DNA from: Bacillota bacterium
GTDB lineage: Bacteria; Bacillota; Sulfobacillia; DUSP01; JBFMCS01
Reading direction: 5' to 3'
NCBI GenBank assembly: GCA_040754315.1
Contig: JBFMCS010000014.1
Coordinates: 62,001-126,000, forward strand
DNA: 64,000 bases
The notes under the pieces are model-generated. The model did no database searches, was not told the origin of the DNA, and saw nothing but the letters and a program-made list of their open reading frames with translations. A program made the translations under genes and the position numbers. Positions 1-64,000 of the stretch are shown here, piece after piece. Every line of letters begins with the position of its first letter. Position 1 is the first letter of the stretch.

Positions 1-416
1 CGGTTTCTGAAGGTCTTGTAGTCAAGCCCGACGGTCTCCAGGGCAGCCTGGATCCTACCGTCCATCTCGTCTCTGGGGATGCCCAGGTTCTTAAGGCCAA
101 AAGCGATATCCTCTCCTACCGTGTCAGCGAAGAGCTGGTGTTCAGGATACTGGAACACCAGGCCTACGGTGCGGCGGATCAACCTGAGATCCAGGTCCCT
201 TCGGGAGGTATCCATCCCGGATACCCAGACCTTGCCACGCTTGGGCACATAGAGTGCGTTGAAGTACTGGATCAGCGTGGACTTCCCTGACCGCGTAGGG
301 CCGATGATGCACACCATCTGCCTTTCCAGGATCTCCAGATGGATGTCAAACAGGACCTCCTGCTGGAAAGGGGTTCCCTCCATGTAGGTGTGACAGAGGT
401 TCTCCGTCTTGATCAC
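1..416 (-). CDS. ecfA2: Energy-coupling factor transporter ATPase EcfA2 (3' part cut by window edge)
   Basis: ATP-binding subunit of an ECF vitamin transporter, cytoplasmic face of the membrane. Only the first ~138 residues are inside the window. They show a Walker A motif (GPTRSGKST) near residue 40 and the ECF-type Q-loop (FQYPEHQLF) near residue 90. The start is a GTG that overlaps the TGA stop of ecfA1 (GTGA), so the two ATPases are translationally coupled and presumably form the EcfA1-EcfA2 heterodimer. The transmembrane EcfT subunit would be expected next, beyond position 1. The Q-loop and pairing separate it from ordinary ABC importers. Confidence 0.93.
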   Translation of the reverse strand, partial: MIKTENLCHTYMEGTPFQQEVLFDIHLEILERQMVCIIGPTRSGKSTLIQYFNALYVPKRGKVWVSGMDTSRRDLDLRLIRRTVGLVFQYPEHQLFADTVGEDIAFGLKNLGIPRDEMDGRIQAALETVGLDYKTFRN

Positions 417-1249
417 GGGGCTATACCTCCCTTCAACGTGCCCACCAGTTCCGGAATGGTGAGAACATCAAGGGGTACACGGTAGCCCTGAGCAGCCAGG
501 CGCTGGCCCAGGTCAGTAACGGGCGGGACGTCCAGATCCAGTTGCCTTAGCCTCTCAGAATCCCGGAAGACTTGCCGGGGGGTTCCCTCCATGACGATCT
601 CGCCCTTCTCCATGACGATTACCCTGTCCGCATTAACCACCTCCTGCATGAGGTGGGTTATGTGGATGACTGTGAGGCCCTCCTGGCGGTTCAGGCGGAG
701 CACCGTCTTCATGACGTCCTCCCGGCCGCTGGGGTCTAGCATGGAGGTGGCCTCATCCAGGATCATGTACTTGGGGCGCATGGCAAACACCCCAGCCACG
801 GCCACCCTCTGCTTCTGCCCGCCGGAGAGGAGATGGGGGGGGCACCTGCCAAACTCCGTCATACCCACTATGTTCAGGGCCTCCTCAAGACGCCTCTGCA
901 TCTCCTCCCTGGGAAGCCCGAGGTTCTCCATGCCAAAGGCCACGTCCCTTTCAACTGTGCTGGAGACCAGCTGGTTGTCGGGGTTCTGGAACACCATCCC
1001 CACACGCTGTCTCACCTGCTTGATGCTGCCCTTCTCCTTGGTATTCAGTTCATCCACCCATATGTGCCCCGAGGTTGGGGTAAGCAGTGCGTTAAGGCTC
1101 TTGGCCAGGGTGGACTTGCCAGAGCCGTTGTGTCCCACAATGCACAGGAACTCCCCTTCCCTCACCTTGAGGCTCACGTGGTTGAGGGCTGTCACCGGCG
1201 TTGGGGTGCTGGCCCCGTATTGGAACAACACATCCTCGACCTTGATCAT
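413..1249 (-). CDS. ecfA1: Energy-coupling factor transporter ATPase EcfA1
   Basis: ATPase partner of EcfA2 in an ECF-type vitamin or micronutrient importer. The 278-residue protein has all ABC motifs in order: Walker A GHNGSGKST (residues 39-47), Q-loop FQNPDNQLV near 90, signature LSGGQKQR near 142, Walker B MILDEATSMLDP near 163 and the switch histidine in ITHLMQEV. The ATG is preceded by GGGGTGA. It sits between the S-component gene upstream and ecfA2 downstream, all on the minus strand; a strong GC hairpin lies in the 78-base gap from the S component. This ecfA1 is shared or dedicated: ECF ATPases can serve several S components, including the unlinked ThiT at 3586-4095. Confidence 0.95.
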   Translation of the reverse strand: MIKVEDVLFQYGASTPTPVTALNHVSLKVREGEFLCIVGHNGSGKSTLAKSLNALLTPTSGHIWVDELNTKEKGSIKQVRQRVGMVFQNPDNQLVSSTVERDVAFGMENLGLPREEMQRRLEEALNIVGMTEFGRCPPHLLSGGQKQRVAVAGVFAMRPKYMILDEATSMLDPSGREDVMKTVLRLNRQEGLTVIHITHLMQEVVNADRVIVMEKGEIVMEGTPRQVFRDSERLRQLDLDVPPVTDLGQRLAAQGYRVPLDVLTIPELVGTLKGGIAP

Positions 1250-1280
1250 GTCTACTCACCCCCACAAAGCGACGGACGTA

Positions 1281-1306
1281 GGCCGCGGGGCAAAAGCCCC
1301 GCGGCC
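1281..1306 (-). other. GC-rich perfect hairpin between S-component and ecfA1 genes
   Basis: An 11-bp perfect stem (GGCCGCGGGGC and its complement) closes a 4-nt loop. There is no T-run on either strand, so it is not a canonical intrinsic terminator. Its place inside an operon suggests mRNA processing or stabilisation, or differential expression of the S component versus the ATPases. Confidence 0.6.
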
Positions 1307-1327
1307 CACCACTATCTCGGGCTATTG

Positions 1328-1867
1328 TCAGGACTTCTGCACTTTGCCAGTTGATCCGGTGAATCTCTTGAGGCCTAGGCCCACTGCCAAGACGATGATG
1401 GCTGCCACCACGATCTCGGGCACACCGTGGGTAATCCCTAAGGCAACAGACACATTGCCTGGCAGGTAGCCACGGACTGTGGCCATACCAAGCACCAGAA
1501 TGGTGTTGGTGGCCGTGCCCACGACAGCCGCCACCACCAGGGCCAGCGCCTCATTGACCTTGCGAAGCGGGACGTAGACCAGGAAGGCCGTGATGCCGAT
1601 GAAGATCCGAGGCAAGATGGCGACGAGCGGGTCTGCGAACAGAGGAGTGGTCGCCCTGAGGAAGCTGAAGAGTCCGAAGATGAAGCCCACTATGGCCCCG
1701 ACAGCTGGGCCTTCCACCACACCGCCAATGATGGCGGGAACATGCATGATGGTGGCATGGGCTGCTGGCGTCGGCACCGGAATGAAGCCGAGGCCCGTGA
1801 CACCCAGGAGAATGGCGATGGCTCCGAGAATTCCCGACATGACGATCTTTCTGACGCTGAGGGTCAC
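1328..1867 (-). CDS. ECF transporter S component, substrate unknown
   Basis: Substrate-binding membrane subunit of an ECF importer. The 179-residue protein is almost entirely hydrophobic, with about six predicted membrane segments, and the typical S-component N-terminus (basic stretch RKIV followed by an alanine/glycine-rich first helix). The GTG start follows AGGAGGTG by about seven bases. It is the first gene of the minus-strand operon with ecfA1 and ecfA2 and diverges from the IclR regulator gene across 199 bases. I cannot assign the vitamin: the sequence lacks the diagnostic motifs of ThiT, which is separately encoded at 3586-4095. Confidence 0.85.
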   Translation of the reverse strand: MTLSVRKIVMSGILGAIAILLGVTGLGFIPVPTPAAHATIMHVPAIIGGVVEGPAVGAIVGFIFGLFSFLRATTPLFADPLVAILPRIFIGITAFLVYVPLRKVNEALALVVAAVVGTATNTILVLGMATVRGYLPGNVSVALGITHGVPEIVVAAIIVLAVGLGLKRFTGSTGKVQKS

Positions 1868-1903
1868 CAGTTTTCACCTCCTTTTCTTGTTTCGCGATGC
1901 CCG

Positions 1904-1932
1904 TTCCGTATTGTGGTACGCCTTTCCGTATT
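1904..1932. promoter_or_regulatory. Direct repeat TTCCGTATT in the divergent ecf/iclR promoter region
   Basis: The 9-mer TTCCGTATT occurs at 1904-1912 and 1924-1932, exactly 20 bp apart, so both copies face the same side of the helix after two turns. The repeat is in the shared upstream region of the S-component gene and the IclR-family gene. It is a candidate operator for that regulator; no evidence beyond position and repetition. Confidence 0.4.
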
Positions 1933-2066
1933 ATCGAGGATTGATTCTACGATACCAGATTAATTCCTCTTTCCCCAGGCAATATCCTTGGGGATTCTCG
2001 TGGCTCTTTGCAAGAGGGTTTGGGTGGCCTGTGCCGAATCAGGGAGGGTAACTTCCACAAAGGACG

Positions 2067-2864
2067 GTGTCGAGCAACTTGGTCCAGTCGGTGAAGCGTG
2101 CCCTCTCCATACTGGAAACCCTGGCTCAGAACAGAGCCGACCTGGGGGTTAGTGACCTGGGGAGGGCACTGGGCTTGAGCAAGAGTACCGTCCACCGTTT
2201 GCTGGCCACCTTGGAGGAGGGGGGTTACGTGCAGTCCTCCTCTCCAGGCAGGTACGCCTTGGGCATCAAGGCCTTCGAGGTGGGCAGCGCCGTGCTGAAC
2301 CGGATGGGCCTGAGGAATGTCGCGCTGGGGCCCATGCAGGAACTGGCGGATCTCACCAGGGAGACCGTCAACCTTGCGCTCCTTGACGGCCTGGAGATCG
2401 TGTACATTGATCGTATCGAGTGCTCAGAGCCCCTGAGGATGGACCTCCAGATTGGAAGGCGCGTTCCCACGCATTGCAGTGCCCTGGGCAAGGCAATACT
2501 GGCCTTCCTTGATCCCCAGGAGTCTCGGGACATCATGAGGCGGCTGAGTTTTTCGCGGTACACAGCCAGGACTATTACCGATAGCGAAGCCCTGCGGAGG
2601 GAACTGCCGGTCATTCGTGAGCAGGGCTACTCCGTTGACGATGAGGAGTACATTGAGGGAATCCGCTGCGTGGCAGCACCACTCTTTGACTACCACAGCA
2701 GGCCTGTGGCCGCCCTGAGCGTCGCGGGGCCCTCCGTCAGGTTGACACCGGGCCGCATCGAGAGCGTGGCCCAGGTTCTGCTCACCGCGACCCGGAGCAT
2801 CTCCCGGGGGCTGGGGTTCCGGGATGCGAACCTCAACACCCCCGGGATGGCGGGTTCTCGCTGA
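2067..2864 (+). CDS. IclR-family transcriptional regulator
   Basis: Predicted DNA-binding regulator of 265 residues. The N-terminal winged helix (residues ~8-60) has the IclR pattern: SVKRALSILETLAQ, then a helix-turn-helix with SKSTVHRLLATLEEGGY. The C-terminal part (~80-250) is the IclR effector-binding domain, with the conserved stretches around HCSALGKAILAFL and DEEYIEGIRCVAAPLFD. The GTG start has AAGGA very close and AGGGAGGG further upstream, so the exact start is uncertain by a few codons. It is divergent from the ECF operon, which it may control. The effector is unknown. Confidence 0.9.
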   Translation: MSSNLVQSVKRALSILETLAQNRADLGVSDLGRALGLSKSTVHRLLATLEEGGYVQSSSPGRYALGIKAFEVGSAVLNRMGLRNVALGPMQELADLTRETVNLALLDGLEIVYIDRIECSEPLRMDLQIGRRVPTHCSALGKAILAFLDPQESRDIMRRLSFSRYTARTITDSEALRRELPVIREQGYSVDDEEYIEGIRCVAAPLFDYHSRPVAALSVAGPSVRLTPGRIESVAQVLLTATRSISRGLGFRDANLNTPGMAGSR

Positions 2865-2884
2865 CCCCTTGCCCCTCTCCCCGC

Positions 2885-3589
2885 TCATATCACACTGCTT
2901 CTCTGCCAGCGCATAACCCCGAAACTCCAGCCGCGTGCCCGCGTGAGCCCTCCCAGCCATTCCCTGAGCGGGTCTGCTGGCCGCACCCTTCCTCCGGCCT
3001 CCGGCCTGTACCACAGGGCCGCCAGCATCGCGGTGCGCCCCGGGGGAAAGATGGCCTCCAGCTCCCTGGCAGTGAAGAACCTGGCCTCAGCAAAGAGAGG
3101 GGCCTCTCCTGCCTCTGTAAGCCTGCGGTAGTGGACGGCCCAGGGCCCCTCGGCATTGAGGAATCCCACCACAACACGGCCCTGGGGGCGGGTAACCCGG
3201 CAGGCCTCCCGGAGAGCCGCCTTGGCATCCCTGGCAAACTCCAGGGACACCAGGGCGGTCACCAGGTCAAAGGCCCCATCCTCAAAGGGCACATCTTCCA
3301 TGAACCCATGAACCAGTCTAACCCCGGGGTACCCAGCCAGCCTCCTCCAGGCCTGGGCCAGCATGGCTCCTGAGGCGTCGATCCCGGCAACCTCTAGGTC
3401 CAATCTGCACAGGACCTCCGTGAGATTGCCTGTGCCGCACCCAAGGTCCAGGGCCTTCTCCCCTCTGTTCGGCCTAGCCATCTTCATCATGGCCCTCTTC
3501 TGCACCCGGTCCACGTACCTGCCCATGGGGGTCTCGTACCAGCGGTCATACTCCGACGCAATGGAGTCAAATAGGGACTCCATGGTCAA
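2885..3589 (-). CDS. Class I SAM-dependent methyltransferase
   Basis: A 234-residue predicted cytosolic methyltransferase. Motif I is clear (LDLGCGTGN, residues 48-56), followed by an acidic residue after strand beta-2 (VAGIDASGAML) and a motif like FDLVTALVSLEF for beta-4. The pattern is that of UbiE/BioC-like small-molecule methyltransferases; the substrate is not readable from sequence. Its ATG overlaps the last codon of thiT (ATGA), so it is translationally coupled to the thiamine transporter and lies under the same TPP riboswitch. That coupling suggests, but does not prove, a role connected with thiamine salvage. Confidence 0.85.
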   Translation of the reverse strand: MTMESLFDSIASEYDRWYETPMGRYVDRVQKRAMMKMARPNRGEKALDLGCGTGNLTEVLCRLDLEVAGIDASGAMLAQAWRRLAGYPGVRLVHGFMEDVPFEDGAFDLVTALVSLEFARDAKAALREACRVTRPQGRVVVGFLNAEGPWAVHYRRLTEAGEAPLFAEARFFTARELEAIFPPGRTAMLAALWYRPEAGGRVRPADPLREWLGGLTRARGWSFGVMRWQRSSVI

Positions 3590-4095
3590 TTCTTCTCACG
3601 GACCTTCAGTCGTCTTGCCAGTATCATGCACACAATCGCCGAGAGCGCCGAGGCAGGGAGCAGGTGAGATAGGATGTAGGCCGACACGTAGTGCCACGCC
3701 GCCATCCCTTCGGGGGCAAAGTGGGCGAAGTACCACACACCCGAGATGTAGTGGAAAACGAACCGCCCGGCGGAGCCCAGGAGTATGCCCAGGGGGATGC
3801 TGCCGGGCAGGAACCCGGCCAAGCCCAGCGCTCCCCAGGCCAGGAAGTAGTCCAGGGTTACCTGGAGGGGGTGGACAAAGAATGGGTCCACCAGCATCTG
3901 CAGGGCACCGGCCAGCACACCTGTGGCCACCCCTGCGGCGGGACCCCGCCGGAAAGCAAGGACAAACACGGGAAGCATGGCCAGATTCACTGTTCCTCCC
4001 TGGGGCATCCGGTAGAAGTCGAACATGCTCAGCACGATGGAGAGGGCTCCAGCCAACCCTATCTCCGCCAAGACTCTCACGGAAAACCTCTTCAT
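3586..4095 (-). CDS. thiT: Energy-coupled thiamine transporter S component ThiT
   Basis: Membrane S component that binds thiamine and works with an ECF module, possibly the one at the window start. The 169-residue protein has about six membrane segments. ThiT features are present: the PQGGTVNLAMLPVF loop, DYFLAWGALGLAG, and the thiamine-site region HYISGVWYFAHFAPEG containing conserved Trp, His, Tyr and Glu. The ATG chosen at 4095 follows GGAGGTG by about eight bases; the longer open frame upstream runs into terminator sequence. A TPP riboswitch and terminator precede it, giving independent support. Downstream is a coupled methyltransferase gene. Confidence 0.95.
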   Translation of the reverse strand: MKRFSVRVLAEIGLAGALSIVLSMFDFYRMPQGGTVNLAMLPVFVLAFRRGPAAGVATGVLAGALQMLVDPFFVHPLQVTLDYFLAWGALGLAGFLPGSIPLGILLGSAGRFVFHYISGVWYFAHFAPEGMAAWHYVSAYILSHLLPASALSAIVCMILARRLKVREKN

Positions 4096-4143
4096 TCCTT
4101 TGGCACCTCCTGGCGCCCAGGAGCCGCTGGGTCGTGCCTCGGG

Positions 4144-4180
4144 CAAAAGGAAAAGCCGCCAGGCACGAGCGGGCGGCGGC
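4144..4180 (-). terminator. Intrinsic terminator of the TPP riboswitch expression platform
   Basis: Read on the minus strand: a GCCGCC...GGCGGC stem followed by TTTTCCTTTT. It lies between the TPP aptamer and the thiT start codon, where a ligand-controlled terminator is expected. A second hairpin (4184-4207) sits immediately upstream. Confidence 0.7.
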
Positions 4181-4183
4181 CTT

Positions 4184-4207
4184 GGCCGGTCAATGATGAG
4201 ACCGGCC
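4184..4207 (-). promoter_or_regulatory. Hairpin between TPP aptamer and terminator
   Basis: A perfect 8-bp stem (GGCCGGTC with its complement) and 8-nt loop, between aptamer and terminator. It may be part of the switching helices of the riboswitch platform. Its role as antiterminator or anchor cannot be settled by eye. Confidence 0.45.
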
Positions 4208-4217
4208 GTGACTCACT

Positions 4218-4308
4218 CTGTCCCACTCCCTACGCTGGTATTACCCAGTTCAGGTTCCTAGGGTCGGGCTCCTTGTGAGCCCGTCTCAGCCTTGGCTCCC
4301 CTGTGGGC
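4218..4308 (-). promoter_or_regulatory. TPP riboswitch (THI element) upstream of thiT
   Basis: Minus-strand sequence contains the conserved TPP aptamer blocks in the right order: GGGGAGCC, GGCTGAGA, a short variable stem, GACCC, GAACCTGA, CTGG, TAATACCAGCGTAGGGA. Binding of thiamine pyrophosphate normally lowers expression of the downstream gene. The downstream gene is thiT and a terminator stem follows, which fits transcriptional attenuation. Confidence 0.95.
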
Positions 4309-4443
4309 GCTATGCGTTATATGATACTGCCTCTTTTTATTCTCCATCTTTTCACTGGTTCCTTCGAACAGACTAAGGGTGCGGAAAAGAGCCTTTGCGG
4401 GGAACCCCCACGGGAGGCTTCTTGCCCGAAGCGAGGTGACTCG

Positions 4444-4801
4444 ATGCCATACAGACCCAAGCGTCCTTGTTCACACCCTGGCTGTCCGAAGCTGGCAGAC
4501 GGCAGGTTCTGCGGGGAGCACGCTAAGGAAGAAGCAAAATGATACGACGCTACCAGCGCAACCCTGCGACGCGTAAGCTCTACGGCCGGACGTGGCGAAA
4601 GGTGCGCGATTACTACCGCGTAGCGTATCCGCTCTGCGAACGTTGCTTAGAACAGGGGCGAGTTACACCAATTCAGGAAGGCCAACACACTAAGCCACTG
4701 GCGCAGGGAGACACCAACGATGACGAAAACCTCATGGCACTGTTACCTCCTGCCACTCCGAGCTTACTGCCCGTGAAAGCGGACGCTGGCAGAGAAAGTA
4801 A
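4444..4801 (+). pseudogene. Broken phage-type HNH endonuclease gene
   Basis: Reads as one HNH nuclease only if three lesions are bridged. The first part (from ATG 4444, after GAGGTGA) encodes MPYRPKRPCSHPGC...CGEHAKEEAK and then meets TGA where an Arg (CGA) would fit; one base further on is missing. The frame continues as RYQRNPATRKLYGRTW...CERCLEQGRV...NLMAL, where a second one-base loss occurs, and finishes in another frame as CHSELTARESGRW to TAA at 4799-4801. The Cys pairs, the HNH-type region and the C-terminal CHSEL end match small HNH nucleases next to phage terminase genes. No other prophage gene is nearby, so this is a relic, unless the indels are sequencing errors. Confidence 0.8.
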
Positions 4802-4807
4802 TGACCG

Positions 4808-5122
4808 TTACAGAATCTGAAGCCAATCGCGCCTTGTGTATAGGATACGCTCAACGTCAACGACTTTGGCCTTTTCGTCAATTGTAAAGAAGGCAATATA
4901 GTTTTTTATAATCAGTTTGCGGTAGCCCATTGAGGCCAACCTTTCATCCGTAACAGGAGGGCAACTGTGTGGTATGTCAGCTAAACCTGTGATAGCTTCC
5001 TCAATGGTGTTCATTATCTTCAGATCAGTCATCGGAGCCGGCAATTGCGCGGAGATATAGCGGACGATATCTCGCAGGTCATTTTCGGCGGGTTCCGATA
5101 CATCAACCCTATATTTTGCCAT
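4808..5122 (-). CDS. RelE/ParE-family toxin, apparently without antitoxin
   Basis: A 104-residue protein matching the small RelE/ParE toxin fold: N-terminal MAKYRVDVSEPAENDLRDIVRYI, a central helix-loop, and the C-terminal GYRKLIIKNYIAFFTIDEK...VERILYTRRDW strands. RelE members cut mRNA on the ribosome and ParE members inhibit gyrase; which activity applies is not clear. An antitoxin gene would be expected just upstream (above 5122 on the minus strand). The open frame there has no antitoxin-like sequence, although its last ~20 codons overlap the toxin start. It lies beside the HNH relic, consistent with a mobile-element remnant. Confidence 0.8.
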   Translation of the reverse strand: MAKYRVDVSEPAENDLRDIVRYISAQLPAPMTDLKIMNTIEEAITGLADIPHSCPPVTDERLASMGYRKLIIKNYIAFFTIDEKAKVVDVERILYTRRDWLQIL

Positions 5123-5719
5123 CGGGTATCTCTTGTCGAATGTAAAACTGCCGTTCTAAGCCCGTTCTTTGCGTATCGGGGTTAAGGTGGCATGCACTAT
5201 ATAGTAAACCCCCGCATGATACCGTCATGAGGCGAGCTTCTCCCCCAAAGCATCGTCTATCCCTGCAAGTACCTAGTGGTGCGCGCCCCAAGTACAAGTG
5301 CAATGTACTGTCCGTTCCCGCGAAATGCCGCCTGAAGGAGAGCATCTACAAGGTGGCAAAGGAGTGTTGGGCAAGGACCATTGAAATGGAGTATGCCGGA
5401 CCATGTTCATCCCCTCGTGAGCGTCGATCCTCAGCGTGGCATCCCCGCCTGGTGAAACTGAAGGGGGTATCCCCGGCCCAGGATTTCTCGCCCAAGCTGC
5501 AGGCGGAGAAGCAGGGGGCGGCTGTGGCAGTCCTTCCCGGAACTGGTGAGATTCTGGCCATCTAGAGGAAGTGGATACCCCAGGGCGAAACCCTCTGGAG
5601 AAAGGGTCCCTGCGCCGGGGCTCTGGCGTTGTCTGCCCGGGTATCATAGACGTAGGATGTGTCTGTGAGGACTTCAAGGCACCCAGCCGCAATCAAGCAC
5701 AATCAAGGGAGGGCCCAAG
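5123..5719. other. Gene-poor stretch between the toxin gene and lemA
   Basis: About 600 bases without a convincing intact gene. The open frame at 5227-5565 (+) has no initiation signal and its N-terminal two thirds resemble nothing I know; its end looks like a transpeptidase fragment and is listed separately. No tRNA, repeat array or inverted terminal repeat was seen. The lemA ribosome-binding site (AAGGGAGGGC) lies at its right end. Confidence 0.5.
5482..5565 (+). pseudogene. Possible fragment of a penicillin-binding protein gene
   Basis: The last 27 codons of an open frame encode KLQAEKQGAAVAV and then GTGEILAI before TAG. This resembles the start of the transpeptidase domain in class A/B penicillin-binding proteins, where an LQ...AE...QGAAVAVDP-TGEILAM segment precedes the catalytic region. 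The frame stops there and no SxxK or KTG motif follows, so this can only be a scrap. Similarity is short and judged by eye. Confidence 0.3.
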
Positions 5720-6277
5720 ATGCTGGCTCCTGTACTCATCGGCCTCTTAATCCTCGCCGGACTCTACGTGATGGTTTCTTACAACGGCCTTGTGACGCTC
5801 AGGCAGAGGGTTAAGAACGCCTGGGCGCAGGTGGATGTCCAGCTCAGGAGGCGTTACGACCTCATACTGAACCTGGTGGAAACCGTCAAGGGATACGCCT
5901 CTCACGAGCGGGAGGTCTTCGAGAGGGTAACCGAGGCCAGGGCAAAGGCCATAGCCGCCAGCGGGGTGGAGGCGCAGTCTGGCGCTGAGAACATGCTTAC
6001 CGGCACCTTGAAGAGCCTCTTCGCTGTAGCGGAGAACTACCCGCAGCTCAAGGCAGACGCCAACTTCCATTCCCTCCAGGAGGAACTCGCTAGCACTGAG
6101 AGCAAGATTGCCTTCGCCAGGCAGTTCTACAACGACACGGTCCAGAAGATGAATACACGGGTTGAGACCTTCCCCTCCAACCTGGTGGCCAGGGCCTTTG
6201 GCTTCGGCATGGCAGAGTACTTCAGCCTCGAATCTGAGCCTGAGGCCCGGGGGCCCGTGAAGGTCAACTTCGGGTAG
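5720..6277 (+). CDS. lemA: LemA family protein
   Basis: A 185-residue protein with one N-terminal membrane segment (residues ~3-22) and a helical, mostly extracytoplasmic or cytoplasmic-facing body. The LemA signature is clear: [20 protein letters not shown] followed by [19 protein letters not shown], and a C-terminal [19 protein letters not shown] with NLVARAFGF. Family function is poorly defined. ATG follows GGGAGGGC at good spacing. It is followed within a few bases by a DUF2207 gene, the usual partner, suggesting a joint role at the cell envelope. Confidence 0.95.
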
Positions 6278-6290
6278 GGGATATGCTGTG

Positions 6291-8144
6291 ATGAAGGCTG
6301 CAATGCGGCTTAGGTGGGCGTTGCTCTTGATTTTGGCGTTCGCCCTGGCGAGTGCGGTGATGCCCGGGGCGGCAGTGTTCGCTGCACCCTCCTACAGGTT
6401 TCTCCGCCTGGAGATAGAGGCGGAGGTCCTGGAAGACGGGTCCATGACGGTATTGGAGCGCCGTACCGTCCAGTTCACCGGAAGCGCCCAGGGCATGTAC
6501 CAGTGGATCAACAAGTCACCGGGCATGGAGGTCCTGGAAGCCCGCGTCGAGGAGGACGGGATCCCCTACGAGTATAACCCGGGATCCACGTACGGGCCTG
6601 CCAGAACCTACTTCACGAGGGACGAACCCGGCAGGTTCTACATCGACTGGAGCTTCCAGGCCTACTCTGAGACCCGGACCTTCGTGCTGAGCTACCGGGT
6701 GGCCAACGCCGTGCTGGTCCATGAAGACGTGGCGGAGGTCTACTACAAGTTCGTGGGGGACGAGTGGGAGGCCGGGACCGACCAGGTCCGGGTGCGTCTC
6801 ACCCTTCCGCCAGGGACCCAGGGGGAGGACCTGCGGGCATGGGGACACGGCCCGCTGCACGGCGAGGTCAGCATCGTTGGGTTCCGGGAGGTGGTTTGGG
6901 AGGCAAACCCGCTTCCCGCCAACACGTTCCTGGAGGGTCGGGTCACCTTTCCCACCGGGCTGGTCCCCCTGAGCGATCACCATACTGGAGTAATGGCCCT
7001 CAATACCATCCTGGATGAGGAGGAAAGGTGGGCCTCCCAGGCCAACCGGCAGCGGCTCCTGGCGCGCTTCGACTGGGTTCTGGGGGCCCTGGCCCTCCTT
7101 GCCTGCGCCCTCCTGGCCTTCTATACCTGGCTCCGCTATGGAAAGGAACACACCCCGTGCTTCCAGGGAGACTACTACCGGGAACTCCCCGCCGACTACA
7201 CCCCGGGTGAGCTGGGGGTGCTCTGGCGCTTCGGCGCTCCAGGTCCAGAGGACTTCACAGCGACCATCGTTGACCTGGCGCGCCGCGGCTGGCTCAGCCT
7301 GGAGGAGTTGCAGCCTGAGCCAAAGGGACTCTTCAAGAGAGGACAGGTGGACTACAGGGTTCATAGGCTTAGGAACGATTTTTCCGGGCTGAAGGTCCAC
7401 GAGGCAGCGGTTATGGGCCTGCTCTTTGACCGGGTGACCCGGACGGATCAGGTGACCTTCGGAGAGATCGAGGGGTTTGCCCGGGCCCGTCACCATGCCT
7501 TTTTTGACTTCTGGAAGGGCTGGAGGGCCCTCCTGTCCGACCAGGGGAAGGCTCTAGGATTCTTCGATTCCAGCGTTAAGGCGATTCAGGTGCTCCAGGT
7601 GGCCCTGGGCGCGCTCCTGGCGATGCTGGCCTTGGGTGCCTTCGCCCTGGGAAGCCACGCCGCGGGAATAGGGCTGGTGGCGGGAGGCATCCTGCTGGCG
7701 GTGAGCGGCCTGTTCCTCCGGAGGCGGTCGGAGAAGGGCGCTGAGGACTTCGCCCGCTGGCGGGCCTTCCGCCGCTTCCTGCTCCATTTCTCTGAGATGA
7801 GGCGCCACGAGCTCCCCTCCCTGGTCATCTGGGAGCACTACCTGGTGTACGCTATTACCCTGGGCGTGGCGTCAGAGGTGATAAGGCAGCTAAAGGTAGT
7901 CTACCGCGACCTCCAAGATGGCACACATACTTTCGGGTATGGGTGGTACGCGCACGGAGCCGGAGCTGCTGGGGCGCCTGGCATTGGCGCCACGCTGGAG
8001 GCCTTGACCCAGCGGATGAACAGCGGCATCCAGCAATCTTTGCGCTTAGCTGCCAGCAAGTCCTCCTCCGGCCCTGGCGGGGGCGGTGGCTTCTCCGGCG
8101 GGGGCGGCGGCGGGATGGGTGGCGGCGGGGGCGGTGTAAGGTAG
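6291..8144 (+). CDS. DUF2207 domain-containing membrane protein
   Basis: A 617-residue membrane protein of unknown function. There is a signal-like hydrophobic N-terminus (residues ~8-30), an extracytoplasmic beta-rich domain (~33-235), a membrane helix near 260-280, a soluble region with DFTATIVDLARRGWLSLEE, two further membrane helices around 435-480, and a C-terminal tail of glycine repeats interrupted by serine, phenylalanine and methionine. This order, including the Gly-rich tail, is typical of DUF2207 proteins. The ATG at 6291 is chosen because GGGTAGGGG is ~10 bases upstream; an adjoining GTG at 6288 is possible. It follows lemA directly. Confidence 0.88.
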   Translation: MKAAMRLRWALLLILAFALASAVMPGAAVFAAPSYRFLRLEIEAEVLEDGSMTVLERRTVQFTGSAQGMYQWINKSPGMEVLEARVEEDGIPYEYNPGSTYGPARTYFTRDEPGRFYIDWSFQAYSETRTFVLSYRVANAVLVHEDVAEVYYKFVGDEWEAGTDQVRVRLTLPPGTQGEDLRAWGHGPLHGEVSIVGFREVVWEANPLPANTFLEGRVTFPTGLVPLSDHHTGVMALNTILDEEERWASQANRQRLLARFDWVLGALALLACALLAFYTWLRYGKEHTPCFQGDYYRELPADYTPGELGVLWRFGAPGPEDFTATIVDLARRGWLSLEELQPEPKGLFKRGQVDYRVHRLRNDFSGLKVHEAAVMGLLFDRVTRTDQVTFGEIEGFARARHHAFFDFWKGWRALLSDQGKALGFFDSSVKAIQVLQVALGALLAMLALGAFALGSHAAGIGLVAGGILLAVSGLFLRRRSEKGAEDFARWRAFRRFLLHFSEMRRHELPSLVIWEHYLVYAITLGVASEVIRQLKVVYRDLQDGTHTFGYGWYAHGAGAAGAPGIGATLEALTQRMNSGIQQSLRLAASKSSSGPGGGGGFSGGGGGGMGGGGGGVR

Positions 8145-8193
8145 AGTGCCACGGTCCCACCCCTAGGGCCTAGCCATGGGCAGGTGATCCGCT

Positions 8194-8979
8194 GTGAGAC
8201 GATGGTACCGGAAGGAACCCTCGGAGGACGACCCTCCACACTGGGATGAGTTGCAGGAGGGAGGGGGCGAAGAGGATGGGCTGCCCCCTCGTTATACCCC
8301 TGCCCGGCGAGGGATAGCGGCCCTTGTGGTCCTGGCTCTCGCACTGCTGGCTGCGGCGGGCCTCCTCAGGGCATACCCCTTCACCCTCCCACGCTTCGTC
8401 AGGGAGTCAAGGGAACTCGCGGCCGACCCCGTGATCAGGGAGGCCGGGCGTGCTGTGGTGCATGTCCGCGCACTCCCCGAGGGAACCGGCCCTGAGCGCA
8501 GGGGGAGCGGGTTCAATGTAGATGAGAGCGGCCTGGTAGTGACGAACCGCCACATCATTGATGGCGCAGCGGCTGTCATCGTCACCTTCCTGGACGGCCG
8601 TAGTCTCCCCGCGAGCACCTGGCTGATCCACCCCAGCGCTGACCTGGCCCTTCTTGGCCTGGAAGGCTCATCTCTCCCCACAGCCACCCTCAGCGTTGAC
8701 CCCCCTTCCCCTGGCGAGGACGTGTTCATCGTTGGGAACCCCCTGGACAGCCGGGGCAGCGTGGTGCGGGGAACCCTGAGTAGCACGGTAACAGCCAGGG
8801 ACTTCCCGGTAGTGGTCATAGAGACCTCGGTCTACCCTGGAAGCAGCGGGAGCCCCGTCTTCGCGCATGACGGGACAGTGGTAGGGGTGATCTTCGCCTC
8901 CAGGAGCGAGCCAGTGGCAGGGTTGGCAGTGCCTGTGGTGTGCGTGTGGGACCTCCTGGAGATGTGGGATGCCCAGTGA
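8194..8979 (+). CDS. Membrane-anchored trypsin-like serine protease (HtrA-type catalytic domain, no PDZ)
   Basis: A 261-residue protein with an acidic cytoplasmic N-terminus (1-38), one membrane helix (~41-59) and an extracytoplasmic S1-type protease domain. The triad is readable: His120 in VTNRHIIDG, Asp150 in PSADLALL, Ser218 in PGSSGSPVF. The protein ends soon after the protease domain, so there is no PDZ domain as in HtrA/DegP. The GTG start is preceded by GGGCAGGTGA. It follows lemA and the DUF2207 gene on the same strand with a 49-base gap and may share their envelope role, for example in quality control. Confidence 0.88.
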   Translation: MRRWYRKEPSEDDPPHWDELQEGGGEEDGLPPRYTPARRGIAALVVLALALLAAAGLLRAYPFTLPRFVRESRELAADPVIREAGRAVVHVRALPEGTGPERRGSGFNVDESGLVVTNRHIIDGAAAVIVTFLDGRSLPASTWLIHPSADLALLGLEGSSLPTATLSVDPPSPGEDVFIVGNPLDSRGSVVRGTLSSTVTARDFPVVVIETSVYPGSSGSPVFAHDGTVVGVIFASRSEPVAGLAVPVVCVWDLLEMWDAQ

Positions 8980-9077
8980 CAAGCCCATAGAAAGGGCCTT
9001 AGCCCAAGCCCCGTGTGTCATCCCCGGCATCACGCGGCCGCACCCCCGCACGAGCGGAGCCCCAGGCTTGTCAAAGA

Positions 9078-9102
9078 GGCACACCTGGTGTACAGGTGTG
9101 CC
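9078..9102. terminator. Hairpin between convergent protease and dehydrogenase genes
   Basis: A perfect 10-bp stem GGCACACCTG / CAGGTGTGCC with a 5-nt loop. It lies between the plus-strand protease gene and the minus-strand dehydrogenase gene, and is followed by a modest T-rich stretch on each strand (GGGTTTG; TCTTTGA). Best read as a bidirectional terminator. Confidence 0.6.
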
Positions 9103-9164
9103 GGGTTTGCCATGGATCCAGGCTAGCTCAGGTGTCTAGGCCCAACGAGCATCCTGGCACGCGC

Positions 9165-9896
9165 CTAATCCATCAACAGGCCTCCGTTTACGTTTAGGGT
9201 CTCGCCCACTATGTAGCGGGCATCATCCGAGGCCAGGAAGGCCACGGCATCCGCTATCTCCTCGGGCTCAGCCAGGCGTCCCATGGGGATGATCTTGATG
9301 GCGTCCTTCCAGCGCTCCCCTGAGAGTATGTTGGGGGTGCCCACCCATCCCGGGGCCACCGCGTTGACCCGGATGCCATATTCCACCATCTCCGCAGCCA
9401 TGGACCGGGTCATGCTGATCACCACCGCCTTTGAGGCTGAGTAGGCGGTGATCCTTGGTCCTGGCTTCTTGCCGTCGCAGGAGGCGATGTTCACAACGGA
9501 ACCGTGGATACCCTTGTCTATCATTTCCCGGAGCACCAGCTGGGAACAGTAGAGCACGGCCTTGACATTGACGTCCATGACCCGGTCCCATTCCTCGTCG
9601 CTGATGTCCAGGAAGTCTCCGGCAGGATAGATCCCGGCATTGTTCACCAGGATGTGAACGGGCCCCAGGGCCTCCATGGCGCCCTGGATCACCTTTCTTG
9701 CGCCTGGCCTAAGGGATATGTCGCCAGGGACCGCAACCGCCTTGCCCCCTAGAGACTGGATTTCCTGGGCAATCGCCGAGGCCCTCTCAGGCACCACGTC
9801 CACCACGCTTACCGGGCCTTCCTGGGCCAGACGCAGGGCTATTGCCCTGCCGATCCCGCTCCCAGCCCCTGTCACCAGGGAATGCCTGTCACTCAA
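9165..9896 (-). CDS. SDR-family NAD(P)-dependent oxidoreductase (distal gene of the island)
   Basis: Classical short-chain dehydrogenase of 243 residues. The cofactor motif TGAGSGIG spans 9-16, NNAG is at 85-88, and the catalytic Ser139, Tyr152 and Lys156 are present (YSASK). The family reduces carbonyls or oxidises secondary alcohols with NAD(P); the substrate is not predictable. It is the last gene of the long minus-strand run that starts at the glycyl radical enzyme, 15 bases after a second SDR gene. Two SDRs in one catabolic run suggest a hydroxy/keto interconversion step. Confidence 0.88.
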   Translation of the reverse strand: MSDRHSLVTGAGSGIGRAIALRLAQEGPVSVVDVVPERASAIAQEIQSLGGKAVAVPGDISLRPGARKVIQGAMEALGPVHILVNNAGIYPAGDFLDISDEEWDRVMDVNVKAVLYCSQLVLREMIDKGIHGSVVNIASCDGKKPGPRITAYSASKAVVISMTRSMAAEMVEYGIRVNAVAPGWVGTPNILSGERWKDAIKIIPMGRLAEPEEIADAVAFLASDDARYIVGETLNVNGGLLMD

Positions 9897-9911
9897 GTCA
9901 AAGCACCTCCC

Positions 9912-10652
9912 CTATATACCCACGAACATCTGCCCGCCGCTAGGGCTGATGACCTGGCCGGTCAGGTAGTCGCACTTATCTGAAAGCAAGAACAGGACGT
10001 ATCCGGCGATCTCCTCTGGTGTGGCGTACCGGCCCCAGGGGTGAGCCTCCATCTTTGCCTGGAGCACCTTGGGGTCCAGGTGATCCTGGAGGGGCGTCAT
10101 CACGCTCCCCGGCGCCAGGGCGTTCACCCTCACCCTGTCAGGCAGCAACTCCTTGGCCAAGGCCTTGGTGAACCCCATCAGCCCCGCCTTGGCCGCGGAG
10201 TAGTGGCAGTATCTTGGGGCACCCACCATGCCGTAGATGGAACTCATGTTGACGATGGAGCCCCGGGTCTTCCTGAGGTGCGGGATGGCGGCCCGGCAAC
10301 AGTAGAAGGCCCCTGACAGGTGGACAGCGATAAGGTGGTTCCAGTCATCATCACTCATCTCATCCAGGGCACTCTCGTGGCAAAAGCCCGCGTTGTTCAC
10401 GAGGAAATCCAACCTGCCGCACCGTTTCAGGGCCTCTTCGAAGGCTTGGTCCACGGCAAAGGAGTCCGACACATCCACCTTGAAGGCCCTACCCCCGCGC
10501 TCCTCGAGTGGCCCAGCCAGGGCCTTTACCCGTTCATCACTGACGTCCAAGCCCGTTACAAGTGCACCCTCCCCTGCCAGGACCTGGCTCACAGCCTGGC
10601 CTATCCCGCTGCCAGCCCCCGTGACCACAGCAACCTTTCCCGCAAAGGACAT
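9912..10652 (-). CDS. SDR-family NAD(P)-dependent oxidoreductase
   Basis: Short-chain dehydrogenase of 246 residues with TGAGSGIG (11-18), NNAG (86-89) and catalytic Ser138, Tyr151, Lys155 (YSAAK). The ATG at 10652 is chosen because GGTGGAGAG lies six bases upstream; the open frame extends 28 codons further but into the hairpin region. It lies between the binding-protein gene of the ABC transporter and another SDR gene. Overall similarity is to 3-oxoacyl-ACP reductase-like enzymes of catabolic operons; the substrate is unknown. Confidence 0.88.
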   Translation of the reverse strand: MSFAGKVAVVTGAGSGIGQAVSQVLAGEGALVTGLDVSDERVKALAGPLEERGGRAFKVDVSDSFAVDQAFEEALKRCGRLDFLVNNAGFCHESALDEMSDDDWNHLIAVHLSGAFYCCRAAIPHLRKTRGSIVNMSSIYGMVGAPRYCHYSAAKAGLMGFTKALAKELLPDRVRVNALAPGSVMTPLQDHLDPKVLQAKMEAHPWGRYATPEEIAGYVLFLLSDKCDYLTGQVISPSGGQMFVGI

Positions 10653-10672
10653 TCTCTCCACCCTTTCAAGAG

Positions 10673-10695
10673 GGGGCGCCCACGCGGGGCGCCCC
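10673..10695 (-). other. GC-rich hairpin between the binding-protein and SDR genes
   Basis: A perfect 9-bp stem (GGGGCGCCC and complement) with a 5-nt loop in the 55-base gap. No T-run follows on the minus strand, so it probably does not terminate transcription. A stabilising 3' structure for the transporter binding-protein mRNA is one possibility, since binding proteins are often made in excess. Confidence 0.55.
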
Positions 10696-10707
10696 TGTGG
10701 CGGCCTG

Positions 10708-11883
10708 TTACTGTACCCAGGAGGCCAGCTGGCCATCTTTGACCACCAGCACAGCCTGGTCCTTCTCGGATACGTCGCCCCTCTCGTCGAACTTGGTGTA
10801 GCCGGTGGCTCCGGTGAACTCGATCCCTCTTAACACCTCGTGGAGGGTCTCCTTGGTGGCGCCCTCCTCAATAGCGGCCTTGAGGATGAAGGGGATCTCG
10901 TAGCCGTAGGCCTCACGCTCGTCTGGGATGGTACCGTGCTTGGCCTTGAAGGCATCTACGAAGGCCTTGACCTCGGGCACCGGGCGGAAGGGATCCCAGT
11001 AGGCCAGGATCAGCGTGCCCTCGGCAGCGTCAGCCCCTGCCAGCTCGATGAAGGTCTGGCTCTGCACTCCAGCAGCACCTATCCTGTCGATTTCCATGCC
11101 AGCCGTCTTCATCTGGCGCACTATCAAGCCAGCCTCGGTGTAGTCGCCCAGGATGAGCAGGGCGTCAGGGCCTGCCGCCTTGATCTTGGTGATCTGAGGG
11201 CTGAAGTCCTTGTCCACGTTGGGCACGTACGTCTCGGAGGCAACGAGCTCGGCCCCGTAGGTAGCCAGGGAGGCCTCAACCGACTCCATGAGGCCGCGCC
11301 CGTAGTCCGAGTTGGCGTAGATGGCTGCCAGCTTCTTATGTCCCAGGGTCTGGGCAGCCAGTTTCACCATCTGCGGTCCCTGCAGGTAGTCATGGGAGAT
11401 GGTCCTGAAGAACTTCTGGTATCCTTGCTGGGTAATGGCCATGGCAGTGGAGCTTCCGGACACCACGGTGAGAGAAGCCTCATCGTAGATGGGAAGGCCC
11501 GCCAGGGTGCAGGAGCTGTTCACATGGCCTACCACGCAGAAGAGCCTGTCATCCCCGGCAAACTTCTGCGCGACGTTGGCGGCCTCTTTGGGATCACCCT
11601 TGTCGTCCTCTATAACGGCTTCAAACATCTTACCGTTCACGCCGCCAGAAGCATTGATCTCCTCTATCGCGAAGAGCACGCCGTTCCTCAGGCCCTCTCC
11701 GTAGACGGCACTGTCACCCGTGAGGGGTCCGGCCACACCGATGTAGATCTTCTCCTGAGCCTGCTCGCCGGGCATTTCTTCGGTGCCGCCGTTTTCTCCG
11801 GAAGGCTGCCCACCGCAACCTGCCAGGGACACCAGAAGCGATGCGATCAAGACGACTACTATCCATGTAACCTTCTTGTACAC
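10708..11883 (-). CDS. Branched-chain amino acid-type ABC transporter substrate-binding lipoprotein
   Basis: Extracytoplasmic binding protein of 391 residues in the Peripla_BP_6/LivJ family. The signal peptide ends in a lipobox (VSLAGC, Cys near residue 23), followed by a Gly/Ser/Glu linker, so it is a lipid-anchored lipoprotein. The mature part begins KIYIGVAGPLTGDSAVYGEG and contains FCVVGHVNSSCTLA and LAAIYANSDYGRGL, all typical of the family. These proteins bind amino acids, but also amides, betaines and aromatic acids, so the ligand must be inferred from context. GTG start after GGGGGC. It belongs with the livF/G/M/H genes upstream. Confidence 0.92.
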   Translation of the reverse strand: MYKKVTWIVVVLIASLLVSLAGCGGQPSGENGGTEEMPGEQAQEKIYIGVAGPLTGDSAVYGEGLRNGVLFAIEEINASGGVNGKMFEAVIEDDKGDPKEAANVAQKFAGDDRLFCVVGHVNSSCTLAGLPIYDEASLTVVSGSSTAMAITQQGYQKFFRTISHDYLQGPQMVKLAAQTLGHKKLAAIYANSDYGRGLMESVEASLATYGAELVASETYVPNVDKDFSPQITKIKAAGPDALLILGDYTEAGLIVRQMKTAGMEIDRIGAAGVQSQTFIELAGADAAEGTLILAYWDPFRPVPEVKAFVDAFKAKHGTIPDEREAYGYEIPFILKAAIEEGATKETLHEVLRGIEFTGATGYTKFDERGDVSEKDQAVLVVKDGQLASWVQ

Positions 11884-11966
11884 TTTCCAAGCCCCCTATC
11901 TGTTCTTGTGGATCGGCTCCCCAAGGCTCTCTTGACCCGAGCATCACCCCTTTCATCCTGGGAATC

Positions 11967-12671
11967 TCACTCTCCTAGGTAGGACTGTCGCACGAAGTCA
12001 TCACACAGGAGTTCCTTGGCATCCCCTTGCCTGACGATCTCACCTGTCTCCAAGACGTAGGCCCTATCCGCTGTATTCAGGGCCATGAACGCGTTCTGCT
12101 CGACCAGGAGAATCGTGGTCCCCTCGTGCCGGATCTCCTCGATGATCTTGAAAACCTCTTTCACTATGGTGGGCGCCAGCCCCATTGAGGGCTCGTCCAG
12201 GACTAAGAGGCGCGGCCGGGACATCAGCGCCCGGCTGGTCGCCAGCATCTGCTGTTCTCCCCCGCTCAGGGTTCCTGCGATCTGGGCCTTCCGTTCCCTG
12301 AGGATGGGAAAACGGCACATGAACTTCTCGATGTCAGCCTTGACAGCCGTGGCATCGTTCCGGATATAGGCCCCCATGAGGAGGTTTTCGTAGACGGTGG
12401 AACGCGGGAAGACCTTTCGCCCCTCGGGGCAGTGACTGATGCCCATCCGGACGATTTCCTCCGGGGACTTCTTCTCAATAGGGCACCCCAGGTACTCTAT
12501 GCTGCCCTTCCATGGTCTCAAGAGCCCCGAAATGGTCTTGAGGAGGGTGGACTTGCCCGCACCGTTTGAACCGATGAGGGCCACTATCTCTCCCTGCTTC
12601 ACATCCAGGGAAACGCCCCTCAGGGCCTCGATGTTACCATAGCGGACTGACACGTCTCGTAGGGTAAGCAT
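11967..12671 (-). CDS. livF: Branched-chain amino acid-type ABC transporter ATPase LivF
   Basis: Second ATPase of a LivFGHMJ-type importer; 234 residues from the ATG at 12671. Motifs: Walker A GSNGAGKST, signature LSGGEQQM, Walker B LLVLDEPSMGLAP, switch histidine position replaced in context ILLVEQNAF, as usual for LivF. GGAGGGG lies about eight bases before this ATG; an in-frame GTG two codons upstream overlaps the livG stop (GTGA) and is an alternative start. It is directly coupled to livG. Confidence 0.93.
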   Translation of the reverse strand: MLTLRDVSVRYGNIEALRGVSLDVKQGEIVALIGSNGAGKSTLLKTISGLLRPWKGSIEYLGCPIEKKSPEEIVRMGISHCPEGRKVFPRSTVYENLLMGAYIRNDATAVKADIEKFMCRFPILRERKAQIAGTLSGGEQQMLATSRALMSRPRLLVLDEPSMGLAPTIVKEVFKIIEEIRHEGTTILLVEQNAFMALNTADRAYVLETGEIVRQGDAKELLCDDFVRQSYLGE

Positions 12672-12673
12672 CG

Positions 12674-13435
12674 TCACCCCTCCGTCCCTAGGTATGCCTT
12701 GATGACCTGTGGATGCCGCTGTATGGTCTGGGGCTCTCCCTCGGCGATCCTCTTTCCCGCCTCCAGCGCTATGACTCTGTCAGATATGCCCATGAGCACC
12801 TTCATGTTGTGCTCGATGAGGAATACGGTGATCCCCCTTTGCCTGACACTGCGGATCATCTGCATCATCATGGCGGCCTCGTTTGGGTTCATCCCCGCTG
12901 TCGGCTCATCCAGGAGAAGTACCGCGGGCTGGTTCGCCAGGGCCCTGGCCAGCTCCAGCCTGCGCTGCTCGCCGTAGGCCAGGTTGGCCGCAACCTCGTG
13001 GGTCCGGTCGCCAAGGCCCATGAAGTCCAGGAGCTCCATGGCCCTCTGGACACCCTGACTCTCGCTCTCACTGTGCCTCTTGTTCCTGGCCAGCGCATCA
13101 GCAAGGGTGGCCTTTATCTGGCAGTGCATTCCCACGAGGACATTGTCCAAGACCGTCATGGTCCCAAAGAGCCGGATGTTCTGGAAGGTCCTGTTCATGC
13201 CCTTCTGGGTTATGAGGTAGGAGGGCAGGCCCCCTATGCTCTCGCCCTGGAATCTGATGCTCCCGCCAGTGGGTTTGTAGACCCCGGTGATCAGGTTGAA
13301 CACCGTGGTCTTGCCGGAGCCGTTGGGGCCGATCATCCCAAGGATCTCCCCCTCGTTTAGCTGGAAAGAGACCTCCCACACGGCCTTAAGGCCGCCAAAA
13401 CACTTGCAGAGACCTTCCACCCGGAGTATCTCCAT
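12674..13435 (-). CDS. livG: Branched-chain amino acid-type ABC transporter ATPase LivG
   Basis: First ATPase of the importer, 253 residues. Walker [10 protein letters not shown] is near residue 40, the LivG-type Q-loop [12 protein letters not shown] near 90, signature-like [17 protein letters not shown], and Walker [13 protein letters not shown]. The ATG at 13435 shares one base with the livM stop (TGATG), which fixes the start although the frame is open further upstream. It works with LivF at the cytoplasmic face of the LivH-LivM channel. Confidence 0.94.
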
Positions 13436-14481
13436 CACCGTTTCACCTGCCCCGATGCGGCTCCCCCGGAAAACAGGGATGCCACCGTTTTCTGAAGAGC
13501 CTTCCCGGCGGAGCCAGCCTTCCTGGCGCCTCCCATGGTGCCCAGGAGGCCCTGGGGCCGCCATATCATCAGCGCCACCATGATCAAGCCATTGATGAGC
13601 ATCCTGTACTCGTAGATGCCTCGGAAGACCTCGGGGATTACCACCAGGATGGCCGCCCCGAGGATTGAGCCGCTAATACTGCCAAGACCCCCCAGGATTA
13701 TCATCTGGAACATGAGAAGGGACTCGTCCAGCGTGAAGTTCATGGGACCCACGAACTTGAGGTAGTGGGCAAGGAAACTACCGGCCATACCCGCGAAGAG
13801 TGCACCGGTGGCGAAGGCTATCACCTTGTAGTACGTGGTGTGGATCCCCATGGCGCTAGCAGCGGTCTCGTCTTCCCTGATGGCTATGAAGGCCCGCCCA
13901 ACCTTGGAGTTCACCAGCCGGTGGATGGCCAGGACCGTGATGATGAGGGCCGCAAGGAACAGGTAGTAGTAGTGGGTGCCCGTCCGGAAGGTAAATCCCA
14001 TTATGCTGACGCCAGGGATACCCGGGAGGCCCATAGGTCCCCTGGTCACTGATACCCAGTTGGTGAATACGATGCGGACGATCTCCGCGAAACCGATGGT
14101 GACTATGAGCAGGTAGTCACCGGATACACGCAACGTGGGCACACCCAGTATGAGCCCCCAGAGGCAGGCAAAGAGCGCCGACACCACCAGGGCCGGAAGG
14201 AAGGGCCAGCCCAGGTTCATGGTGAGCAGCGCCGAGGTGTAGGCCCCGATGCCGTAGAAGGCTGCGTGGCCCAGGGAGAGCTGCCCACAGTAGCCCCCCA
14301 CCAGGTTGAGTCCCAGAGCCAGTATGCTGTAGAGCATTATCATGTTGATCACTCGGAGGGTGTAGGCGCTATTCACCACTTGGGGGATGGCGAGCACCAA
14401 AAGGAAGCATACAAGATAAGCGACGGTGTGCGCCTTGACCTCATGTCTTGGTGCATGGTCGTTCTGCTTCATTGGCTTCAC
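13435..14481 (-). CDS. livM: Branched-chain amino acid-type ABC transporter permease LivM
   Basis: Integral membrane subunit of 348 residues with eight or more hydrophobic segments. The family signature [21 protein letters not shown] is at residues ~57-77 and the cytoplasmic coupling region [19 protein letters not shown] near 196-214. The end of the protein ([10 protein letters not shown] followed by a basic tail) also matches LivM. The GTG start abuts the livH stop; an ATG three codons in is equally possible. Partner of LivH. Confidence 0.93.
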
Positions 14482-15357
14482 CTACACCTTTTCCGATATT
14501 TGCGTGCCCAGGAGGCCTGACGGCTTGAGGATCAGCACGACGATGAGAACGCCGAAGCTGATGGCATCCCTGTAGGCGGAGGATATGAAGCCGGAGCTCA
14601 TGGCCTCGATAACCCCCAGGAGGATGCCTCCCAGGCAGGCGCCGTAGATGTTGCCCAGTCCCCCAAGGAGCCCTGCTGTGAAGGCCTTCATGGTCCCCAG
14701 GAAGCCCATGCCGATGAACACGCTGTTGTAGTACGTGGCAAAGAGGATGCCTGCGGCGACACCCAGGGAAGCCCCGATGGCGTAGACCACGGTGATGATC
14801 TTGCTCACCGGTATACCCATGAGCAAGGCCGTGGGAATGCTCTGGGAGACGCACCTAACAGCCATGCCTATCTTGGTCTTCTGTACCGTGATACCTACAA
14901 CCGTCATGAGAACCAGGGCTATCACGAAGATGGACACGGATAACGTGGAGACACCCACATCCCCTAGGTGTATGAACCTGGAGGGGAGCAGCGAGGGGAA
15001 GTGGTAGGTCTTGGTTCCCCACATCAGCTGGGCGCTGTTCCGCAGGATCAGGGCTGCCCCAACAGCGCTGATCATGGGCGCTGCCCTGTGAGCTGCCCTG
15101 AGCGGCCTGTAGGCCACCCTCTCAATGCTGGCGCCGATCATGGCCCCGGCCAGCGAAGCCAGCACCACGGTGACAAAGACACTCTGCGTGGCCACTATGA
15201 GGGATAGCGCGATGAAGGTGCCCACCATGTACACGTCCCCATGAGCGAAGTTCATCAGCTGCAGTATGCCGTAGATGATGCTGTACCCCACGGCGATCAG
15301 CGCGTACACGCTACCTATGGCCAAGCCGTTCACCAGCTGGCTAAGGAAATACTCCAA
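14482..15357 (-). CDS. livH: Branched-chain amino acid-type ABC transporter permease LivH
   Basis: Integral membrane subunit of 291 residues with the LivH opening: YFLSQLVNGLAIGSVYALIA then GYSIIYGILQLMNFAHGD. It forms the membrane channel with LivM. I chose the TTG at 15357 because AGGAGGTG ends seven bases before it; the GTG three codons upstream lies inside that ribosome-binding site. The C-terminal ILKPSGLLG is the usual family ending. First transporter gene after the oxidase gene, with a 39-base gap. Confidence 0.92.
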   Translation of the reverse strand: MEYFLSQLVNGLAIGSVYALIAVGYSIIYGILQLMNFAHGDVYMVGTFIALSLIVATQSVFVTVVLASLAGAMIGASIERVAYRPLRAAHRAAPMISAVGAALILRNSAQLMWGTKTYHFPSLLPSRFIHLGDVGVSTLSVSIFVIALVLMTVVGITVQKTKIGMAVRCVSQSIPTALLMGIPVSKIITVVYAIGASLGVAAGILFATYYNSVFIGMGFLGTMKAFTAGLLGGLGNIYGACLGGILLGVIEAMSSGFISSAYRDAISFGVLIVVLILKPSGLLGTQISEKV

Positions 15358-15396
15358 TGCCTTCACCTCCTGTCCGGCCTAGGCCGGTTAAATGCG

Positions 15397-16884
15397 CTAG
15401 TTCCTGTGCTGGTGGGTGAAGTGTTGAATGGGGCGGGCGGCTCCGCTTCTGAAGCGGCCCGGGTCGAAGTCATCCATGGGCAGGGAGGGCCTCTCACCCA
15501 TCAAGGCCTGGGCAATAAGCTGGCCAATCATGGGAGATATGGCAAATCCATGACCGGCAAAGCCCGTTGCCAGGAACAGCCCAGGCGCCTCCTCGGGTTC
15601 CCCAATGATGGGGATGTCGTCAGGGGTGAGATCGAGCACCCCTGCCCAACTGCGTATTACCCTTACCTTGGCCAGGCCCGGCAATACCTCCAGGATGTTC
15701 TTGGCGGACCGGAACATCTCTTTCAGTACCGTTTCTTTACCGAAGCCAGATACACCGGGGGGATCCACGTTGCCGATGTAGGCATTGCCGCGGGCCCCCT
15801 GGAGGCACACAGCCAGCCCGGTAAGGACCAAGGGCCGCACCATGTACCCAATGGGCTCGGTCACCATTATCTGGTTGGGCACCGCAGTGAGGGGGAGGTC
15901 CAGCCCCACCCACTGGGCCATGGGCTTTGCCCAGGGCCCAGCAGCCAGTATCACCTTCTTGGCTGTGACCCTCCCGCGGTTGGTCTCGGCGCCCTGGATC
16001 TCCCCCCCGGACGCGAGGAAGCCGTAGACCGGCGTGTGTTCCCGGATTTCGGCTCCCGCCTCCACCGCCATAGCGGCCAGCGCCCGGGTGGCCTTGATGG
16101 GATTGGCCTGGGCATCATCCGGGCAGTGAAGCCCTTGCAGGCTCCTTTCTGAGAGAGCCGGGAAGGTCCGCCTTAACAGGGCCCCGGATAATAGTTCGGA
16201 TCTTACCCCCATATCCACCTGGAGCCTGTGAGCCTTCTCCTGGAGGCTCATCTCCATCTCCGAAAGGGCCACCCAGAGGTATCCCATGTGTCTCATCTCA
16301 ATATCGTGGCGGTCCTGGATCTGGGCCCACATGCGCAGGCTCTCCCTGGCTATGGGCACCTCCGAGGGATGGCGTCCCAGCTGCCGGATTCCCCCCAGGT
16401 TGCGCCCGGATCCCTCCTGAGCCACCTCCGCCTGGTCTACCACCAGGACAGATTTGCCCCGCCTGGCTAGGTGGTAGGCCACGGAGCAACCGGTGGACCC
16501 GGCACCGATTACGAGGAAATCCACCTCGCGCTGGCTCCAGGTGACCCCGTCCCGGGGCGCCTGTGACTGAGGCGGAGCCGGGGGCGCAGGACAAGGGGCA
16601 TCAATCTGCGGAAACCGTGCAAGGGTCTCCACAGTAACGGGCCTCAGGGGCGGGCGAGGGCTGTCGGGGAAGAGAAGCATTGGATGGACGCCCGAGTGCT
16701 TCGCCAGGAGGCGCTGCACCGTCCCCCCGCATACCTTCCCCTGGCAGACTCCCATCCCGGCCCTTGTCAGTCTCTTGACCCAGGGAACGCTGGCGGCCCC
16801 TGAAGAGATGGCTTCGAGAACCTCAGCCTCAAGAACCTCTTCACAGCGGCACACCAGGGTGCCCCCTTCCTCCCGCTCCCTCAT
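15397..16884 (-). CDS. BFD-like [2Fe-2S] domain fused to DAO-type FAD-dependent oxidoreductase
   Basis: A 495-residue fusion. Residues ~9-60 form a BFD-like iron-sulfur domain with Cys12, Cys14, Cys47 and Cys52 (CRC...CQGKVC). After a proline-rich linker (~70-120) comes a DAO-family flavoprotein: the dinucleotide fold VIGAGSTGCSVAYHLARRG near 128, ILAAGPWAKP, and a C-terminal GLFLATGFAGHGF. The DAO part resembles the beta subunit of heteromeric sarcosine oxidase and dye-linked L-proline dehydrogenase, which oxidise amines or amino acids. It overlaps the racemase stop (ATGA). Its likely partner subunits are encoded at 23888-25819. Confidence 0.87.
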   Translation of the reverse strand: MREREEGGTLVCRCEEVLEAEVLEAISSGAASVPWVKRLTRAGMGVCQGKVCGGTVQRLLAKHSGVHPMLLFPDSPRPPLRPVTVETLARFPQIDAPCPAPPAPPQSQAPRDGVTWSQREVDFLVIGAGSTGCSVAYHLARRGKSVLVVDQAEVAQEGSGRNLGGIRQLGRHPSEVPIARESLRMWAQIQDRHDIEMRHMGYLWVALSEMEMSLQEKAHRLQVDMGVRSELLSGALLRRTFPALSERSLQGLHCPDDAQANPIKATRALAAMAVEAGAEIREHTPVYGFLASGGEIQGAETNRGRVTAKKVILAAGPWAKPMAQWVGLDLPLTAVPNQIMVTEPIGYMVRPLVLTGLAVCLQGARGNAYIGNVDPPGVSGFGKETVLKEMFRSAKNILEVLPGLAKVRVIRSWAGVLDLTPDDIPIIGEPEEAPGLFLATGFAGHGFAISPMIGQLIAQALMGERPSLPMDDFDPGRFRSGAARPIQHFTHQHRN

Positions 16885-17687
16885 GAGCGATCCTCCCTGG
16901 CAGCCGCACGGATGGCCTTCACCAAGCCCTCGCCGGGGGGCTTGAAGTATCCTGCAGTGCTCTTTCTAAGACCAACGGAAGACTCAAGATCCACGAGACC
17001 CTCAATGAGCTTGACGGCGCAAGCTCCAGGATTGACCAGAGGGACCTCGCCATCCATTCGAGTGATGCTGTTGGAGGTGAGGATGAAACCCATGTAGCCA
17101 CACCCGATGAGGATCACCTCGGCTCCGTCCCTGACACACTCCCTGGCGGTCTCGAAGAAGGCCGGCACCAGCACACCATGGGGGTCTGTCATACCCTTCA
17201 GGTAGTGCTCCCGGGTAAAGGGCGGCCTCACCGCGCGTACAGGGCGGTAGATGGCCCTGTCCTCAAGCCCGTACAGCCTCACCTGCATGTCCATGTTGGG
17301 CACGATCGCATCGTCCACGGTTACCACAGCGAACCGGTATCCCAGGGCCAGCGCTGTCAACATGGCTGCCTCCCCGATCCCAACTACGGGGATGTTCATG
17401 ACCTCCCTCAAGGCATAGAGCTGGGGGTCAGGGAAGCACCCGAGTATCACACCGTCATAGCCCTGTTCCTCCGCATCCAGCACCTGCTCCACCAGGCATG
17501 AGTTGTTCACGAAGTCCCCGTACCTGGACCTCACGTAGTTGGTGGAATGCCCTAGGTGCCGGACCTCGACCTGCGTCCCAGGCCTGGCTACCTTGTCCAG
17601 TTCCTGCTGGAGAAATCCCCAGAAGGGGCTGAAGGCCCGAAATCCTGGAATGTTTTCGCTGGTGTTGTTCTGCCAGAGAATTCTCAC
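16881..17687 (-). CDS. Asp/Glu/hydantoin racemase-family protein
   Basis: A 268-residue member of the aspartate/glutamate/hydantoin racemase superfamily. Two cysteines sit at the expected catalytic positions: Cys84 in VILGCFPDP and Cys196 in VILIGCGYMG, the first following a strand that leads into the active site. Family members invert a C-alpha centre by a two-base mechanism without cofactor. The GTG start follows GGGGAGG. It lies between E1-beta and the BFD-DAO oxidase and would fit the step that converts a D- or L-amino acid before oxidation; the exact substrate is unknown. Related maleate isomerases use the same fold. Confidence 0.82.
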   Translation of the reverse strand: MRILWQNNTSENIPGFRAFSPFWGFLQQELDKVARPGTQVEVRHLGHSTNYVRSRYGDFVNNSCLVEQVLDAEEQGYDGVILGCFPDPQLYALREVMNIPVVGIGEAAMLTALALGYRFAVVTVDDAIVPNMDMQVRLYGLEDRAIYRPVRAVRPPFTREHYLKGMTDPHGVLVPAFFETARECVRDGAEVILIGCGYMGFILTSNSITRMDGEVPLVNPGACAVKLIEGLVDLESSVGLRKSTAGYFKPPGEGLVKAIRAAAREDRS

Positions 17688-17707
17688 CTGAATGCGCCTC
17701 CCCAGGT

Positions 17708-18688
17708 CTAGGCCCCGGCAACCTTGCCGCAGGCAGCCACGATGTCATCCACCGTGGGCATAATGTGGTTCTCCAGGGGTTTGCTGAAAGGGGTGGGCAC
17801 ATCCCTGGTGGCCACCCTCAGCACCGGGGCGTCAAGGTAGTCGAAGGCCTCTTCCATGATGATGGCAGTGACTTCCGCGCCGACGCCTCCAAACTTGCAG
17901 TCGTCCTCCGCTATCACAACCTTGCCGGTGGCCTTGACGGATTCCAGCAGTGTCTCCCTGTCCAGGGGTGACAGGGTCCTCAGGTCAACCACCTCTGCCT
18001 CCACGCCCCTGGCGGAGAGCAACTCCGCGGCCTCCAGTGCCTTGTACACCATTGCTGAGTAGCTCACTATGGTCACATCGGTTCCGCGGCGCTTGACATC
18101 GGCCTTGCCCAGGGGGACGATGTAGTCTTCCTCAGGTACATGCCCCTTTGCGGTGAAGTACAGGAAACACTGTTCAAAGAAGATGACCGGGTTCGGGTCT
18201 CTTATGGAGGCCTTCAGGAGGCCTTTGGCATCGTAGGGTGTTGCTGGGGTGACGATCTTCAGGCCCGGGATGTGCATGAACATGGCCTCGGGTCTTTCAT
18301 TGTGCTGCGCGGCGGTGGAACGCCCCAGGGCATTGACAGTCCTGATGACCAGGGGGACCTCTACCTGCCCGCCGCTCATGTAGCGGATCTTGGATATCTG
18401 GTTCCATATCTGTTCCATGCAGCAGCCCATGAAAGAGGAGAACATGACCTCTGCCACCGGGCGCATCCCCGTGATGGCGGCCCCCAGGGAAGCCCCCACA
18501 AATCCATCCTCGGATATGGGGGTGTCCAGTACCCTTTCGGAACCAAACTCCTCAAGGAGCCCCCGGGTGATCCCAAAGTTGCCGCCTATGAGTCCAATGT
18601 CCTCTCCCAGGACGAAAACCCGCTCGTCCCTGGCCATTTCCTCTTTGAGCGCCTCGTTCAAGGCCTGCTGGTAGTTGATCTCTCTCAT
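17708..18688 (-). CDS. 2-oxoacid/acetoin dehydrogenase E1 component, beta subunit
   Basis: Thiamine-diphosphate-dependent E1 beta subunit, 326 residues. Recognisable parts are the opening INYQQALNEALKEEMARDER, VFVLGEDIG, the RVLDTPISEDGFVGASLGAA segment, and the C-terminal transketolase domain with TIVSYSAMVYKALEAA and a final VATRDVPTPFSKPLE. With E1-alpha it decarboxylates a 2-oxoacid or cleaves acetoin, passing the acyl group to lipoyl-E2. E2 and E3 are encoded on the far side of the gntR gene (25819-28392). ATG immediately follows the E1-alpha stop, after GGAGGTG. Substrate class (acetoin, pyruvate or branched 2-oxoacid) cannot be fixed by eye. Confidence 0.92.
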   Translation of the reverse strand: MREINYQQALNEALKEEMARDERVFVLGEDIGLIGGNFGITRGLLEEFGSERVLDTPISEDGFVGASLGAAITGMRPVAEVMFSSFMGCCMEQIWNQISKIRYMSGGQVEVPLVIRTVNALGRSTAAQHNERPEAMFMHIPGLKIVTPATPYDAKGLLKASIRDPNPVIFFEQCFLYFTAKGHVPEEDYIVPLGKADVKRRGTDVTIVSYSAMVYKALEAAELLSARGVEAEVVDLRTLSPLDRETLLESVKATGKVVIAEDDCKFGGVGAEVTAIIMEEAFDYLDAPVLRVATRDVPTPFSKPLENHIMPTVDDIVAACGKVAGA

Positions 18689-19651
18689 CTAGTGCACCTC
18701 CGCGAACAGGTCGTCGAGTGCTTCCTCTGGCCGAGGGAAGGGACTTTGCCGGGCAAACCTCTCAGCCTCCATGATCTCCTGGACTATGGCTTTGTCCACG
18801 GCCTCGAACTCATCGCCGGTAAGCATGCCGGCCCCCAGCATGTAGGTCTTGAGCCCCTCTATGGGGTCCCGGCGCTTGGCTGCCTCAAGGTCGTCCTTGG
18901 GCCTGTAGTCCTGCGGGTCTCCCTCCTCATGCCCGCGAGCCCTGGGCGTATCGCAAACCAGCAGGGTAGGCCCTTCTCCCCGGCGTGCCCTGGCCACGAC
19001 CGCGGCCGCGGCTTGGTGCACCGCCAGGATGTCGCTGCCGTCAACGCTAACCCCAGGCATGCCGTAGGATGAAGCACGCACACTGAGGTCTTCCAGCTTC
19101 GTGGACCGCCGCTTGGGCACGGAAATGGCCCACTTGTTGTCCTCGCACACGAATATGGCCGGGAGATCCCACAAGGCGGCCAGGTTCAGGCCCTCGTGAA
19201 ACGACCCCCTGTTTGTGGCGCCATCCCCGAAGAAGGCCACTGCCACCTGGTCTGTGCCTCTCATCTTGGCTGACAGTGCCGCCCCCACCACGATGGGGAT
19301 CCCAGACCCGACGATGCCGTTGGACCCCAGGATACCCTTGGAGAAGTCGATGGTGTGCATGGAACCGCCCTTGCCCTTGTTCAATCCTGTCTTGCGCCCC
19401 ATGAGTTCCGCCAGCATCCTGTCAGAGGGCGCCCCCTTCGCCAGGCAGTGCCCGTGCCCGCGGTGTGTGCCGGCCACATAGTCATCCACCCTCAGGTTGG
19501 AGCACACCCCCACGGCCACCGCTTCCTCGCCGATATAGGTGTGGAGCACGCCCCCCATCAGGCCTTCGCTGAAGACCTCAATGGCCTTCTCCTCGAAGCG
19601 CCGTATCCGGAGCATGCTCCTGAGCATTTCGAGGCATTTTTCCTTATCCAC
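18689..19651 (-). CDS. 2-oxoacid/acetoin dehydrogenase E1 component, alpha subunit
   Basis: E1 alpha subunit carrying the thiamine-diphosphate site, 320 residues. The ThDP motif is GDGATNRGSFHEGLNLAA; upstream are THRGHGHCLAKG and KGGSMHTID, and the phospho-loop region with TPRARGHEEGDP. I use the GTG at 19651, which follows GGAGGTGA at normal spacing; the GTG three codons earlier lies inside that ribosome-binding site. Coupled to E1-beta without a gap. It follows the glycyl radical activase gene, an unusual neighbour for an E1 pair. Confidence 0.92.
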   Translation of the reverse strand: MDKEKCLEMLRSMLRIRRFEEKAIEVFSEGLMGGVLHTYIGEEAVAVGVCSNLRVDDYVAGTHRGHGHCLAKGAPSDRMLAELMGRKTGLNKGKGGSMHTIDFSKGILGSNGIVGSGIPIVVGAALSAKMRGTDQVAVAFFGDGATNRGSFHEGLNLAALWDLPAIFVCEDNKWAISVPKRRSTKLEDLSVRASSYGMPGVSVDGSDILAVHQAAAAVVARARRGEGPTLLVCDTPRARGHEEGDPQDYRPKDDLEAAKRRDPIEGLKTYMLGAGMLTGDEFEAVDKAIVQEIMEAERFARQSPFPRPEEALDDLFAEVH

Positions 19652-19676
19652 TGTGGTCACCTCCGTCTCTCTGCCG

Positions 19677-20591
19677 CTAATCGGTGATTACTGTCACCCT
19701 GTAGGCCTCCAGGACCCTTCGAGCCCTCGCCAGGAAGTCTTCACCTGGAGTGGCCATGCCCTCCAGGGCATACTCCCTGCCGAGCCTGGGATACTTGGCC
19801 TCCCCCAACCGGTGATAGGCCAGGGGTTCCACACTGATACCAGGGCGGGCGTCCTCCAGGAAGGCACCGAGGGCCTCGAGATCTGCAGTGCTGTCGTTGC
19901 ACCCTGGCACCAGGGGCACCCGTACCAGCACCTCAACGCTGGTTGCCAGCAGGGCAAGAAGGTTGTCCCTCACCAGCCTGTTCCGCCTGCCTGTGAGCCT
20001 GTGGTGAAGTTCGTCATCTACTGCCTTGAGGTCATAGATGACTAGGTCCGCTCCGGTGGCCACATGCCGGAGGTGTTCCTGAGGGGCATACCCTGATGTC
20101 TCTATGGCCGTGTGTACCCGAGCGCGGCGGCACACCTCAAGGAAGGCTCTGGAGAACTCCGGCTGGGCCAGGGGCTCACCCCCTGAGAGGGTGACTCCTC
20201 CACCGGACCTGTCCCAAAAGGGCCTGTCAACTACGATTTCCTTGAATAGCTCCTCAGGCTCGACGCGCCTCCCCATGAGTCTCACTCCACCCCGGGGACA
20301 TTCCCTGGCGCATTCACCGCACCCTCGACACCTGGACCTGTCAAGAAACCGCCTCCCCTTCCTGAAGGACACAGCCCCGCTGGGGCAAGCGGTAACACAG
20401 CGCCCGCATAGGATGCATTCACCACTGAATAAGGCCACTTCGGGCTCAAAGCGCTGGGATTCGGGGTTGTCACACCAGATGCACTCCAGGGGACACCCCT
20501 TTAAGAACACGGTGGTCCTGATCCCTGGGCCATCGTGTATGGCATAGCGCTTGATGTCAAAGATCAGTCCTGATCCCCCGGCTACACTCAT
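19677..20591 (-). CDS. Glycyl radical enzyme activating protein (radical SAM)
   Basis: Radical-SAM activase of 304 residues that installs the glycyl radical on its partner enzyme. The SAM cluster motif is Cys33, Cys37, Cys40 (CPLECIWC). An inserted ferredoxin-like domain has two four-cysteine sets (59/62/65/69 and 88/91/94/98), as in activases of dehydratase-type glycyl radical enzymes and unlike the short PflA. GGGVTLSGGEPLAQPEF follows near 140. Its ATG overlaps the stop of the glycyl radical enzyme gene (ATGA), so partner assignment is firm. Confidence 0.95.
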   Translation of the reverse strand: MSVAGGSGLIFDIKRYAIHDGPGIRTTVFLKGCPLECIWCDNPESQRFEPEVALFSGECILCGRCVTACPSGAVSFRKGRRFLDRSRCRGCGECARECPRGGVRLMGRRVEPEELFKEIVVDRPFWDRSGGGVTLSGGEPLAQPEFSRAFLEVCRRARVHTAIETSGYAPQEHLRHVATGADLVIYDLKAVDDELHHRLTGRRNRLVRDNLLALLATSVEVLVRVPLVPGCNDSTADLEALGAFLEDARPGISVEPLAYHRLGEAKYPRLGREYALEGMATPGEDFLARARRVLEAYRVTVITD

Positions 20592-22942
20592 ACCTCGTGC
20601 CCGGTCCTGGAGATGATCTCGTCCTGCACTTCCCTGCTAAGGCTGGCGAAGTAGTCGCTGTAGCCCGCCACCCGGACTATGAGGGATCTGTGGGCTCCTG
20701 GGTTCTTCTGAGCCTCCAGCAGTGTCTCCCGGGAAACCACGTTGAACTGGAGGTGGTGCCCCCCCAGGTCAAAGTAGGTCCGGATGAGGTCGGCGAACTT
20801 CCTCAACCCCTCCTCACCCTTGAGGGTGCCGGGAGTGAACTTCATGTTTACCAGGGTGCCTGCGCACCTGGCGTGGTCAATCCTCCCCAGGGATCTGAGG
20901 ACCGCCGTAGGGCCCGAGGTGTCCTTGCCTTGGACCGGCGATATGCCTTCTGAGAGGGGGTCTCCGCATAGCCTGCCATCGGGCGTGGCGGCGGTCCCAG
21001 CCCCAAAGGGAATGTGTGTTGTTGTGGGTATCATGTTGGCAGCGTAGGGCGTACCCTCCTGGTTTTGCAGGGCTGACAGCGCCCGGCAGAACATGGCGAC
21101 CAGCCTGGCCGCGAGGAGATCCACCCTTTCTATACCATTTCCGAACTTGGGTGCCCTGTTCCAGAGGAGATCCCGGACTTCCTCATGCCCCTGGAAGTTG
21201 GACTCTAGCACCGGGACCAACTCCTTGAGGGTGATCCTGCGCTGCTCGAAGACAACCCACTGGAGCGCTGCCATGGCATCTGTCACCGTACCCGTTCCCA
21301 CCCCGCACATCATGGGCAGGTTATACTTGCAGCCTCCTTGATGGAAGTCCCTACCCTTCTTGATGCAGCCCTCCATGACAAGGGATGTGAAGACCACCGG
21401 GCAGTGACGGGCAAAGGCAGCCCTAGAAACCTCGTCGTAGATGTGCTTGAGACCCACAACATGCTGGACCTGGCTTTCCAGGGCAGTCCAAAGGGCCTCC
21501 ATGTCATCTAGGGAGGACGGGGTACCGGTGGGCGGCCCCAGCCTCTTCCCCGTCGTCATGCTTACACCGTCATTCAAGGCCAGTTCCAGGCACTTGGCCA
21601 GGTTTATGTAGCCGGAGGAGGCCATGTGGTCGCAACCCTGGGCTACCGGCTCCACACAGCCATTGATCCCGCCGGTCCTGGCATCCTCCAGGGTCTTGCC
21701 CTTATCCAGCAGGCTCACCACCCGCTCGTCTTCATTGAACACCGCTGGCATTCCCGTGCCCATGCGAACGACCTCGGCCGTCCTGAGGAGGAAGTCATGA
21801 CCGGTCTGCCGGCTGATGAGGGCCGAGAGCTGCGGCTGAGGGAGCCTCAGGTCCGCCAGGGCTTCAAGGCACATGAAGGATACGTCATTGGTCCCGTCAC
21901 TCCCGTCGGCCCGGAGACCCCCGATGTTAAGGTTCTGGAAATCCACATAGGTGTTGCTAGCCTTGGCGGTGCCGCTCTCCTTCACCACTGTGAGCTCGTT
22001 GATCTTTACCCACAGGCAGTTGAGGAGCTCCTGTGCCCCTGGACGGTCCAGGTTCCCCTTCTCCAGGTCATCCTGAAGGTAGGGATTGATGTACTGGCAG
22101 AAACGTCCCGGGGAAATGGCGTAGGAGTTGCTCTCCAGGTTCAGAATTAGGTGGACAAACCAGAAGGATTGCAGGGCCTCGTGAAATGTCTCGGCAGGGT
22201 ACTGGGGTACCCTGCGGCACACCCGGGCTATAGACAGCAGTTCATCCCTGCGCCGGGGGTCTCGGCAGCTGCCTGCTACTTCCTCAGCAAGGCTTGCATA
22301 CCTGTGGGCGAAGGCCACTGAGGCATCAGCCACGACCAGCAAAGCCTCGTAGAAGGCCTTCTTGTCCAAGACGTCCCAGGCACCGTAGTCCAGGGCCCCA
22401 ATGGCCTCTGAAACCTGCCGTCTTATGCCGCTCATGCCCAGGCGCAGGACCTTCCCGTAGTCCACGGTCAGGTGGCCGATGCTCCGGTTGAGGTAGTAGT
22501 GGAAGAAGAGCGCCTCGTCAACGCCCTCCAGGGCTCTAGGGGGGGTTGCCTCGACGATGGCGTCGTAAACCGTGCGACCCCTCCAGTAGGGGAGAACCTT
22601 TTCTCGCAACTCTTTTTTGGTCTCAGGGGAGACGTAGAAGGGCGTTTCGGCCCTGGAGGCCAAGGTGTCCAGCTCATCCTCGATCCACTTGGAGTTGAAC
22701 TCGGGGTAAAGCGGCGAGCCCTTGGGAGAGGGTGTCTTGCACCCGACGATCAGCTCCCCATCTCTTATGAGGATGCTGCCCTTCCTGAGCACGCTATCCA
22801 GTGCTGCTGCTCTCCTGGTGGCAGCTGGCTGGCCCTCCGTGGCCATGTATGCCTCCGTCACCAAGAGCGCCCTCTCGGCAAACACCTCGGGCCTGGCAGA
22901 TATCACGTGATCCCGCAAGGCCTTAACCCTATCCGTCAGCAC
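20588..22942 (-). CDS. Glycyl radical enzyme, dehydratase/lyase type, substrate unknown
   Basis: A 784-residue glycyl radical enzyme, strictly anaerobic. The thiyl cysteine is Cys429 in GINGCVEPVAQG with the catalytic-base Glu431 two residues on, and the radical glycine is Gly760 in RVAGYSD, 24 residues from the C-terminus. GCVEP and the length place it with eliminating enzymes (glycerol/propanediol dehydratase, hydroxyproline dehydratase, choline and isethionate lyases), not with pyruvate formate-lyase. His157 (GHLTVDY) occupies the position of a catalytic histidine in dehydratases. The stretch ESNSYAISPGRF differs from what I recall for glycerol dehydratase. GTG start after GGAGGGG. It heads the transporter operon and lies next to a GntR operator. 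Confidence 0.93.
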   Translation of the reverse strand: MLTDRVKALRDHVISARPEVFAERALLVTEAYMATEGQPAATRRAAALDSVLRKGSILIRDGELIVGCKTPSPKGSPLYPEFNSKWIEDELDTLASRAETPFYVSPETKKELREKVLPYWRGRTVYDAIVEATPPRALEGVDEALFFHYYLNRSIGHLTVDYGKVLRLGMSGIRRQVSEAIGALDYGAWDVLDKKAFYEALLVVADASVAFAHRYASLAEEVAGSCRDPRRRDELLSIARVCRRVPQYPAETFHEALQSFWFVHLILNLESNSYAISPGRFCQYINPYLQDDLEKGNLDRPGAQELLNCLWVKINELTVVKESGTAKASNTYVDFQNLNIGGLRADGSDGTNDVSFMCLEALADLRLPQPQLSALISRQTGHDFLLRTAEVVRMGTGMPAVFNEDERVVSLLDKGKTLEDARTGGINGCVEPVAQGCDHMASSGYINLAKCLELALNDGVSMTTGKRLGPPTGTPSSLDDMEALWTALESQVQHVVGLKHIYDEVSRAAFARHCPVVFTSLVMEGCIKKGRDFHQGGCKYNLPMMCGVGTGTVTDAMAALQWVVFEQRRITLKELVPVLESNFQGHEEVRDLLWNRAPKFGNGIERVDLLAARLVAMFCRALSALQNQEGTPYAANMIPTTTHIPFGAGTAATPDGRLCGDPLSEGISPVQGKDTSGPTAVLRSLGRIDHARCAGTLVNMKFTPGTLKGEEGLRKFADLIRTYFDLGGHHLQFNVVSRETLLEAQKNPGAHRSLIVRVAGYSDYFASLSREVQDEIISRTGHEV

Positions 22943-22985
22943 TGGGGAACCCCCCTCCAGTTATGGTTGACCTTGGTAAAGACGT

Positions 22986-22996
22986 TGGTCTGACCA
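22986..22996. promoter_or_regulatory. Candidate GntR/FadR-type operator upstream of the glycyl radical enzyme gene
   Basis: Perfect palindrome TGGTCTGACCA, which matches the TGGTnnnACCA-type operators known for FadR-subfamily GntR regulators. It is 44 bases before the glycyl radical enzyme start codon and upstream of gntR. A half-matching copy (TGGTTGACC) lies at 22964-22972. Confidence 0.6.
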
Positions 22997-23097
22997 TGGT
23001 AAGGTTCTACGTAATTGCGCAGATTCCTTTTTGTCTTGGCCGCAAAAATCTGAAATGGGAAAGAGGATTAACGAGAATAAAGGGCGAAGTCTTGCCG

Positions 23098-23108
23098 CGG
23101 TCTGACCA
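23098..23108 (+). promoter_or_regulatory. Second GntR-type operator in the gntR leader
   Basis: CGGTCTGACCA shares GGTCTGACCA with the site at 22986-22996. It lies 26 bases before the chosen gntR start codon, a position that fits autoregulation. Confidence 0.55.
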
Positions 23109-23133
23109 CACTTCCCAAGAGGCAGGGGAACCC

Positions 23134-23901
23134 ATGGTTGAGATATCGGACCTGAAGAGCAAGAGAAAGCACATCAGAAGCTACCGGGTCATAGTTGAGG
23201 AGATTCGCAAGCTCATACGAGAGGGGCAGCTCTCCCCCGGCGATCACCTGCTGCCCGAACGCCAGCTGGCGGAGAAGCTGCAGGTGAGCCGGCCGACCCT
23301 CAGGGAAGCCCTGACAGCCCTGGAGTCCATTGGCCTCGTGGAGATCACCCGGAACGGCGCCAAGATCAGCGAGACCAACATGGAGGACCTGGTGGAACCC
23401 CTGGCCCTCAGTATCGTGCGGGAGCGCGATAACGTGTTTCACCTCCTGGAGCTCAGGAAGATCCTTGAGATACAGATGGTTCGCCTTGCGGCGGAAAGGG
23501 CAACCGACATCGACCTGCTCCGGCTGCGTGAGCTCAATCTCACCATGAAGCACGATATCGAATCCAAGATGCCCAATGACGATTCGGACGTCGCCTTCCA
23601 CCTGGCCATTGCGGCCTCTACGCGAAACCCGCTGATAACTGATGTCATGACCATGATCTCGGGATTGATGCGGGACTGCTACGGGCCCAGCCGGAAGAAG
23701 CTCGTTTCAGACCCCGGGAGAGCCGGGCTGTACGTGCGCCAGCACCTAGACATCTACGAAGCAATAGCCGCGGGAGACCCAGACTTGGCCGAAGAGATGA
23801 TGAAGGATCACTTCTTTAGCGTGGACCAAGACCTGACCAAGATCATCGAGGAGGAAACCCTAACCGAGGGCGATGGCAGCGGAGGCGTCACCGTCTCTTG
23901 A
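23134..23901 (+). CDS. GntR-family transcriptional regulator, FadR subfamily
   Basis: A 255-residue regulator. The N-terminal winged helix (residues ~12-75) reads YRVIVEEIRKLIREGQLSPG, then LLPERQLAEKLQVSRPTLRE and ALTALESIGLVEI, the standard GntR pattern. The C-terminal all-helical FCD domain (~90-235) includes LLELRKILEIQMVRLAAERA and a metal-site type FHLAIA and HLDIYEAI. The ATG at 23134 follows AGGCAGGGGAA; the open frame extends 57 codons upstream across the operator region and is rejected. It is divergent from the glycyl radical enzyme operon and convergent, with a 14-base overlap, with the ferredoxin gene. It probably responds to the substrate or an intermediate of the island. Confidence 0.92.
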   Translation: MVEISDLKSKRKHIRSYRVIVEEIRKLIREGQLSPGDHLLPERQLAEKLQVSRPTLREALTALESIGLVEITRNGAKISETNMEDLVEPLALSIVRERDNVFHLLELRKILEIQMVRLAAERATDIDLLRLRELNLTMKHDIESKMPNDDSDVAFHLAIAASTRNPLITDVMTMISGLMRDCYGPSRKKLVSDPGRAGLYVRQHLDIYEAIAAGDPDLAEEMMKDHFFSVDQDLTKIIEEETLTEGDGSGGVTVS

Positions 23902-24391
23902 TGCTCCTTGCCTCGGCGGCCAGGGAGGGCGAGACCTCCACACCCACTACTCCGGTCTTATCATATGCCTTGGGCCTCACAGACTTCTTTACTATCCCTT
24001 CTCCTATCACCTCGCCCTGGCGGTTCACTACAAAGACACCTTCCCCCACCTCGGGAAGGGGCTGGTACTCGTAGGGGAACTCCACTACTGCCCCTTTTCC
24101 GTCTTCCCCTGTCAGATCCACTACGAAGATGGCAAGGCCCGGGCACTTGGCAACGCACAGGCCGCATCCCGTGCACTTGTCCACATCCAAGGAAGGCAGG
24201 GAGGTTATGGGGGTGCCTACGGTTATGGCTCCCTGCTTGCAGGCGGTTTCACAAGGATTGCAGGGGATTTCCTGGACGCACTCGATCACCGCGACCCTCC
24301 TGCCGGGGACTTTGCCACCCGGAGGGTAACCCGGAGAAGCCTCCAGCTCCTCCCAGGATGCCACCCCGTCAAAGGCTTGCCCCTTTGTCAT
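23888..24391 (-). CDS. Ferredoxin-like protein with two [4Fe-4S] clusters
   Basis: A 167-residue iron-sulfur protein. The first cluster ligands are Cys38, Cys44, Cys47, Cys51 (with the C-x5-C variant CVQEIPCNPCETAC) and the second Cys73, Cys76, Cys79, Cys83 (CTGCGLCVAKCP). Such a protein is found with the FAD and [2Fe-2S] subunits of proline/sarcosine-dehydrogenase-like complexes, passing electrons on. ATG overlaps the stop of the FAD subunit gene (ATGA). The C-terminal ~80 residues have no cysteines and no family I recognise. Its 3' end overlaps the convergent gntR gene by 14 bases. Confidence 0.88.
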   Translation of the reverse strand: MTKGQAFDGVASWEELEASPGYPPGGKVPGRRVAVIECVQEIPCNPCETACKQGAITVGTPITSLPSLDVDKCTGCGLCVAKCPGLAIFVVDLTGEDGKGAVVEFPYEYQPLPEVGEGVFVVNRQGEVIGEGIVKKSVRPKAYDKTGVVGVEVSPSLAAEARSIKRR

Positions 24392-25491
24392 GCCAAGATC
24401 CCCTCTCCCTCTAGGATGGCTGCCTTCGCCTGCCTGCGGGCCGCTCCAAAGGGCCCGCTCCGCAGGGCCTCAAGGCGCCCCTGGATGTCCCTGGCCTCAG
24501 CGTGGTAGCAGTCATCGCTGATCAAGCCCAGGGACCAGGCGGCGCTGAGACCTGCCAGGCGTCCTTCCTCCATAGCAGTGGATGCCTCTTCCACCCCGGC
24601 TACGTCTCCCGCCACGAAGACCCCGGGCACGCTTGTCTCCATCCTCTCGTTGTGGGCAGGGAAGTGCCCTCCCAGAGCGGGAAACCACGCAGCCCGGGAG
24701 CCCGCCATGAGGGCAACCTCTATCAAGGGTCTCAGTCCCACTGCAACACAGATGACATCGACCTCCAGGTCCACCTCTGTTCCGGGCACAGGCTTCCAGT
24801 CCTTGTCCACCTGGGCAACGGTGGCTCCCTCCACCTGCCTATCACCCCAGGCCCCCAGGATCGTGTGGGATGTCCTGATGGGCACCCCCGCCCTGGCCAG
24901 CTTGGCGGCGTGGACCCCGTAACCCCCGATGCGAGGTGCGGCCTCTATCAGCATCTTGACCTCACCGCCCGCCAGGAGCGCCTGGTAAGCAACGATGAGC
25001 CCGACATTTCCGGAACCTACCATAAGCATCCTCTTTCCCGGAAGGACCATGTGGACGTTCATCATGGTCTGGGCAGCGCCAGCCCCCATCACGCCGGGGA
25101 GAGTCCACCCGGGGAAGTAGAGGTTGTTCTCGTTTGCCCCGGTAGCCACAATGGCCCGCTGGGCCATGACCAGCAGGGGCTCCCCTCTGGTCACCGCGAA
25201 GAGCGTGTTGCCGTCACAGATGCCCTGTACCACCGTGTCCAGGAGGATTTCCACCCCAAGCCCTTGGGCCTCGGCCAGCATCTGCCTGCCGATGTCGAAG
25301 CCCCGGACACCAGCCAGGTGCTCCCGCGAGCCGAAGAACTTGTGAATCTGCTTATAGAGCTGCCCGCCGGGTTCCAACTGCTCATCCATGACCAGCACCT
25401 GGGCACCCTTGCGGGCAGCTTCGACAGATGCCGCCAGGCCTGCCGGCCCTGCTCCCACTACGGCGATCTGGACTTCACGCATGGTCATCAC
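24388..25491 (-). CDS. FAD-dependent amine/amino acid dehydrogenase subunit (HcnB/PDH-alpha-like)
   Basis: A 367-residue FAD/NAD-fold protein. It opens with VQIAVVGAGPAGLAASVEAA, continues with LEPGGQLYKQIHKFFGS, a second dinucleotide fold MLMVGSGNVGLIVAYQALLA near 155, and ends with VPGVFVAGDVAGVEEASTAM. This is the pattern of the large subunit of dye-linked L-proline dehydrogenase, hydrogen cyanide synthase HcnB and related opine oxidases. The usual C-terminal BFD cysteine domain is missing; a BFD domain is instead fused to the DAO protein at 15397-16884. Start is the GTG/ATG cluster at 25491-25482, overlapping the [2Fe-2S] gene. Confidence 0.88.
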   Translation of the reverse strand: MMTMREVQIAVVGAGPAGLAASVEAARKGAQVLVMDEQLEPGGQLYKQIHKFFGSREHLAGVRGFDIGRQMLAEAQGLGVEILLDTVVQGICDGNTLFAVTRGEPLLVMAQRAIVATGANENNLYFPGWTLPGVMGAGAAQTMMNVHMVLPGKRMLMVGSGNVGLIVAYQALLAGGEVKMLIEAAPRIGGYGVHAAKLARAGVPIRTSHTILGAWGDRQVEGATVAQVDKDWKPVPGTEVDLEVDVICVAVGLRPLIEVALMAGSRAAWFPALGGHFPAHNERMETSVPGVFVAGDVAGVEEASTAMEEGRLAGLSAAWSLGLISDDCYHAEARDIQGRLEALRSGPFGAARRQAKAAILEGEGILA

Positions 25492-25819
25492 CGCATTTCT
25501 CCAGCCCCATTTGGGTTCTCACATCCATGCCGTCCCTGGCCGGGGTGACACAGGTCCTAACGTTAGAAACCCCGTCAACTATCATCACACAGTCAGTACA
25601 CCTGCCAATAGCGCAGAAAACACCTCTTGGCTCCCCCCGGAGGGCAGTCTTGCGAAGCGCAAGGAATCCAGCGGCCATGAGGGCGGCTGCCACAGGCTCC
25701 CCCTCTAGGGCCGGGATCTCACGGCCGTCCCACCTGATGGTTATGGGTTTGCCCTTCTTGACTTCGAGGATAGGGTGTTGAGAGACTCTCAATTCGGCTC
25801 GGCGCCTCCTTATCAACAT
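25475..25819 (-). CDS. (2Fe-2S)-binding subunit (HcnA/PDH-gamma-like)
   Basis: A 114-residue Fer2_4-type subunit. It has the short beta-grasp start (KPITIRWDGREIPALEGEPV) and a cluster motif CAIGRCTDC with a fourth Cys at RTC about 12 residues later, as in HcnA and the small subunit of proline dehydrogenase-like enzymes. The ATG at 25819 shares one base with the lpd stop (TGATG). Together with the next two genes it encodes a soluble or membrane-associated amine dehydrogenase electron-transfer module. Confidence 0.88.
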   Translation of the reverse strand: MLIRRRRAELRVSQHPILEVKKGKPITIRWDGREIPALEGEPVAAALMAAGFLALRKTALRGEPRGVFCAIGRCTDCVMIVDGVSNVRTCVTPARDGMDVRTQMGLEKCGDDHA

Positions 25820-27186
25820 CAACAGTGAATGGCCTTCCCGTTGAAAAGCCCCATGCACTCCTTCACGGATTCGGAGACTGTAGGATGCGGGTGGATAAGG
25901 GTGGCCATTTCCTCGTAGGTAGCCTCCAGGGAAATCGCGGCAGTCACTCCGGCCACCATCTCGGTGACCGCAGGCCCAACCATGTGGACCCCCAGGATCT
26001 CGCCGGTCCTGGCCTCGCAGATGACCTTGATGAACCCGTCGGGCAATCCCATGGTCATTGCCCTGCCGTTCCTGCTCAGAGGGAAGCGGGCGACGGATAT
26101 GTCCCTGCCCTTGGCAGCCGCTTCCTCAGTCAGGCCTACACAAGCCACCTCGGGGTGAAGGAACACACACCTGGGCACTGCCCTGTAGTTCATGCGGCTG
26201 GGAAGGCCCAGCGCGTTCTCCGCAGCAACCTGGCCCTCCTCCATGGCGACGTGGGCCAGCATGTAGTTGCCCGCCACATCCCCGACGGCAAAGGCGCCAG
26301 GGCGCTCCGTGCGCATGCTCGCATCCACCTTCAAAAAACCCTTGTTGTGGGTGGGTATGCCCTGGGGAGGCCTCGGCCGCCTGCCCACCGCCAGGAGGAC
26401 GCTCCGGGCGTGCAGCACCTCACTGCCCCCGGTCCCCCCTAGCTCGACAGCAAGGCCCTTTGCCCCTGTCTTGATGCTCAGGAGCTGGGTTTTCGTGCGG
26501 ACCTCTACCCCCTGTCGTCCTAGCAGGAAGGCAGTGGCATCCCCCACCTCTTTGTCCTCCAGGGGCAGGAGGTGTTCCACAAGTTCCACTACGGTAACCC
26601 TTGAGCCCAGGGCCGCGAAGAGCCCCGCATACTCCAGCCCTACCGCCCCGCCCCCCACTACCACGATGCTCTCCGGGATCTCCTCCAGGTCCAGGATATT
26701 ATCGCTAGTGTATACCCCGGGGAGATTTACCCCTTCCACAGGTGGCACCATTGGCTCGGAGCCTGTGGCTATAATGAGCGAGGTATAGCTGATGGTATCT
26801 GTCCCCTGGCCCATTTCCACAGCCACTATGGCTCGCCCTGGCTCCAGGGCTCCCCTGCCCCGCACAAGCACAACGCCCTTTTCCTCCAGGAGCCTCTCCA
26901 CTCCAGCCTTTAGGGACGACACCACATCATTCTTCCTGGCCACCATCTTCGGGAAGTCCGGGGCAACACCCTGGTTTTTCACACCGTAAGCCTGGGCGGT
27001 CCTGGCGATGTCCAGGACGTGAGCGCTCTCCAGCATGGCCTTGGTGGGAATACAGCCCCTGTTGAGGCAGGTCCCGCCGATGTCCCTCTCTTCCACCAGG
27101 CAGACACTGGCGCCCAAGGCCCTGGCCCTCAGGGCCGCGCTGTATCCTCCGGGTCCACCCCCAAGTACCACTACGCCTGTGTCCAA
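25819..27186 (-). CDS. lpdA: Dihydrolipoyl dehydrogenase (E3)
   Basis: Flavoprotein disulfide reductase of 455 residues that reoxidises lipoyl-E2 with NAD. The FAD fold (VVVLGGGPGGYSAALRA) is at the N-terminus, the redox disulfide is GGTCLNRGCIPTKAML, the NAD fold IVVVGGGAVGLEYAGLFAAL is mid-protein, and the C-terminal catalytic His/Glu pair lies in IHPHPTVSE. TTG at 27186 is used because AAAGGAG ends eight bases before it; a GTG three codons earlier overlaps that site. It follows the E2 gene by 18 bases and completes the dehydrogenase whose E1 lies at 17708-19651. Confidence 0.93.
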   Translation of the reverse strand: MDTGVVVLGGGPGGYSAALRARALGASVCLVEERDIGGTCLNRGCIPTKAMLESAHVLDIARTAQAYGVKNQGVAPDFPKMVARKNDVVSSLKAGVERLLEEKGVVLVRGRGALEPGRAIVAVEMGQGTDTISYTSLIIATGSEPMVPPVEGVNLPGVYTSDNILDLEEIPESIVVVGGGAVGLEYAGLFAALGSRVTVVELVEHLLPLEDKEVGDATAFLLGRQGVEVRTKTQLLSIKTGAKGLAVELGGTGGSEVLHARSVLLAVGRRPRPPQGIPTHNKGFLKVDASMRTERPGAFAVGDVAGNYMLAHVAMEEGQVAAENALGLPSRMNYRAVPRCVFLHPEVACVGLTEEAAAKGRDISVARFPLSRNGRAMTMGLPDGFIKVICEARTGEILGVHMVGPAVTEMVAGVTAAISLEATYEEMATLIHPHPTVSESVKECMGLFNGKAIHC

Positions 27187-27204
27187 GGAGTTCACTCCTT
27201 TTCG

Positions 27205-28392
27205 CTAGAGCATCAAAGCGGGATTCTCCAAGAAGCCCTTGACAGTGCGGAGGAACCGGGCTGCTGTGGCTCCATCCACGCTCCTGTGATCCGCACTTAG
27301 GGTAAGCCTCATTGCCGGGACGAACCGCACCCCTTCCGGCGCTGGCCTGGCAACCTGGGCCACACGACCCACCGCCAGGATGGCGCTCTGGGGAGGGTTG
27401 AGCACAGCCGTGAAGGCATCGACCCCCAGCATTCCCATGTTCGATACGGTGAAGGTTCCGCCCGCAAAGTCATCAGGCATGAGACGGCCTTCTCGAGCCC
27501 TCTCCACCAAGTCCCGGCTGAAGGCGGCTATCTCCCTAAGGGACATGGTCTCGGCCTTGTGTACCACGGGAACCAGGAGTCCTCGTTCCGTATCCACAGC
27601 CAGGCCCACGTTGGCGTGCTGGTACACGCGGATCTCCCCGTCCTCGATGGTAGAGTTCACCTCCCTGTGGGCGCACAGGGCCTTGGAGCAGGCCATGACA
27701 ATCACGTCGGTGATGCTGATCCTGACCGCGCCAGCGCTGGTCTTGAGGTCCTCCCTCAGCTGCAGCGTGTGTGTGGCCTCCACTTCCATCTCAACGTAGT
27801 AGTGGGGAGCCGAACGGAAACTCTCCGCCAGCCTTTCCGCGGTAACCCGGCGCGCTGCCGTCATTTCGATCACCTCATAGCCGCTTTCGGGGAACGCCTT
27901 TACTGGCTGAACTGTCTCCTCGCCTTGTCTTGCCCTGATAACGTCCTCCTTTGTTATCCGGCCGCCAGGTCCCGTACCCTGGACCCTGCTGAGGTCTACC
28001 CCCATCTCATCCGCGATCCTCCTGGCAAGGGGCGATGCCTTGATCTCTTCCCTCACAACCTTCGCCGCGGGGAGCCCAGGGGTCACCGGCCCGGGCTCCG
28101 GGGCCTTCTTCCCGCCAGGAACGGGTGGCAGGTCCAGGTTGGAGAGGTCTTCCCCCTCAGTGGCAATAACGGCGATGGTGGTACCCACCGGGACCGTCTC
28201 GCCCGCAGGGAACACCACCCTGCCCAGCACGCCAGACACCGGCACCTCGATCTCAATGGTGACCTTCTCCGTCTCTACCACTAGAAGGGGGGCGCCCTTC
28301 TCGACAGTGTCCCCCTCCTCTAACAGCCACTTCGCGATCTTCCCTTTTGACATGGTGAGTCCCAGCTGTGGCATTACCACGTTCTTAATCAA
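27205..28392 (-). CDS. Dihydrolipoamide acyltransferase (E2) of a 2-oxoacid/acetoin dehydrogenase
   Basis: A 395-residue E2. One lipoyl domain (~1-78) carries Lys43 in ETEKVTIE; a proline-rich linker leads to a peripheral-subunit-binding domain (ASPLARRIADEMGVDLSRVQ, ~125-160), and the acyltransferase domain ends with the catalytic DHRSVDG. The TTG start at 28392 is chosen because GGAGGGT lies six bases upstream and gives the canonical lipoyl-domain opening KNVVMPQLGLTM. A GntR-like palindrome is 51 bases upstream. It should form the core for E1 (17708-19651) and E3 (25819-27186). Confidence 0.92.
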   Translation of the reverse strand: MIKNVVMPQLGLTMSKGKIAKWLLEEGDTVEKGAPLLVVETEKVTIEIEVPVSGVLGRVVFPAGETVPVGTTIAVIATEGEDLSNLDLPPVPGGKKAPEPGPVTPGLPAAKVVREEIKASPLARRIADEMGVDLSRVQGTGPGGRITKEDVIRARQGEETVQPVKAFPESGYEVIEMTAARRVTAERLAESFRSAPHYYVEMEVEATHTLQLREDLKTSAGAVRISITDVIVMACSKALCAHREVNSTIEDGEIRVYQHANVGLAVDTERGLLVPVVHKAETMSLREIAAFSRDLVERAREGRLMPDDFAGGTFTVSNMGMLGVDAFTAVLNPPQSAILAVGRVAQVARPAPEGVRFVPAMRLTLSADHRSVDGATAARFLRTVKGFLENPALML

Positions 28393-28442
28393 GCCTGACC
28401 CTCCCATCGCCGCGCATCGGATTCTTACCACTGGTCATTCCG

Positions 28443-28453
28443 TGGTCTTACCA
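28443..28453 (-). promoter_or_regulatory. GntR-like operator variant upstream of the E2 gene
   Basis: TGGTCTTACCA, a near-palindrome of the same TGGT-N3-ACCA form as the two sites flanking the gntR promoter. An adjoining ACCACTGGT (28427-28435) adds a second inverted half-site pair. It lies 51 bases before the E2 start codon and suggests that the E2-E3-flavoprotein genes belong to the same regulon. Confidence 0.45.
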
Positions 28454-28575
28454 TCCTTCGCCGCAGCCCGCCGTTTTCCTCCTGGCCCAGCCAGTTCGGG
28501 AACACAATGGCCCGGCCCCGGCTTCTTTGTGCCTGCCTCCAAGTCTCAGGGCGGGCCTCTAATGGCAGGTAAAGG

Positions 28576-29333
28576 TCATTTGAGGGGGAAAGCCTGCCTG
28601 GCAGTACCCCCCCCGTCTACTACCATTACGCTACTAGGATGTGGGAGGCCTCATCCGAGGCGAGGAAGCCCACGGCCTGGGCCACCTCGGTAGTCATCCC
28701 CAACCTCCTGGCGGGTATGTAGCGTGAGGTCTCCTCCAGCATGCCGGCTTTGGTTAAATTGCCCACCACTTGGCCAGTATTCATGACTCAGGTGCTACCG
28801 CGTTTACACGGATACCCATGGGTCCGAGTTCAAAGGCCATGGCCCGGGTCAAGAGGTTGACCGCGCCCTTTGAAGCGCAGTATGCGGAGCGGTTCTCGAA
28901 ACCAAGGGACCCGGAGATGGAACTGGCGTTGATGATGCAACCCCTGCCTCGCCTGGACATTCCCTTTGCTGCTTCCCTGCTCAGGCAGAACACGGCCTTC
29001 ACGTTGGTCGCCAGGGTCTCCTCCAGGTCCTCGCCGGTGGTCTCCAGGAATGGCTTTCTTAGGACTATGCCCGCGTTGTTCACCAGTACCTCCAGGGTCC
29101 CAGCCCTTTTTTGCTTCCTCCACTAGATGCGCCGCCTCCGCCGCTTCGGTGAGATCGGCCTGGAGCACCAGGGCATCCCCTCCCCTCTCCTTTACCATGG
29201 CCTTGGTAACTCCAGCCCCTGCTTCATCTCGACAGTAGTGCATGATTACCATGGTCCCGGGCTGGGCCAGGACACCGGCGATGGCTTGGCCCAGGCCCTT
29301 GGAGGCCCCCGTTACCAGAAGCACCCTGGACAA
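28576..29333 (-). pseudogene. Frameshifted SDR-family oxidoreductase gene
   Basis: One short-chain dehydrogenase spread over several frames. It starts at a TTG (29333) after AAGGGGAAAG: SRVLLVTGASKGLGQAIAG runs to EEAKKG, where the frame changes near 29095-29110. The next frame has VLVNNAGIVLRK, the catalytic serine in NASSISGS, YCASK and VNAVAPES, then a shift near 28790. A third frame gives GNLTKAGMLEETSRYIPARR and VAQAVGFLASDEASHILVA up to a TAA at 28626, and a fourth supplies the terminal MVVDGGGTA to the TGA at 28576. All SDR blocks are present, so decay is recent or the lesions are assembly errors. It lies between mttB and the E2 gene. Confidence 0.85.
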
Positions 29334-29640
29334 GTCTTCTTTCCCCTTCTCCGCCCCTGGACTCCCTCGCCATGCGACAAGCCCCGGGGCGGTGTTCCCG
29401 CCTGTGTCCAGTCCCTCCAATAAAGCGTGTTTCCACGGAACCTCACGCAAAACCATCCCAGGGAGTGCCTGTGGGTGGTAAGGATGTGGCACTCCCCCTG
29501 ACTGCCCGGAGATTCTCCGGACGGCGCCCGGGCCCTCCGGGGGCTCCCGTCCAGGGCCTTGCCACAGGGTCTCCTGAGGACAGAGAATCGCCCCCCTGTC
29601 ATCCCGGGGGGCAGGTACAAGACCCATCGGGCCTCTTAAT
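29334..29640. other. Gap between mttB and the broken SDR gene
   Basis: No convincing gene. Minus-strand sequence 28 bases after the mttB stop (29592-29613) can pair a run of six C with six G around a 10-nt loop; there is no clear T-tract. An open frame continues through the gap from the SDR fragment but has no family resemblance. Confidence 0.5.
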
Positions 29641-31128
29641 CTACTCCGTGCTTAGCCTGACCCCGTAGTGGGCTTCAGCCTCGTTGACGATCCCCCTCAT
29701 ACTCTGGGCAACGCCAGGCTCTATGGGCTCGACCTGGTAGGTCTTGTAGATGCGCTCGGCCTCTTCATAGGCCCTCTCCGTGAAGTCCTTCCCGCCTTCC
29801 GCCAGCCAGGACTCGCGGTTCTGCCGGTTAATCAGCTTGTTCATGGATAGCTCTTTCCGGAAGTTCTTGTAGGTGTGCTCATGACTCACGAACTCACCAG
29901 CGGCGCCTACCTGCCTGATGACCTCTAGAGCCAGAGTCTCCTCATTCACAGTGATCCCTGTGACGACTTCCTTGATCATGCGAGCTATCTCGTTATCCAT
30001 TACCAGCTTGGCGTAGTCGAAGGTGATGCCCTGGCCCAACATTCCCAGGCCGTAGACGATGTTTACACCCGCGAGGGCAGCCACTAGGCCTGTGAGGGTC
30101 GTCTCGTGAGTTGCCTGGGCATCAGGAATGTGGCTGTCAGCCTACCCGCCCGCGGCCCAGCTGGGCAGGTTATAGTATTGTGCCATCCTCGCAGTGGCGG
30201 CGCTAAACAGTGCCAGCTGGGCGCTTCCCACCGGTGAGGTGGTATGCCGCAGGTCGAAGGCCAAGGATGACGAGCCATAGATCACGGGGTGCCCCTTGCG
30301 GGCCAGCTGGGCCAGCACTATGCTGGAGAGGAGCTCCGCGTTCTGGATCACGATGCCTCCCGCCAGGGTCACCGGGGCAGTGGCTCCCGTCATGCACATG
30401 TCTATGAAGAGGCAGGGGGCGCCCGCCCGGGAAGCCTCGATGATCACCCCGGTCACATCGGGGTTAAGTATCAAGGGGCTGTTAGGGCATATTGTGGCGC
30501 TGTAGATGGGCCTTTCAGCGAACTTGTCCCTGCCACCGGCAATCGCTGAGGCCAGTTCGATTATCTTCCGGGCATTATAGGGGTTACCGGAGCCAATGAA
30601 GCTATGCTTGGTTGTGTTGTGGAAGATGGCCTCGGCATTGTGTATGTGCTGGACCTCACCTGGCACGTCATTAGCGCCCACTGGTCTCTCCAAAACGGAT
30701 ATCTGGTCCATGGAATCGCACATACGAGTGGCGTTAGCCACGTCTTTCTTGGTTGTCCTCCGGCGCTTCCTCGTGAAGACATCGATAATGTCCACGGCTT
30801 CCCCGAAATTGGTGAAGACCACGTTCTTCCCAGACTTCAGCCAGATGTCGTCCTCCGTCTTTCTCCCAGCTAGAAGAATGGCACTGGGAGCATACCGCAC
30901 TGCGTCCTCCACAAGATATGGCGGGATCTTCACGAGACTGCTCTTTGTGTCGATCCTGCATCCCCCGCCGTGGTAGATCTCCTGGGCCTCCTTATCCAGC
31001 ACCCTCACTCCCACACCGTTGAGCACCTCCAGGGTGGCACAGTGTATGAGGTGCACCTCGTCATCGGTGAGGAAGTTGAGGGAAATGCCATCCAGGGACC
31101 CAAAGCCCGCCCTCATACCGGTTATCAT
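29641..31128 (-). CDS. mttB: Trimethylamine:corrinoid methyltransferase MttB, pyrrolysine-containing (in-frame TAG)
   Basis: Transfers a methyl group from trimethylamine to a cognate corrinoid protein. I join the two open segments across one in-frame TAG (30142-30144), giving 495 residues, the length I recall for Methanosarcina MttB. The amber is codon 329 within AQYYNLPSWAAGG-TAG-ADSHIPDAQ, which lines up with the pyrrolysine site of MttB (LPSYVAGS-Pyl-SDAK). Sequence before (FLTDDEVHLIHCATLEVL; APVTLAGGIVIQNAELLS; GSSSLAFDLRHTTSPVGS) and after the TAG (VNIVYGLGMLGQGITFDYAK) both match the family. ATG 31128 follows AGGAGAGG. The final stop is also TAG. No corrinoid protein or pyl gene is within the window. 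Confidence 0.9.
30142..30144 (-). other. In-frame amber codon, probable pyrrolysine (codon 329 of mttB)
   Basis: The only stop inside an otherwise intact 495-codon frame. Its position coincides with the active-site pyrrolysine of MttB, where the residue binds and activates the methylamine. The 166 codons after it keep the family sequence with no further lesion, which is not expected for a random nonsense mutation. Confidence 0.85.
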
Positions 31129-31516
31129 CGCATCCTCTCCTAGTGGCGTATTCTGGGAAGCCTGCCTGGCAAAGACAGCCATCCCATCCGGAGACAGTGG
31201 TTACCGTCACGTCACTGGTCCCCTGACCAGAGGGCCATTTCCTGTGGCTCTCACCTCCTTGATGCAGGTATTCTTGGTGGCCCTTCCAGCGTCCTTCAAA
31301 CCCAGGGTTCTATCCTCAGGGAAACGGCTCTTAGAGAAACCCTTGGAACTCAGGTAGGATTCCCGGGCCTTGGGGAAGGGGCGTGTAGCCTTGGCGCCCA
31401 GCCGGTTGACAGGAAAAGGCCTCAAATACCACGGGATGGCGAGCCTTCACCAAGGTCAGAAGGGCCCCTGACCTTCCAGGTGCTCCGGGCGACAGGCGTG
31501 CAGGGTTCGAGCTATT
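31129..31516. other. Upstream region of mttB
   Basis: About 390 bases. Holds the mttB ribosome-binding site (AGGAGAGG) and an inverted repeat CTGGTC-CCCT-GACCAG at 31215-31230, whose arms match the GntR half-sites at 22986-22996 but with a wider centre. A minus-strand open frame of 72 codons (31207-31425, TTG start) shows no family resemblance and is not called. Confidence 0.45.
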
Positions 31517-31801
31517 GTGTTCGAGAAGGATAGGGAACTGGTGGGGTACGCCCTAATCATCCCTTGCTGGAGCAACGAACGCCAGAAGGACGTCCTCTGG
31601 ATAGATGAGTTCTATGTGGTCCCCGAGTGGCGGAACAGGGGCACCGGTTCTGCCTTCTTTGAGCACCTGGGCACCAGCGAGGCCGGAAGGGCTTATTCCC
31701 TGGAGATTGAGACCTACCCGTGGAACCAGAGGGCCCTGGCCCTCTACAGGAACCTGGGGTTCACAGGCAAAGGGCGGGTTCTTCTCGAAAAGACGCTTTG
31801 A
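31517..31801 (+). pseudogene. N-terminally truncated GNAT-family acetyltransferase
   Basis: A 94-codon frame encodes the C-terminal two thirds of a GNAT N-acetyltransferase: ELVGYALIIPCW (strand beta-4), the acetyl-CoA loop FYVVPEWRNRGTGSAFFEHL, and the ending NQRALALYRNLGFTGKGR. The first strand and helices of the fold are missing; the frame closes at a TGA (31469-31471) 15 codons before the only GTG. No ribosome-binding site is evident. Either a remnant or a frameshifted gene. It is convergent with galU (49-base gap) and has no clear operon partner. Confidence 0.6.
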
Positions 31802-31850
31802 TAACCCGCCGCCTGGGATTGGCGCAGTCAGTATCACGGCAACCATGGCG

Positions 31851-32723
31851 TTAACCCGGCGTGGGGTCAGAGGACCCGGCCAGGCGAATTCCCTCAAGGT
31901 ACCGGCGGAAGGAGGGGCCTATGTCCTCACGGTCCAGGGCCATTTCCACAGTGGCCCTGAGAAGGCCTAAGCGATCTCCTGTGTCGTAGCGACGGGCATC
32001 CACCTGTATGGCCCAGAGGGAAAGACCCATCCTCACCATCGACCTGAGGGCGTCGGTGAGTTCGATTTCTCCCCGCACTCCAGGCTCAGCGCCTTGAAGG
32101 GCATGGAAGACCTCGGGTTCGAGCACATAGCGGCCTGTTATGGCCAGGTTCGAGGGAGCCTTGCTGGGCCCGGGCTTCTCTATGAGGTCTGTCACCCGGG
32201 ATACCCCCGGGGAGACCTGGACGGCGTCAACGATCCCATAGCGCCAGGTGTCCTCAGCACATACCTCCTGTACCGCCAGGACGCTGCCCCCCAGGATCGC
32301 CTGGGCTTCCATGACCTGCCTGATGCAGGGCACGCGGGAGCGGAATACCTCGTCCCCCAGAAGGAGGGCAAAGGCTTCATGCCCCACGTGGAACCTGGCT
32401 TGAAGCACAGCGTGGCCTAACCCAAGAGGCCTTGCCTGGCGGACGAAGTGGATGCAAGCCATCTCACCAAGCACACCGCGGGGACTGCCCTGGAGTGGCC
32501 CGGTACCTCCAGCCACAGAATCCAGGTGGTCCTCCAGGGCAGTCTTCCCCCGCCTTGTTACAATGAGAAGATCATCGAGGCCCGCTTCCAGAGACTCCTT
32601 TACAACGTACTGGATTACCGGGGTATCCACGAGGGGGAGCATCTCCTTGGGCAGCACCGTTGTGGCGGGAAGAAGCCTCGTTCCCAGGCCGGCCGCAGGT
32701 ATAACTGCCTTTTTCACTGTCAT
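31851..32723 (-). CDS. galU: UTP-glucose-1-phosphate uridylyltransferase
   Basis: Makes UDP-glucose from UTP and glucose 1-phosphate; 290 residues. The nucleotide-binding start is KKAVIPAAGLGTRLLPAT followed by KEMLPLVDTPVIQYVVKE, diagnostic for GalU. Further on are EIELTDALRSM and the FALLLGDEVF stretch corresponding to the metal site. ATG after GGGGAGGTAG. The product feeds the UDP-glucose dehydrogenase (38275-39579) and probably the epimerase and glycosyltransferase nearby, all likely used for spore-surface or envelope polysaccharide. Confidence 0.95.
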   Translation of the reverse strand: MTVKKAVIPAAGLGTRLLPATTVLPKEMLPLVDTPVIQYVVKESLEAGLDDLLIVTRRGKTALEDHLDSVAGGTGPLQGSPRGVLGEMACIHFVRQARPLGLGHAVLQARFHVGHEAFALLLGDEVFRSRVPCIRQVMEAQAILGGSVLAVQEVCAEDTWRYGIVDAVQVSPGVSRVTDLIEKPGPSKAPSNLAITGRYVLEPEVFHALQGAEPGVRGEIELTDALRSMVRMGLSLWAIQVDARRYDTGDRLGLLRATVEMALDREDIGPSFRRYLEGIRLAGSSDPTPG

Positions 32724-32744
32724 TGCGCTACCTCCCCGGAAGTA

Positions 32745-33968
32745 TCACAAAGACCTATGTTCCAGGGACCTCTCCTGGAGCACCTTAGCCCTATCCTCCC
32801 CGGTTGCCTGCGAGGGCCGAGGCTCGGGCATGACCTCCTCATACATCTGGGACACATCACTTGCCACCCGCCGCCAGCTGTACCTTTCGAGAGCCAATCG
32901 CCGCCCGGTCTTTCCCATCTCCCGCATGAGCCCCGGGTCTCCAAGGAGGTACCCCAGTGCGTGGACCCAGGCGGACACGCTGTTGTAGTCGTCCAGCACT
33001 ATGCCGCAACCGTAGCCGCGCACTACCTCTGGGTTGCCTCCCCGGGCCGTGGTGACAATGGGAAGGCCTGATGCCATCGCCTCGTAGTGAGTGCGGGAGA
33101 GCGGCTCAGACCACTGGGAGGCACAGGCGAAGATGTCTGCCGCAGCATAGTAACGATGTATCTCTTGGGGTTTCACAAAACCCGTGAGGATAACGGGAAC
33201 CGGCGCTTCCCCGGCCATGGCGTGAATCCTCTCCACGTAGCCGTCCTTCTCGTCCTTCCCATACCACTTGCTCCCTAGAACCAGCAAGGCCACGTCCGGG
33301 TGGCTGGCCGCCAGTTCGGAGGCGGCCTGGATCAGAAGGTGAGTGCCCTTCTTAGCATTTATCCGGTTGGAGTAGAGGATGACCCTCCGGTCCGGAAGCC
33401 CCAGGGCAAGGCGGGTCTCTTCCCTGTCCCGGGCGCCCCCCGGAGCCCAGCCCGGCTTGAAGTGTCCAGTATCAGCGCCCGAGTAGACGGTTCTAACCTT
33501 GGGTGCAGCCTGAGGGAAGCGCTGGACGAGGCGGGATGCCACGTACTGGCTCACGGTGTTGATGGCGTCTAGAGCCTCGATACACTCCTCACCCTTCTCT
33601 ACGGAGATCTTGCCTTCTGCCATCATTTCGTTGTGGAGACTCAGGATCAGGCGGGTCCCAGGGAACTCCTCCCTGAGAGGGAGCACCCACTCCGGCCTGT
33701 TGAAGATGTGTATGAGTTCTGTATCCCGGTTTCTCAGGCTGGCCACCACCTGGTCCAGGTAGTGCCTCCGGCTCCGGGCGGGCACTCGGGTGAACTCCAC
33801 CCCCTTCAGGACCTCGTGGTCAGGGAGCACGGGGTCATCCCGGCAAATGACGCTAATGTCGTACCGGCTTGCCAGGATGGAGCATATGCCCCAGATGTAT
33901 TGTTGTATGGCCCCCCCCAGAACGGGTGGAACCGGTAGCATTTCCGTGCATATCATAGACACTTCCAT
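32745..33968 (-). CDS. Glycosyltransferase family 4 protein
   Basis: GT-B-fold glycosyltransferase of 407 residues. The N-terminal domain opens MICTEMLPVPPVLGGAIQQY, a typical sugar-acceptor loop; the C-terminal domain carries ILYSNRINAKKGTHLLIQAA and the nucleotide-sugar region PLSRTHYEAMASGLPIVTTA with the EX7E-like pattern. Start fixed by GGAGGTACCAAC before ATG. It lies between galU and two CotS-type genes, the same neighbourhood as spore-coat glycosyltransferases (CotSA) in Bacillus, so a role in spore coat glycosylation is likely. Confidence 0.9.
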   Translation of the reverse strand: MEVSMICTEMLPVPPVLGGAIQQYIWGICSILASRYDISVICRDDPVLPDHEVLKGVEFTRVPARSRRHYLDQVVASLRNRDTELIHIFNRPEWVLPLREEFPGTRLILSLHNEMMAEGKISVEKGEECIEALDAINTVSQYVASRLVQRFPQAAPKVRTVYSGADTGHFKPGWAPGGARDREETRLALGLPDRRVILYSNRINAKKGTHLLIQAASELAASHPDVALLVLGSKWYGKDEKDGYVERIHAMAGEAPVPVILTGFVKPQEIHRYYAAADIFACASQWSEPLSRTHYEAMASGLPIVTTARGGNPEVVRGYGCGIVLDDYNSVSAWVHALGYLLGDPGLMREMGKTGRRLALERYSWRRVASDVSQMYEEVMPEPRPSQATGEDRAKVLQERSLEHRSL

Positions 33969-34000
33969 GTTGGTACCTCCGGATGGCTGGTTTGTTGTTT

Positions 34001-34996
34001 CTATCCCAATAAAGGCAGGATTGCCTGGCGCTTGGAACGCTCAAGGGCAAAAGCTTCCTCAATCTTGGAGGCGCTGGTGGCCTTTCCCTTCCTGAAGGGG
34101 TTCTTTGCGGTGTCATGAAAGACATGGGGGAACAGCAGGTCCACGAAGAGGACCCGCTTTTCAGAATCTGATAGTGGGCGCTCCCTTTCGTATGCCTCCA
34201 TCATGGCAAGAAAGAGAGGACCGTCCCAGCCCCCGCGCCGCTCCATTGCCTTGTTCGTGATCTTCCTGAGATCCCGTGCAGGCAGGTCCAGGGTGATGTC
34301 ATCCAGATCGATGATCCACACACCACCATCTCCCATGATGGCGTTGCCCTGGCCGTAGTCCTGGTGACACAGGTTACCCGTGACCGAAGCCTGCTCTACC
34401 CATTGCCCGTAGCCGGAGCCCTCCAGGAGGGCCAGCGCCTCGGTGGCCATGTCCAGCATTTCTGGAGCTAGACGCTGGTAGATATGCCCAAGTGTGCCTC
34501 CGCGTTCGCTGGCCACCTGCCTCCACTCGGAGAGACGCTGGATCATGGAGGAGTAGTGATGGGGCCACTTGCCTAGTTTTGTGGACACCTGTACCCCCGC
34601 TGGAATCTTGAAGCCCTGGGATGACCTGTGAAAGTGGCCCAGGGCTTCTAAGGCCATGAACAGGTCTTCTTCCCGCTCGAGAACGAGCTGGCGACCCTCC
34701 ACCCACGAAGAAAGACTGAAGGCCATCCCCTCCTCCTCAACATGCAGGGAATCCCCGTCAGGCCTGAGCAGGCATGGCACGCGGCCGCCTCGGAGTGAGA
34801 TGTACTCCTGGGCACAAAGGCTGAACACCACCCTCCTGACAGGACGGGCGTGGCGTTTTAGGGCAAGGGCGCCCCTATCCGTGGCCACCAACCATATGGC
34901 CTTCTTCGCCTCTCCCTGGATGACCCTGATGTCTCTTACGATAACCGGGTATTGCGCCAGGACACACCGGGCCGTGTCAAGGAACCCGCCGCTCAC
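34001..34996 (-). CDS. CotS-family spore coat protein (kinase-like fold)
   Basis: A 331-residue protein of the CotS/YutH group, with an aminoglycoside-phosphotransferase-like fold. Recognisable are ALALKRHARPVRRVVFSL (kinase lysine region), the catalytic-loop equivalent NLCHQDYGQGNAIM and the metal-site VWIIDLDDITLDLPARDL. The GTG start at 34996 overlaps the stop of the upstream CotS gene (GTGA), with GGAGGGGGA before it. Its product is associated with the spore coat; whether it phosphorylates a sugar is unknown. Paralogue of the next gene. Confidence 0.9.
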   Translation of the reverse strand: MSGGFLDTARCVLAQYPVIVRDIRVIQGEAKKAIWLVATDRGALALKRHARPVRRVVFSLCAQEYISLRGGRVPCLLRPDGDSLHVEEEGMAFSLSSWVEGRQLVLEREEDLFMALEALGHFHRSSQGFKIPAGVQVSTKLGKWPHHYSSMIQRLSEWRQVASERGGTLGHIYQRLAPEMLDMATEALALLEGSGYGQWVEQASVTGNLCHQDYGQGNAIMGDGGVWIIDLDDITLDLPARDLRKITNKAMERRGGWDGPLFLAMMEAYERERPLSDSEKRVLFVDLLFPHVFHDTAKNPFRKGKATSASKIEEAFALERSKRQAILPLLG

Positions 34997-36006
34997 CTCA
35001 CATCCCCCTCCACAAGCCGCCTCACAAGGGCGACCTTCTGGTCTTCCAGTGCCACTATGGACTCCAGTTTCTTGAGAAACTTGTGCGCTGACCACTCCTT
35101 TTCCCTCTTCTCCAGGTGCTTGGTGGCTATGCCAAAGAAGAGATGAGGAAAGAGGAGGTCCAGGCCAAGCACCTTCAAGTGCTCAGGCATCAGGGGGTTC
35201 ACTTCCCCGTAAAGCCTGGTCAGTTCAAGGGCAAGGTCTAGATCCCAGGCGCCTCGCTTCTTCATGATCTTGTTCAGGATCTTGCGGATGTCCCTGGCAG
35301 GCAGGTCTACAGTTAGTGAATCAGTATCAAGAACGCAGATCTCTCCGGAGGCAGTGAGTACCAGGTTTCCCGCGGCGAAGTCCTGGTGACACAGGTTCCC
35401 GGTGGCTGTGACCTGGTCCACCCAGGCACGGTACTCCCCGCCGTCCAGCCCCGCCAGGGCCTCACGGGCCATCTCCATGTGCCTTTCCAGCACTCCCCGC
35501 ACTCGCCGGGCGAAGGGAGAATCGCCGGCCTCCTCAAGGTATGGATGGAGGCGCCCTACTTGGCATAGGTAGATCTCCGGCCAGGTTCCTAGGTGAGAAC
35601 GCGCCTTGCTACCCGTGGGCGCTTTGAAACCCTCTGAGGCCTTGTGAAACCTGGCAAGTTCCCTCACCATCATGGCCAGTTCCTTGGGGGAAGAGTAGCT
35701 GGGGGTCCTGCCTTTCACGGCCAGTGCCAGCGTGTAACAGGTGCTGTCCACAACTGAGTAGAGTTTCCCGTCATGGGCTTTGACCAGGGTGGCCAGCCTC
35801 ACTCCTCCCTTTCTCAGGTGCTCTAGCGCCGCTATGAGGAACAAGAGACGCTCCTCACCCATGGGGAGCTTCTTCAGCACCATGAGACCCTCGCTTGCCT
35901 CTACCCACCATACGGCCTTCTTTGCCTTCTCGGTCTCCTCCCTCACGTTAAACGTGGTTACAGGGTAGTTTCTGAGAACGGCATCTATAGTGTCACGGCT
36001 CGTCAC
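34993..36006 (-). CDS. CotS-family spore coat protein (kinase-like fold), paralogue
   Basis: A 337-residue member of the same family. Matching blocks: KAVWWVEASEGLMVLKKLP, NLCHQDFAAGNLVL (catalytic-loop equivalent) and ICVLDTDSLTVDLPARDIRK. The GTG start follows AAGGAGG by ten bases. It is the first gene of the minus-strand run cotS-cotS-GT4-galU. Sequence resemblance to the downstream copy is clear but moderate, so the duplication is not recent. The upstream 36007-36218 region holds no other gene. Confidence 0.9.
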   Translation of the reverse strand: MTSRDTIDAVLRNYPVTTFNVREETEKAKKAVWWVEASEGLMVLKKLPMGEERLLFLIAALEHLRKGGVRLATLVKAHDGKLYSVVDSTCYTLALAVKGRTPSYSSPKELAMMVRELARFHKASEGFKAPTGSKARSHLGTWPEIYLCQVGRLHPYLEEAGDSPFARRVRGVLERHMEMAREALAGLDGGEYRAWVDQVTATGNLCHQDFAAGNLVLTASGEICVLDTDSLTVDLPARDIRKILNKIMKKRGAWDLDLALELTRLYGEVNPLMPEHLKVLGLDLLFPHLFFGIATKHLEKREKEWSAHKFLKKLESIVALEDQKVALVRRLVEGDVR

Positions 36007-36218
36007 CAGACGGTGCCTCCTTCCTCACATGGGAGAGTATCAGTCCTATGCTATGCAACACATCTGGATGAGGTCCCATAACACCTCGTCCTTCGGCAGG
36101 CCCCTGCCGTACCGGATCAGGAGACCTGGAGCCTCGCTGCAGGATCAAGGGCTACAGAACCCCTGGGAACACCTCAGCATATTATGCATTGTCACTTGAA
36201 GCGAGCGAGGTGGAGTTC

Positions 36219-37196
36219 GTGGCTTTGCACTTGGTCACAGGGGTAGCAGGATTCATCGGCTCCCACTTGGCAGAAAGGCTGGTTGGTGAGGGCAACCAGG
36301 TAATCGGCATAGACCGCAGGGAGGGAAAGGTCCAAGAGGAGCGGCACCTTGAGTGTCTCAGAAAGACCCCGGCCTTCTGTTTTGTGAGGAAGGACCTGAG
36401 GGACCTGGTTCCTCCAGACATTCCAGAGGGGACCGACACGGTTTTTCACCTGGCAGGTCGCGCTGGCGTGCGCTCCAGCTGGGATGATCTTGAGGGCTAT
36501 CTCACCGATAATGTTATCGCCACCCAGCGGGTGCTGGAGGCCGCCTTGAAGGCATCTCCCAGGAGGGTGGTCCTGGCCTCTTCGTCCTCAGTCTACGGGG
36601 ATGACACTCCCATGCCCGCTAAGGAGAACGCCTTGCCAGGGCCGCTATCCCCCTATGCCGTGAGCAAGCTGGCTGCGGAGAGCCTGGCCATAGCCCACTG
36701 GCGGAACTTCGGCACCCGCGTGGTCATCCTCCGCTACTTCACCGTCTACGGGCCCCGGCAGAGACCCGACATGGCGTTCAGCCAGTTCGCCAAGTGTCTT
36801 ATGAAGGGGGAGGAGGTGCCGGTCTTTGGTGACGGGCTGCAAAAGAGGGATTTCACCTTCATTGATGATGCTGTAGAGGCTACGGTGCTAGCGGGGGAGC
36901 GGGGCAGGCTGGGGGAGGTCTATAACGTTGGGAGCGGGAGAGAGGTCACACTCCTGGAGGCAATCGAACTCCTTGAGGAGTCGAGTGAAGGGAAGGCGGC
37001 GATTACCCGGTTGGGCCCTAGACAGGGTGAGTCCCGCAGGACCTGGGCGGATATCTCCAAGGCCGTGATGGAATTGGGATACTCGCCCAGGGTTCATATT
37101 ACAGAGGGGATAGAGCGGTTCATGGAGTGGTTCAAGGGGTCTGTAGGTCCCGAGCATGCCCTGGCACACGACGGCACTGGGAGAAGAACCCTATGA
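36219..37196 (+). CDS. NAD-dependent epimerase/dehydratase (GalE-like)
   Basis: Extended short-chain dehydrogenase of 325 residues acting on a nucleotide sugar. The NAD motif is VTGVAGFIGSHLAERL at the N-terminus; catalytic serine/threonine lies in SSSSVYGDD, and Tyr/Lys in YAVSKLAAESL. RDFTFIDDAVEA and YNVGSGREVTLLE match UDP-glucose/UDP-glucuronate 4-epimerases. I chose GTG 36219, five bases after GAGGTGGAG; upstream TTG and GTG codons are possible. Its stop overlaps the next ATG (ATGA). UDP-glucose from GalU, or UDP-glucuronate from the dehydrogenase at 38275, are plausible substrates. Confidence 0.88.
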   Translation: MALHLVTGVAGFIGSHLAERLVGEGNQVIGIDRREGKVQEERHLECLRKTPAFCFVRKDLRDLVPPDIPEGTDTVFHLAGRAGVRSSWDDLEGYLTDNVIATQRVLEAALKASPRRVVLASSSSVYGDDTPMPAKENALPGPLSPYAVSKLAAESLAIAHWRNFGTRVVILRYFTVYGPRQRPDMAFSQFAKCLMKGEEVPVFGDGLQKRDFTFIDDAVEATVLAGERGRLGEVYNVGSGREVTLLEAIELLEESSEGKAAITRLGPRQGESRRTWADISKAVMELGYSPRVHITEGIERFMEWFKGSVGPEHALAHDGTGRRTL

Positions 37197-38092
37197 ACCT
37201 AGAGGCTACATCGGGGCTCCCCGTCAGCATAGAGGAGGGGCTGCTCGCATTCAAGGAAGGCCTGGCCGGGGTCCGGGCTTCAAGGAGACGGCATCGAGAC
37301 ATGGCCTCCGTCCTCCTGGATCCCCCTGGCGGCCCCGGCACTGTCTACCTGGTCTACAGGGGCATTGCCCAGCCCTGGAACAGGGTCCTTTTCTGCTGGG
37401 CAGGTCTGAGGTACGATATGACGCTGGTACACCCCCTTCTCCTCGGCAGGGAGTACGCCAAGACGGTGGGCCACTATCACTCTGCGCCGCCAGGTTCCCG
37501 GCTTACCTACCCTGAGGTCTACCAGGTTCTTTCGGGAAGGGCCTGCTTTCTCTTGCAGAGGCAGGGACCAAGGCGCCAGGACACCGCCGATGTGCGGGTG
37601 CTTCTGCTGGAGGGAGTAGCCGGTGACATCGTTGTGGTCCCGCCAGGTTACGGGCATGTGACCATTAACCCGTCAGAGGAGGAACCGCTTCTTGTGGCTA
37701 ATCTTGTGGCCAGCGAGGCCGTGAGCCTGTACGAACCCATGGTTAGGCACAAGGGCGCTGCCTTCTACGTGACCCCGGCCGGTCTTCGGGAGAACCCGAA
37801 CTACGAGAGTGTGCCAGCGCCGGCCTGGGTTTATCCGCCGGACCCACACCAGGTAGGATTGAAGAAGGGCGTCCCCCTTTATACCCAGTTCATAATGAAC
37901 CCAGTGGCATTTGACTTCCTTTCCCAGCCGGAACGCCAGGAGGCGTCCCTGGCCGGATACGCGGAGGCGCTCCAGTCTCCCGAAAACCTCGTGCCTCAAC
38001 TCGCATGGCCTCTTCTGTGCCCCGGGTCTGTAGTGGATGTGCCAGGTTTGCTGTCTTCGGGTTCTGAGCCAGCAGGGTCCTGCAGGGCATAA
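37193..38092 (+). CDS. Cupin-type glucose-6-phosphate isomerase-like protein
   Basis: A 299-residue protein resembling the cupin phosphoglucose isomerases (GPI family), metal enzymes known mainly from archaea. The metal-binding cupin motif is visible: GHYHSAPPG for the first His pair with the following Glu in TYPEVYQVL, and the third His in PPGYGHVTIN. The C-terminal ~100 residues extend beyond the minimal ~190-residue enzyme. ATG overlaps the epimerase stop and has GGGAGAAG upstream. In this context it could supply hexose phosphate for nucleotide-sugar synthesis. Another sugar phosphate may be the true substrate. Confidence 0.8.
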   Translation: MNLEATSGLPVSIEEGLLAFKEGLAGVRASRRRHRDMASVLLDPPGGPGTVYLVYRGIAQPWNRVLFCWAGLRYDMTLVHPLLLGREYAKTVGHYHSAPPGSRLTYPEVYQVLSGRACFLLQRQGPRRQDTADVRVLLLEGVAGDIVVVPPGYGHVTINPSEEEPLLVANLVASEAVSLYEPMVRHKGAAFYVTPAGLRENPNYESVPAPAWVYPPDPHQVGLKKGVPLYTQFIMNPVAFDFLSQPERQEASLAGYAEALQSPENLVPQLAWPLLCPGSVVDVPGLLSSGSEPAGSCRA

Positions 38093-38274
38093 CCACCACC
38101 CCCCGGTTGGAGGGCTCCGGCACGTAGCGGCCGGGGCCCGAAAACCGTTTACGGGGAGATGAGGAATCCGGTGAGGCTACTTCGCGTTGCTGGGCTGCTG
38201 GGTGCCAGGCCTTCTGCCTTAAGGCCGTGGTTCTCCACCGAGCCGCCCATGCCTCAGAGAGACGGGCAGGTATG

Positions 38275-39579
38275 CTAGTCCCTCACCCTGGGTGTGCCCA
38301 CAGGGTTGCGCCCGATCCCCACGTACTGGAATCCCTCCAGCGGGAGGCCTGCCAGGCAGTTCCTGCCATCCACCAGCACAGGCCTCTTCATAACGGAGCG
38401 GAGTCTAGGGAAATCCAAGTGGCGGAAGGATGGCCAAGATGTCATCAGGATAAGGGCATCGGCGCCCTCAGCCATGGAATATGGGTCATCGTAGCGCTTC
38501 ACGGCGGCTACCGGGAAGACACTCGCGACGGGGTCATAACCACGGACCTCAGCCCCCGCAGATGAGAGCAGCGTAGCCACGGCGACAGAGGGGGATCCCC
38601 TGGTATCGTCCGTACCTGGCTTGAAGGCCAACCCCAGGATACCCAGGACAGAACCACTCACCCTTCCCAGGCAGCCTTGGACCTTTCTCACCACCAGCTC
38701 CCGCTGCCTAGCGTTGACCCTCTGAACCTCCTTCAGGAGCGGGGTCTCACACCCGTGGGACTGAGCCTGGTAGATGATGGCCCAGAGGTCTTTTTCCAGG
38801 CATGGGCCGCCATAGCCGGCTCCCGCCTCGAGATAGGCCTGGCCTATCCTGGGGTCGAGCCCGGCACCCCGCATTACCTCCAGGATGTCCGCGCCCAGGG
38901 TCTCACAGAGGTTCGCCAGCTCGTTGACGAGAGACACGCGGGCAGCCAGAAGCGCATTGCTGGCGTACTTGATGGCTTCGGCGTTCTCGGGGGTGGTCAC
39001 CACCCATGGGGCCCTGATACCTGCCAGGGCCTCCTGGAGTACTTGCAGGCCAGCCTTGTCCCGGACTCCCGCCACTATCCTGCTGGGATTGAGAAAGCCC
39101 TGGAGTCCTGCGCCCTCCTGCAGGAACTCCGGGCAGCTCAGCACATGAGGTGCCTGGAGGCCTGCCGTGGATACGCAGCGCCGGTTCAGCTCGGCGTTGG
39201 TACCCACGGGGACTGTACTCTTCAGTACCAGGGCGGCCCCAGGGGGCAGCCCTGGGATGAGGGGGTCTAGAGCCCTCCAGAAGTGTGACATCTCAGGGGC
39301 ACCGGAGGAGGACGCTGGCGTGCCCACGCAGACGAAAATAGCCTGGGTTTCCTGGAGACAAGGGATGGTGCCGAGACTAAAGACTAGCCTCCGGGCCTCA
39401 AGATGCCTGGACAGCAGTTCTCCGAGGCCAGCCTCGTGGAAGGGAAGACACCCGTGCTGGAGGAGGCCGACGCCTGTGGCATCGATGTCCGAAGAAGTGA
39501 CATGGTGACCCAATTCAGCCAGTGCAAGGCTGGTAACCAGCCCCACGCGCCCTGCGCCCCCTATGACGGTAATTCTCAC
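38275..39579 (-). CDS. UDP-glucose/GDP-mannose dehydrogenase family protein (UDP-glucose 6-dehydrogenase)
   Basis: Four-electron nucleotide-sugar dehydrogenase of 434 residues, probably UDP-glucose to UDP-glucuronate. The NAD fold is ITVIGGAGRVGLVTSLALAE; the thiolate cysteine is in AGAGYGGPCLEKDL; the family lysine/asparagine region is ENAEAIKYASNALLAARVS; and LGLAFKPGTDDTRGSPS marks the C-terminal domain. The usual second glycine of the Rossmann motif (GxGYVG) is GGAGRVG here. GTG start after a G-rich site. Convergent with the cupin gene. With galU and the epimerase it completes a uronic-acid precursor pathway. Confidence 0.9.
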   Translation of the reverse strand: MRITVIGGAGRVGLVTSLALAELGHHVTSSDIDATGVGLLQHGCLPFHEAGLGELLSRHLEARRLVFSLGTIPCLQETQAIFVCVGTPASSSGAPEMSHFWRALDPLIPGLPPGAALVLKSTVPVGTNAELNRRCVSTAGLQAPHVLSCPEFLQEGAGLQGFLNPSRIVAGVRDKAGLQVLQEALAGIRAPWVVTTPENAEAIKYASNALLAARVSLVNELANLCETLGADILEVMRGAGLDPRIGQAYLEAGAGYGGPCLEKDLWAIIYQAQSHGCETPLLKEVQRVNARQRELVVRKVQGCLGRVSGSVLGILGLAFKPGTDDTRGSPSVAVATLLSSAGAEVRGYDPVASVFPVAAVKRYDDPYSMAEGADALILMTSWPSFRHLDFPRLRSVMKRPVLVDGRNCLAGLPLEGFQYVGIGRNPVGTPRVRD

Positions 39580-39722
39580 CTGCCTGCACCCCCGTATGGC
39601 TCTTCTGGGTACTTTATGCCTGGGAACCAGGTGTCATGATACTTTTCGTCTTCTTTGCCTGCACCCTATTTATGCCTCCAACATATAGAGTAGTAGACTG
39701 GATGTCATAGGGGGTATGCATA

Positions 39723-39971
39723 TTGAAGTGGGTTGAAAAAGCGGTAGGCACCAAGCAAGATCTCCTAGGGTACCTGACCTCCATTTGCGAACAGTTCGGC
39801 ACGGAGAGCTTGACTGTGGAAGGTCATCCCGTTGAACTTCCGGATGGGGAAATTGAGTTCAAGATCAAGTTTGAGGAAGAGGAAGAGGGCGGGAAGCTCT
39901 CCATAAAAGCCTCCTGGGTGAACTGGGGGTACGAGGAACCGGATGACGAGGAAGAAGATACTGAGGAGTAG
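39723..39971 (+). CDS. Small acidic amphi-Trp-domain-like protein
   Basis: An 82-residue acidic protein. Residues ~12-65 resemble the amphi-Trp domain: LLGYLTSICEQFGTESLTVEG, VELPDGEIEFKIKFE, then KLSIKASWVNW with alternating hydrophobic strand residues. The C-terminus is almost purely Glu/Asp. TTG start with GGGGG about eight bases upstream; no other start is available. Function unknown. It stands directly before the cotE genes on the same strand, so a spore role is possible but unproven. Confidence 0.65.
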   Translation: MKWVEKAVGTKQDLLGYLTSICEQFGTESLTVEGHPVELPDGEIEFKIKFEEEEEGGKLSIKASWVNWGYEEPDDEEEDTEE

Positions 39972-40101
39972 CCCCAAAATACATGGCAGGCTGAGGCCTG
40001 CCTCTCCTTTTCCAGTGTGACCAAGTCTGGCCGCCAGGCATATGATGACTGGGCAAGGTCTTGGATTTAATACTTGTATGGGGGCAGGGGAGGCATCAAC
40101 C

Positions 40102-40599
40102 ATGCAGGGTGGCATCAGGAGCAAGGGGTACAGTGAGATAATAACCAAGGCGGTTTGTGGATTGGGCCGGAAGACGTTCAGGCTGGAACGGGTTCTTTTG
40201 ATCCCCGAGGGACAATCTCCCGAAAGGGTCCTTGGGTCCGTTCTCACGCAGATCTCCAATCTAGAGGCTTCCGTACCGGAGAGGTCGGGCCCGGATGCAG
40301 CCATGGTGCCCATCTCAGGGCGATTTGACATCAACGTATGGTACGCCCACAGCGGCCACCGGAGTACCGCACTGGCCAGGGAGACGGTGCGATACACGGA
40401 GCTGGTGCCCATTACTGGATGGAGCAGCATCGCCTTGGGCGATCTGGAGGCCTCCGCGACCATGCTGAGAACGCCGGAGTGCGTTGAGTTGGGTTCCACT
40501 GGAGATAATCGCATCCGGGTCGCAGTGGAATTCACCATTCAGGCCGAGGTCATTGGGGAGACCAAGGTCCTAGTGGAGGTCTTTGACTTAAGGGACTGA
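40102..40599 (+). CDS. cotE: CotE-family outer spore coat protein
   Basis: A 165-residue protein matching CotE, the coat morphogenetic protein that assembles the outer coat in Bacillus. The N-terminal YSEIITKAVCGLGRKTFRLE is diagnostic, followed by SPERVLGSVLTQ, ISGRFDINVWYAHSG and ARETVRYTELVPI. ATG 40102 is preceded by GGGGAGG at eight bases; the frame is open 20 codons upstream but without a site. Followed 33 bases later by a second, more divergent CotE-type gene. Likely expressed in the mother cell during sporulation. Confidence 0.9.
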   Translation: MQGGIRSKGYSEIITKAVCGLGRKTFRLERVLLIPEGQSPERVLGSVLTQISNLEASVPERSGPDAAMVPISGRFDINVWYAHSGHRSTALARETVRYTELVPITGWSSIALGDLEASATMLRTPECVELGSTGDNRIRVAVEFTIQAEVIGETKVLVEVFDLRD

Positions 40600-40632
40600 G
40601 TCCTTTGCTATCCGGGAAAGGAAGTAGAGAAC

Positions 40633-41199
40633 ATGAACCAGGTTGAGGTTGGCACTTTCGGCAGGATCAAGGAGATCCTGGCGAGAGCCGTGTGCGGCGT
40701 TGGCGAGGCCAGGATCGCGAGAACCGTTGATATTCCCAGCGAGGGTTCTCCCAGGCAGATCCTGGGCACAATGGCTACCCCCTTGGAGCTGGGTGCCGTG
40801 ACCGTGGATGTGTCTGGCCCAGGCAGGGTAAGGGTGGAGGGCGTTGTAGGGGTACATGTTTGGTACATGGCAGAGGAGCAAACCCACGTAGTCTCGCACT
40901 CTGTTGCCATCTCGGAGGATATACCCTTAACACTCCTGGGAACAGGGTGTTTCGCGTTCTCGGCTCCAACGGTTCAATGCGACCCTGTTTCGGTCTCCGC
41001 CCAACCCCGAGGGGCAGCCATAAGGCTCCAGGTGGCGACCAGGGTAAAGGTGGAAGTGGTGGGAGAAGTGAGGGTGGGGGTACGAGCGTTTTCCGGTGGA
41101 GCCGTGGCTCCTGCGTTGGAGGCCCCAACGGTTGAATCCGGAATTGAGACGAACTTGCAGGAAGACCTGGACGTTGGTGATTGGGAGGATGAGGACTGA
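40633..41199 (+). CDS. Divergent second CotE-family protein
   Basis: A 188-residue paralogue of the preceding gene. Shared blocks are IKEILARAVCGVGEARIART (first domain start), SPRQILGTMATP and VEGVVGVHVWYMAEEQTHVV. It differs by an acidic C-terminal tail (VESGIETNLQEDLDV and DWEDED) absent from the first copy. ATG follows GGAAAGGAAG. Tandem CotE genes may encode two coat layers or a hetero-oligomer. A bidirectional-looking terminator lies 104 bases downstream. Confidence 0.85.
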   Translation: MNQVEVGTFGRIKEILARAVCGVGEARIARTVDIPSEGSPRQILGTMATPLELGAVTVDVSGPGRVRVEGVVGVHVWYMAEEQTHVVSHSVAISEDIPLTLLGTGCFAFSAPTVQCDPVSVSAQPRGAAIRLQVATRVKVEVVGEVRVGVRAFSGGAVAPALEAPTVESGIETNLQEDLDVGDWEDED

Positions 41200-41302
41200 G
41201 GCCGCCTGGATGACCTGGCTTGCCCTCGTAATTTTCCATGTCGGAGCTGGCTGAACCCTCACTTGAGCAGCAACGGACGCCAACGCTCGTGACAAGTGTA
41301 AA

Positions 41303-41334
41303 CAGGGAGGGTTAGCTCCGTCCTACCCTCCCTG
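41303..41334. terminator. Bidirectional terminator between cotE-type gene and NCS1 permease gene
   Basis: A 10-bp stem CAGGGAGGGT / ACCCTCCCTG with a 12-nt loop, followed by ATTTGTT on the plus strand and TTTAC on the minus strand. It separates convergent genes. Confidence 0.7.
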
Positions 41335-41410
41335 ATTTGTTGCCACTGCCCGGGAGCATGTTCCGTTCTCTGCCCACCTGCTGAGCCATGGTCTGAAGCT
41401 TATGGTTTTG

Positions 41411-42796
41411 TCACGCAGCGAGATCCTCAACATCGGTCTCATCAGGCGGGAAATCCATGATGATCCAGTACTTCATCAGCAAGTAGTACGCAATGGCCGC
41501 TGACGGGGTTCCAATATACCACGACAATTCGATGTCTATTAGCGCCATGAGAAAGCCTACGACCAGGGCGATTATGGCCGCAGGGTTGAAGCCCTTTACG
41601 TACGTGAATGGACCGCCCTTATCATAGAGGGTTGGAAGGTTCAGTCTTCCTTTGCGGATGAGCCAGTAGTCCACAACCATTATGCCGAATATGGGCCCAA
41701 GGAAGACCGAGTATATCTGCATGTAAAGAAAGAAACCTTCCGCTGTGACAATGTACCAGGGGAAGGTCAGAAGAACGAGGCCTCCCGCCACGAGGCATGA
41801 CACTGGCCACTTCCAACCGAAAACTTCCATGAACGCATTGGCCGGGGGCACTACGTTCAACATTAGGTTCGTGGTGAACTGAGCAGCGACTATGAAGAAT
41901 AGGGAAATAACCAGAACCGATGTGGTTGGCATGTACATCACAAGAACATCGATGGGGTTCCATTCCCCTGTGGCTCCAGCCGCTATAAGGCCGATCCCCG
42001 CCATGAAAATGGTGGCTGGCAGGATTCCAAGGAGGTGAGCCCAAAAGAGTCCTTTAGGCCTGATTCTCCGGTCGACGTGCCGGGTGTAGTCGCCTATATT
42101 AAGCATGAGCGTTGTGTATATAGCGATGAACGCCATGACACCGACCCAGAAGGGGCGCCCCCAGGTACCAGGGATCCGGATTACCCGCTCCTCCAGCTGC
42201 AGGCCAAATTGTCCCACGATCTGGCTCGCCATCCATACGAAGGCGAAGATCAAGAAGATGGCCCCAATTACCTCCACCCACTTGATGGATTGGAAGCCCG
42301 CCATCGAAAGAACTATCTGGAATATGAGAAACAGTGCGAAAACCAACACGATATTCTCGAACCCCACCAGCGCCTTCAAAATGCCGTTGAGCGCCAGTGC
42401 ACCTATCCATGTCTGTATGCCGTACCAGAAGATCGCAGGCGTCGCCCTGATCAGGGCTGGGATCTTGCAACCCGAATAGCCAAAGGAGGCTCTCAGCTGG
42501 ACTGCCATGGGAATCCCGTACTTGTGCCCTGGCATGCCGTTCAGCGTATACATGGCAGCGACCACTATCATGGAAACCACCATTGCCACAAATGCCTGTG
42601 TCAGGTTAAGACGTCCTACCGGCGGAATCAAACTGGCTCCCAGCATGAAGTACCCGATGAACACACAGCCCGCAAGCCACATGAGAATGTACTCCCAGTA
42701 GTTGACCTGGCGAGCCTCCGCCGGGATCGGGTTCAGTGTGTCTGAAAGTCTTGTGATCAACTCGCTCTTGGTCTCGGTCGCCTTTGCTGCCATCAT
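41411..42796 (-). CDS. NCS1-family nucleobase/hydantoin:cation symporter
   Basis: Integral membrane transporter of 461 residues with about twelve hydrophobic segments. The family pattern is present: NPIPAEARQVNYWEYILMWL at the N-terminus, LNGMPGHKYGIPMAVQLRAS FGYSG, and the ligand-site helix around ATPAIFWYGIQTWIGALALN and NIGDYTRH. NCS1 members carry cytosine, uracil, allantoin or 5-substituted hydantoins. ATG follows AAAGGAGGAATCA. It is the last gene of the hydantoinase operon, so hydantoin or a dihydropyrimidine is the best guess. Confidence 0.9.
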   Translation of the reverse strand: MMAAKATETKSELITRLSDTLNPIPAEARQVNYWEYILMWLAGCVFIGYFMLGASLIPPVGRLNLTQAFVAMVVSMIVVAAMYTLNGMPGHKYGIPMAVQLRASFGYSGCKIPALIRATPAIFWYGIQTWIGALALNGILKALVGFENIVLVFALFLIFQIVLSMAGFQSIKWVEVIGAIFLIFAFVWMASQIVGQFGLQLEERVIRIPGTWGRPFWVGVMAFIAIYTTLMLNIGDYTRHVDRRIRPKGLFWAHLLGILPATIFMAGIGLIAAGATGEWNPIDVLVMYMPTTSVLVISLFFIVAAQFTTNLMLNVVPPANAFMEVFGWKWPVSCLVAGGLVLLTFPWYIVTAEGFFLYMQIYSVFLGPIFGIMVVDYWLIRKGRLNLPTLYDKGGPFTYVKGFNPAAIIALVVGFLMALIDIELSWYIGTPSAAIAYYLLMKYWIIMDFPPDETDVEDLAA

Positions 42797-42827
42797 TGAT
42801 TCCTCCTTTCAAGTAAGGGTCAGAGCC

Positions 42828-44063
42828 TCAGGCGCATTCGCACAGTCTTAAAAGCACCTCAGAGAAAACGTCTATGCCCTGGTAAATATGCTCGTAGGAT
42901 GTATTTTCCTCTGGGACGTGGCTGCGGCCCACAATGCTTGGCACGAATACCATAGAGGTTTCTACAAGCTGCGCCATGATCGCAGCATCGTGAACGGCCC
43001 CGCTTGGCATCCACATGTGCGGGAGTCCTTTCTCCAGCGCCACCTTCTCGGTCAGCTGCCCGATTCTGGAAGATAAGAGTACAGGTTCGGTCCGGGGTTT
43101 CAGCGACACTGTAGTATCTAACCCTCGCTCCTGGCCTATCTGCCTGCATGTGGCATCAACCGCAGAGGCAGCCTCTTGAAGCCAGGAAGCTTCCGTATCC
43201 CGGACATCTACAGTGAAGTGGCAGTATCCAGGGATTACATTGCTGATGTTAGGTTCGCACTGGATTTTGCCCACGGTACAGACAGTGCGCGGCCCTGATC
43301 GGTTGAGGGCGATACCCTCTATACTGGTGATCATGGACGCTGTGCCTGCTAGGGCGTCCTTGCGACGCTTCATTGGAGTGGCTCCCGCATGGTTTGGGAT
43401 TCCCCGTACCTCCACACTCATCTGCTGTATGCCAGCGACCGCCTCAACAATGCCGATGATCTTGCCTTCCTGCTCGAGAACCACACTCTGCTCTATGTGG
43501 ATTTCAAGCATGCACTTGATGCTGTTCCGGTCAAATACCTGGCTGTCGCGTGGACGGAGGCTGGCATGAGCGAGTGCCTCAAGGTAGCCTACAGAGTCCG
43601 AGTCCTTAAGGGCAAAAACCACCTCCCTGTCTAGAAGGCCGGCCAGGGCCCGGCTTCCAACGAGCACCTGGCCGAACCTGGCGCCTTCTTCCTCGGCGAA
43701 TACCGTCACGAGGTACGAGTGGTTGGGCCTCAAGCCTTCCTCGCGGATCCGGCGAGCTGTCTCCAGGGCGGCCACCACACCAACCACACCATCGAATTGC
43801 CCTCCGCAGGGAACGGTGTCCAGGTGAGAACCCGCCATGACAGCGGGCAGTGACGGGTCACTTCCCTCAAGCCGTGCAAACAGATTACCGAAACCATCAC
43901 ACCACACTGACAGGTCGGCCTTGTGCATCTCTTGTATCAGGTACTGCCTCGCTTTCTCATATTCCGGGGTAAATGTGAGGCGAGTAACCCCTTGACTGGG
44001 CGTCGCATTGAACGAGTTTATCTGAGATATGTCACGTACAATGCGGTCATAGTCTACGGGCAT
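42828..44063 (-). CDS. M20-family N-carbamoyl-L-amino acid hydrolase / beta-ureidopropionase-type amidohydrolase
   Basis: Dinuclear-metal amidohydrolase of 411 residues, which hydrolyses N-carbamoyl amino acids (or allantoate) to amino acid, CO2 and ammonia. Metal-site motifs: GSHLDTVPCGGQFDGVVG near 80, FAEEEGARFG near 125, a histidine in LEIHIEQSVVLE near 190 and MPSGAVHDA near 375. ATG 44063 is chosen, eight bases after AGGAGG; a GTG two codons upstream lies within that site. Partner of the hydantoinase gene upstream: hydantoinase opens the ring and this enzyme removes the carbamoyl group. Confidence 0.9.
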   Translation of the reverse strand: MPVDYDRIVRDISQINSFNATPSQGVTRLTFTPEYEKARQYLIQEMHKADLSVWCDGFGNLFARLEGSDPSLPAVMAGSHLDTVPCGGQFDGVVGVVAALETARRIREEGLRPNHSYLVTVFAEEEGARFGQVLVGSRALAGLLDREVVFALKDSDSVGYLEALAHASLRPRDSQVFDRNSIKCMLEIHIEQSVVLEQEGKIIGIVEAVAGIQQMSVEVRGIPNHAGATPMKRRKDALAGTASMITSIEGIALNRSGPRTVCTVGKIQCEPNISNVIPGYCHFTVDVRDTEASWLQEAASAVDATCRQIGQERGLDTTVSLKPRTEPVLLSSRIGQLTEKVALEKGLPHMWMPSGAVHDAAIMAQLVETSMVFVPSIVGRSHVPEENTSYEHIYQGIDVFSEVLLRLCECA

Positions 44064-44102
44064 AAGCACAACCTCCTCCCATATCTATGCCCCGTTGGCG
44101 AG

Positions 44103-45515
44103 TTAGCGGCAGTGTGAGCCCTCTATTTTCCCATAGGCCGCTCCAAATGGCTCTCCCTTGAGGGGTTTCCCTTGTCCGGGCTCTCCAACGAATTTGCCAT
44201 CATCCACGGAAAGCCGGCCGCGAAGGAATACCTTTTCCGCCCGTCCTTTTTGCTTCATGCCCTCGTAGGTGCAGTAGTCCCCTCCCTCGAGGCTTGTTTC
44301 AATACTCATCACGCCTTCCCACTTCGGGTCAAGGATTACCAGGTCGGCGTCAGAGCCTACAGCGATGTCCCCCTTTTGAGGGAACAGCCCGTTGAACTTG
44401 GCAGGTGCGGTGGAGTAGAGGTCCACAAGCTTCTGGCGAGTGATCCTCCCGGCCTCAACCCCATAAGTCCAGAGCACTGCAAGGCGGTACTGGACACCCG
44501 GCGCGCCGTTGGGGATCTTGGTGAAGTTCTCCTTCCCCATATGTTTTTGTTCTTTCCAGTCAAAACCGCAATGATCGGACCCGATCACTTGCAGCCAGCC
44601 CCGGTCGAGGGCTTGCCATAGCGCCTCGTGATGCTCAGGCGAGCGCAGAGCGGGAGAGCAAACATATTTCGCACCTTCGAAATCAGGTCTCGCCAGGTTG
44701 TCGACACTCAGTGTGAGATAGTGTGGACAGGTCTCCCCGTAAGCCCGGATCCCCCGGATATATGCATCCCTTATCGCCTCCATTGCCTCCCGGCAGGTGA
44801 CGTGTACCACAAAAATGGGCGCTTCGGCCATCTTAGCTATCGCCATTGCGCGGGCCGTAGCTTCAGTCTCTACTGCGGGAGGCCGTGACACCGCATGGTA
44901 CTTCGGCTCTAACTGGCCCGCGGCAACACACTGTTTTTGGAGGACATCTATGACATCCCCGTTCTCCGCGTGGACCATGATGGTTAGGCCAGCGTTCTTA
45001 GATGCCTGGAGGGCCCTGAAAAGGGTCGCATCGTCCACCATAAACGGTGTTCCCTTGTACGCCATAAATAGCTTCAGGGTGGGTACGCCGTCTTCGGGTA
45101 GCCTGGGTATTTCTTCAAAGAGGGTCTCGTTAACATCCATGACCATGCCGTGGAAAGCGAAATCCACTACTGCCACGCCTTCGGCCTTTTCTTCGGAGTG
45201 CTTGCGGATCGCATCTCTGATGCTCATTCCGGCAGGCTGAGGAGCAAAATCCACAACTGTAGTGGTGCCTCCGACTATGGCTGCGGTGGTTGTCTCAAAT
45301 CCACGAGTCCAGGTACCGCCAAAGGGCAGGCCAAAATGGCTGTGCTGGTCAATACCGCCCGGCAGAATGTAGCGGTCACTGGCATCAATGATCTCCTCGG
45401 CACGCCCCTCCAGGCTTTTTCCAATTGCAGCAATCTTTTCGCCTTCAATAAGTATGTCTGCTTTTTGCTCTCCCACGCTCGTTACGACAGTTCCGTTCTT
45501 GATGAGCAGGCTCAC
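44103..45515 (-). CDS. hydA: Dihydropyrimidinase/hydantoinase
   Basis: Cyclic amidohydrolase of 470 residues that opens dihydropyrimidine or 5-substituted hydantoin rings. The metal ligands are readable: GGIDQHSHFG (two His), LKLFMAYKG (the lysine that is carboxylated), IMVHAENGD, IFVVHVTC and GSDHCGF (Asp). The length agrees with bacterial D-hydantoinases. Start uncertain: GTG 45515 gives the usual VSLLIKNGTVV opening with AAGGAG 12 bases upstream; the open frame continues 20 codons further. First gene of the operon with the carbamoyl hydrolase and NCS1 permease, behind a sigma-54-type promoter. Confidence 0.92.
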   Translation of the reverse strand: MSLLIKNGTVVTSVGEQKADILIEGEKIAAIGKSLEGRAEEIIDASDRYILPGGIDQHSHFGLPFGGTWTRGFETTTAAIVGGTTTVVDFAPQPAGMSIRDAIRKHSEEKAEGVAVVDFAFHGMVMDVNETLFEEIPRLPEDGVPTLKLFMAYKGTPFMVDDATLFRALQASKNAGLTIMVHAENGDVIDVLQKQCVAAGQLEPKYHAVSRPPAVETEATARAMAIAKMAEAPIFVVHVTCREAMEAIRDAYIRGIRAYGETCPHYLTLSVDNLARPDFEGAKYVCSPALRSPEHHEALWQALDRGWLQVIGSDHCGFDWKEQKHMGKENFTKIPNGAPGVQYRLAVLWTYGVEAGRITRQKLVDLYSTAPAKFNGLFPQKGDIAVGSDADLVILDPKWEGVMSIETSLEGGDYCTYEGMKQKGRAEKVFLRGRLSVDDGKFVGEPGQGKPLKGEPFGAAYGKIEGSHCR

Positions 45516-45668
45516 TGTCTGTGCACACTCCTTCCAGATGGATTCTAGTTTCCGGCTAGAAGCGCTCAAATGCACGATCCTTCCTTTACGTCACCTCCAC
45601 TGGCTGTAAAGATCTTGACCTGTGCTGGATCAAGTCCTGGCCTTACGTCGTTTCTCTTCATGAAAATC

Positions 45669-45684
45669 TGCAAGAAACATACCA
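45669..45684 (-). promoter_or_regulatory. Sigma-54-type promoter for the hydantoinase operon
   Basis: Minus-strand sequence TGGTATGTTTCTTGCA fits the -24/-12 consensus TGGCACG-N4-TTGCA, with the GG and GC dinucleotides at the correct 10-bp spacing. It lies ~150 bases upstream of the hydA start. The adjoining gene encodes a sigma-54 activator, which supports the call. Confidence 0.75.
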
Positions 45685-45691
45685 GGAAAGG

Positions 45692-45725
45692 AACAACCGC
45701 AGGCAGTCTCTGGCCTGCGGTTGTT
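45692..45725 (-). terminator. Terminator downstream of the sigma-54 activator gene
   Basis: A perfect 13-bp stem (AACAACCGCAGGC and complement) with an 8-nt loop. On the minus strand it is followed by a pyrimidine-rich TTCCTTTCC. It separates the activator gene from the sigma-54 promoter that immediately follows. Confidence 0.7.
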
Positions 45726-45806
45726 TAGAAGAGCATGCACCGAGGGCGATGCTGCCAGGCATCGCATATGGCTACAAGGCATCACCCGGTAGAATGAGGG
45801 CGCGTT

Positions 45807-47570
45807 CTAGGGTGACATGCCGTAACGTCGGAGCTTTCGTACCACGGTGGACTGGTTAATTCCCAGCAAAGCGCTTGCGGACCTCGTGGAATGCCCCGCC
45901 TCCATCGCTTTTTTCAGGAGCTGTCTTTCCACAATCTCAATAGCCTCCCTTAAAGGGACCACCTGTTTTACACTAATAGCAGGTGTATCGGAGTCACCGT
46001 GCAGCATCTGGTTGACTTGAGAGGCTGTTACAAGGTTGGTGTCAGACATCACAACCAGCCGTTCGACCAGGTTCTCGAGCTCCCGGATATTGCCCGGCCA
46101 CTGGTGTGCTTTTAGCAGCTTTCGCGCGTCTTCGGACAGCGTGACGGAACGGTTAAGGCGGCTGTTGAAGCGCTCCAGGAAGGTTCGCACTAGTCCCGGC
46201 ATCTCATCAAGCCTCTCCCTCAATGGCGGGATATCAAGGCGGAGAACGTTAAGCCTGTAAAAGAGGTCTTTCCGGAAGGCGTTCTCCTCAACGAGTCTTC
46301 TGAGATCCTGGTTGGTGGATGCAATTATCCTCACATTTGCTTTCAACGGCAGTCTACCGCCTACCGGGATGAACTCTCTGTCTTGCAGGATGTGGAGCAA
46401 CTTGACCTGCACAAAAGGAGGTATCTCGGCAATCTCGTCAAGAAGAAGCGTACCCCCTTCCGCCCTTTGAATGAGCCCTTCTTTCCGAACTGAGGCTCCT
46501 GTAAACGCCCCTCTTTCGTACCCGAAGAGCTCTGATTCAAAGAGGGTCTCCGGGATCGCCGCGCAGTTTATCTTGATAAAAGGCGCCCTGGCCCTTGTAC
46601 TCTTTTGGTGGATTTCCCGTGCTGCTACTTCCTTGCCCGTGCCGGATTCGCCGGTAATCAGAACCGTCGAATCCACAGCGGCCGCTCTGTCAATTGCCTT
46701 CTGCCACGATGCCTTTCCAAGGCAACTGGGGAGGTGCTGCCTTTCGAACGCTTCAAACCTGTAGTTATCCAGCAGCACCTGAGCCTCCGCGATCCTGCGC
46801 CGGAGCTGCTCAGGACTGCTGATGTCCCTCGAGAAGTTCACAACCCGGCTGATACGCCCTGCCGCATCCCAGACTGGAATTCCGGTGACAACCAGGAGAT
46901 GATTGCTCTTAGTTCTCTGGACCAGTGTTCTGGGTGAGCCCGTGTCAAGTACGGCCAGTGTTACCGACCTGCTGAGCACGCGGTTATCTACGAGATCTTT
47001 CACATTCCGCCCAATGAAATCTTGCTTAGGAACACCGAAGAGTTCCTCCATCCTTGATGTGGCTCGCACTCCTGTTCCGTGCCCGTCTGTCACCGTGACC
47101 AGATCATAGGACAGGGCGAGTATCTCTTCCATTGCCTCGCACATACCTTCCGCAAAAGATAGCGGTGTAGTCTTGCTGGCGCCGAGCACCTCGATAATGG
47201 CACAGGTCTCGCGCTTACCTTCCGCGAAGGTGATTCTGAGCCGATGACCGCGGACTGTGGTATAAAAACAGCCTTTCCCAGGGCGCTCGAGCGAGCCCTG
47301 GCGGCTAAAATCGGGGAAGAGGCTGTGAAGGGTCTCGCCCAGGGGCGCCCGCCCTGTTTCATGAAGCAGGGCTTTGGCCGCAGGATTAGCCTGAGTAATG
47401 GTATTTCCGGAATCTACAAATATCGCGGGAAATGTGGGATGATTCCATACGACCTTTATCAAGTCCATGATGACCATAGAGCTGACAGGCGAAAGACTCG
47501 TTATGGATGCCGTTATCGCGGCATAAATCTGCCGGACAGGGTCTATATCCGGTATTACCATTTCGATCAC
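45807..47570 (-). CDS. Sigma-54-dependent transcriptional activator with PAS domains
   Basis: Bacterial enhancer-binding protein of 587 residues. The N-terminal ~270 residues include two PAS-like segments ([19 protein letters not shown] near 50; [20 protein letters not shown] with [13 protein letters not shown] near 155-185). The AAA+ domain has Walker A GESGTGKE, the sigma-54-contact loop GAFTGA, Walker [12 protein letters not shown] and the R-finger region. A C-terminal Fis/TyrR-type helix-turn-helix reads [23 protein letters not shown] start after GGAGGAAGAG. It probably activates the hydantoinase operon in response to a small molecule sensed by PAS. Confidence 0.93.
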
Positions 47571-47620
47571 TCTCTTCCTCCAGAGTACCCTTGCCTCGAA
47601 CGTGGCAAGCGTGCTAGGCG

Positions 47621-47806
47621 GTGGGAAAAGGAAGAAAGCATCAGGCTAGCTACGTATACTTCTACGAGTACTATGAAACCGAAGCCTTAATCTGGCTTGC
47701 CTGTATTGACGCAGGGGGTCTTGACAGGTTCGATTCCGCCATCTACAGGGACCGGCACGAGAAGATGAGAGGGAGCGTGCTTCGCTTGTGTAAGACGGCA
47801 AAGTGA
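47621..47806 (+). CDS. Small tyrosine-rich open frame, hypothetical
   Basis: A 61-codon frame starting at GTG, with AGGCGG directly upstream. Composition is protein-like ([20 protein letters not shown], then a basic [19 protein letters not shown] end), unlike the shadow frames elsewhere, but I recognise no family. It is divergent from the sigma-54 activator gene in an otherwise gene-free 415-base gap up to tRNA-Thr. It may be a remnant of a larger gene. Confidence 0.3.
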
Positions 47807-47985
47807 CGCCGGGCTGGACTACCGAAAGAGCCATGTCGATTTCCACACCTCTAGCCCACGGAGTGGAAACTCACTCGGTCCCCATTCTTACCGCATCGGC
47901 AGGTGGTATCAATAGTATCACTGGACGATTGTCACATTTGAGTGGGTCGCACGATGGAGGCCCCTTCCTGATTTGGGGCTTATTT

Positions 47986-48060
47986 TGGAGCCGATGAAGG
48001 GATTTGAACCCTTGGCCTGCTGATTACGAATCAGCTGCTCTGCCACTGAGCTACATCGGC
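47986..48060 (-). tRNA. tRNA-Thr (anticodon CGT)
   Basis: Minus-strand cloverleaf: acceptor GCCGATG paired with CATCGGC, D-arm GCTCAGTGGCAGAGC, anticodon stem CTGAT/ATCAG with loop TTCGTAA (anticodon CGT), T-arm with GGTTCAAATCC, encoded CCA end. 75 bases. Confidence 0.96.
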
Positions 48061-48070
48061 CCATATGTGC

Positions 48071-48090
48071 AAAAGGCGTCCGCAGACGCC
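48071..48090 (-). terminator. Short hairpin with T-run between the two tRNA genes
   Basis: On the minus strand GGCGTC-TGCG-GACGCC followed by TTTT. It follows tRNA-Gly and precedes tRNA-Thr, so it should end or attenuate the tRNA-Gly transcript. Confidence 0.6.
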
Positions 48091-48103
48091 GGTTTAGTAA
48101 ATA

Positions 48104-48178
48104 TGGAGCGAGAGACGGGATTCGAACCCGCGACCCTCGGCTTGGGAAGCCGATATTCTACCGCTGAACTACTCTCGC
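48104..48178 (-). tRNA. tRNA-Gly (anticodon CCC)
   Basis: Minus-strand cloverleaf: acceptor GCGAGAG paired with CTCTCGC, D-arm GTTCAGCGGTAGAAT, anticodon stem TCGGC/GCCGA with loop TTCCCAA (anticodon CCC), T-arm GGTTCGAATCC, encoded CCA end. 75 bases. Confidence 0.96.
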
Positions 48179-48330
48179 TCGTGCCATTATTCTAACCCGT
48201 TCTGCAGGGGAATGCAAGAGCAACCCCAAAAACGGGGAGCATCCTCACACACTGCTTCCTCTTGTGGGCAGCCCTTGTTGTGCGCTTGCCCATCTGCTAA
48301 ACTTCTCTTACAGGAAGGAGCTGGGCGAGC

Positions 48331-51442
<3,112 letters not shown>

Positions 51443-51466
51443 TTCAGAATGGTCCCCCTGTCGATG

Positions 51467-52810
51467 TCAGCCGCCGTCGGGCCTACGCCTTTCCAGGTCC
51501 ATGAACCGGCCGCTCTCTTTGAGAAACACAAGCTCCACCGTCTCCGTGGGACCGTTCCTTTGTTTAGCCACGATGATTTCCGCAACGTTTCCCTTGTCGC
51601 TGTCTCTGTTGTAGTATGAGTCCCGGTAGATAAAGGCAACCACATCGGCATCCTGTTCAATAGCCCCAGACTCCCTGAGGTCAGAAAGGAGGGGCCGCTT
51701 GTCATTCCTGGCTTCAACCGCCCTGGAGAGCTGGGACGCCGCCACCACAGGTACTCTCAGCTCTCGTGCCATTGACTTAAGTGACCTTGATATCTCGGAG
51801 ATCTCCTGCTGCCTGCTCTCCGATCTGCCCCGCACATGCATGAGCTGGAGATAGTCCACGACTACCAGCCCGAGGTTGCATTCCGCCTTGAGCCGGCGAG
51901 ACTTGGCCCGCACCTCCATCACCGATTGGGCAGGGGTATCATCTATGAATATGGGGGCTTCGCTCAACTGCCCCAAGGCGGTGGACAACTTGGGCCAGTC
52001 GGAATCAGCCAGGAAGCCCGTGCGCAGGCGATGGCCATCTACCCCAGCCTCCAGGCATAGAAGCCGTTGAACCAACTGCTCCTTAGCCATTTCCAGGCTG
52101 AAGAGGGCCACAGCAATCTTGTGGTGCACTGCAGCGTTTCTAGCCATATTCAGGCAGAACATGGTCTTGCCCATGGAGGGCCTCGCCGCAATGACTATGA
52201 GGTCGGAGGGCTGGAGCCCGGAGGTTAGGCGGTCAAAGTCTAAAAAACCGGTAGGCACCCCAGTTACCCCGCCCTTGTGGGCGTAGAGATACTCTATGCG
52301 CTCAAAGGTTTCTTCCAAGATGTCCCTGATGCTCACGTACCCCTGGTACTCCCTGCGCTGTGACACCTGGAATATGAGCTGCTCGGCCTCGTCTAGGATG
52401 ACCTCGACTTCTTCCTTGCCAGCGTACCCCTTGGCGACGATCTCCGTTGCGGCCCTTATGAGGTTGCGCAAGACCGCCTTTTCTTCCACTATCCGCGCGT
52501 AGTACTCCACATTGGCCGCGGTAGGTACAATCGTTGTAAGGCTTGTGATATAGGACAGCCCGCCACTAGGCTCCAGCAAGCCAACCTGCCTCAGCCGGTC
52601 GCTTACCGTCACCAGGTCAACGGCCTCTCCCTTTTCGTTAAGGTAGAGAATGGCCTCGAAGACGTAGCGGTGTGCCTCCCGGTAGAAGTCGTCTGGCCTG
52701 AGGAGCTCCATAGCCCTGAGTATGGCATCGTCCTCAATGAGCATGGAACCCAGTACAGACTGCTCGGCTTCAAGATTCTGTGGGGGCATCCTTTCCAGCG
52801 TAGCCGCCAT
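51467..52810 (-). CDS. dnaB: Replicative DNA helicase DnaB
   Basis: Hexameric 5'-3' helicase of the replication fork, 447 residues. N-terminal primase-interacting domain opens MPPQNLEAEQSVLGSMLI; the RecA-like domain has Walker A ARPSMGKT, VALFSLEM, Walker B LVVVDYLQLM and the C-terminal FIYRDSYYN. No intein is present. ATG directly follows the lonC stop, after AAGGTGA. Order lonC-dnaB after rplI is standard for Clostridia. Confidence 0.97.
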   Translation of the reverse strand: MAATLERMPPQNLEAEQSVLGSMLIEDDAILRAMELLRPDDFYREAHRYVFEAILYLNEKGEAVDLVTVSDRLRQVGLLEPSGGLSYITSLTTIVPTAANVEYYARIVEEKAVLRNLIRAATEIVAKGYAGKEEVEVILDEAEQLIFQVSQRREYQGYVSIRDILEETFERIEYLYAHKGGVTGVPTGFLDFDRLTSGLQPSDLIVIAARPSMGKTMFCLNMARNAAVHHKIAVALFSLEMAKEQLVQRLLCLEAGVDGHRLRTGFLADSDWPKLSTALGQLSEAPIFIDDTPAQSVMEVRAKSRRLKAECNLGLVVVDYLQLMHVRGRSESRQQEISEISRSLKSMARELRVPVVAASQLSRAVEARNDKRPLLSDLRESGAIEQDADVVAFIYRDSYYNRDSDKGNVAEIIVAKQRNGPTETVELVFLKESGRFMDLERRRPDGG

Positions 52811-54781
52811 CTATATCACCTTCTGGGCTAGCGTGTCCTCCAAGACCTCCTTCGCGGTCTCGACCGGCACTATCTCAATACCCTTAAGACCTGCTGGCAC
52901 ATCTTTGAGGTTCTGTGAAGGCAGGAGCACCTTGGTGAGCCCGGCAAGTCTTGCCCCGTAGATCTTCTCAAGGACTCCTCCTACAGCCTTCACCTTGCCC
53001 TGGATAGAGATTTCCCCCGTAAGGCCTACATCCTGCCTCACCGGGATCCCCTTTATGGCAGATATCACAGCGACCAGCACCGCAACGCCTGCCGACGGAC
53101 CGTCAATTCGTCCCCCTCCAACCACGTTCACGTGGATATCGAAGGAGGCAATATCCACCCCGGTCAGGCTACGGATGACTGAAGCAGCGTTAAAGACCGA
53201 GTCCTTGGCCATGCTGCCCGCAGTCTCGTTGAATCTCAGCGTCCCCTTGCCTTCCTGCCTGGCCGGGAACGCCACTGCCTCGATCTCCAGCACCGACCCC
53301 ATGTAACCCGATACAGCCAGTCCGAAGGCCTTTCCCACCTCGCCGCCAGCGTGAGCCTTGGGATACGTGGTAGGAGAAAAGCGCCCTGACTGCAGCACGT
53401 CAAAGACGTGTTCTTTGAGAACGGTAACCTCAGGGAGAGGAGCGTTCCGGCCCTTCTTTGTGGTTCTCTTGTCAGCCTCACCGGATTTCGTCTTCTGGTA
53501 CAGTGCCACGCTGTAGCCGTCAGCCAGGATGCCTATGGCCTTCCTGCCCTCCATGGTGTACTCGGAGATGATCTCTGGTATCTCCGGGGCAAGGTCCGCC
53601 GCGAGCTTGCCAGCCGCGTCCAGCACTATTCGCTGGATGTCCAGGGGGCTGAGGGGCTCGAAGAACACCTCCGCGCAACGAGAACGGAGTGCCGGGCTCA
53701 CCTCTGAGGGGTCCCGGGTAGTGGCGCCGATGAGCACGAAATCAGCGGGAGCACCCTCCTCAAAGAGCTTTCTTATGTACCGGGGAACCCTGGAATCATG
53801 TGGATCGTAGTATGAGGAGTCGAAGGTGACCTTCTTATCCTCCAGGACCTTCAGCAGCTTATTCTGGAGCATCGGGTCCAGCTCGGCTATCTCATCGATG
53901 AAGAGTACCCCGCCATGCGCTTCGGTGACTAGGCCGGTCTTGGGTTCCGGAACCCCGCCCTCGGCCAGCTCTCGCCTGGCACCCTGGTAAATGGGGTCAT
54001 GAACCGAACCCAGGAGCGGGTTGGTGGCCTCCCTCGGGTCCCACCTGAGGGTAGCTCCATCAACCTCAACAAAGGGTGTGCCCTTTCCAAACGGGCTCTG
54101 GGGAAGACGCTTCGCCTCCTGCAGGGCCAGCCGCGCCACGGTGGTCTTGCCCACACCCGGAGGCCCGTAGAGGATGACGTGCTGAGGGTAGGGAGAGGCG
54201 AGCTTGGTAAGAAGCGCGCGTATTGCCCGGTCCTGCCCCACAACTTCCGAGAGGCTGGACGGCCTGAGGACCTCGATGGCGCTCTTGGAAAGCCGGGTCC
54301 GGTTGAGCTTCTCGAGTATGGCCAGCTTCTTCAGCGTCTGGGCGCTTTCGGGCCCAGCATCCTCATGTACCACCTGATTCCGGATCTCCCTCATGTACTC
54401 GTCGTGTCTCTTCTGCATCCTCTCATTTATCTTTTTCTCTATTGTGTCCTCAACAGTCCTCCGGGCGATGAGATCCGCGATCTCCTCCTCGATCTCGTTG
54501 AGGATACGAGGAACATCACCCTTGCTTGGGGGCCCGTCAAGGGTTGGGTCTTCATACACGATCTTTTGCAGGGCTAGGATCTGCTCCTCAAGAGAATCAG
54601 ACCTCATACCCTTCAGGGCCTCCAACTTGCCAGCCTTCAGGACTAGCTTATCCGCCCCGTAGATGCTTGACAGCATGGAAAACAGGGCAGATACCTGCCT
54701 CCGGCACATATCATTGGAGCTGATCCGCTTATTCAGGTACTCGGGCTGTTCTTCCGCCAGCTTCTCCATCAGGCTCTTCAA
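52811..54781 (-). CDS. lonC: ATP-dependent protease, LonC type
   Basis: AAA+ serine protease of 656 residues. It lacks the N-terminal LAN domain of LonA; residues 1-170 are helical and charged (coiled-coil-like). Walker A is GPPGVGKT near 206, Walker B GGVLFIDEIAELDP near 295, and the protease domain has Ser in GRIDGPSAGVAV and Lys in GKVKAVGG near 600. The position between rplI and dnaB and the domain order match LonC of Clostridia. Coupled to rplI by ATGA overlap. Role: degradation of damaged or regulatory proteins. Confidence 0.92.
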   Translation of the reverse strand: MKSLMEKLAEEQPEYLNKRISSNDMCRRQVSALFSMLSSIYGADKLVLKAGKLEALKGMRSDSLEEQILALQKIVYEDPTLDGPPSKGDVPRILNEIEEEIADLIARRTVEDTIEKKINERMQKRHDEYMREIRNQVVHEDAGPESAQTLKKLAILEKLNRTRLSKSAIEVLRPSSLSEVVGQDRAIRALLTKLASPYPQHVILYGPPGVGKTTVARLALQEAKRLPQSPFGKGTPFVEVDGATLRWDPREATNPLLGSVHDPIYQGARRELAEGGVPEPKTGLVTEAHGGVLFIDEIAELDPMLQNKLLKVLEDKKVTFDSSYYDPHDSRVPRYIRKLFEEGAPADFVLIGATTRDPSEVSPALRSRCAEVFFEPLSPLDIQRIVLDAAGKLAADLAPEIPEIISEYTMEGRKAIGILADGYSVALYQKTKSGEADKRTTKKGRNAPLPEVTVLKEHVFDVLQSGRFSPTTYPKAHAGGEVGKAFGLAVSGYMGSVLEIEAVAFPARQEGKGTLRFNETAGSMAKDSVFNAASVIRSLTGVDIASFDIHVNVVGGGRIDGPSAGVAVLVAVISAIKGIPVRQDVGLTGEISIQGKVKAVGGVLEKIYGARLAGLTKVLLPSQNLKDVPAGLKGIEIVPVETAKEVLEDTLAQKVI

Positions 54782-55242
54782 CGGGCGTCGTCTCCTTCAT
54801 CCCCAACGATCTTTACTTTCAGGTTAGCCGTAACCTCAGGGTGCAGCCTCACAGTGACAGTAAAGGCACCAAGGGATTTGAGGTTCTCCTCCAGGTGGAT
54901 CTTCCTCCGGTCAATTTGCAGGCCCAGTTGATTTGAAACGGCCTCTGAGAGGTCCTTGCTGGTAACGGAGCCGAACAAGCGCCCGCCCGCACCGGCCTTG
55001 GCTGCCACCTTGATCCCCCCCTGGGAGAGTCTCTCTGCCAGCGTCCTGGCTTGAGCCAGCTCCCTGGACGCCTTCTTCTGGTCCCGGCTAGCCCGGGCGT
55101 CCCACTCTTTCAGGGCTGCCTGTGTGGCTTCTACGACAAGCCCCTTGGGCAGAAGATAGTTCCTAGCGTAACCCGGGGAGACCACCACGCTATCGCCCTT
55201 CTTCCCTAGGCTGGGAACATCTTGCAGCAGAATGACCTTCAT
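54778..55242 (-). CDS. rplI: 50S ribosomal protein bL9
   Basis: Large-subunit protein of 154 residues with the N-terminal signature MKVILLQDVPSLGKKGDSVV then GYARNYLLPKGLVVEAT, a long connecting helix and the C-terminal RNA-binding domain. It binds 23S rRNA near L1. ATG overlaps the DUF2232 stop (ATGA), and its stop overlaps lonC, so three genes are translationally chained. Confidence 0.97.
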   Translation of the reverse strand: MKVILLQDVPSLGKKGDSVVVSPGYARNYLLPKGLVVEATQAALKEWDARASRDQKKASRELAQARTLAERLSQGGIKVAAKAGAGGRLFGSVTSKDLSEAVSNQLGLQIDRRKIHLEENLKSLGAFTVTVRLHPEVTANLKVKIVGDEGDDAR

Positions 55243-56195
55243 GGGGATACCTCCCTGCGGCGGTAATCACTGGCGAGATCATACAAGCCCATCAACATGG
55301 CGACGTTTTGGGTGATAGGAAACAGGAAGAGAGCCACTACGACAAATGCCTTGAACGCCTTGGACACGTTGTACTTGCCCATAAGGTAGAATCCGAAGGC
55401 CACGCCCTGCACCGTCAGAGCGAGATTCATCAGTGTATAGGCGTTCAGGCCAGCAAGCCTCACGGCCTGTATTCCATGGTAGTTCTCTAGCATGACAGCG
55501 AGGAGTCCCACAATGAAGATCCCCAGCGTCCACTTGGGCAGACCCCAGCGCTCGAATGGCGGCAACGCCTGTACGCTGTAGCCCAGCCTGGTCAAGACAG
55601 CCTTGAGCACCTGGAAGTTGATGAAGGCATTAAGGGCGGCCGCCCCAACGAGGGCCGCAGGCAGTATGAGGCGAAAGGCCTCGAGGGCACCGGCCCAGAA
55701 CTCTTCCATTTGCTCAAGCACGTCTGGGGCTACCCCCATGCCTCTGTAGATCTCCATGGAAGCCTCAATGCCTTCGCGGATCTGGCTCTCGAATTCCGCC
55801 AGGCCAATACCCAGGAACAGTAGACCCAGGAAGAACCCGGCCAGGAAGGAGATGAGCATGGCGGCGGTTCCCACCACCAGTGTGTAGCTTGGGCTCCAGC
55901 CCCTTCGCACTGCGTGCCCGAAGGCGATGCCCACCAGGCCGAAGGTCAATGCCATAGTCAGGGCCTGGAGCGGTCCCACAAAGGCGGTGAGCAGGATCCC
56001 CGCAACGGTTACTGTGAGGGTGCCAACCTTCAACCCGTGGCGTAACGCCACCAAGGCGACAGGCACGGGCCACAGGAACGCGATGACCAGCCCCGCCACT
56101 GGAATGTAGAAACCAGCCAGGGCCAGCACTACCGTGATGCCCGCTAGCAAGGCCCCTTCCACTAAGGGTTTCGTCATGTTCGAGGCCTGGTCCAC
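55239..56195 (-). CDS. DUF2232 (YybS-family) membrane protein
   Basis: Integral membrane protein of 318 residues with about eight hydrophobic segments, in the family always found near rpsR/rplI in Firmicutes. It opens KPLVEGALLAGITVVLALAG; the middle contains a soluble stretch (ESQIREGIEASMEIYRGMG). The GTG start at 56195 is chosen because AGGAGGAGGAA is six bases upstream; an ATG six codons later and a longer upstream frame are alternatives. Function unknown; roles in division or membrane homeostasis have been guessed for the family. Confidence 0.85.
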   Translation of the reverse strand: MDQASNMTKPLVEGALLAGITVVLALAGFYIPVAGLVIAFLWPVPVALVALRHGLKVGTLTVTVAGILLTAFVGPLQALTMALTFGLVGIAFGHAVRRGWSPSYTLVVGTAAMLISFLAGFFLGLLFLGIGLAEFESQIREGIEASMEIYRGMGVAPDVLEQMEEFWAGALEAFRLILPAALVGAAALNAFINFQVLKAVLTRLGYSVQALPPFERWGLPKWTLGIFIVGLLAVMLENYHGIQAVRLAGLNAYTLMNLALTVQGVAFGFYLMGKYNVSKAFKAFVVVALFLFPITQNVAMLMGLYDLASDYRRREVSP

Positions 56196-56367
56196 TTGGG
56201 TTCCTCCTCCTGCCACGCCCGTGGCCGAAACCACGCAAATAGGTACTTCACTGTCGGAGCCTGATATCCTCCCCTTCAGATGCCCGGAAAGTCCCTCCAA
56301 GTAGGCAGGTGGGCAGAACAGGGCCTGTTCCATCATGCCAGCAGCTGTCAAGAAGGTCCTCACGCTA

Positions 56368-56391
56368 AGGGGGCCCCGCTTAGGGCCCCCT
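56368..56391 (-). other. GC-rich hairpin downstream of rpsR
   Basis: A 9-bp stem (AGGGGGCCC and complement) with a 6-nt loop, 14 bases after the rpsR stop. No T-run follows on the minus strand. It could stabilise or process the ribosomal-protein mRNA or act as a weak terminator. Confidence 0.55.
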
Positions 56392-56404
56392 GCTGTGCCA
56401 CGGT

Positions 56405-56638
56405 TTACTCTGCGCTAAACGGGATCAGCGCCATGTTCCGGGCCCTTTTTATGGCCAGGGTCAGCTGCCGCTGGTGCCCTGCGCAATTCCCGGTAATACG
56501 CCTGGGAAGTATCTTGCCCCTTTCCGAAAGATACCTGCGGCATCTTCCTGCATCCTTGTAGTCTACTTGGGCGATCTTGTCCACGCAAAAGTTGCATACC
56601 TTGCGCTTCGGTTTACGCCCCCTATCACGCCGAGCCAT
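56405..56638 (-). CDS. rpsR: 30S ribosomal protein bS18
   Basis: A 77-residue small-subunit protein with the S18 pattern [37 protein letters not shown] and a final basic helix. The pair of cysteines in CNFC is the form that can bind zinc. It pairs with bS6 on the platform. ATG after GGAAGGAGGAG. In the rpsF-ssb-rpsR operon. Confidence 0.97.
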
Positions 56639-56652
56639 TGCGCTCCTCCTTC

Positions 56653-57039
56653 CTAGAACGGGACGTCTCCATCACTGCCTTCATCTGGGGAGCCGTCGTC
56701 ACTGGCGCCTTCATGGGTTCCCCGGGGATCGAGGAACCGGACGTTCTCGGCCACGACCTCGTATACGCGGCGTCGCTGTCCTTCCTGGGTCTCGTATGAC
56801 CTGACCTGGAGGCGACCGTCCACCAGAACCAGCCGTCCTTTGTTCAGGTAGTTGGCTACTGTTTCCGCTTGCTTGCGCCATACCACAATATCGATGAAGT
56901 CGGTTTCTCGCTCACCCTGCTGGTTGGTGAAGGGCCGGTCCACTGCTATGGCGAACTTGGCCACGGGGACACCACTGGCGGTGTACCGCAGCTCGGGATC
57001 CCGTACTAGTCGGCCAACAAGGATTACCTTATTGAGCAC
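56653..57039 (-). CDS. ssb: Single-stranded DNA-binding protein
   Basis: OB-fold protein of 128 residues. The start [48 protein letters not shown] and [16 protein letters not shown] are diagnostic. The acidic tail ends in DGDVPF, the conserved hexapeptide-like tip that recruits replication partners. GTG start. The linker is shorter than in most SSBs (typical ~150-175 residues). Confidence 0.97.
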
Positions 57040-57069
57040 AGACTACACCATCCCTTCAAGTCATGTGGA

Positions 57070-57357
57070 TCACTCGTCGGTCCTGATCACCATGAATCGC
57101 AGCACCTCATCAGTGATCTTGAGCTGCCTATCCAGCTGCCTGGGGACATCGGGGTTTGAGTGAAGGTTGAAGATGAGGTAGATGCCATCCTTCTGGTCAT
57201 TGATCTCATAGGCCAGCCGTCGCCGGCCCCACTTGATCACCTCGTCGACTACCCCGTCCCGAGTCTGGATCATCGAGGAAACCTTCTCAATGAAGGCTTC
57301 TACTGCCTCGCTCTCCAGATCGGCCTTGAGGATCACCATCATCTCGTAAGGCCTCAT
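57070..57357 (-). CDS. rpsF: 30S ribosomal protein bS6
   Basis: A 95-residue small-subunit protein: MRPYEMMVILKADLESEAVE, WGRRRLAYEINDQKDGIY and LDRQLKITDEVLRFMVIR follow the S6 fold. ATG 57357 has GGAGGAGGT eight bases upstream; the longer open frame is promoter sequence. First gene of the rpsF-ssb-rpsR operon, with a sigma-A-type promoter at 57477-57505. Confidence 0.97.
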   Translation of the reverse strand: MRPYEMMVILKADLESEAVEAFIEKVSSMIQTRDGVVDEVIKWGRRRLAYEINDQKDGIYLIFNLHSNPDVPRQLDRQLKITDEVLRFMVIRTDE

Positions 57358-57476
57358 TACTATGTACCTCCTCCCTACGGACTGTTCGGCCCCCTTCACG
57401 GGGGCAGGGAGGTCCACCGGGCCCATCCGGGAACCCCTGGTCGCGCCGGGACTTGGTTTGGCGCAACCGCTCGTTC

Positions 57477-57505
57477 ATTATAACACTGGCGGCGGGCGCC
57501 AGCAA
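57477..57505 (-). promoter_or_regulatory. Sigma-A-type promoter of the rpsF operon
   Basis: Minus strand: TTGCTG (57500-57505), a 17-bp spacer and a perfect TATAAT (57477-57482), 120 bases upstream of rpsF. The spacer contains a small inverted repeat (CTGGCG/CGCCAG). Confidence 0.65.
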
Positions 57506-57579
57506 GGATCAGTAGACCCCTTAAGATCCCTTGATTACGCAGGCGGAACAGATATTGTCTATCCACGGGGTCCGGGCAT

Positions 57580-58680
57580 TCATGAGGTGAACCGGAAGAG
57601 CATCAGGTCACCGTCCTGCACGGCGTAGTCCCGTCCCTCAAGCTTGATTAGGCCTTGGTCTCTGGCTTGGCCATACGAGGGCACTCCACGCAGGACTTCC
57701 GCCGGCACAACCTCGGCGCACACAAAGCCCTTCTCCATGTCGCTGTGGACCTTCCCGGCGGCTCTCTGAGCGGTAGTCCCCCTGGGCACGGTCCAGGCTC
57801 TTGCCTCCTTGGAATTGGCGGTGAAGAAGGTGATGAGATCTAGTGCCTGGTAGCATGTACGGATGAGACGGTTTGCCCCAGAGTCGTTAAGTCCCATGTC
57901 CTCAAGAAAGGCCTTGGCTTCCTCCGGGGGGAGTTCCTGGATCTCCGCCTCGATCTTGGCGGATATGGCTATCACTTCTGCCCCCTCCCTAATGGCGCGC
58001 TCGGCGAGGGCCTGGTAAAAGGGGTTCAGTGTGGGGCTGGAGACCTCTGCCTCTGAGATGTTGCCTACGTAGACCATGGGTTTCGCCGTGAGAAGGAAGA
58101 GCTGCTGCAACACAGAGGCTTCTCCGGGTGACAGTTCCAGAAGCCTTGGGGTAATCCCTCGCTCCACGGTCTCCTTGAGGCGTTCCAGCAGCACCATTTC
58201 CCTCTTGGCCTCCGGGTCTCCCGCCTTCATCGTCCTGAGGGTCTTCTTAGCCCGGCGGTCGAGGGTCTCGAGGTCTGCCAGGGCAATTTCCACCATGATG
58301 GTTTCCGTGTCTCGGAGCGGGTCAAGGACAGGTTCAACATGGCATACCGTATCATCTAAGAAGCAGCGGACAACGTGGACGATGGCGTCCACCTCTCGAA
58401 TGTGGCCCAGAAACCGGTTGCCCAGGCCTTCACCCTTGCTGGCGCCCTTGACGAGTCCCGCAATGTCTACGAACCGCAGGGTGGTGGCGTATGCACGGGC
58501 GGACCCTGCCACCTGAGCCACTCGGTCTAGCCGGGCATCAGGTACGTGCACCACCCCCACATTGCTGTCCACCGTTGTAAAGGGATAGATCCCCACCTCG
58601 GCTGATGCGTTTGTGAGGGCGTTGAAGAGTGTTGATTTCCCCACGTTGGGCAGACCTACCAACCCACAGGCGAAACCCAC
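57580..58680 (-). CDS. ychF: Redox-regulated ATPase/translation factor YchF (Obg family)
   Basis: A 366-residue Obg-like P-loop protein. Motifs: G1 GLPNVGKS near 8-15, G3-like [19 protein letters not shown], and the C-terminal TGS-type domain ending [14 protein letters not shown]. YchF prefers ATP to GTP and associates with ribosomes. GTG start with AAAGGAGAG upstream. It is upstream of the rpsF operon on the same strand, with the rpsF promoter between. Confidence 0.96.
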
Positions 58681-58683
58681 GGT

Positions 58684-58935
58684 TCAACTCTCCTTTGCTG
58701 GCCTGCGGAGCAAGCGCCGCCTAACCTCCTCGGGAAGGTCCTCAGGAGAGAGTACCTCTTTGATCCGCCGTTCCAGGTTCGCCCTGGGAACCATCACCCT
58801 GCGCCCGCAGCCAAGACAGTGAATGCCCAGGTCCATTCCAGTCCTGGTGATCTCCCAGTGGTGTCCACCGCAGGGGTGGGGCTTTTTCAGGCGAATTATG
58901 TCTCCCACCTTGAGAGGGACGGGCTTGGCACTCAC
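58684..58935 (-). CDS. DUF951 domain-containing protein
   Basis: An 83-residue protein of unknown function. The family pattern is complete: VGDIIRLKKPHPCGGHHWEI, then GIHCLGCGRRVMVPRANLER, which supplies three cysteines likely to bind a metal. In Firmicutes it is regularly found beside ychF and an MscS-type channel, as here. GTG start overlaps the MscS stop (GTGA), so the two are coupled. The C-terminal basic tail extends the family core by about 15 residues. Confidence 0.9.
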   Translation of the reverse strand: MSAKPVPLKVGDIIRLKKPHPCGGHHWEITRTGMDLGIHCLGCGRRVMVPRANLERRIKEVLSPEDLPEEVRRRLLRRPAKES

Positions 58936-59819
58936 CGTTCACCCTCCACCTTGGGCAACGGGCCGACCTTGGTGATGTCGGAGGGAACAAGGACCCTTCG
59001 GGGGTAGGGCATCTCAATCCCCTCTGCGTCGAAGGCCTTCTTGATCCTGAGGCGCATTTCCCTCTCGGCCCCCCACTGCTCCAATGGCTCTGTCCTTGCC
59101 AATACCAGGATGCTGACCCCTGATGCCCCAAGGTCGCTTACGCCAAGGACCTTGGGCCCCTCCTTTATGGTGCCGACCTCACGCGATATCTCCTCGCAGA
59201 CACGCTCTAGCACAGTCATGACGCGGTCCAGGTTCTCCTCATATGCAACGTCCACGGTTATTAGTGCGCGGATGTTGCCCCTGCTCCAGTTGGTCGAGGT
59301 AGTGATGGTGCCGTTAGGCACGGCGTGCAGGGCTCCGGTGAAGTCCCGGAACTTGGTAACCCTCAATCCCATTTCCTCAACAACGCCAGTAACGCCTCCT
59401 GCCTCCACGAACTCTCCCACCGTAAACTGGTTCTCAAATACGATGAAAAAGCCCGTGATGATGTCCTTGACAAGATTCTGCGCACCGAAACCTACGGCCA
59501 AGCCGATAAGGCCCGCCCCGGCCAGAACTGACTTGGTATCAATTCTGAATACCTCCAGAATGGTAACAACGGCAATGAAGTCGATGGCATAGCGGGCAAC
59601 GCTACGGAGGAGACTGGCCAGGGTCTTCGCCCTCTTGTCATCTACAATGCCGTACTGCCTGTCCTTCACTGCGAAGGTCTTATCTATCAGTGCCGATACC
59701 AGCCTCGTGGCTATGTGCGCCACCAGGATGATTACCAGCACCCTGGCACCCGAGGTCACCCACAACACAACATCTCCTTCGGTAAGGAACCTGTCCCACG
59801 CTGACGTAACGAACTCCAC
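58932..59819 (-). CDS. MscS-family small-conductance mechanosensitive channel
   Basis: Membrane channel of 295 residues that opens on hypo-osmotic shock. Three membrane segments are followed by the pore-lining helix region SVLAGAGLIGLAVGFGAQNL and the cytoplasmic beta domain with VGEFVEAGGVTGVVEEMGLR and VPNGTITTSTNWSRG. The GTG at 59819 is chosen because GGAGGGAG ends six bases before it and it removes an overlap with the upstream gene; an upstream start is open. Coupled to DUF951 downstream. Confidence 0.92.
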   Translation of the reverse strand: MEFVTSAWDRFLTEGDVVLWVTSGARVLVIILVAHIATRLVSALIDKTFAVKDRQYGIVDDKRAKTLASLLRSVARYAIDFIAVVTILEVFRIDTKSVLAGAGLIGLAVGFGAQNLVKDIITGFFIVFENQFTVGEFVEAGGVTGVVEEMGLRVTKFRDFTGALHAVPNGTITTSTNWSRGNIRALITVDVAYEENLDRVMTVLERVCEEISREVGTIKEGPKVLGVSDLGASGVSILVLARTEPLEQWGAEREMRLRIKKAFDAEGIEMPYPRRVLVPSDITKVGPLPKVEGER

Positions 59820-59835
59820 GGGCAACTCCCTCCAT

Positions 59836-60552
59836 TCAACCCCAGAAACTGCTGGCAAAGGACACTAGCGACGAGAACACCGGCAGGAAGAAGGGAACCA
59901 GGCGAGAGGCTGCCATGGCTCCCCATAGACCACTCGAGGGCATTATGGCACCTAGCGCTGTGGCAAAGCCGGCCAGGATCGATATGAGCAGGGTATACTG
60001 AGCCAATCCTAGGAGTACCCCCAGGCTTCGGTTTACAGAGCCCAGGAAACTCGCGTTCACGGTGGTTGTGAGACCGCTGGCGAGAAACCATATGGCCAAG
60101 CGCACTGCCACGAAGATTAGGAAGAACGCCAAGGATACCAGGACCATATGAGACATCCCCTCCAGGATGAAGGCCCCCAGCGATGGGTGCTCCCCCGGAC
60201 CTTGCAGGATCCACAGGGCATCAAGAAACTTGTGGAAGGTTCCTGAGAGAATGGAGGGTAGCCCTAGGCCGGAGAGAACCTCGCCAAAGCCCTCTGGGGA
60301 TGGCGGGAGGGCCCTGATCTCTCCTGCGCTGGCGGGGATGTCCAGGTGACTGGAAATGGCGGAGCTGGTCACGTCGGTGAGCCCCAGCGAGCGTTCAGCC
60401 CAAGCGGTGAGCGGGCCGGATCCGAAAACGGCCGCTAGAAGTGCCGCAAAGAGACCGATGATTCCCAAGGCCATCTTGATGAACCCCCGGAACCATCCGA
60501 TGCCAGCCCCGAAGGCCAGGCAACCCAGGATCGCGGTGTCTATCCAGTTCAA
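59836..60552 (-). CDS. CvpA-family membrane protein
   Basis: A 238-residue membrane protein. It opens MNWIDTAILGCLAFGAGIGW followed by FRGFIKMALGIIGLFAAL, the CvpA pattern, and has about four membrane helices and the LGSVNRSLGVLLGLAQYTLL segment typical of the C-terminal part. CvpA relatives influence colicin V export or envelope functions; the specific role is unknown. TTG start nine bases after AGGAGGT. Confidence 0.85.
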   Translation of the reverse strand: MNWIDTAILGCLAFGAGIGWFRGFIKMALGIIGLFAALLAAVFGSGPLTAWAERSLGLTDVTSSAISSHLDIPASAGEIRALPPSPEGFGEVLSGLGLPSILSGTFHKFLDALWILQGPGEHPSLGAFILEGMSHMVLVSLAFFLIFVAVRLAIWFLASGLTTTVNASFLGSVNRSLGVLLGLAQYTLLISILAGFATALGAIMPSSGLWGAMAASRLVPFFLPVFSSLVSFASSFWG

Positions 60553-60577
60553 CGTGATGACCTCCTTCCTGTTGGGT

Positions 60578-60937
60578 CTATAGCGGTTTCCCCGACGCAG
60601 CCCTTGTCAGGAGGAACACCGCGTGCATGCCCAAGGCCGGAAAGGCCGGGCGCACTGACCCACCTATGAATCTCTCCGCGAGGACAATGGCGGCGACGGA
60701 CAAAATCCCCCCGGAAATGTATATTGCCGCCTCCTTCAAGAAATCCTCGTAGAAGAAAGTCTGGGCGGTCCTGCGTAGCACGCCGACTGCATCGCCTGCC
60801 AGCTTCGCGGCCAGGAAAGCTGCTAGGCTTTCACACCACAGGGGGCCTCCGGCATGCCTCACAAAACCGGTCACCCCGAGAACGCTGGCGGCCGCTACGC
60901 CCATTGAGAGAATGACGAACAGGCCTGAGTGCTTCAC
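60578..60937 (-). CDS. Small membrane protein of unknown family
   Basis: A 119-residue protein with about three hydrophobic segments (residues ~7-25, 75-95, 98-112) and a central amphipathic part (LAGDAVGVLRRTAQTFFYED). GTG start directly after AAGGAGGTCCCA, a good initiation site. I do not recognise the family. It precedes the cvpA and mscS genes on the same strand, and may be co-transcribed with them. Confidence 0.7.
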   Translation of the reverse strand: MKHSGLFVILSMGVAAASVLGVTGFVRHAGGPLWCESLAAFLAAKLAGDAVGVLRRTAQTFFYEDFLKEAAIYISGGILSVAAIVLAERFIGGSVRPAFPALGMHAVFLLTRAASGKPL

Positions 60938-61029
60938 TGGGACCTCCTTACGGGAACTGGAGCATACCCAACATCACTATACCATATACTTGAAAGGCGG
61001 TACACAGGCTCGGGACCAGGAGGATGCCC

Positions 61030-61632
61030 ATGTCCCACGCGGAGAGTACTGGAAAACAGGTAGTTGTTCAGCGTGTTCCAGTAGCCCATCCCCAGGTGGT
61101 AAACAGGCTGACAAGGGCCATTAGGATGCTGGCCGAGGACATGCGAGGCCAGTGTTCTCCCTGCGTCGTGTTGTGCATTGGGTCGGACCGCTCCACGGGG
61201 GATGCCCTCGGGCCCTTGGTCGGGTCCAGGCTTCAAGCATCTAGACTCCTGGACGAGAGGGTCTGGGGCACCTTGGACGAACCGGTACACGCCATCAACC
61301 TGATGGATGTCCTGTCCGGACTCCGCGCCAGGTGGAAGAGCCCTTTTCTCGTAGCGGTTGATGCGTCATTGGGGAGCCCTGAGCATGTCGGGACCGTCGC
61401 GGTGGGAAAGGGCCCGTTAAGGCCTGGCGCTGCGGTTAACAAGGACCTGCCCACTGTTGGCCAGATGTTCATCACTGGCACTGTAAACGTGGGAGGCTTC
61501 ATGGAGTACGCGGTACTGCAGAGCACTCGTCTCAGCTTGGTAGTAAAAATGGCCGAGATCATCTCGGCCTCGCTGGTAATGGCATCCCCGCATCTAGACG
61601 GTGCCATGCGGTCTTCCAGATCTAACCGCTAG
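61030..61632 (+). CDS. yyaC: Spore protease YyaC
   Basis: A 200-residue protein of the YyaC/GPR-like family. The catalytic-type motif is CIGSDRSTGDALGPLVGSRL, with VYGTLDEPVHA-like VWGTLDEPVHAINL, AVDASLG and DLPTVGQMFITGTVNVGGFM, all diagnostic. In Bacillus it is expressed in the forespore. ATG 61030 is seven bases after GGAGG; the ATG two codons earlier is too close. Its TAG stop shares CTAG with the convergent ykuS-like gene. Confidence 0.92.
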   Translation: MSHAESTGKQVVVQRVPVAHPQVVNRLTRAIRMLAEDMRGQCSPCVVLCIGSDRSTGDALGPLVGSRLQASRLLDERVWGTLDEPVHAINLMDVLSGLRARWKSPFLVAVDASLGSPEHVGTVAVGKGPLRPGAAVNKDLPTVGQMFITGTVNVGGFMEYAVLQSTRLSLVVKMAEIISASLVMASPHLDGAMRSSRSNR

Positions 61633-61880
61633 CCCAGCCGGGTGGAGATCTCGTCCGCGACCTCCTCAGGTGTCTTCCCTGCCGCCAGCACGACTGGACC
61701 TGCTATGCTGGCCTCCTGAAAAGACGCGAGGTTGGAGTCGATGCCTCCCACAACGATGGCATCCGCTCGCCTCCAGCCCGGTTCCTCCAGGGTTGTCACG
61801 GTAAACCCTCGTTCCTCCAGCTCATCCTTGACGGGCCCGAGCCCAGCCTCAACGGCAACCAGTCTTCGCAGGTTGACCAC
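61629..61880 (-). CDS. YkuS/UPF0180-family protein
   Basis: An 83-residue protein of a small conserved Firmicutes family. Pattern: VAVEAGLGPVKDELEERGF, ADAIVVGGIDSNLA, then VVLAAGKTPEEVADEI. Function unknown. GTG start with a G-run upstream. It follows the phosphoribosyltransferase gene by eight bases on the minus strand and overlaps the yyaC stop by four bases. Confidence 0.85.
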   Translation of the reverse strand: MVNLRRLVAVEAGLGPVKDELEERGFTVTTLEEPGWRRADAIVVGGIDSNLASFQEASIAGPVVLAAGKTPEEVADEISTRLG

Positions 61881-61888
61881 CCCCCAGG

Positions 61889-62551
61889 TTAGTCTTGGTA
61901 TCGCCCGGGGGAGTTATGCAGTGAGAGGAGCCTTATCACCTCTTCGTCAGGGGTCTGGTCAAAGAAACGGTAGAACTGCCCCACGGCGTAGAATCCGGCA
62001 GGGGTGAGGGGACACACGGCCCTGTCCACGAAACCCTCTAGATGTCTCAGCGTAGATGGGGGGGCCACCGGCACCGCCAGGACAAGGGAGGCAGGGGACT
62101 GCCTCTTCACCCAGCTCAGGGATGCCGCCATGGTGAGGCCGGTGGCTACGCCATCATCCACGACAATGATCGCGCGGTCCTTCAAGGTGATCGCGGGGCG
62201 CTTACCCCTGTACAGGGCAAGTCTCCGCTGGATTTCCTGGCGTTCAGTTTCAGCTGCATGTTGCAGGTAGTCTTGGTTTGGCCGGTAGATGCCGCCGAGC
62301 CTAGGGTCGGTGAACACATCACCATCGGGGGTTACTGCCGCCACTGCTAGTTCGGGGTTTCCCGGAGCCCCGATCTTCCGCGAAATCACAACATCCATCG
62401 GAGCCGTGAGCCTGTGGGCAACGCGGGCTGCGACCACGACTCCACCTCGAGGAACACCCAGTACCACTGGGTTCTGTCTAGATAGGTCCTGCAGGAGCTC
62501 CGCGAGTCTTTCACCGGCTTCGTGACGATCGCTGTAGAGCAGGATCACCAC
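61889..62551 (-). CDS. Phosphoribosyltransferase-family protein
   Basis: A 220-residue type I PRTase-fold protein. The PRPP loop is AIIVVDDGVATGLTM near 128-142, preceded by VLGVPRGGVVVAARVAH and VVISRKIGAPGNPELA. The arrangement matches the predicted phosphoribosyltransferases of COG1926, whose substrate is not established. GTG start in a G-rich region. It may be co-transcribed with the ykuS-like gene. Confidence 0.87.
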   Translation of the reverse strand: MVILLYSDRHEAGERLAELLQDLSRQNPVVLGVPRGGVVVAARVAHRLTAPMDVVISRKIGAPGNPELAVAAVTPDGDVFTDPRLGGIYRPNQDYLQHAAETERQEIQRRLALYRGKRPAITLKDRAIIVVDDGVATGLTMAASLSWVKRQSPASLVLAVPVAPPSTLRHLEGFVDRAVCPLTPAGFYAVGQFYRFFDQTPDEEVIRLLSLHNSPGRYQD

Positions 62552-62653
62552 CCCCCTGTAGTACCCGCGCTCACTCCTTGCTGCAACCCGTCAAGACGGG
62601 GCGGGATCTCAGGACCGCCAGCTGTTTTGGGGCGCGGGTGCCATGCTCACTAA

Positions 62654-63556
62654 TCACTGGGGCCCATGACCCGTGGACGCCACTCTAAGCACCGAAGGGG
62701 CAACGCCGAAGGAGACAGGACACCTCCCCACTACCTCTCCATCTGCCTGAACCGTCAGGGGCTGGTTGGAGGTGACCGTGACTTGGGTCGTCTTCATAAA
62801 GGAAACCTTTGGGTGCCTTCCGTGTATCCCCAGGTAGACCAAGGGCAGCGACTTTACTGTTTCAAACCTGGTGAGACCTCCGCATAGGCATAGGTCGAGG
62901 ATACCATCATCGGGCCGGGCACCGGGCACCATCCTCATGCCGCCTGCGTAGTAGGGAGTGTTTCCCACTGCAACGAAGAGGGCAGTCATCTTGACTGGAA
63001 GCTGGTCTTCGAGGCCCAGCTCAATTTGGTACGCCTGGTATCGCGCCAAGGTCTTGACGAGACCCGCAAGGTAGGTCAGGGTTCCGCCCAGTCGCTTTGC
63101 TCCCCTTGCCACCTCTTGGGCAACCTCAGCATCGAAGCCCACGCTAGCGATGGTGACAAAATACCGCCTTCCGCTACTTGCCTCAACCCATCCCAGGTCA
63201 ATCTGCCTCGAGGAACCATTCATCCCGGCCTCCAGGGCCCTTACGGGATTAGCTGGCAGGCCCAGCGCCCTGACGAAGTCATTGCCCCTGCCCGCCGGTA
63301 TGGGTGCCAGGACGGATCTTGAACCCGCGAGGCCGTTAGCGACCTCCTGAACCGTGCCATCTCCCCCGACGGCGAAGACTTTCTTGGCCCCTTCACCAGC
63401 GGCGGCCCGGGCGATTTCTGTGGCATGGAGGGGGGCTTGGGTGAATATGGCGTCTCGGGGCAATCCCCTACTCGCAAGAATGCGGTCCAGCAGGGACCAC
63501 ACCTTGACGCTCTTACCCCCATGGGCCGCAGGGTTAACTATGAAGATTGCATTCAC
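62654..63556 (-). CDS. Diacylglycerol/lipid kinase family protein (YegS/BmrU-like)
   Basis: A 300-residue lipid kinase of the diacylglycerol kinase catalytic family. It opens NAIFIVNPAAHGGKSVKVW; the nucleotide site is VFAVGGDGTVQEVANGLAGS, followed by IPAGRGNDFVRALGL, and the C-terminal domain contains MRMVPGARPDDGILDLCLCG. GTG start after GGAGGCC. The lipid substrate (diacylglycerol or a glycolipid) is not predictable. It stands alone between the PRTase and bactofilin genes. Confidence 0.93.
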   Translation of the reverse strand: MNAIFIVNPAAHGGKSVKVWSLLDRILASRGLPRDAIFTQAPLHATEIARAAAGEGAKKVFAVGGDGTVQEVANGLAGSRSVLAPIPAGRGNDFVRALGLPANPVRALEAGMNGSSRQIDLGWVEASSGRRYFVTIASVGFDAEVAQEVARGAKRLGGTLTYLAGLVKTLARYQAYQIELGLEDQLPVKMTALFVAVGNTPYYAGGMRMVPGARPDDGILDLCLCGGLTRFETVKSLPLVYLGIHGRHPKVSFMKTTQVTVTSNQPLTVQADGEVVGRCPVSFGVAPSVLRVASTGHGPQ

Positions 63557-63608
63557 TCGGTGGCCTCCTGTGACGGCTCTCCCTGCTTAGTGCGTTGGGG
63601 AAAGTCTC

Positions 63609-63965
63609 TTAGTCTTTATGCCCGCGTGCTACCGCGTGGCTGGCATCTTCTAATTCCTTAGCCATCTTGCTCGAACCGTCGAAAAACCCCCCATCTGCTA
63701 TGATGAGAGCCGCCACCTTGATATCGCCCTTTAGGCGCCCGGTGCTTTCGATCTCCAGTTTGCCGGACAAGTCTATGTTCCCCTCGACATCACCAGCCAG
63801 GGTAAGGTGACGGGCCTTGATAGACGCACGAACACGCGCCCCCTTACCGACAACCACATCCCCTTTGTTGTGGATTTCCCCCTCCATCTTCCCGTCTATC
63901 CGAAGACCGGAACTGGCAATAACGGTCCCCTTGATCTCGGTGTCCTTGCCAACGATGGTATCCAT
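63609..63965 (-). CDS. Bactofilin (polymer-forming cytoskeletal protein)
   Basis: A 118-residue bactofilin. The core is a right-handed beta-helix of short repeats with glycines and alternating Val/Ile (GKDTEIKGTVIASSGLRIDG, VVVGKGARVRASI, LTLAGDVEGNIDLSGKLEIE). Bactofilins polymerise without nucleotide and act in cell shape, envelope growth and sporulation. ATG 63965; an AAGAAGGT lies ~15 bases upstream. In many bacteria an M23 peptidase gene precedes it; only 35 bases upstream are visible here and show nothing further. Confidence 0.93.
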   Translation of the reverse strand: MDTIVGKDTEIKGTVIASSGLRIDGKMEGEIHNKGDVVVGKGARVRASIKARHLTLAGDVEGNIDLSGKLEIESTGRLKGDIKVAALIIADGGFFDGSSKMAKELEDASHAVARGHKD

Positions 63966-64000
63966 CTTGTCTGAGGGGGTACCTTCTTTGCGCCCTAGCA

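Follow-up and report, generated by a model that had tools for sequence, protein, structure and literature searches.

The mttB locus

The window analysed here, a 64,000-nucleotide stretch of the genome of a Bacillota bacterium, carries on its minus strand (29641..31128) a gene for a predicted pyrrolysine (Pyl)-type trimethylamine–corrinoid methyltransferase, mttB, assigned by translation, by the TIGR02369 and PF06253 profiles and by comparison with PDB entries 7xcl and 7xcm. From the ATG at 31128 the frame comprises 495 codons with a single in-frame TAG at codon 329 (30142..30144, minus strand), in the context NLPSWAAGG-TAG-ADSHIPDAQ, and closes with a second TAG as its terminator (29641..29643, minus strand). 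Reading through UAG-329, the predicted pyrrolysine codon, would give a protein of 495 aa. A preliminary description of this DNA had reported the coordinates, the 495 residues and the TAG at codon 329, all of which are confirmed by translation of the minus strand (31128..29641), but had left the strand of the gene unstated; the plus strand in the mttB frame is full of stops.

A likely ribosome-binding site, AGGAGAGG (31134..31141, minus strand), lies 5 nt before the ATG. An alternative in-frame ATG that adds 18 codons upstream (31129..31182, minus strand) is a less likely start, and two relatives of the gene (L044 and L045) are also 495 aa long from the matching start. The closest three relatives terminate with TAA, in contrast to the TAG of the window gene. 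Were this terminal UAG also read as Pyl, a tail of 13 sense codons followed by TGA (29599..29640, minus strand; read by eye) would arise. Among the window genes examined there are no pyl genes, no corrinoid protein gene and no activase gene, in agreement with the preliminary description.

Family assignment and active site

The curated equivalog model for trimethylamine–corrinoid methyltransferases, TIGR02369, matches the joined protein with 638 bits (cut-off 525 bits) over profile positions 2-469 of 469, running straight through the TAG, and PF06253 matches it with 325 bits. The best sequence match among PDB entries is 7xcl/7xcm, MttB of Methanosarcina barkeri, and phmmer places the TAG codon opposite the X by which 7xcl denotes Pyl334. 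This register bears out the earlier claim that the TAG occupies the exact active-site position of MttB. Modelled with AlphaFold2 (pLDDT 90.5), the joined protein adopts a TIM-barrel fold, for which Foldseek also returns 7xcl/7xcm as the best structural match (TM 0.94).

Gly110, Met249 and Tyr364 are named active-site residues of the M. barkeri enzyme, and Gly110 and Tyr364 are reported to be invariant in Pyl-MttBs (PMC9842639). Their equivalents in the window protein are G109, M244 and Y359 in the 495-aa numbering; across 50 aligned UAG-containing sequences the Gly and the Met are conserved in every case (50/50 each) and the Tyr in 49/50. Thr111 of M. barkeri MttB is replaced by Glu, as in 40 of the 50 UAG sequences.

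Phylogenetic placement and substrate

In our tree the window MttB and three sequences from Bacillota MAGs (69-71% identity) form a deep, fully supported branch, which sits within the Pyl-MttBs of Desulfosporosinus, Ca. Formimonas and others. The motif that follows the Pyl codon is DSH in the four members of this branch and DSK in the other 46 of the 50 UAG sequences. The replacement of DSK by DSH makes a different substrate possible. The genes near the relatives point in the same direction: a corrinoid protein is encoded directly upstream in L044, a BCCT transporter near L046 and, at a greater distance, a binding protein of the glycine-betaine type (OpuAC) in L045. Moreover, a second UAG-containing mttB in the same genome, on contig C53, scores higher (760 bits) than the window gene. 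Against these observations, the window protein lies above the equivalog cut-off for trimethylamine methyltransferases and keeps the known active-site residues. We thus consider it unlikely, though well worth keeping in view, that the enzyme is Pyl-dependent but acts on a substrate other than trimethylamine, e.g. another methylamine or a quaternary amine.

No corrinoid-protein or transporter gene lies beside the window mttB. The corrinoid proteins of its own genome that are nearest to the one in L044 are two on contig C52 and one on contig C27 (68-69%). A search of plasmids revealed no copies of the window mttB by DNA, and by protein just distant (<60%) MttB relatives.

Constraint across the TAG codon

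The window mttB was compared with its three relatives (approximately 70% identity) by codon position. Differences at positions 1/2/3 amount to about 0.23/0.14/0.67 before the TAG and about 0.28/0.19/0.61 after it. An untranslated stretch would differ in pattern; the part of the gene after the TAG is thus under protein-level selection, as is the part before it. To this can be added the distribution of the codon itself: in 78 relative loci from other genomes, gathered by peptide patterns that exclude the Pyl codon, a TAG stands at exactly the codon 329 position in 68. A chance in-frame TAG is ruled out by the full-length TIGR02369 match, the register with the Pyl of 7xcl, the constraint past the TAG and the 68/78 conservation.

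An in-frame stop would nevertheless most simply be taken as the mark of a broken gene, and many genes of this genome do end in UAG. It could be argued on these grounds that the TAG is a real stop, whether through pseudogenization or sequencing error, and that only a 328-residue fragment is made. The TAG, however, sits at the single codon where Pyl-MttBs have UAG and where 68 of the 78 relatives have it too, the constraint is equal on its two sides, and the genome encodes Pyl machinery (see below). We regard this reading as very improbable, and as excluded by the constraint past the TAG together with the conservation of the codon. Readthrough by another residue, through a near-cognate tRNA or other suppressor, would account equally for the constraint past the TAG, but is scarcely credible given that the genome has its own tRNA-Pyl(CUA) for this codon, together with the full set of synthetase and biosynthesis genes, and that the position corresponds to the catalytic Pyl334.

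Pyrrolysine machinery in the same genome

The genome that contains the window spans 2.92 Mb in 65 contigs and is rated 100% complete and 3.63% contaminated. The preliminary description had proposed looking beyond the window for pyl genes and for mttC and ramA homologues. Every pyl component named was found on one contig (C43), which carries, in order, tRNA-Pyl(CUA), pylSc, pylB, pylC, pylD, pylSn and an mtbB with an in-frame TAG; the genome also encodes corrinoid proteins and two activases of the RACo/RamA type. The tRNA was detected by ARAGORN (L003 9118-9189) and is predicted to adopt a cloverleaf fold with a lengthened anticodon stem. PylSc (TIGR02367, 345 bits) and PylSn (TIGR03912, 117 bits) lie above their cut-offs, PylB, PylC and PylD each exceed the curated cut-off (456, 381 and 248 bits), and the MtbB encoded after pylSn is likewise above cut-off at 525 bits. 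Together with the mttB on C53, this brings the UAG-interrupted methylamine methyltransferase genes of the genome to two mttB and one mtbB.

Since a complete gene set for making and decoding pyrrolysine is present in the same genome, the sequence data suggest that the in-frame TAG of the window mttB is almost certainly read through as pyrrolysine. Because the assembly consists of 65 contigs with a contamination rating of 3.63%, and the pyl cluster is on another contig than the window, it could be asked whether binning has mixed two organisms here. In tetranucleotide composition, however, the piece with the pyl cluster correlates with the window at 0.85, a value as high as that for the window's own contig; across other pieces of the genome the values are 0.74-0.86, and for pieces of other organisms they reach at most 0.50. 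This match makes mis-binning of the pyl contig unlikely, and another genome of the same order carries both pylSc and a UAG-mttB. We therefore consider contamination of the bin a highly improbable source of the association.

The distribution of these genes was assessed across the wider lineage. Among the three genomes of the order, pylSc and a UAG-mttB, both above cut-off, are found in two, and neither is found in the third, which is 99% complete. In the class, for which 151 genomes were compared, pylSc is confined to three, and these are also the only ones whose MttBs include an internal TAG; no such MttB occurs in the remaining 19 genomes that encode MttB homologues. Counting alone puts the probability that two such trios coincide among 151 at approximately 2 in a million, a calculation that overstates the case because the genomes are related. 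The complete pyl set and this co-occurrence support the earlier proposal that the bacterium decodes UAG as pyrrolysine, with insertion at codon 329 itself being predicted.

UAG as stop and as predicted sense codon

UAG also serves as an ordinary terminator in this genome. In 488 kb comprising 362 predicted genes, the terminators are UAG in 143, UGA in 157 and UAA in 62, and within the window UAG ends 21 of 58 predicted genes. The release factor 1 gene, prfA, is present (527 bits). As UAG ends approximately 40% of predicted genes and prfA is retained, the codon appears to be in dual use, and full reassignment of UAG without RF1 can be rejected. Both UAG-mttB genes, in the window and on C53, hold one internal and one terminal UAG. 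Because UAG is a common terminator, including in these two genes, efficient reading as Pyl at every UAG is not feasible unless extensions are tolerated. Dual use fits the view that bacteria manage Pyl through regulation rather than codon avoidance (PMC3941956).

A search for PYLIS-like RNA structure after the TAG found none beyond chance in the window mttB (z = +0.66) or in mtbB (z = +0.81); for the second mttB the folded segment was located downstream of its codon and has no bearing on that gene. A coding-score scan of the 488 kb for TAG-separated segments recovered mtbB and nothing convincing beyond methyltransferases, in a test that is weak, both mttBs having been missed. One readthrough candidate (L153, TAG at 923-925) was discarded as its joined product has no Pfam match, and in L050 the UAG of an aminotransferase ORF next to an mttB proved to be the terminator of that ORF. 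With three genes found in which UAG is read, as predicted, as Pyl, and approximately 40% of genes in which it is a stop, this genome lends itself well to studying the two meanings of the codon.

Paralogues without pyrrolysine

A non-Pyl mttB lies on C43 (L003 7346-8836, minus strand), divergent from the tRNA-Pyl gene. It encodes Val (GTT) where Pyl would stand, keeps the other Pyl-type active-site residues and scores 626 bits on TIGR02369; a score above the cut-off of this model is thus no guarantee of Pyl. The Val-type MttB groups with sequences that have Ile, Leu, Met or Ala at the Pyl position. In a quick tree this clade falls inside the Pyl-MttBs, but the nesting is not significant by the AU test (p = 0.117), with which placement outside is also compatible.

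A pair of MttB genes of Ca. Acetocimmeria pyornia (L165, contig C302, 3249-4727 and 7149-8702), 93% identical and approximately 2.5 kb apart, have TAG in one copy and TGG (Trp) in the other at the Pyl position, with a TAG-containing mtbB and then pylSc downstream. The differences between the two by codon position (33/11/80) show that both are under selection. Either the two form a natural Pyl-to-Trp pair, or the base in question was misread in sequencing.

A tentative and at present doubtful proposal unites these observations: the window gene may found a distinct four-member, DSH-type subfamily of Pyl-MttBs that acts on something other than plain trimethylamine, and the Pyl-MttBs of pyl-encoding Bacillota may repeatedly have given rise to sense-codon paralogues in which the Pyl-type active site is largely preserved, the Pyl codon being replaced by one for Val in this genome and by one for Trp in Ca. 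Acetocimmeria pyornia, where the 93%-identical UAG copy lies close by.

Outside the MttB family, an MtmB homologue of the window's genome (L025, C23:70475-71830) has Met at the position of Pyl202, with a corrinoid protein gene just upstream (L038). It is possibly an MtqB-like quaternary amine methyltransferase; a non-Pyl MtmB homologue of a methanogen has recently been shown to use tetramethylammonium and choline (PMC13044021). Two TGA codons seen inside another of the genome's own MttB genes (L013) are located upstream of its likely start.

Metabolic setting and proposed mechanism

The genome encodes 26 full-length MttB-superfamily proteins plus fragments, 16 B12-binding_2 regions, several of which score above the TIGR02370 cut-off, and CODH/acetyl-CoA synthase components (CooS, AcsC, AcsD, AcsE and AcsV). 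Nine of the MttB-superfamily genes are found with several corrinoid protein genes on contig C52 (151 kb; L136-L142), where the products of two corrinoid genes (L027 and L028) are nearly identical. Within the window, two adjacent genes for CotS/CotI-type spore coat kinases (34001-36006, minus strand) point to a spore-forming lineage.

In the mechanism that we propose, UAG-329 would be decoded by tRNA-Pyl(CUA) in competition with release factor 1. The tRNA would be charged by the split synthetase PylSc and PylSn with pyrrolysine made by PylB, PylC and PylD. In the resulting enzyme the substrate, a methylamine and most likely trimethylamine, would bind to the pyrroline ring and be activated there; its methyl group would then move to a cognate corrinoid protein, whose gene would lie elsewhere in the genome, and from there into the tetrahydrofolate/Wood-Ljungdahl pathway. 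The natural reading of the gene content is thus a route from methylamine via MttB and a corrinoid protein to tetrahydrofolate and Wood-Ljungdahl carbon metabolism, in which we infer Pyl insertion, the trimethylamine substrate, the partner corrinoid protein and the flux in this organism from sequence. Overall, we are highly confident that the window gene encodes a genuine pyrrolysine-containing MttB, predicted from a spore-forming-type Bacillota bacterium with Wood-Ljungdahl genes.

Comparison with known systems

Bacterial use of Pyl in methylamine methyltransferases is established (PMC6778437, PMC7593587, PMC8318568, PMC3941956), and the window mttB is a well-supported new example of this known Pyl-dependent methylotrophy rather than a new phenomenon. 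A well-documented pyrrolysine user is thereby added in a Bacillota order that has been little sampled (three genomes, two of them with pylSc), and its MttB is one that ordinary annotation would split in two.

MttB of Methanosarcina barkeri (PDB 7xcl/7xcm/7xcn; PMC9842639) shares with the window protein its fold (TM 0.94), the Pyl position, the Gly110/Met249/Tyr364 set and a full-length alignment. The two differ in sequence (approximately 40% identity), in the Glu that replaces Thr111 and in the bacterial setting of the window gene, from which methyl groups are expected to pass to tetrahydrofolate, not to coenzyme M. The glycine betaine methyltransferase MtgB, a non-Pyl member of the MttB superfamily (PDB 2qne, 9yce), has the same fold (TM 0.91), with 29-30% identity in structural alignment, but lacks Pyl, whereas the window gene has the UAG and a Pyl-type active site.

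The gene order of the pyl cluster is that reported for the bacterial cassette, pylTScBCDSn (PMC3941956), from which the locus described here departs in having a UAG-mtbB directly after pylSn and the Val-type, non-Pyl mttB divergent from tRNA-Pyl. Close counterparts are also known from Bacillota such as Candidatus Formimonas warabiya DCMF, Desulfosporosinus and Sporomusa (PMC6778437). Their Pyl-MttBs have UAG at the same codon, and Ca. Formimonas and other Bacillota likewise combine a pyl set with separate pylSc and pylSn and many MttB-superfamily genes per genome: 82 mttB in the DCMF genome (PMC6778437), compared with the 26 full-length genes here. From the Pyl-MttBs of these and other Bacillota the window protein is set apart by its sequence, 45-57% identical to theirs, and by its position on a separate deep branch with the three MAG sequences.
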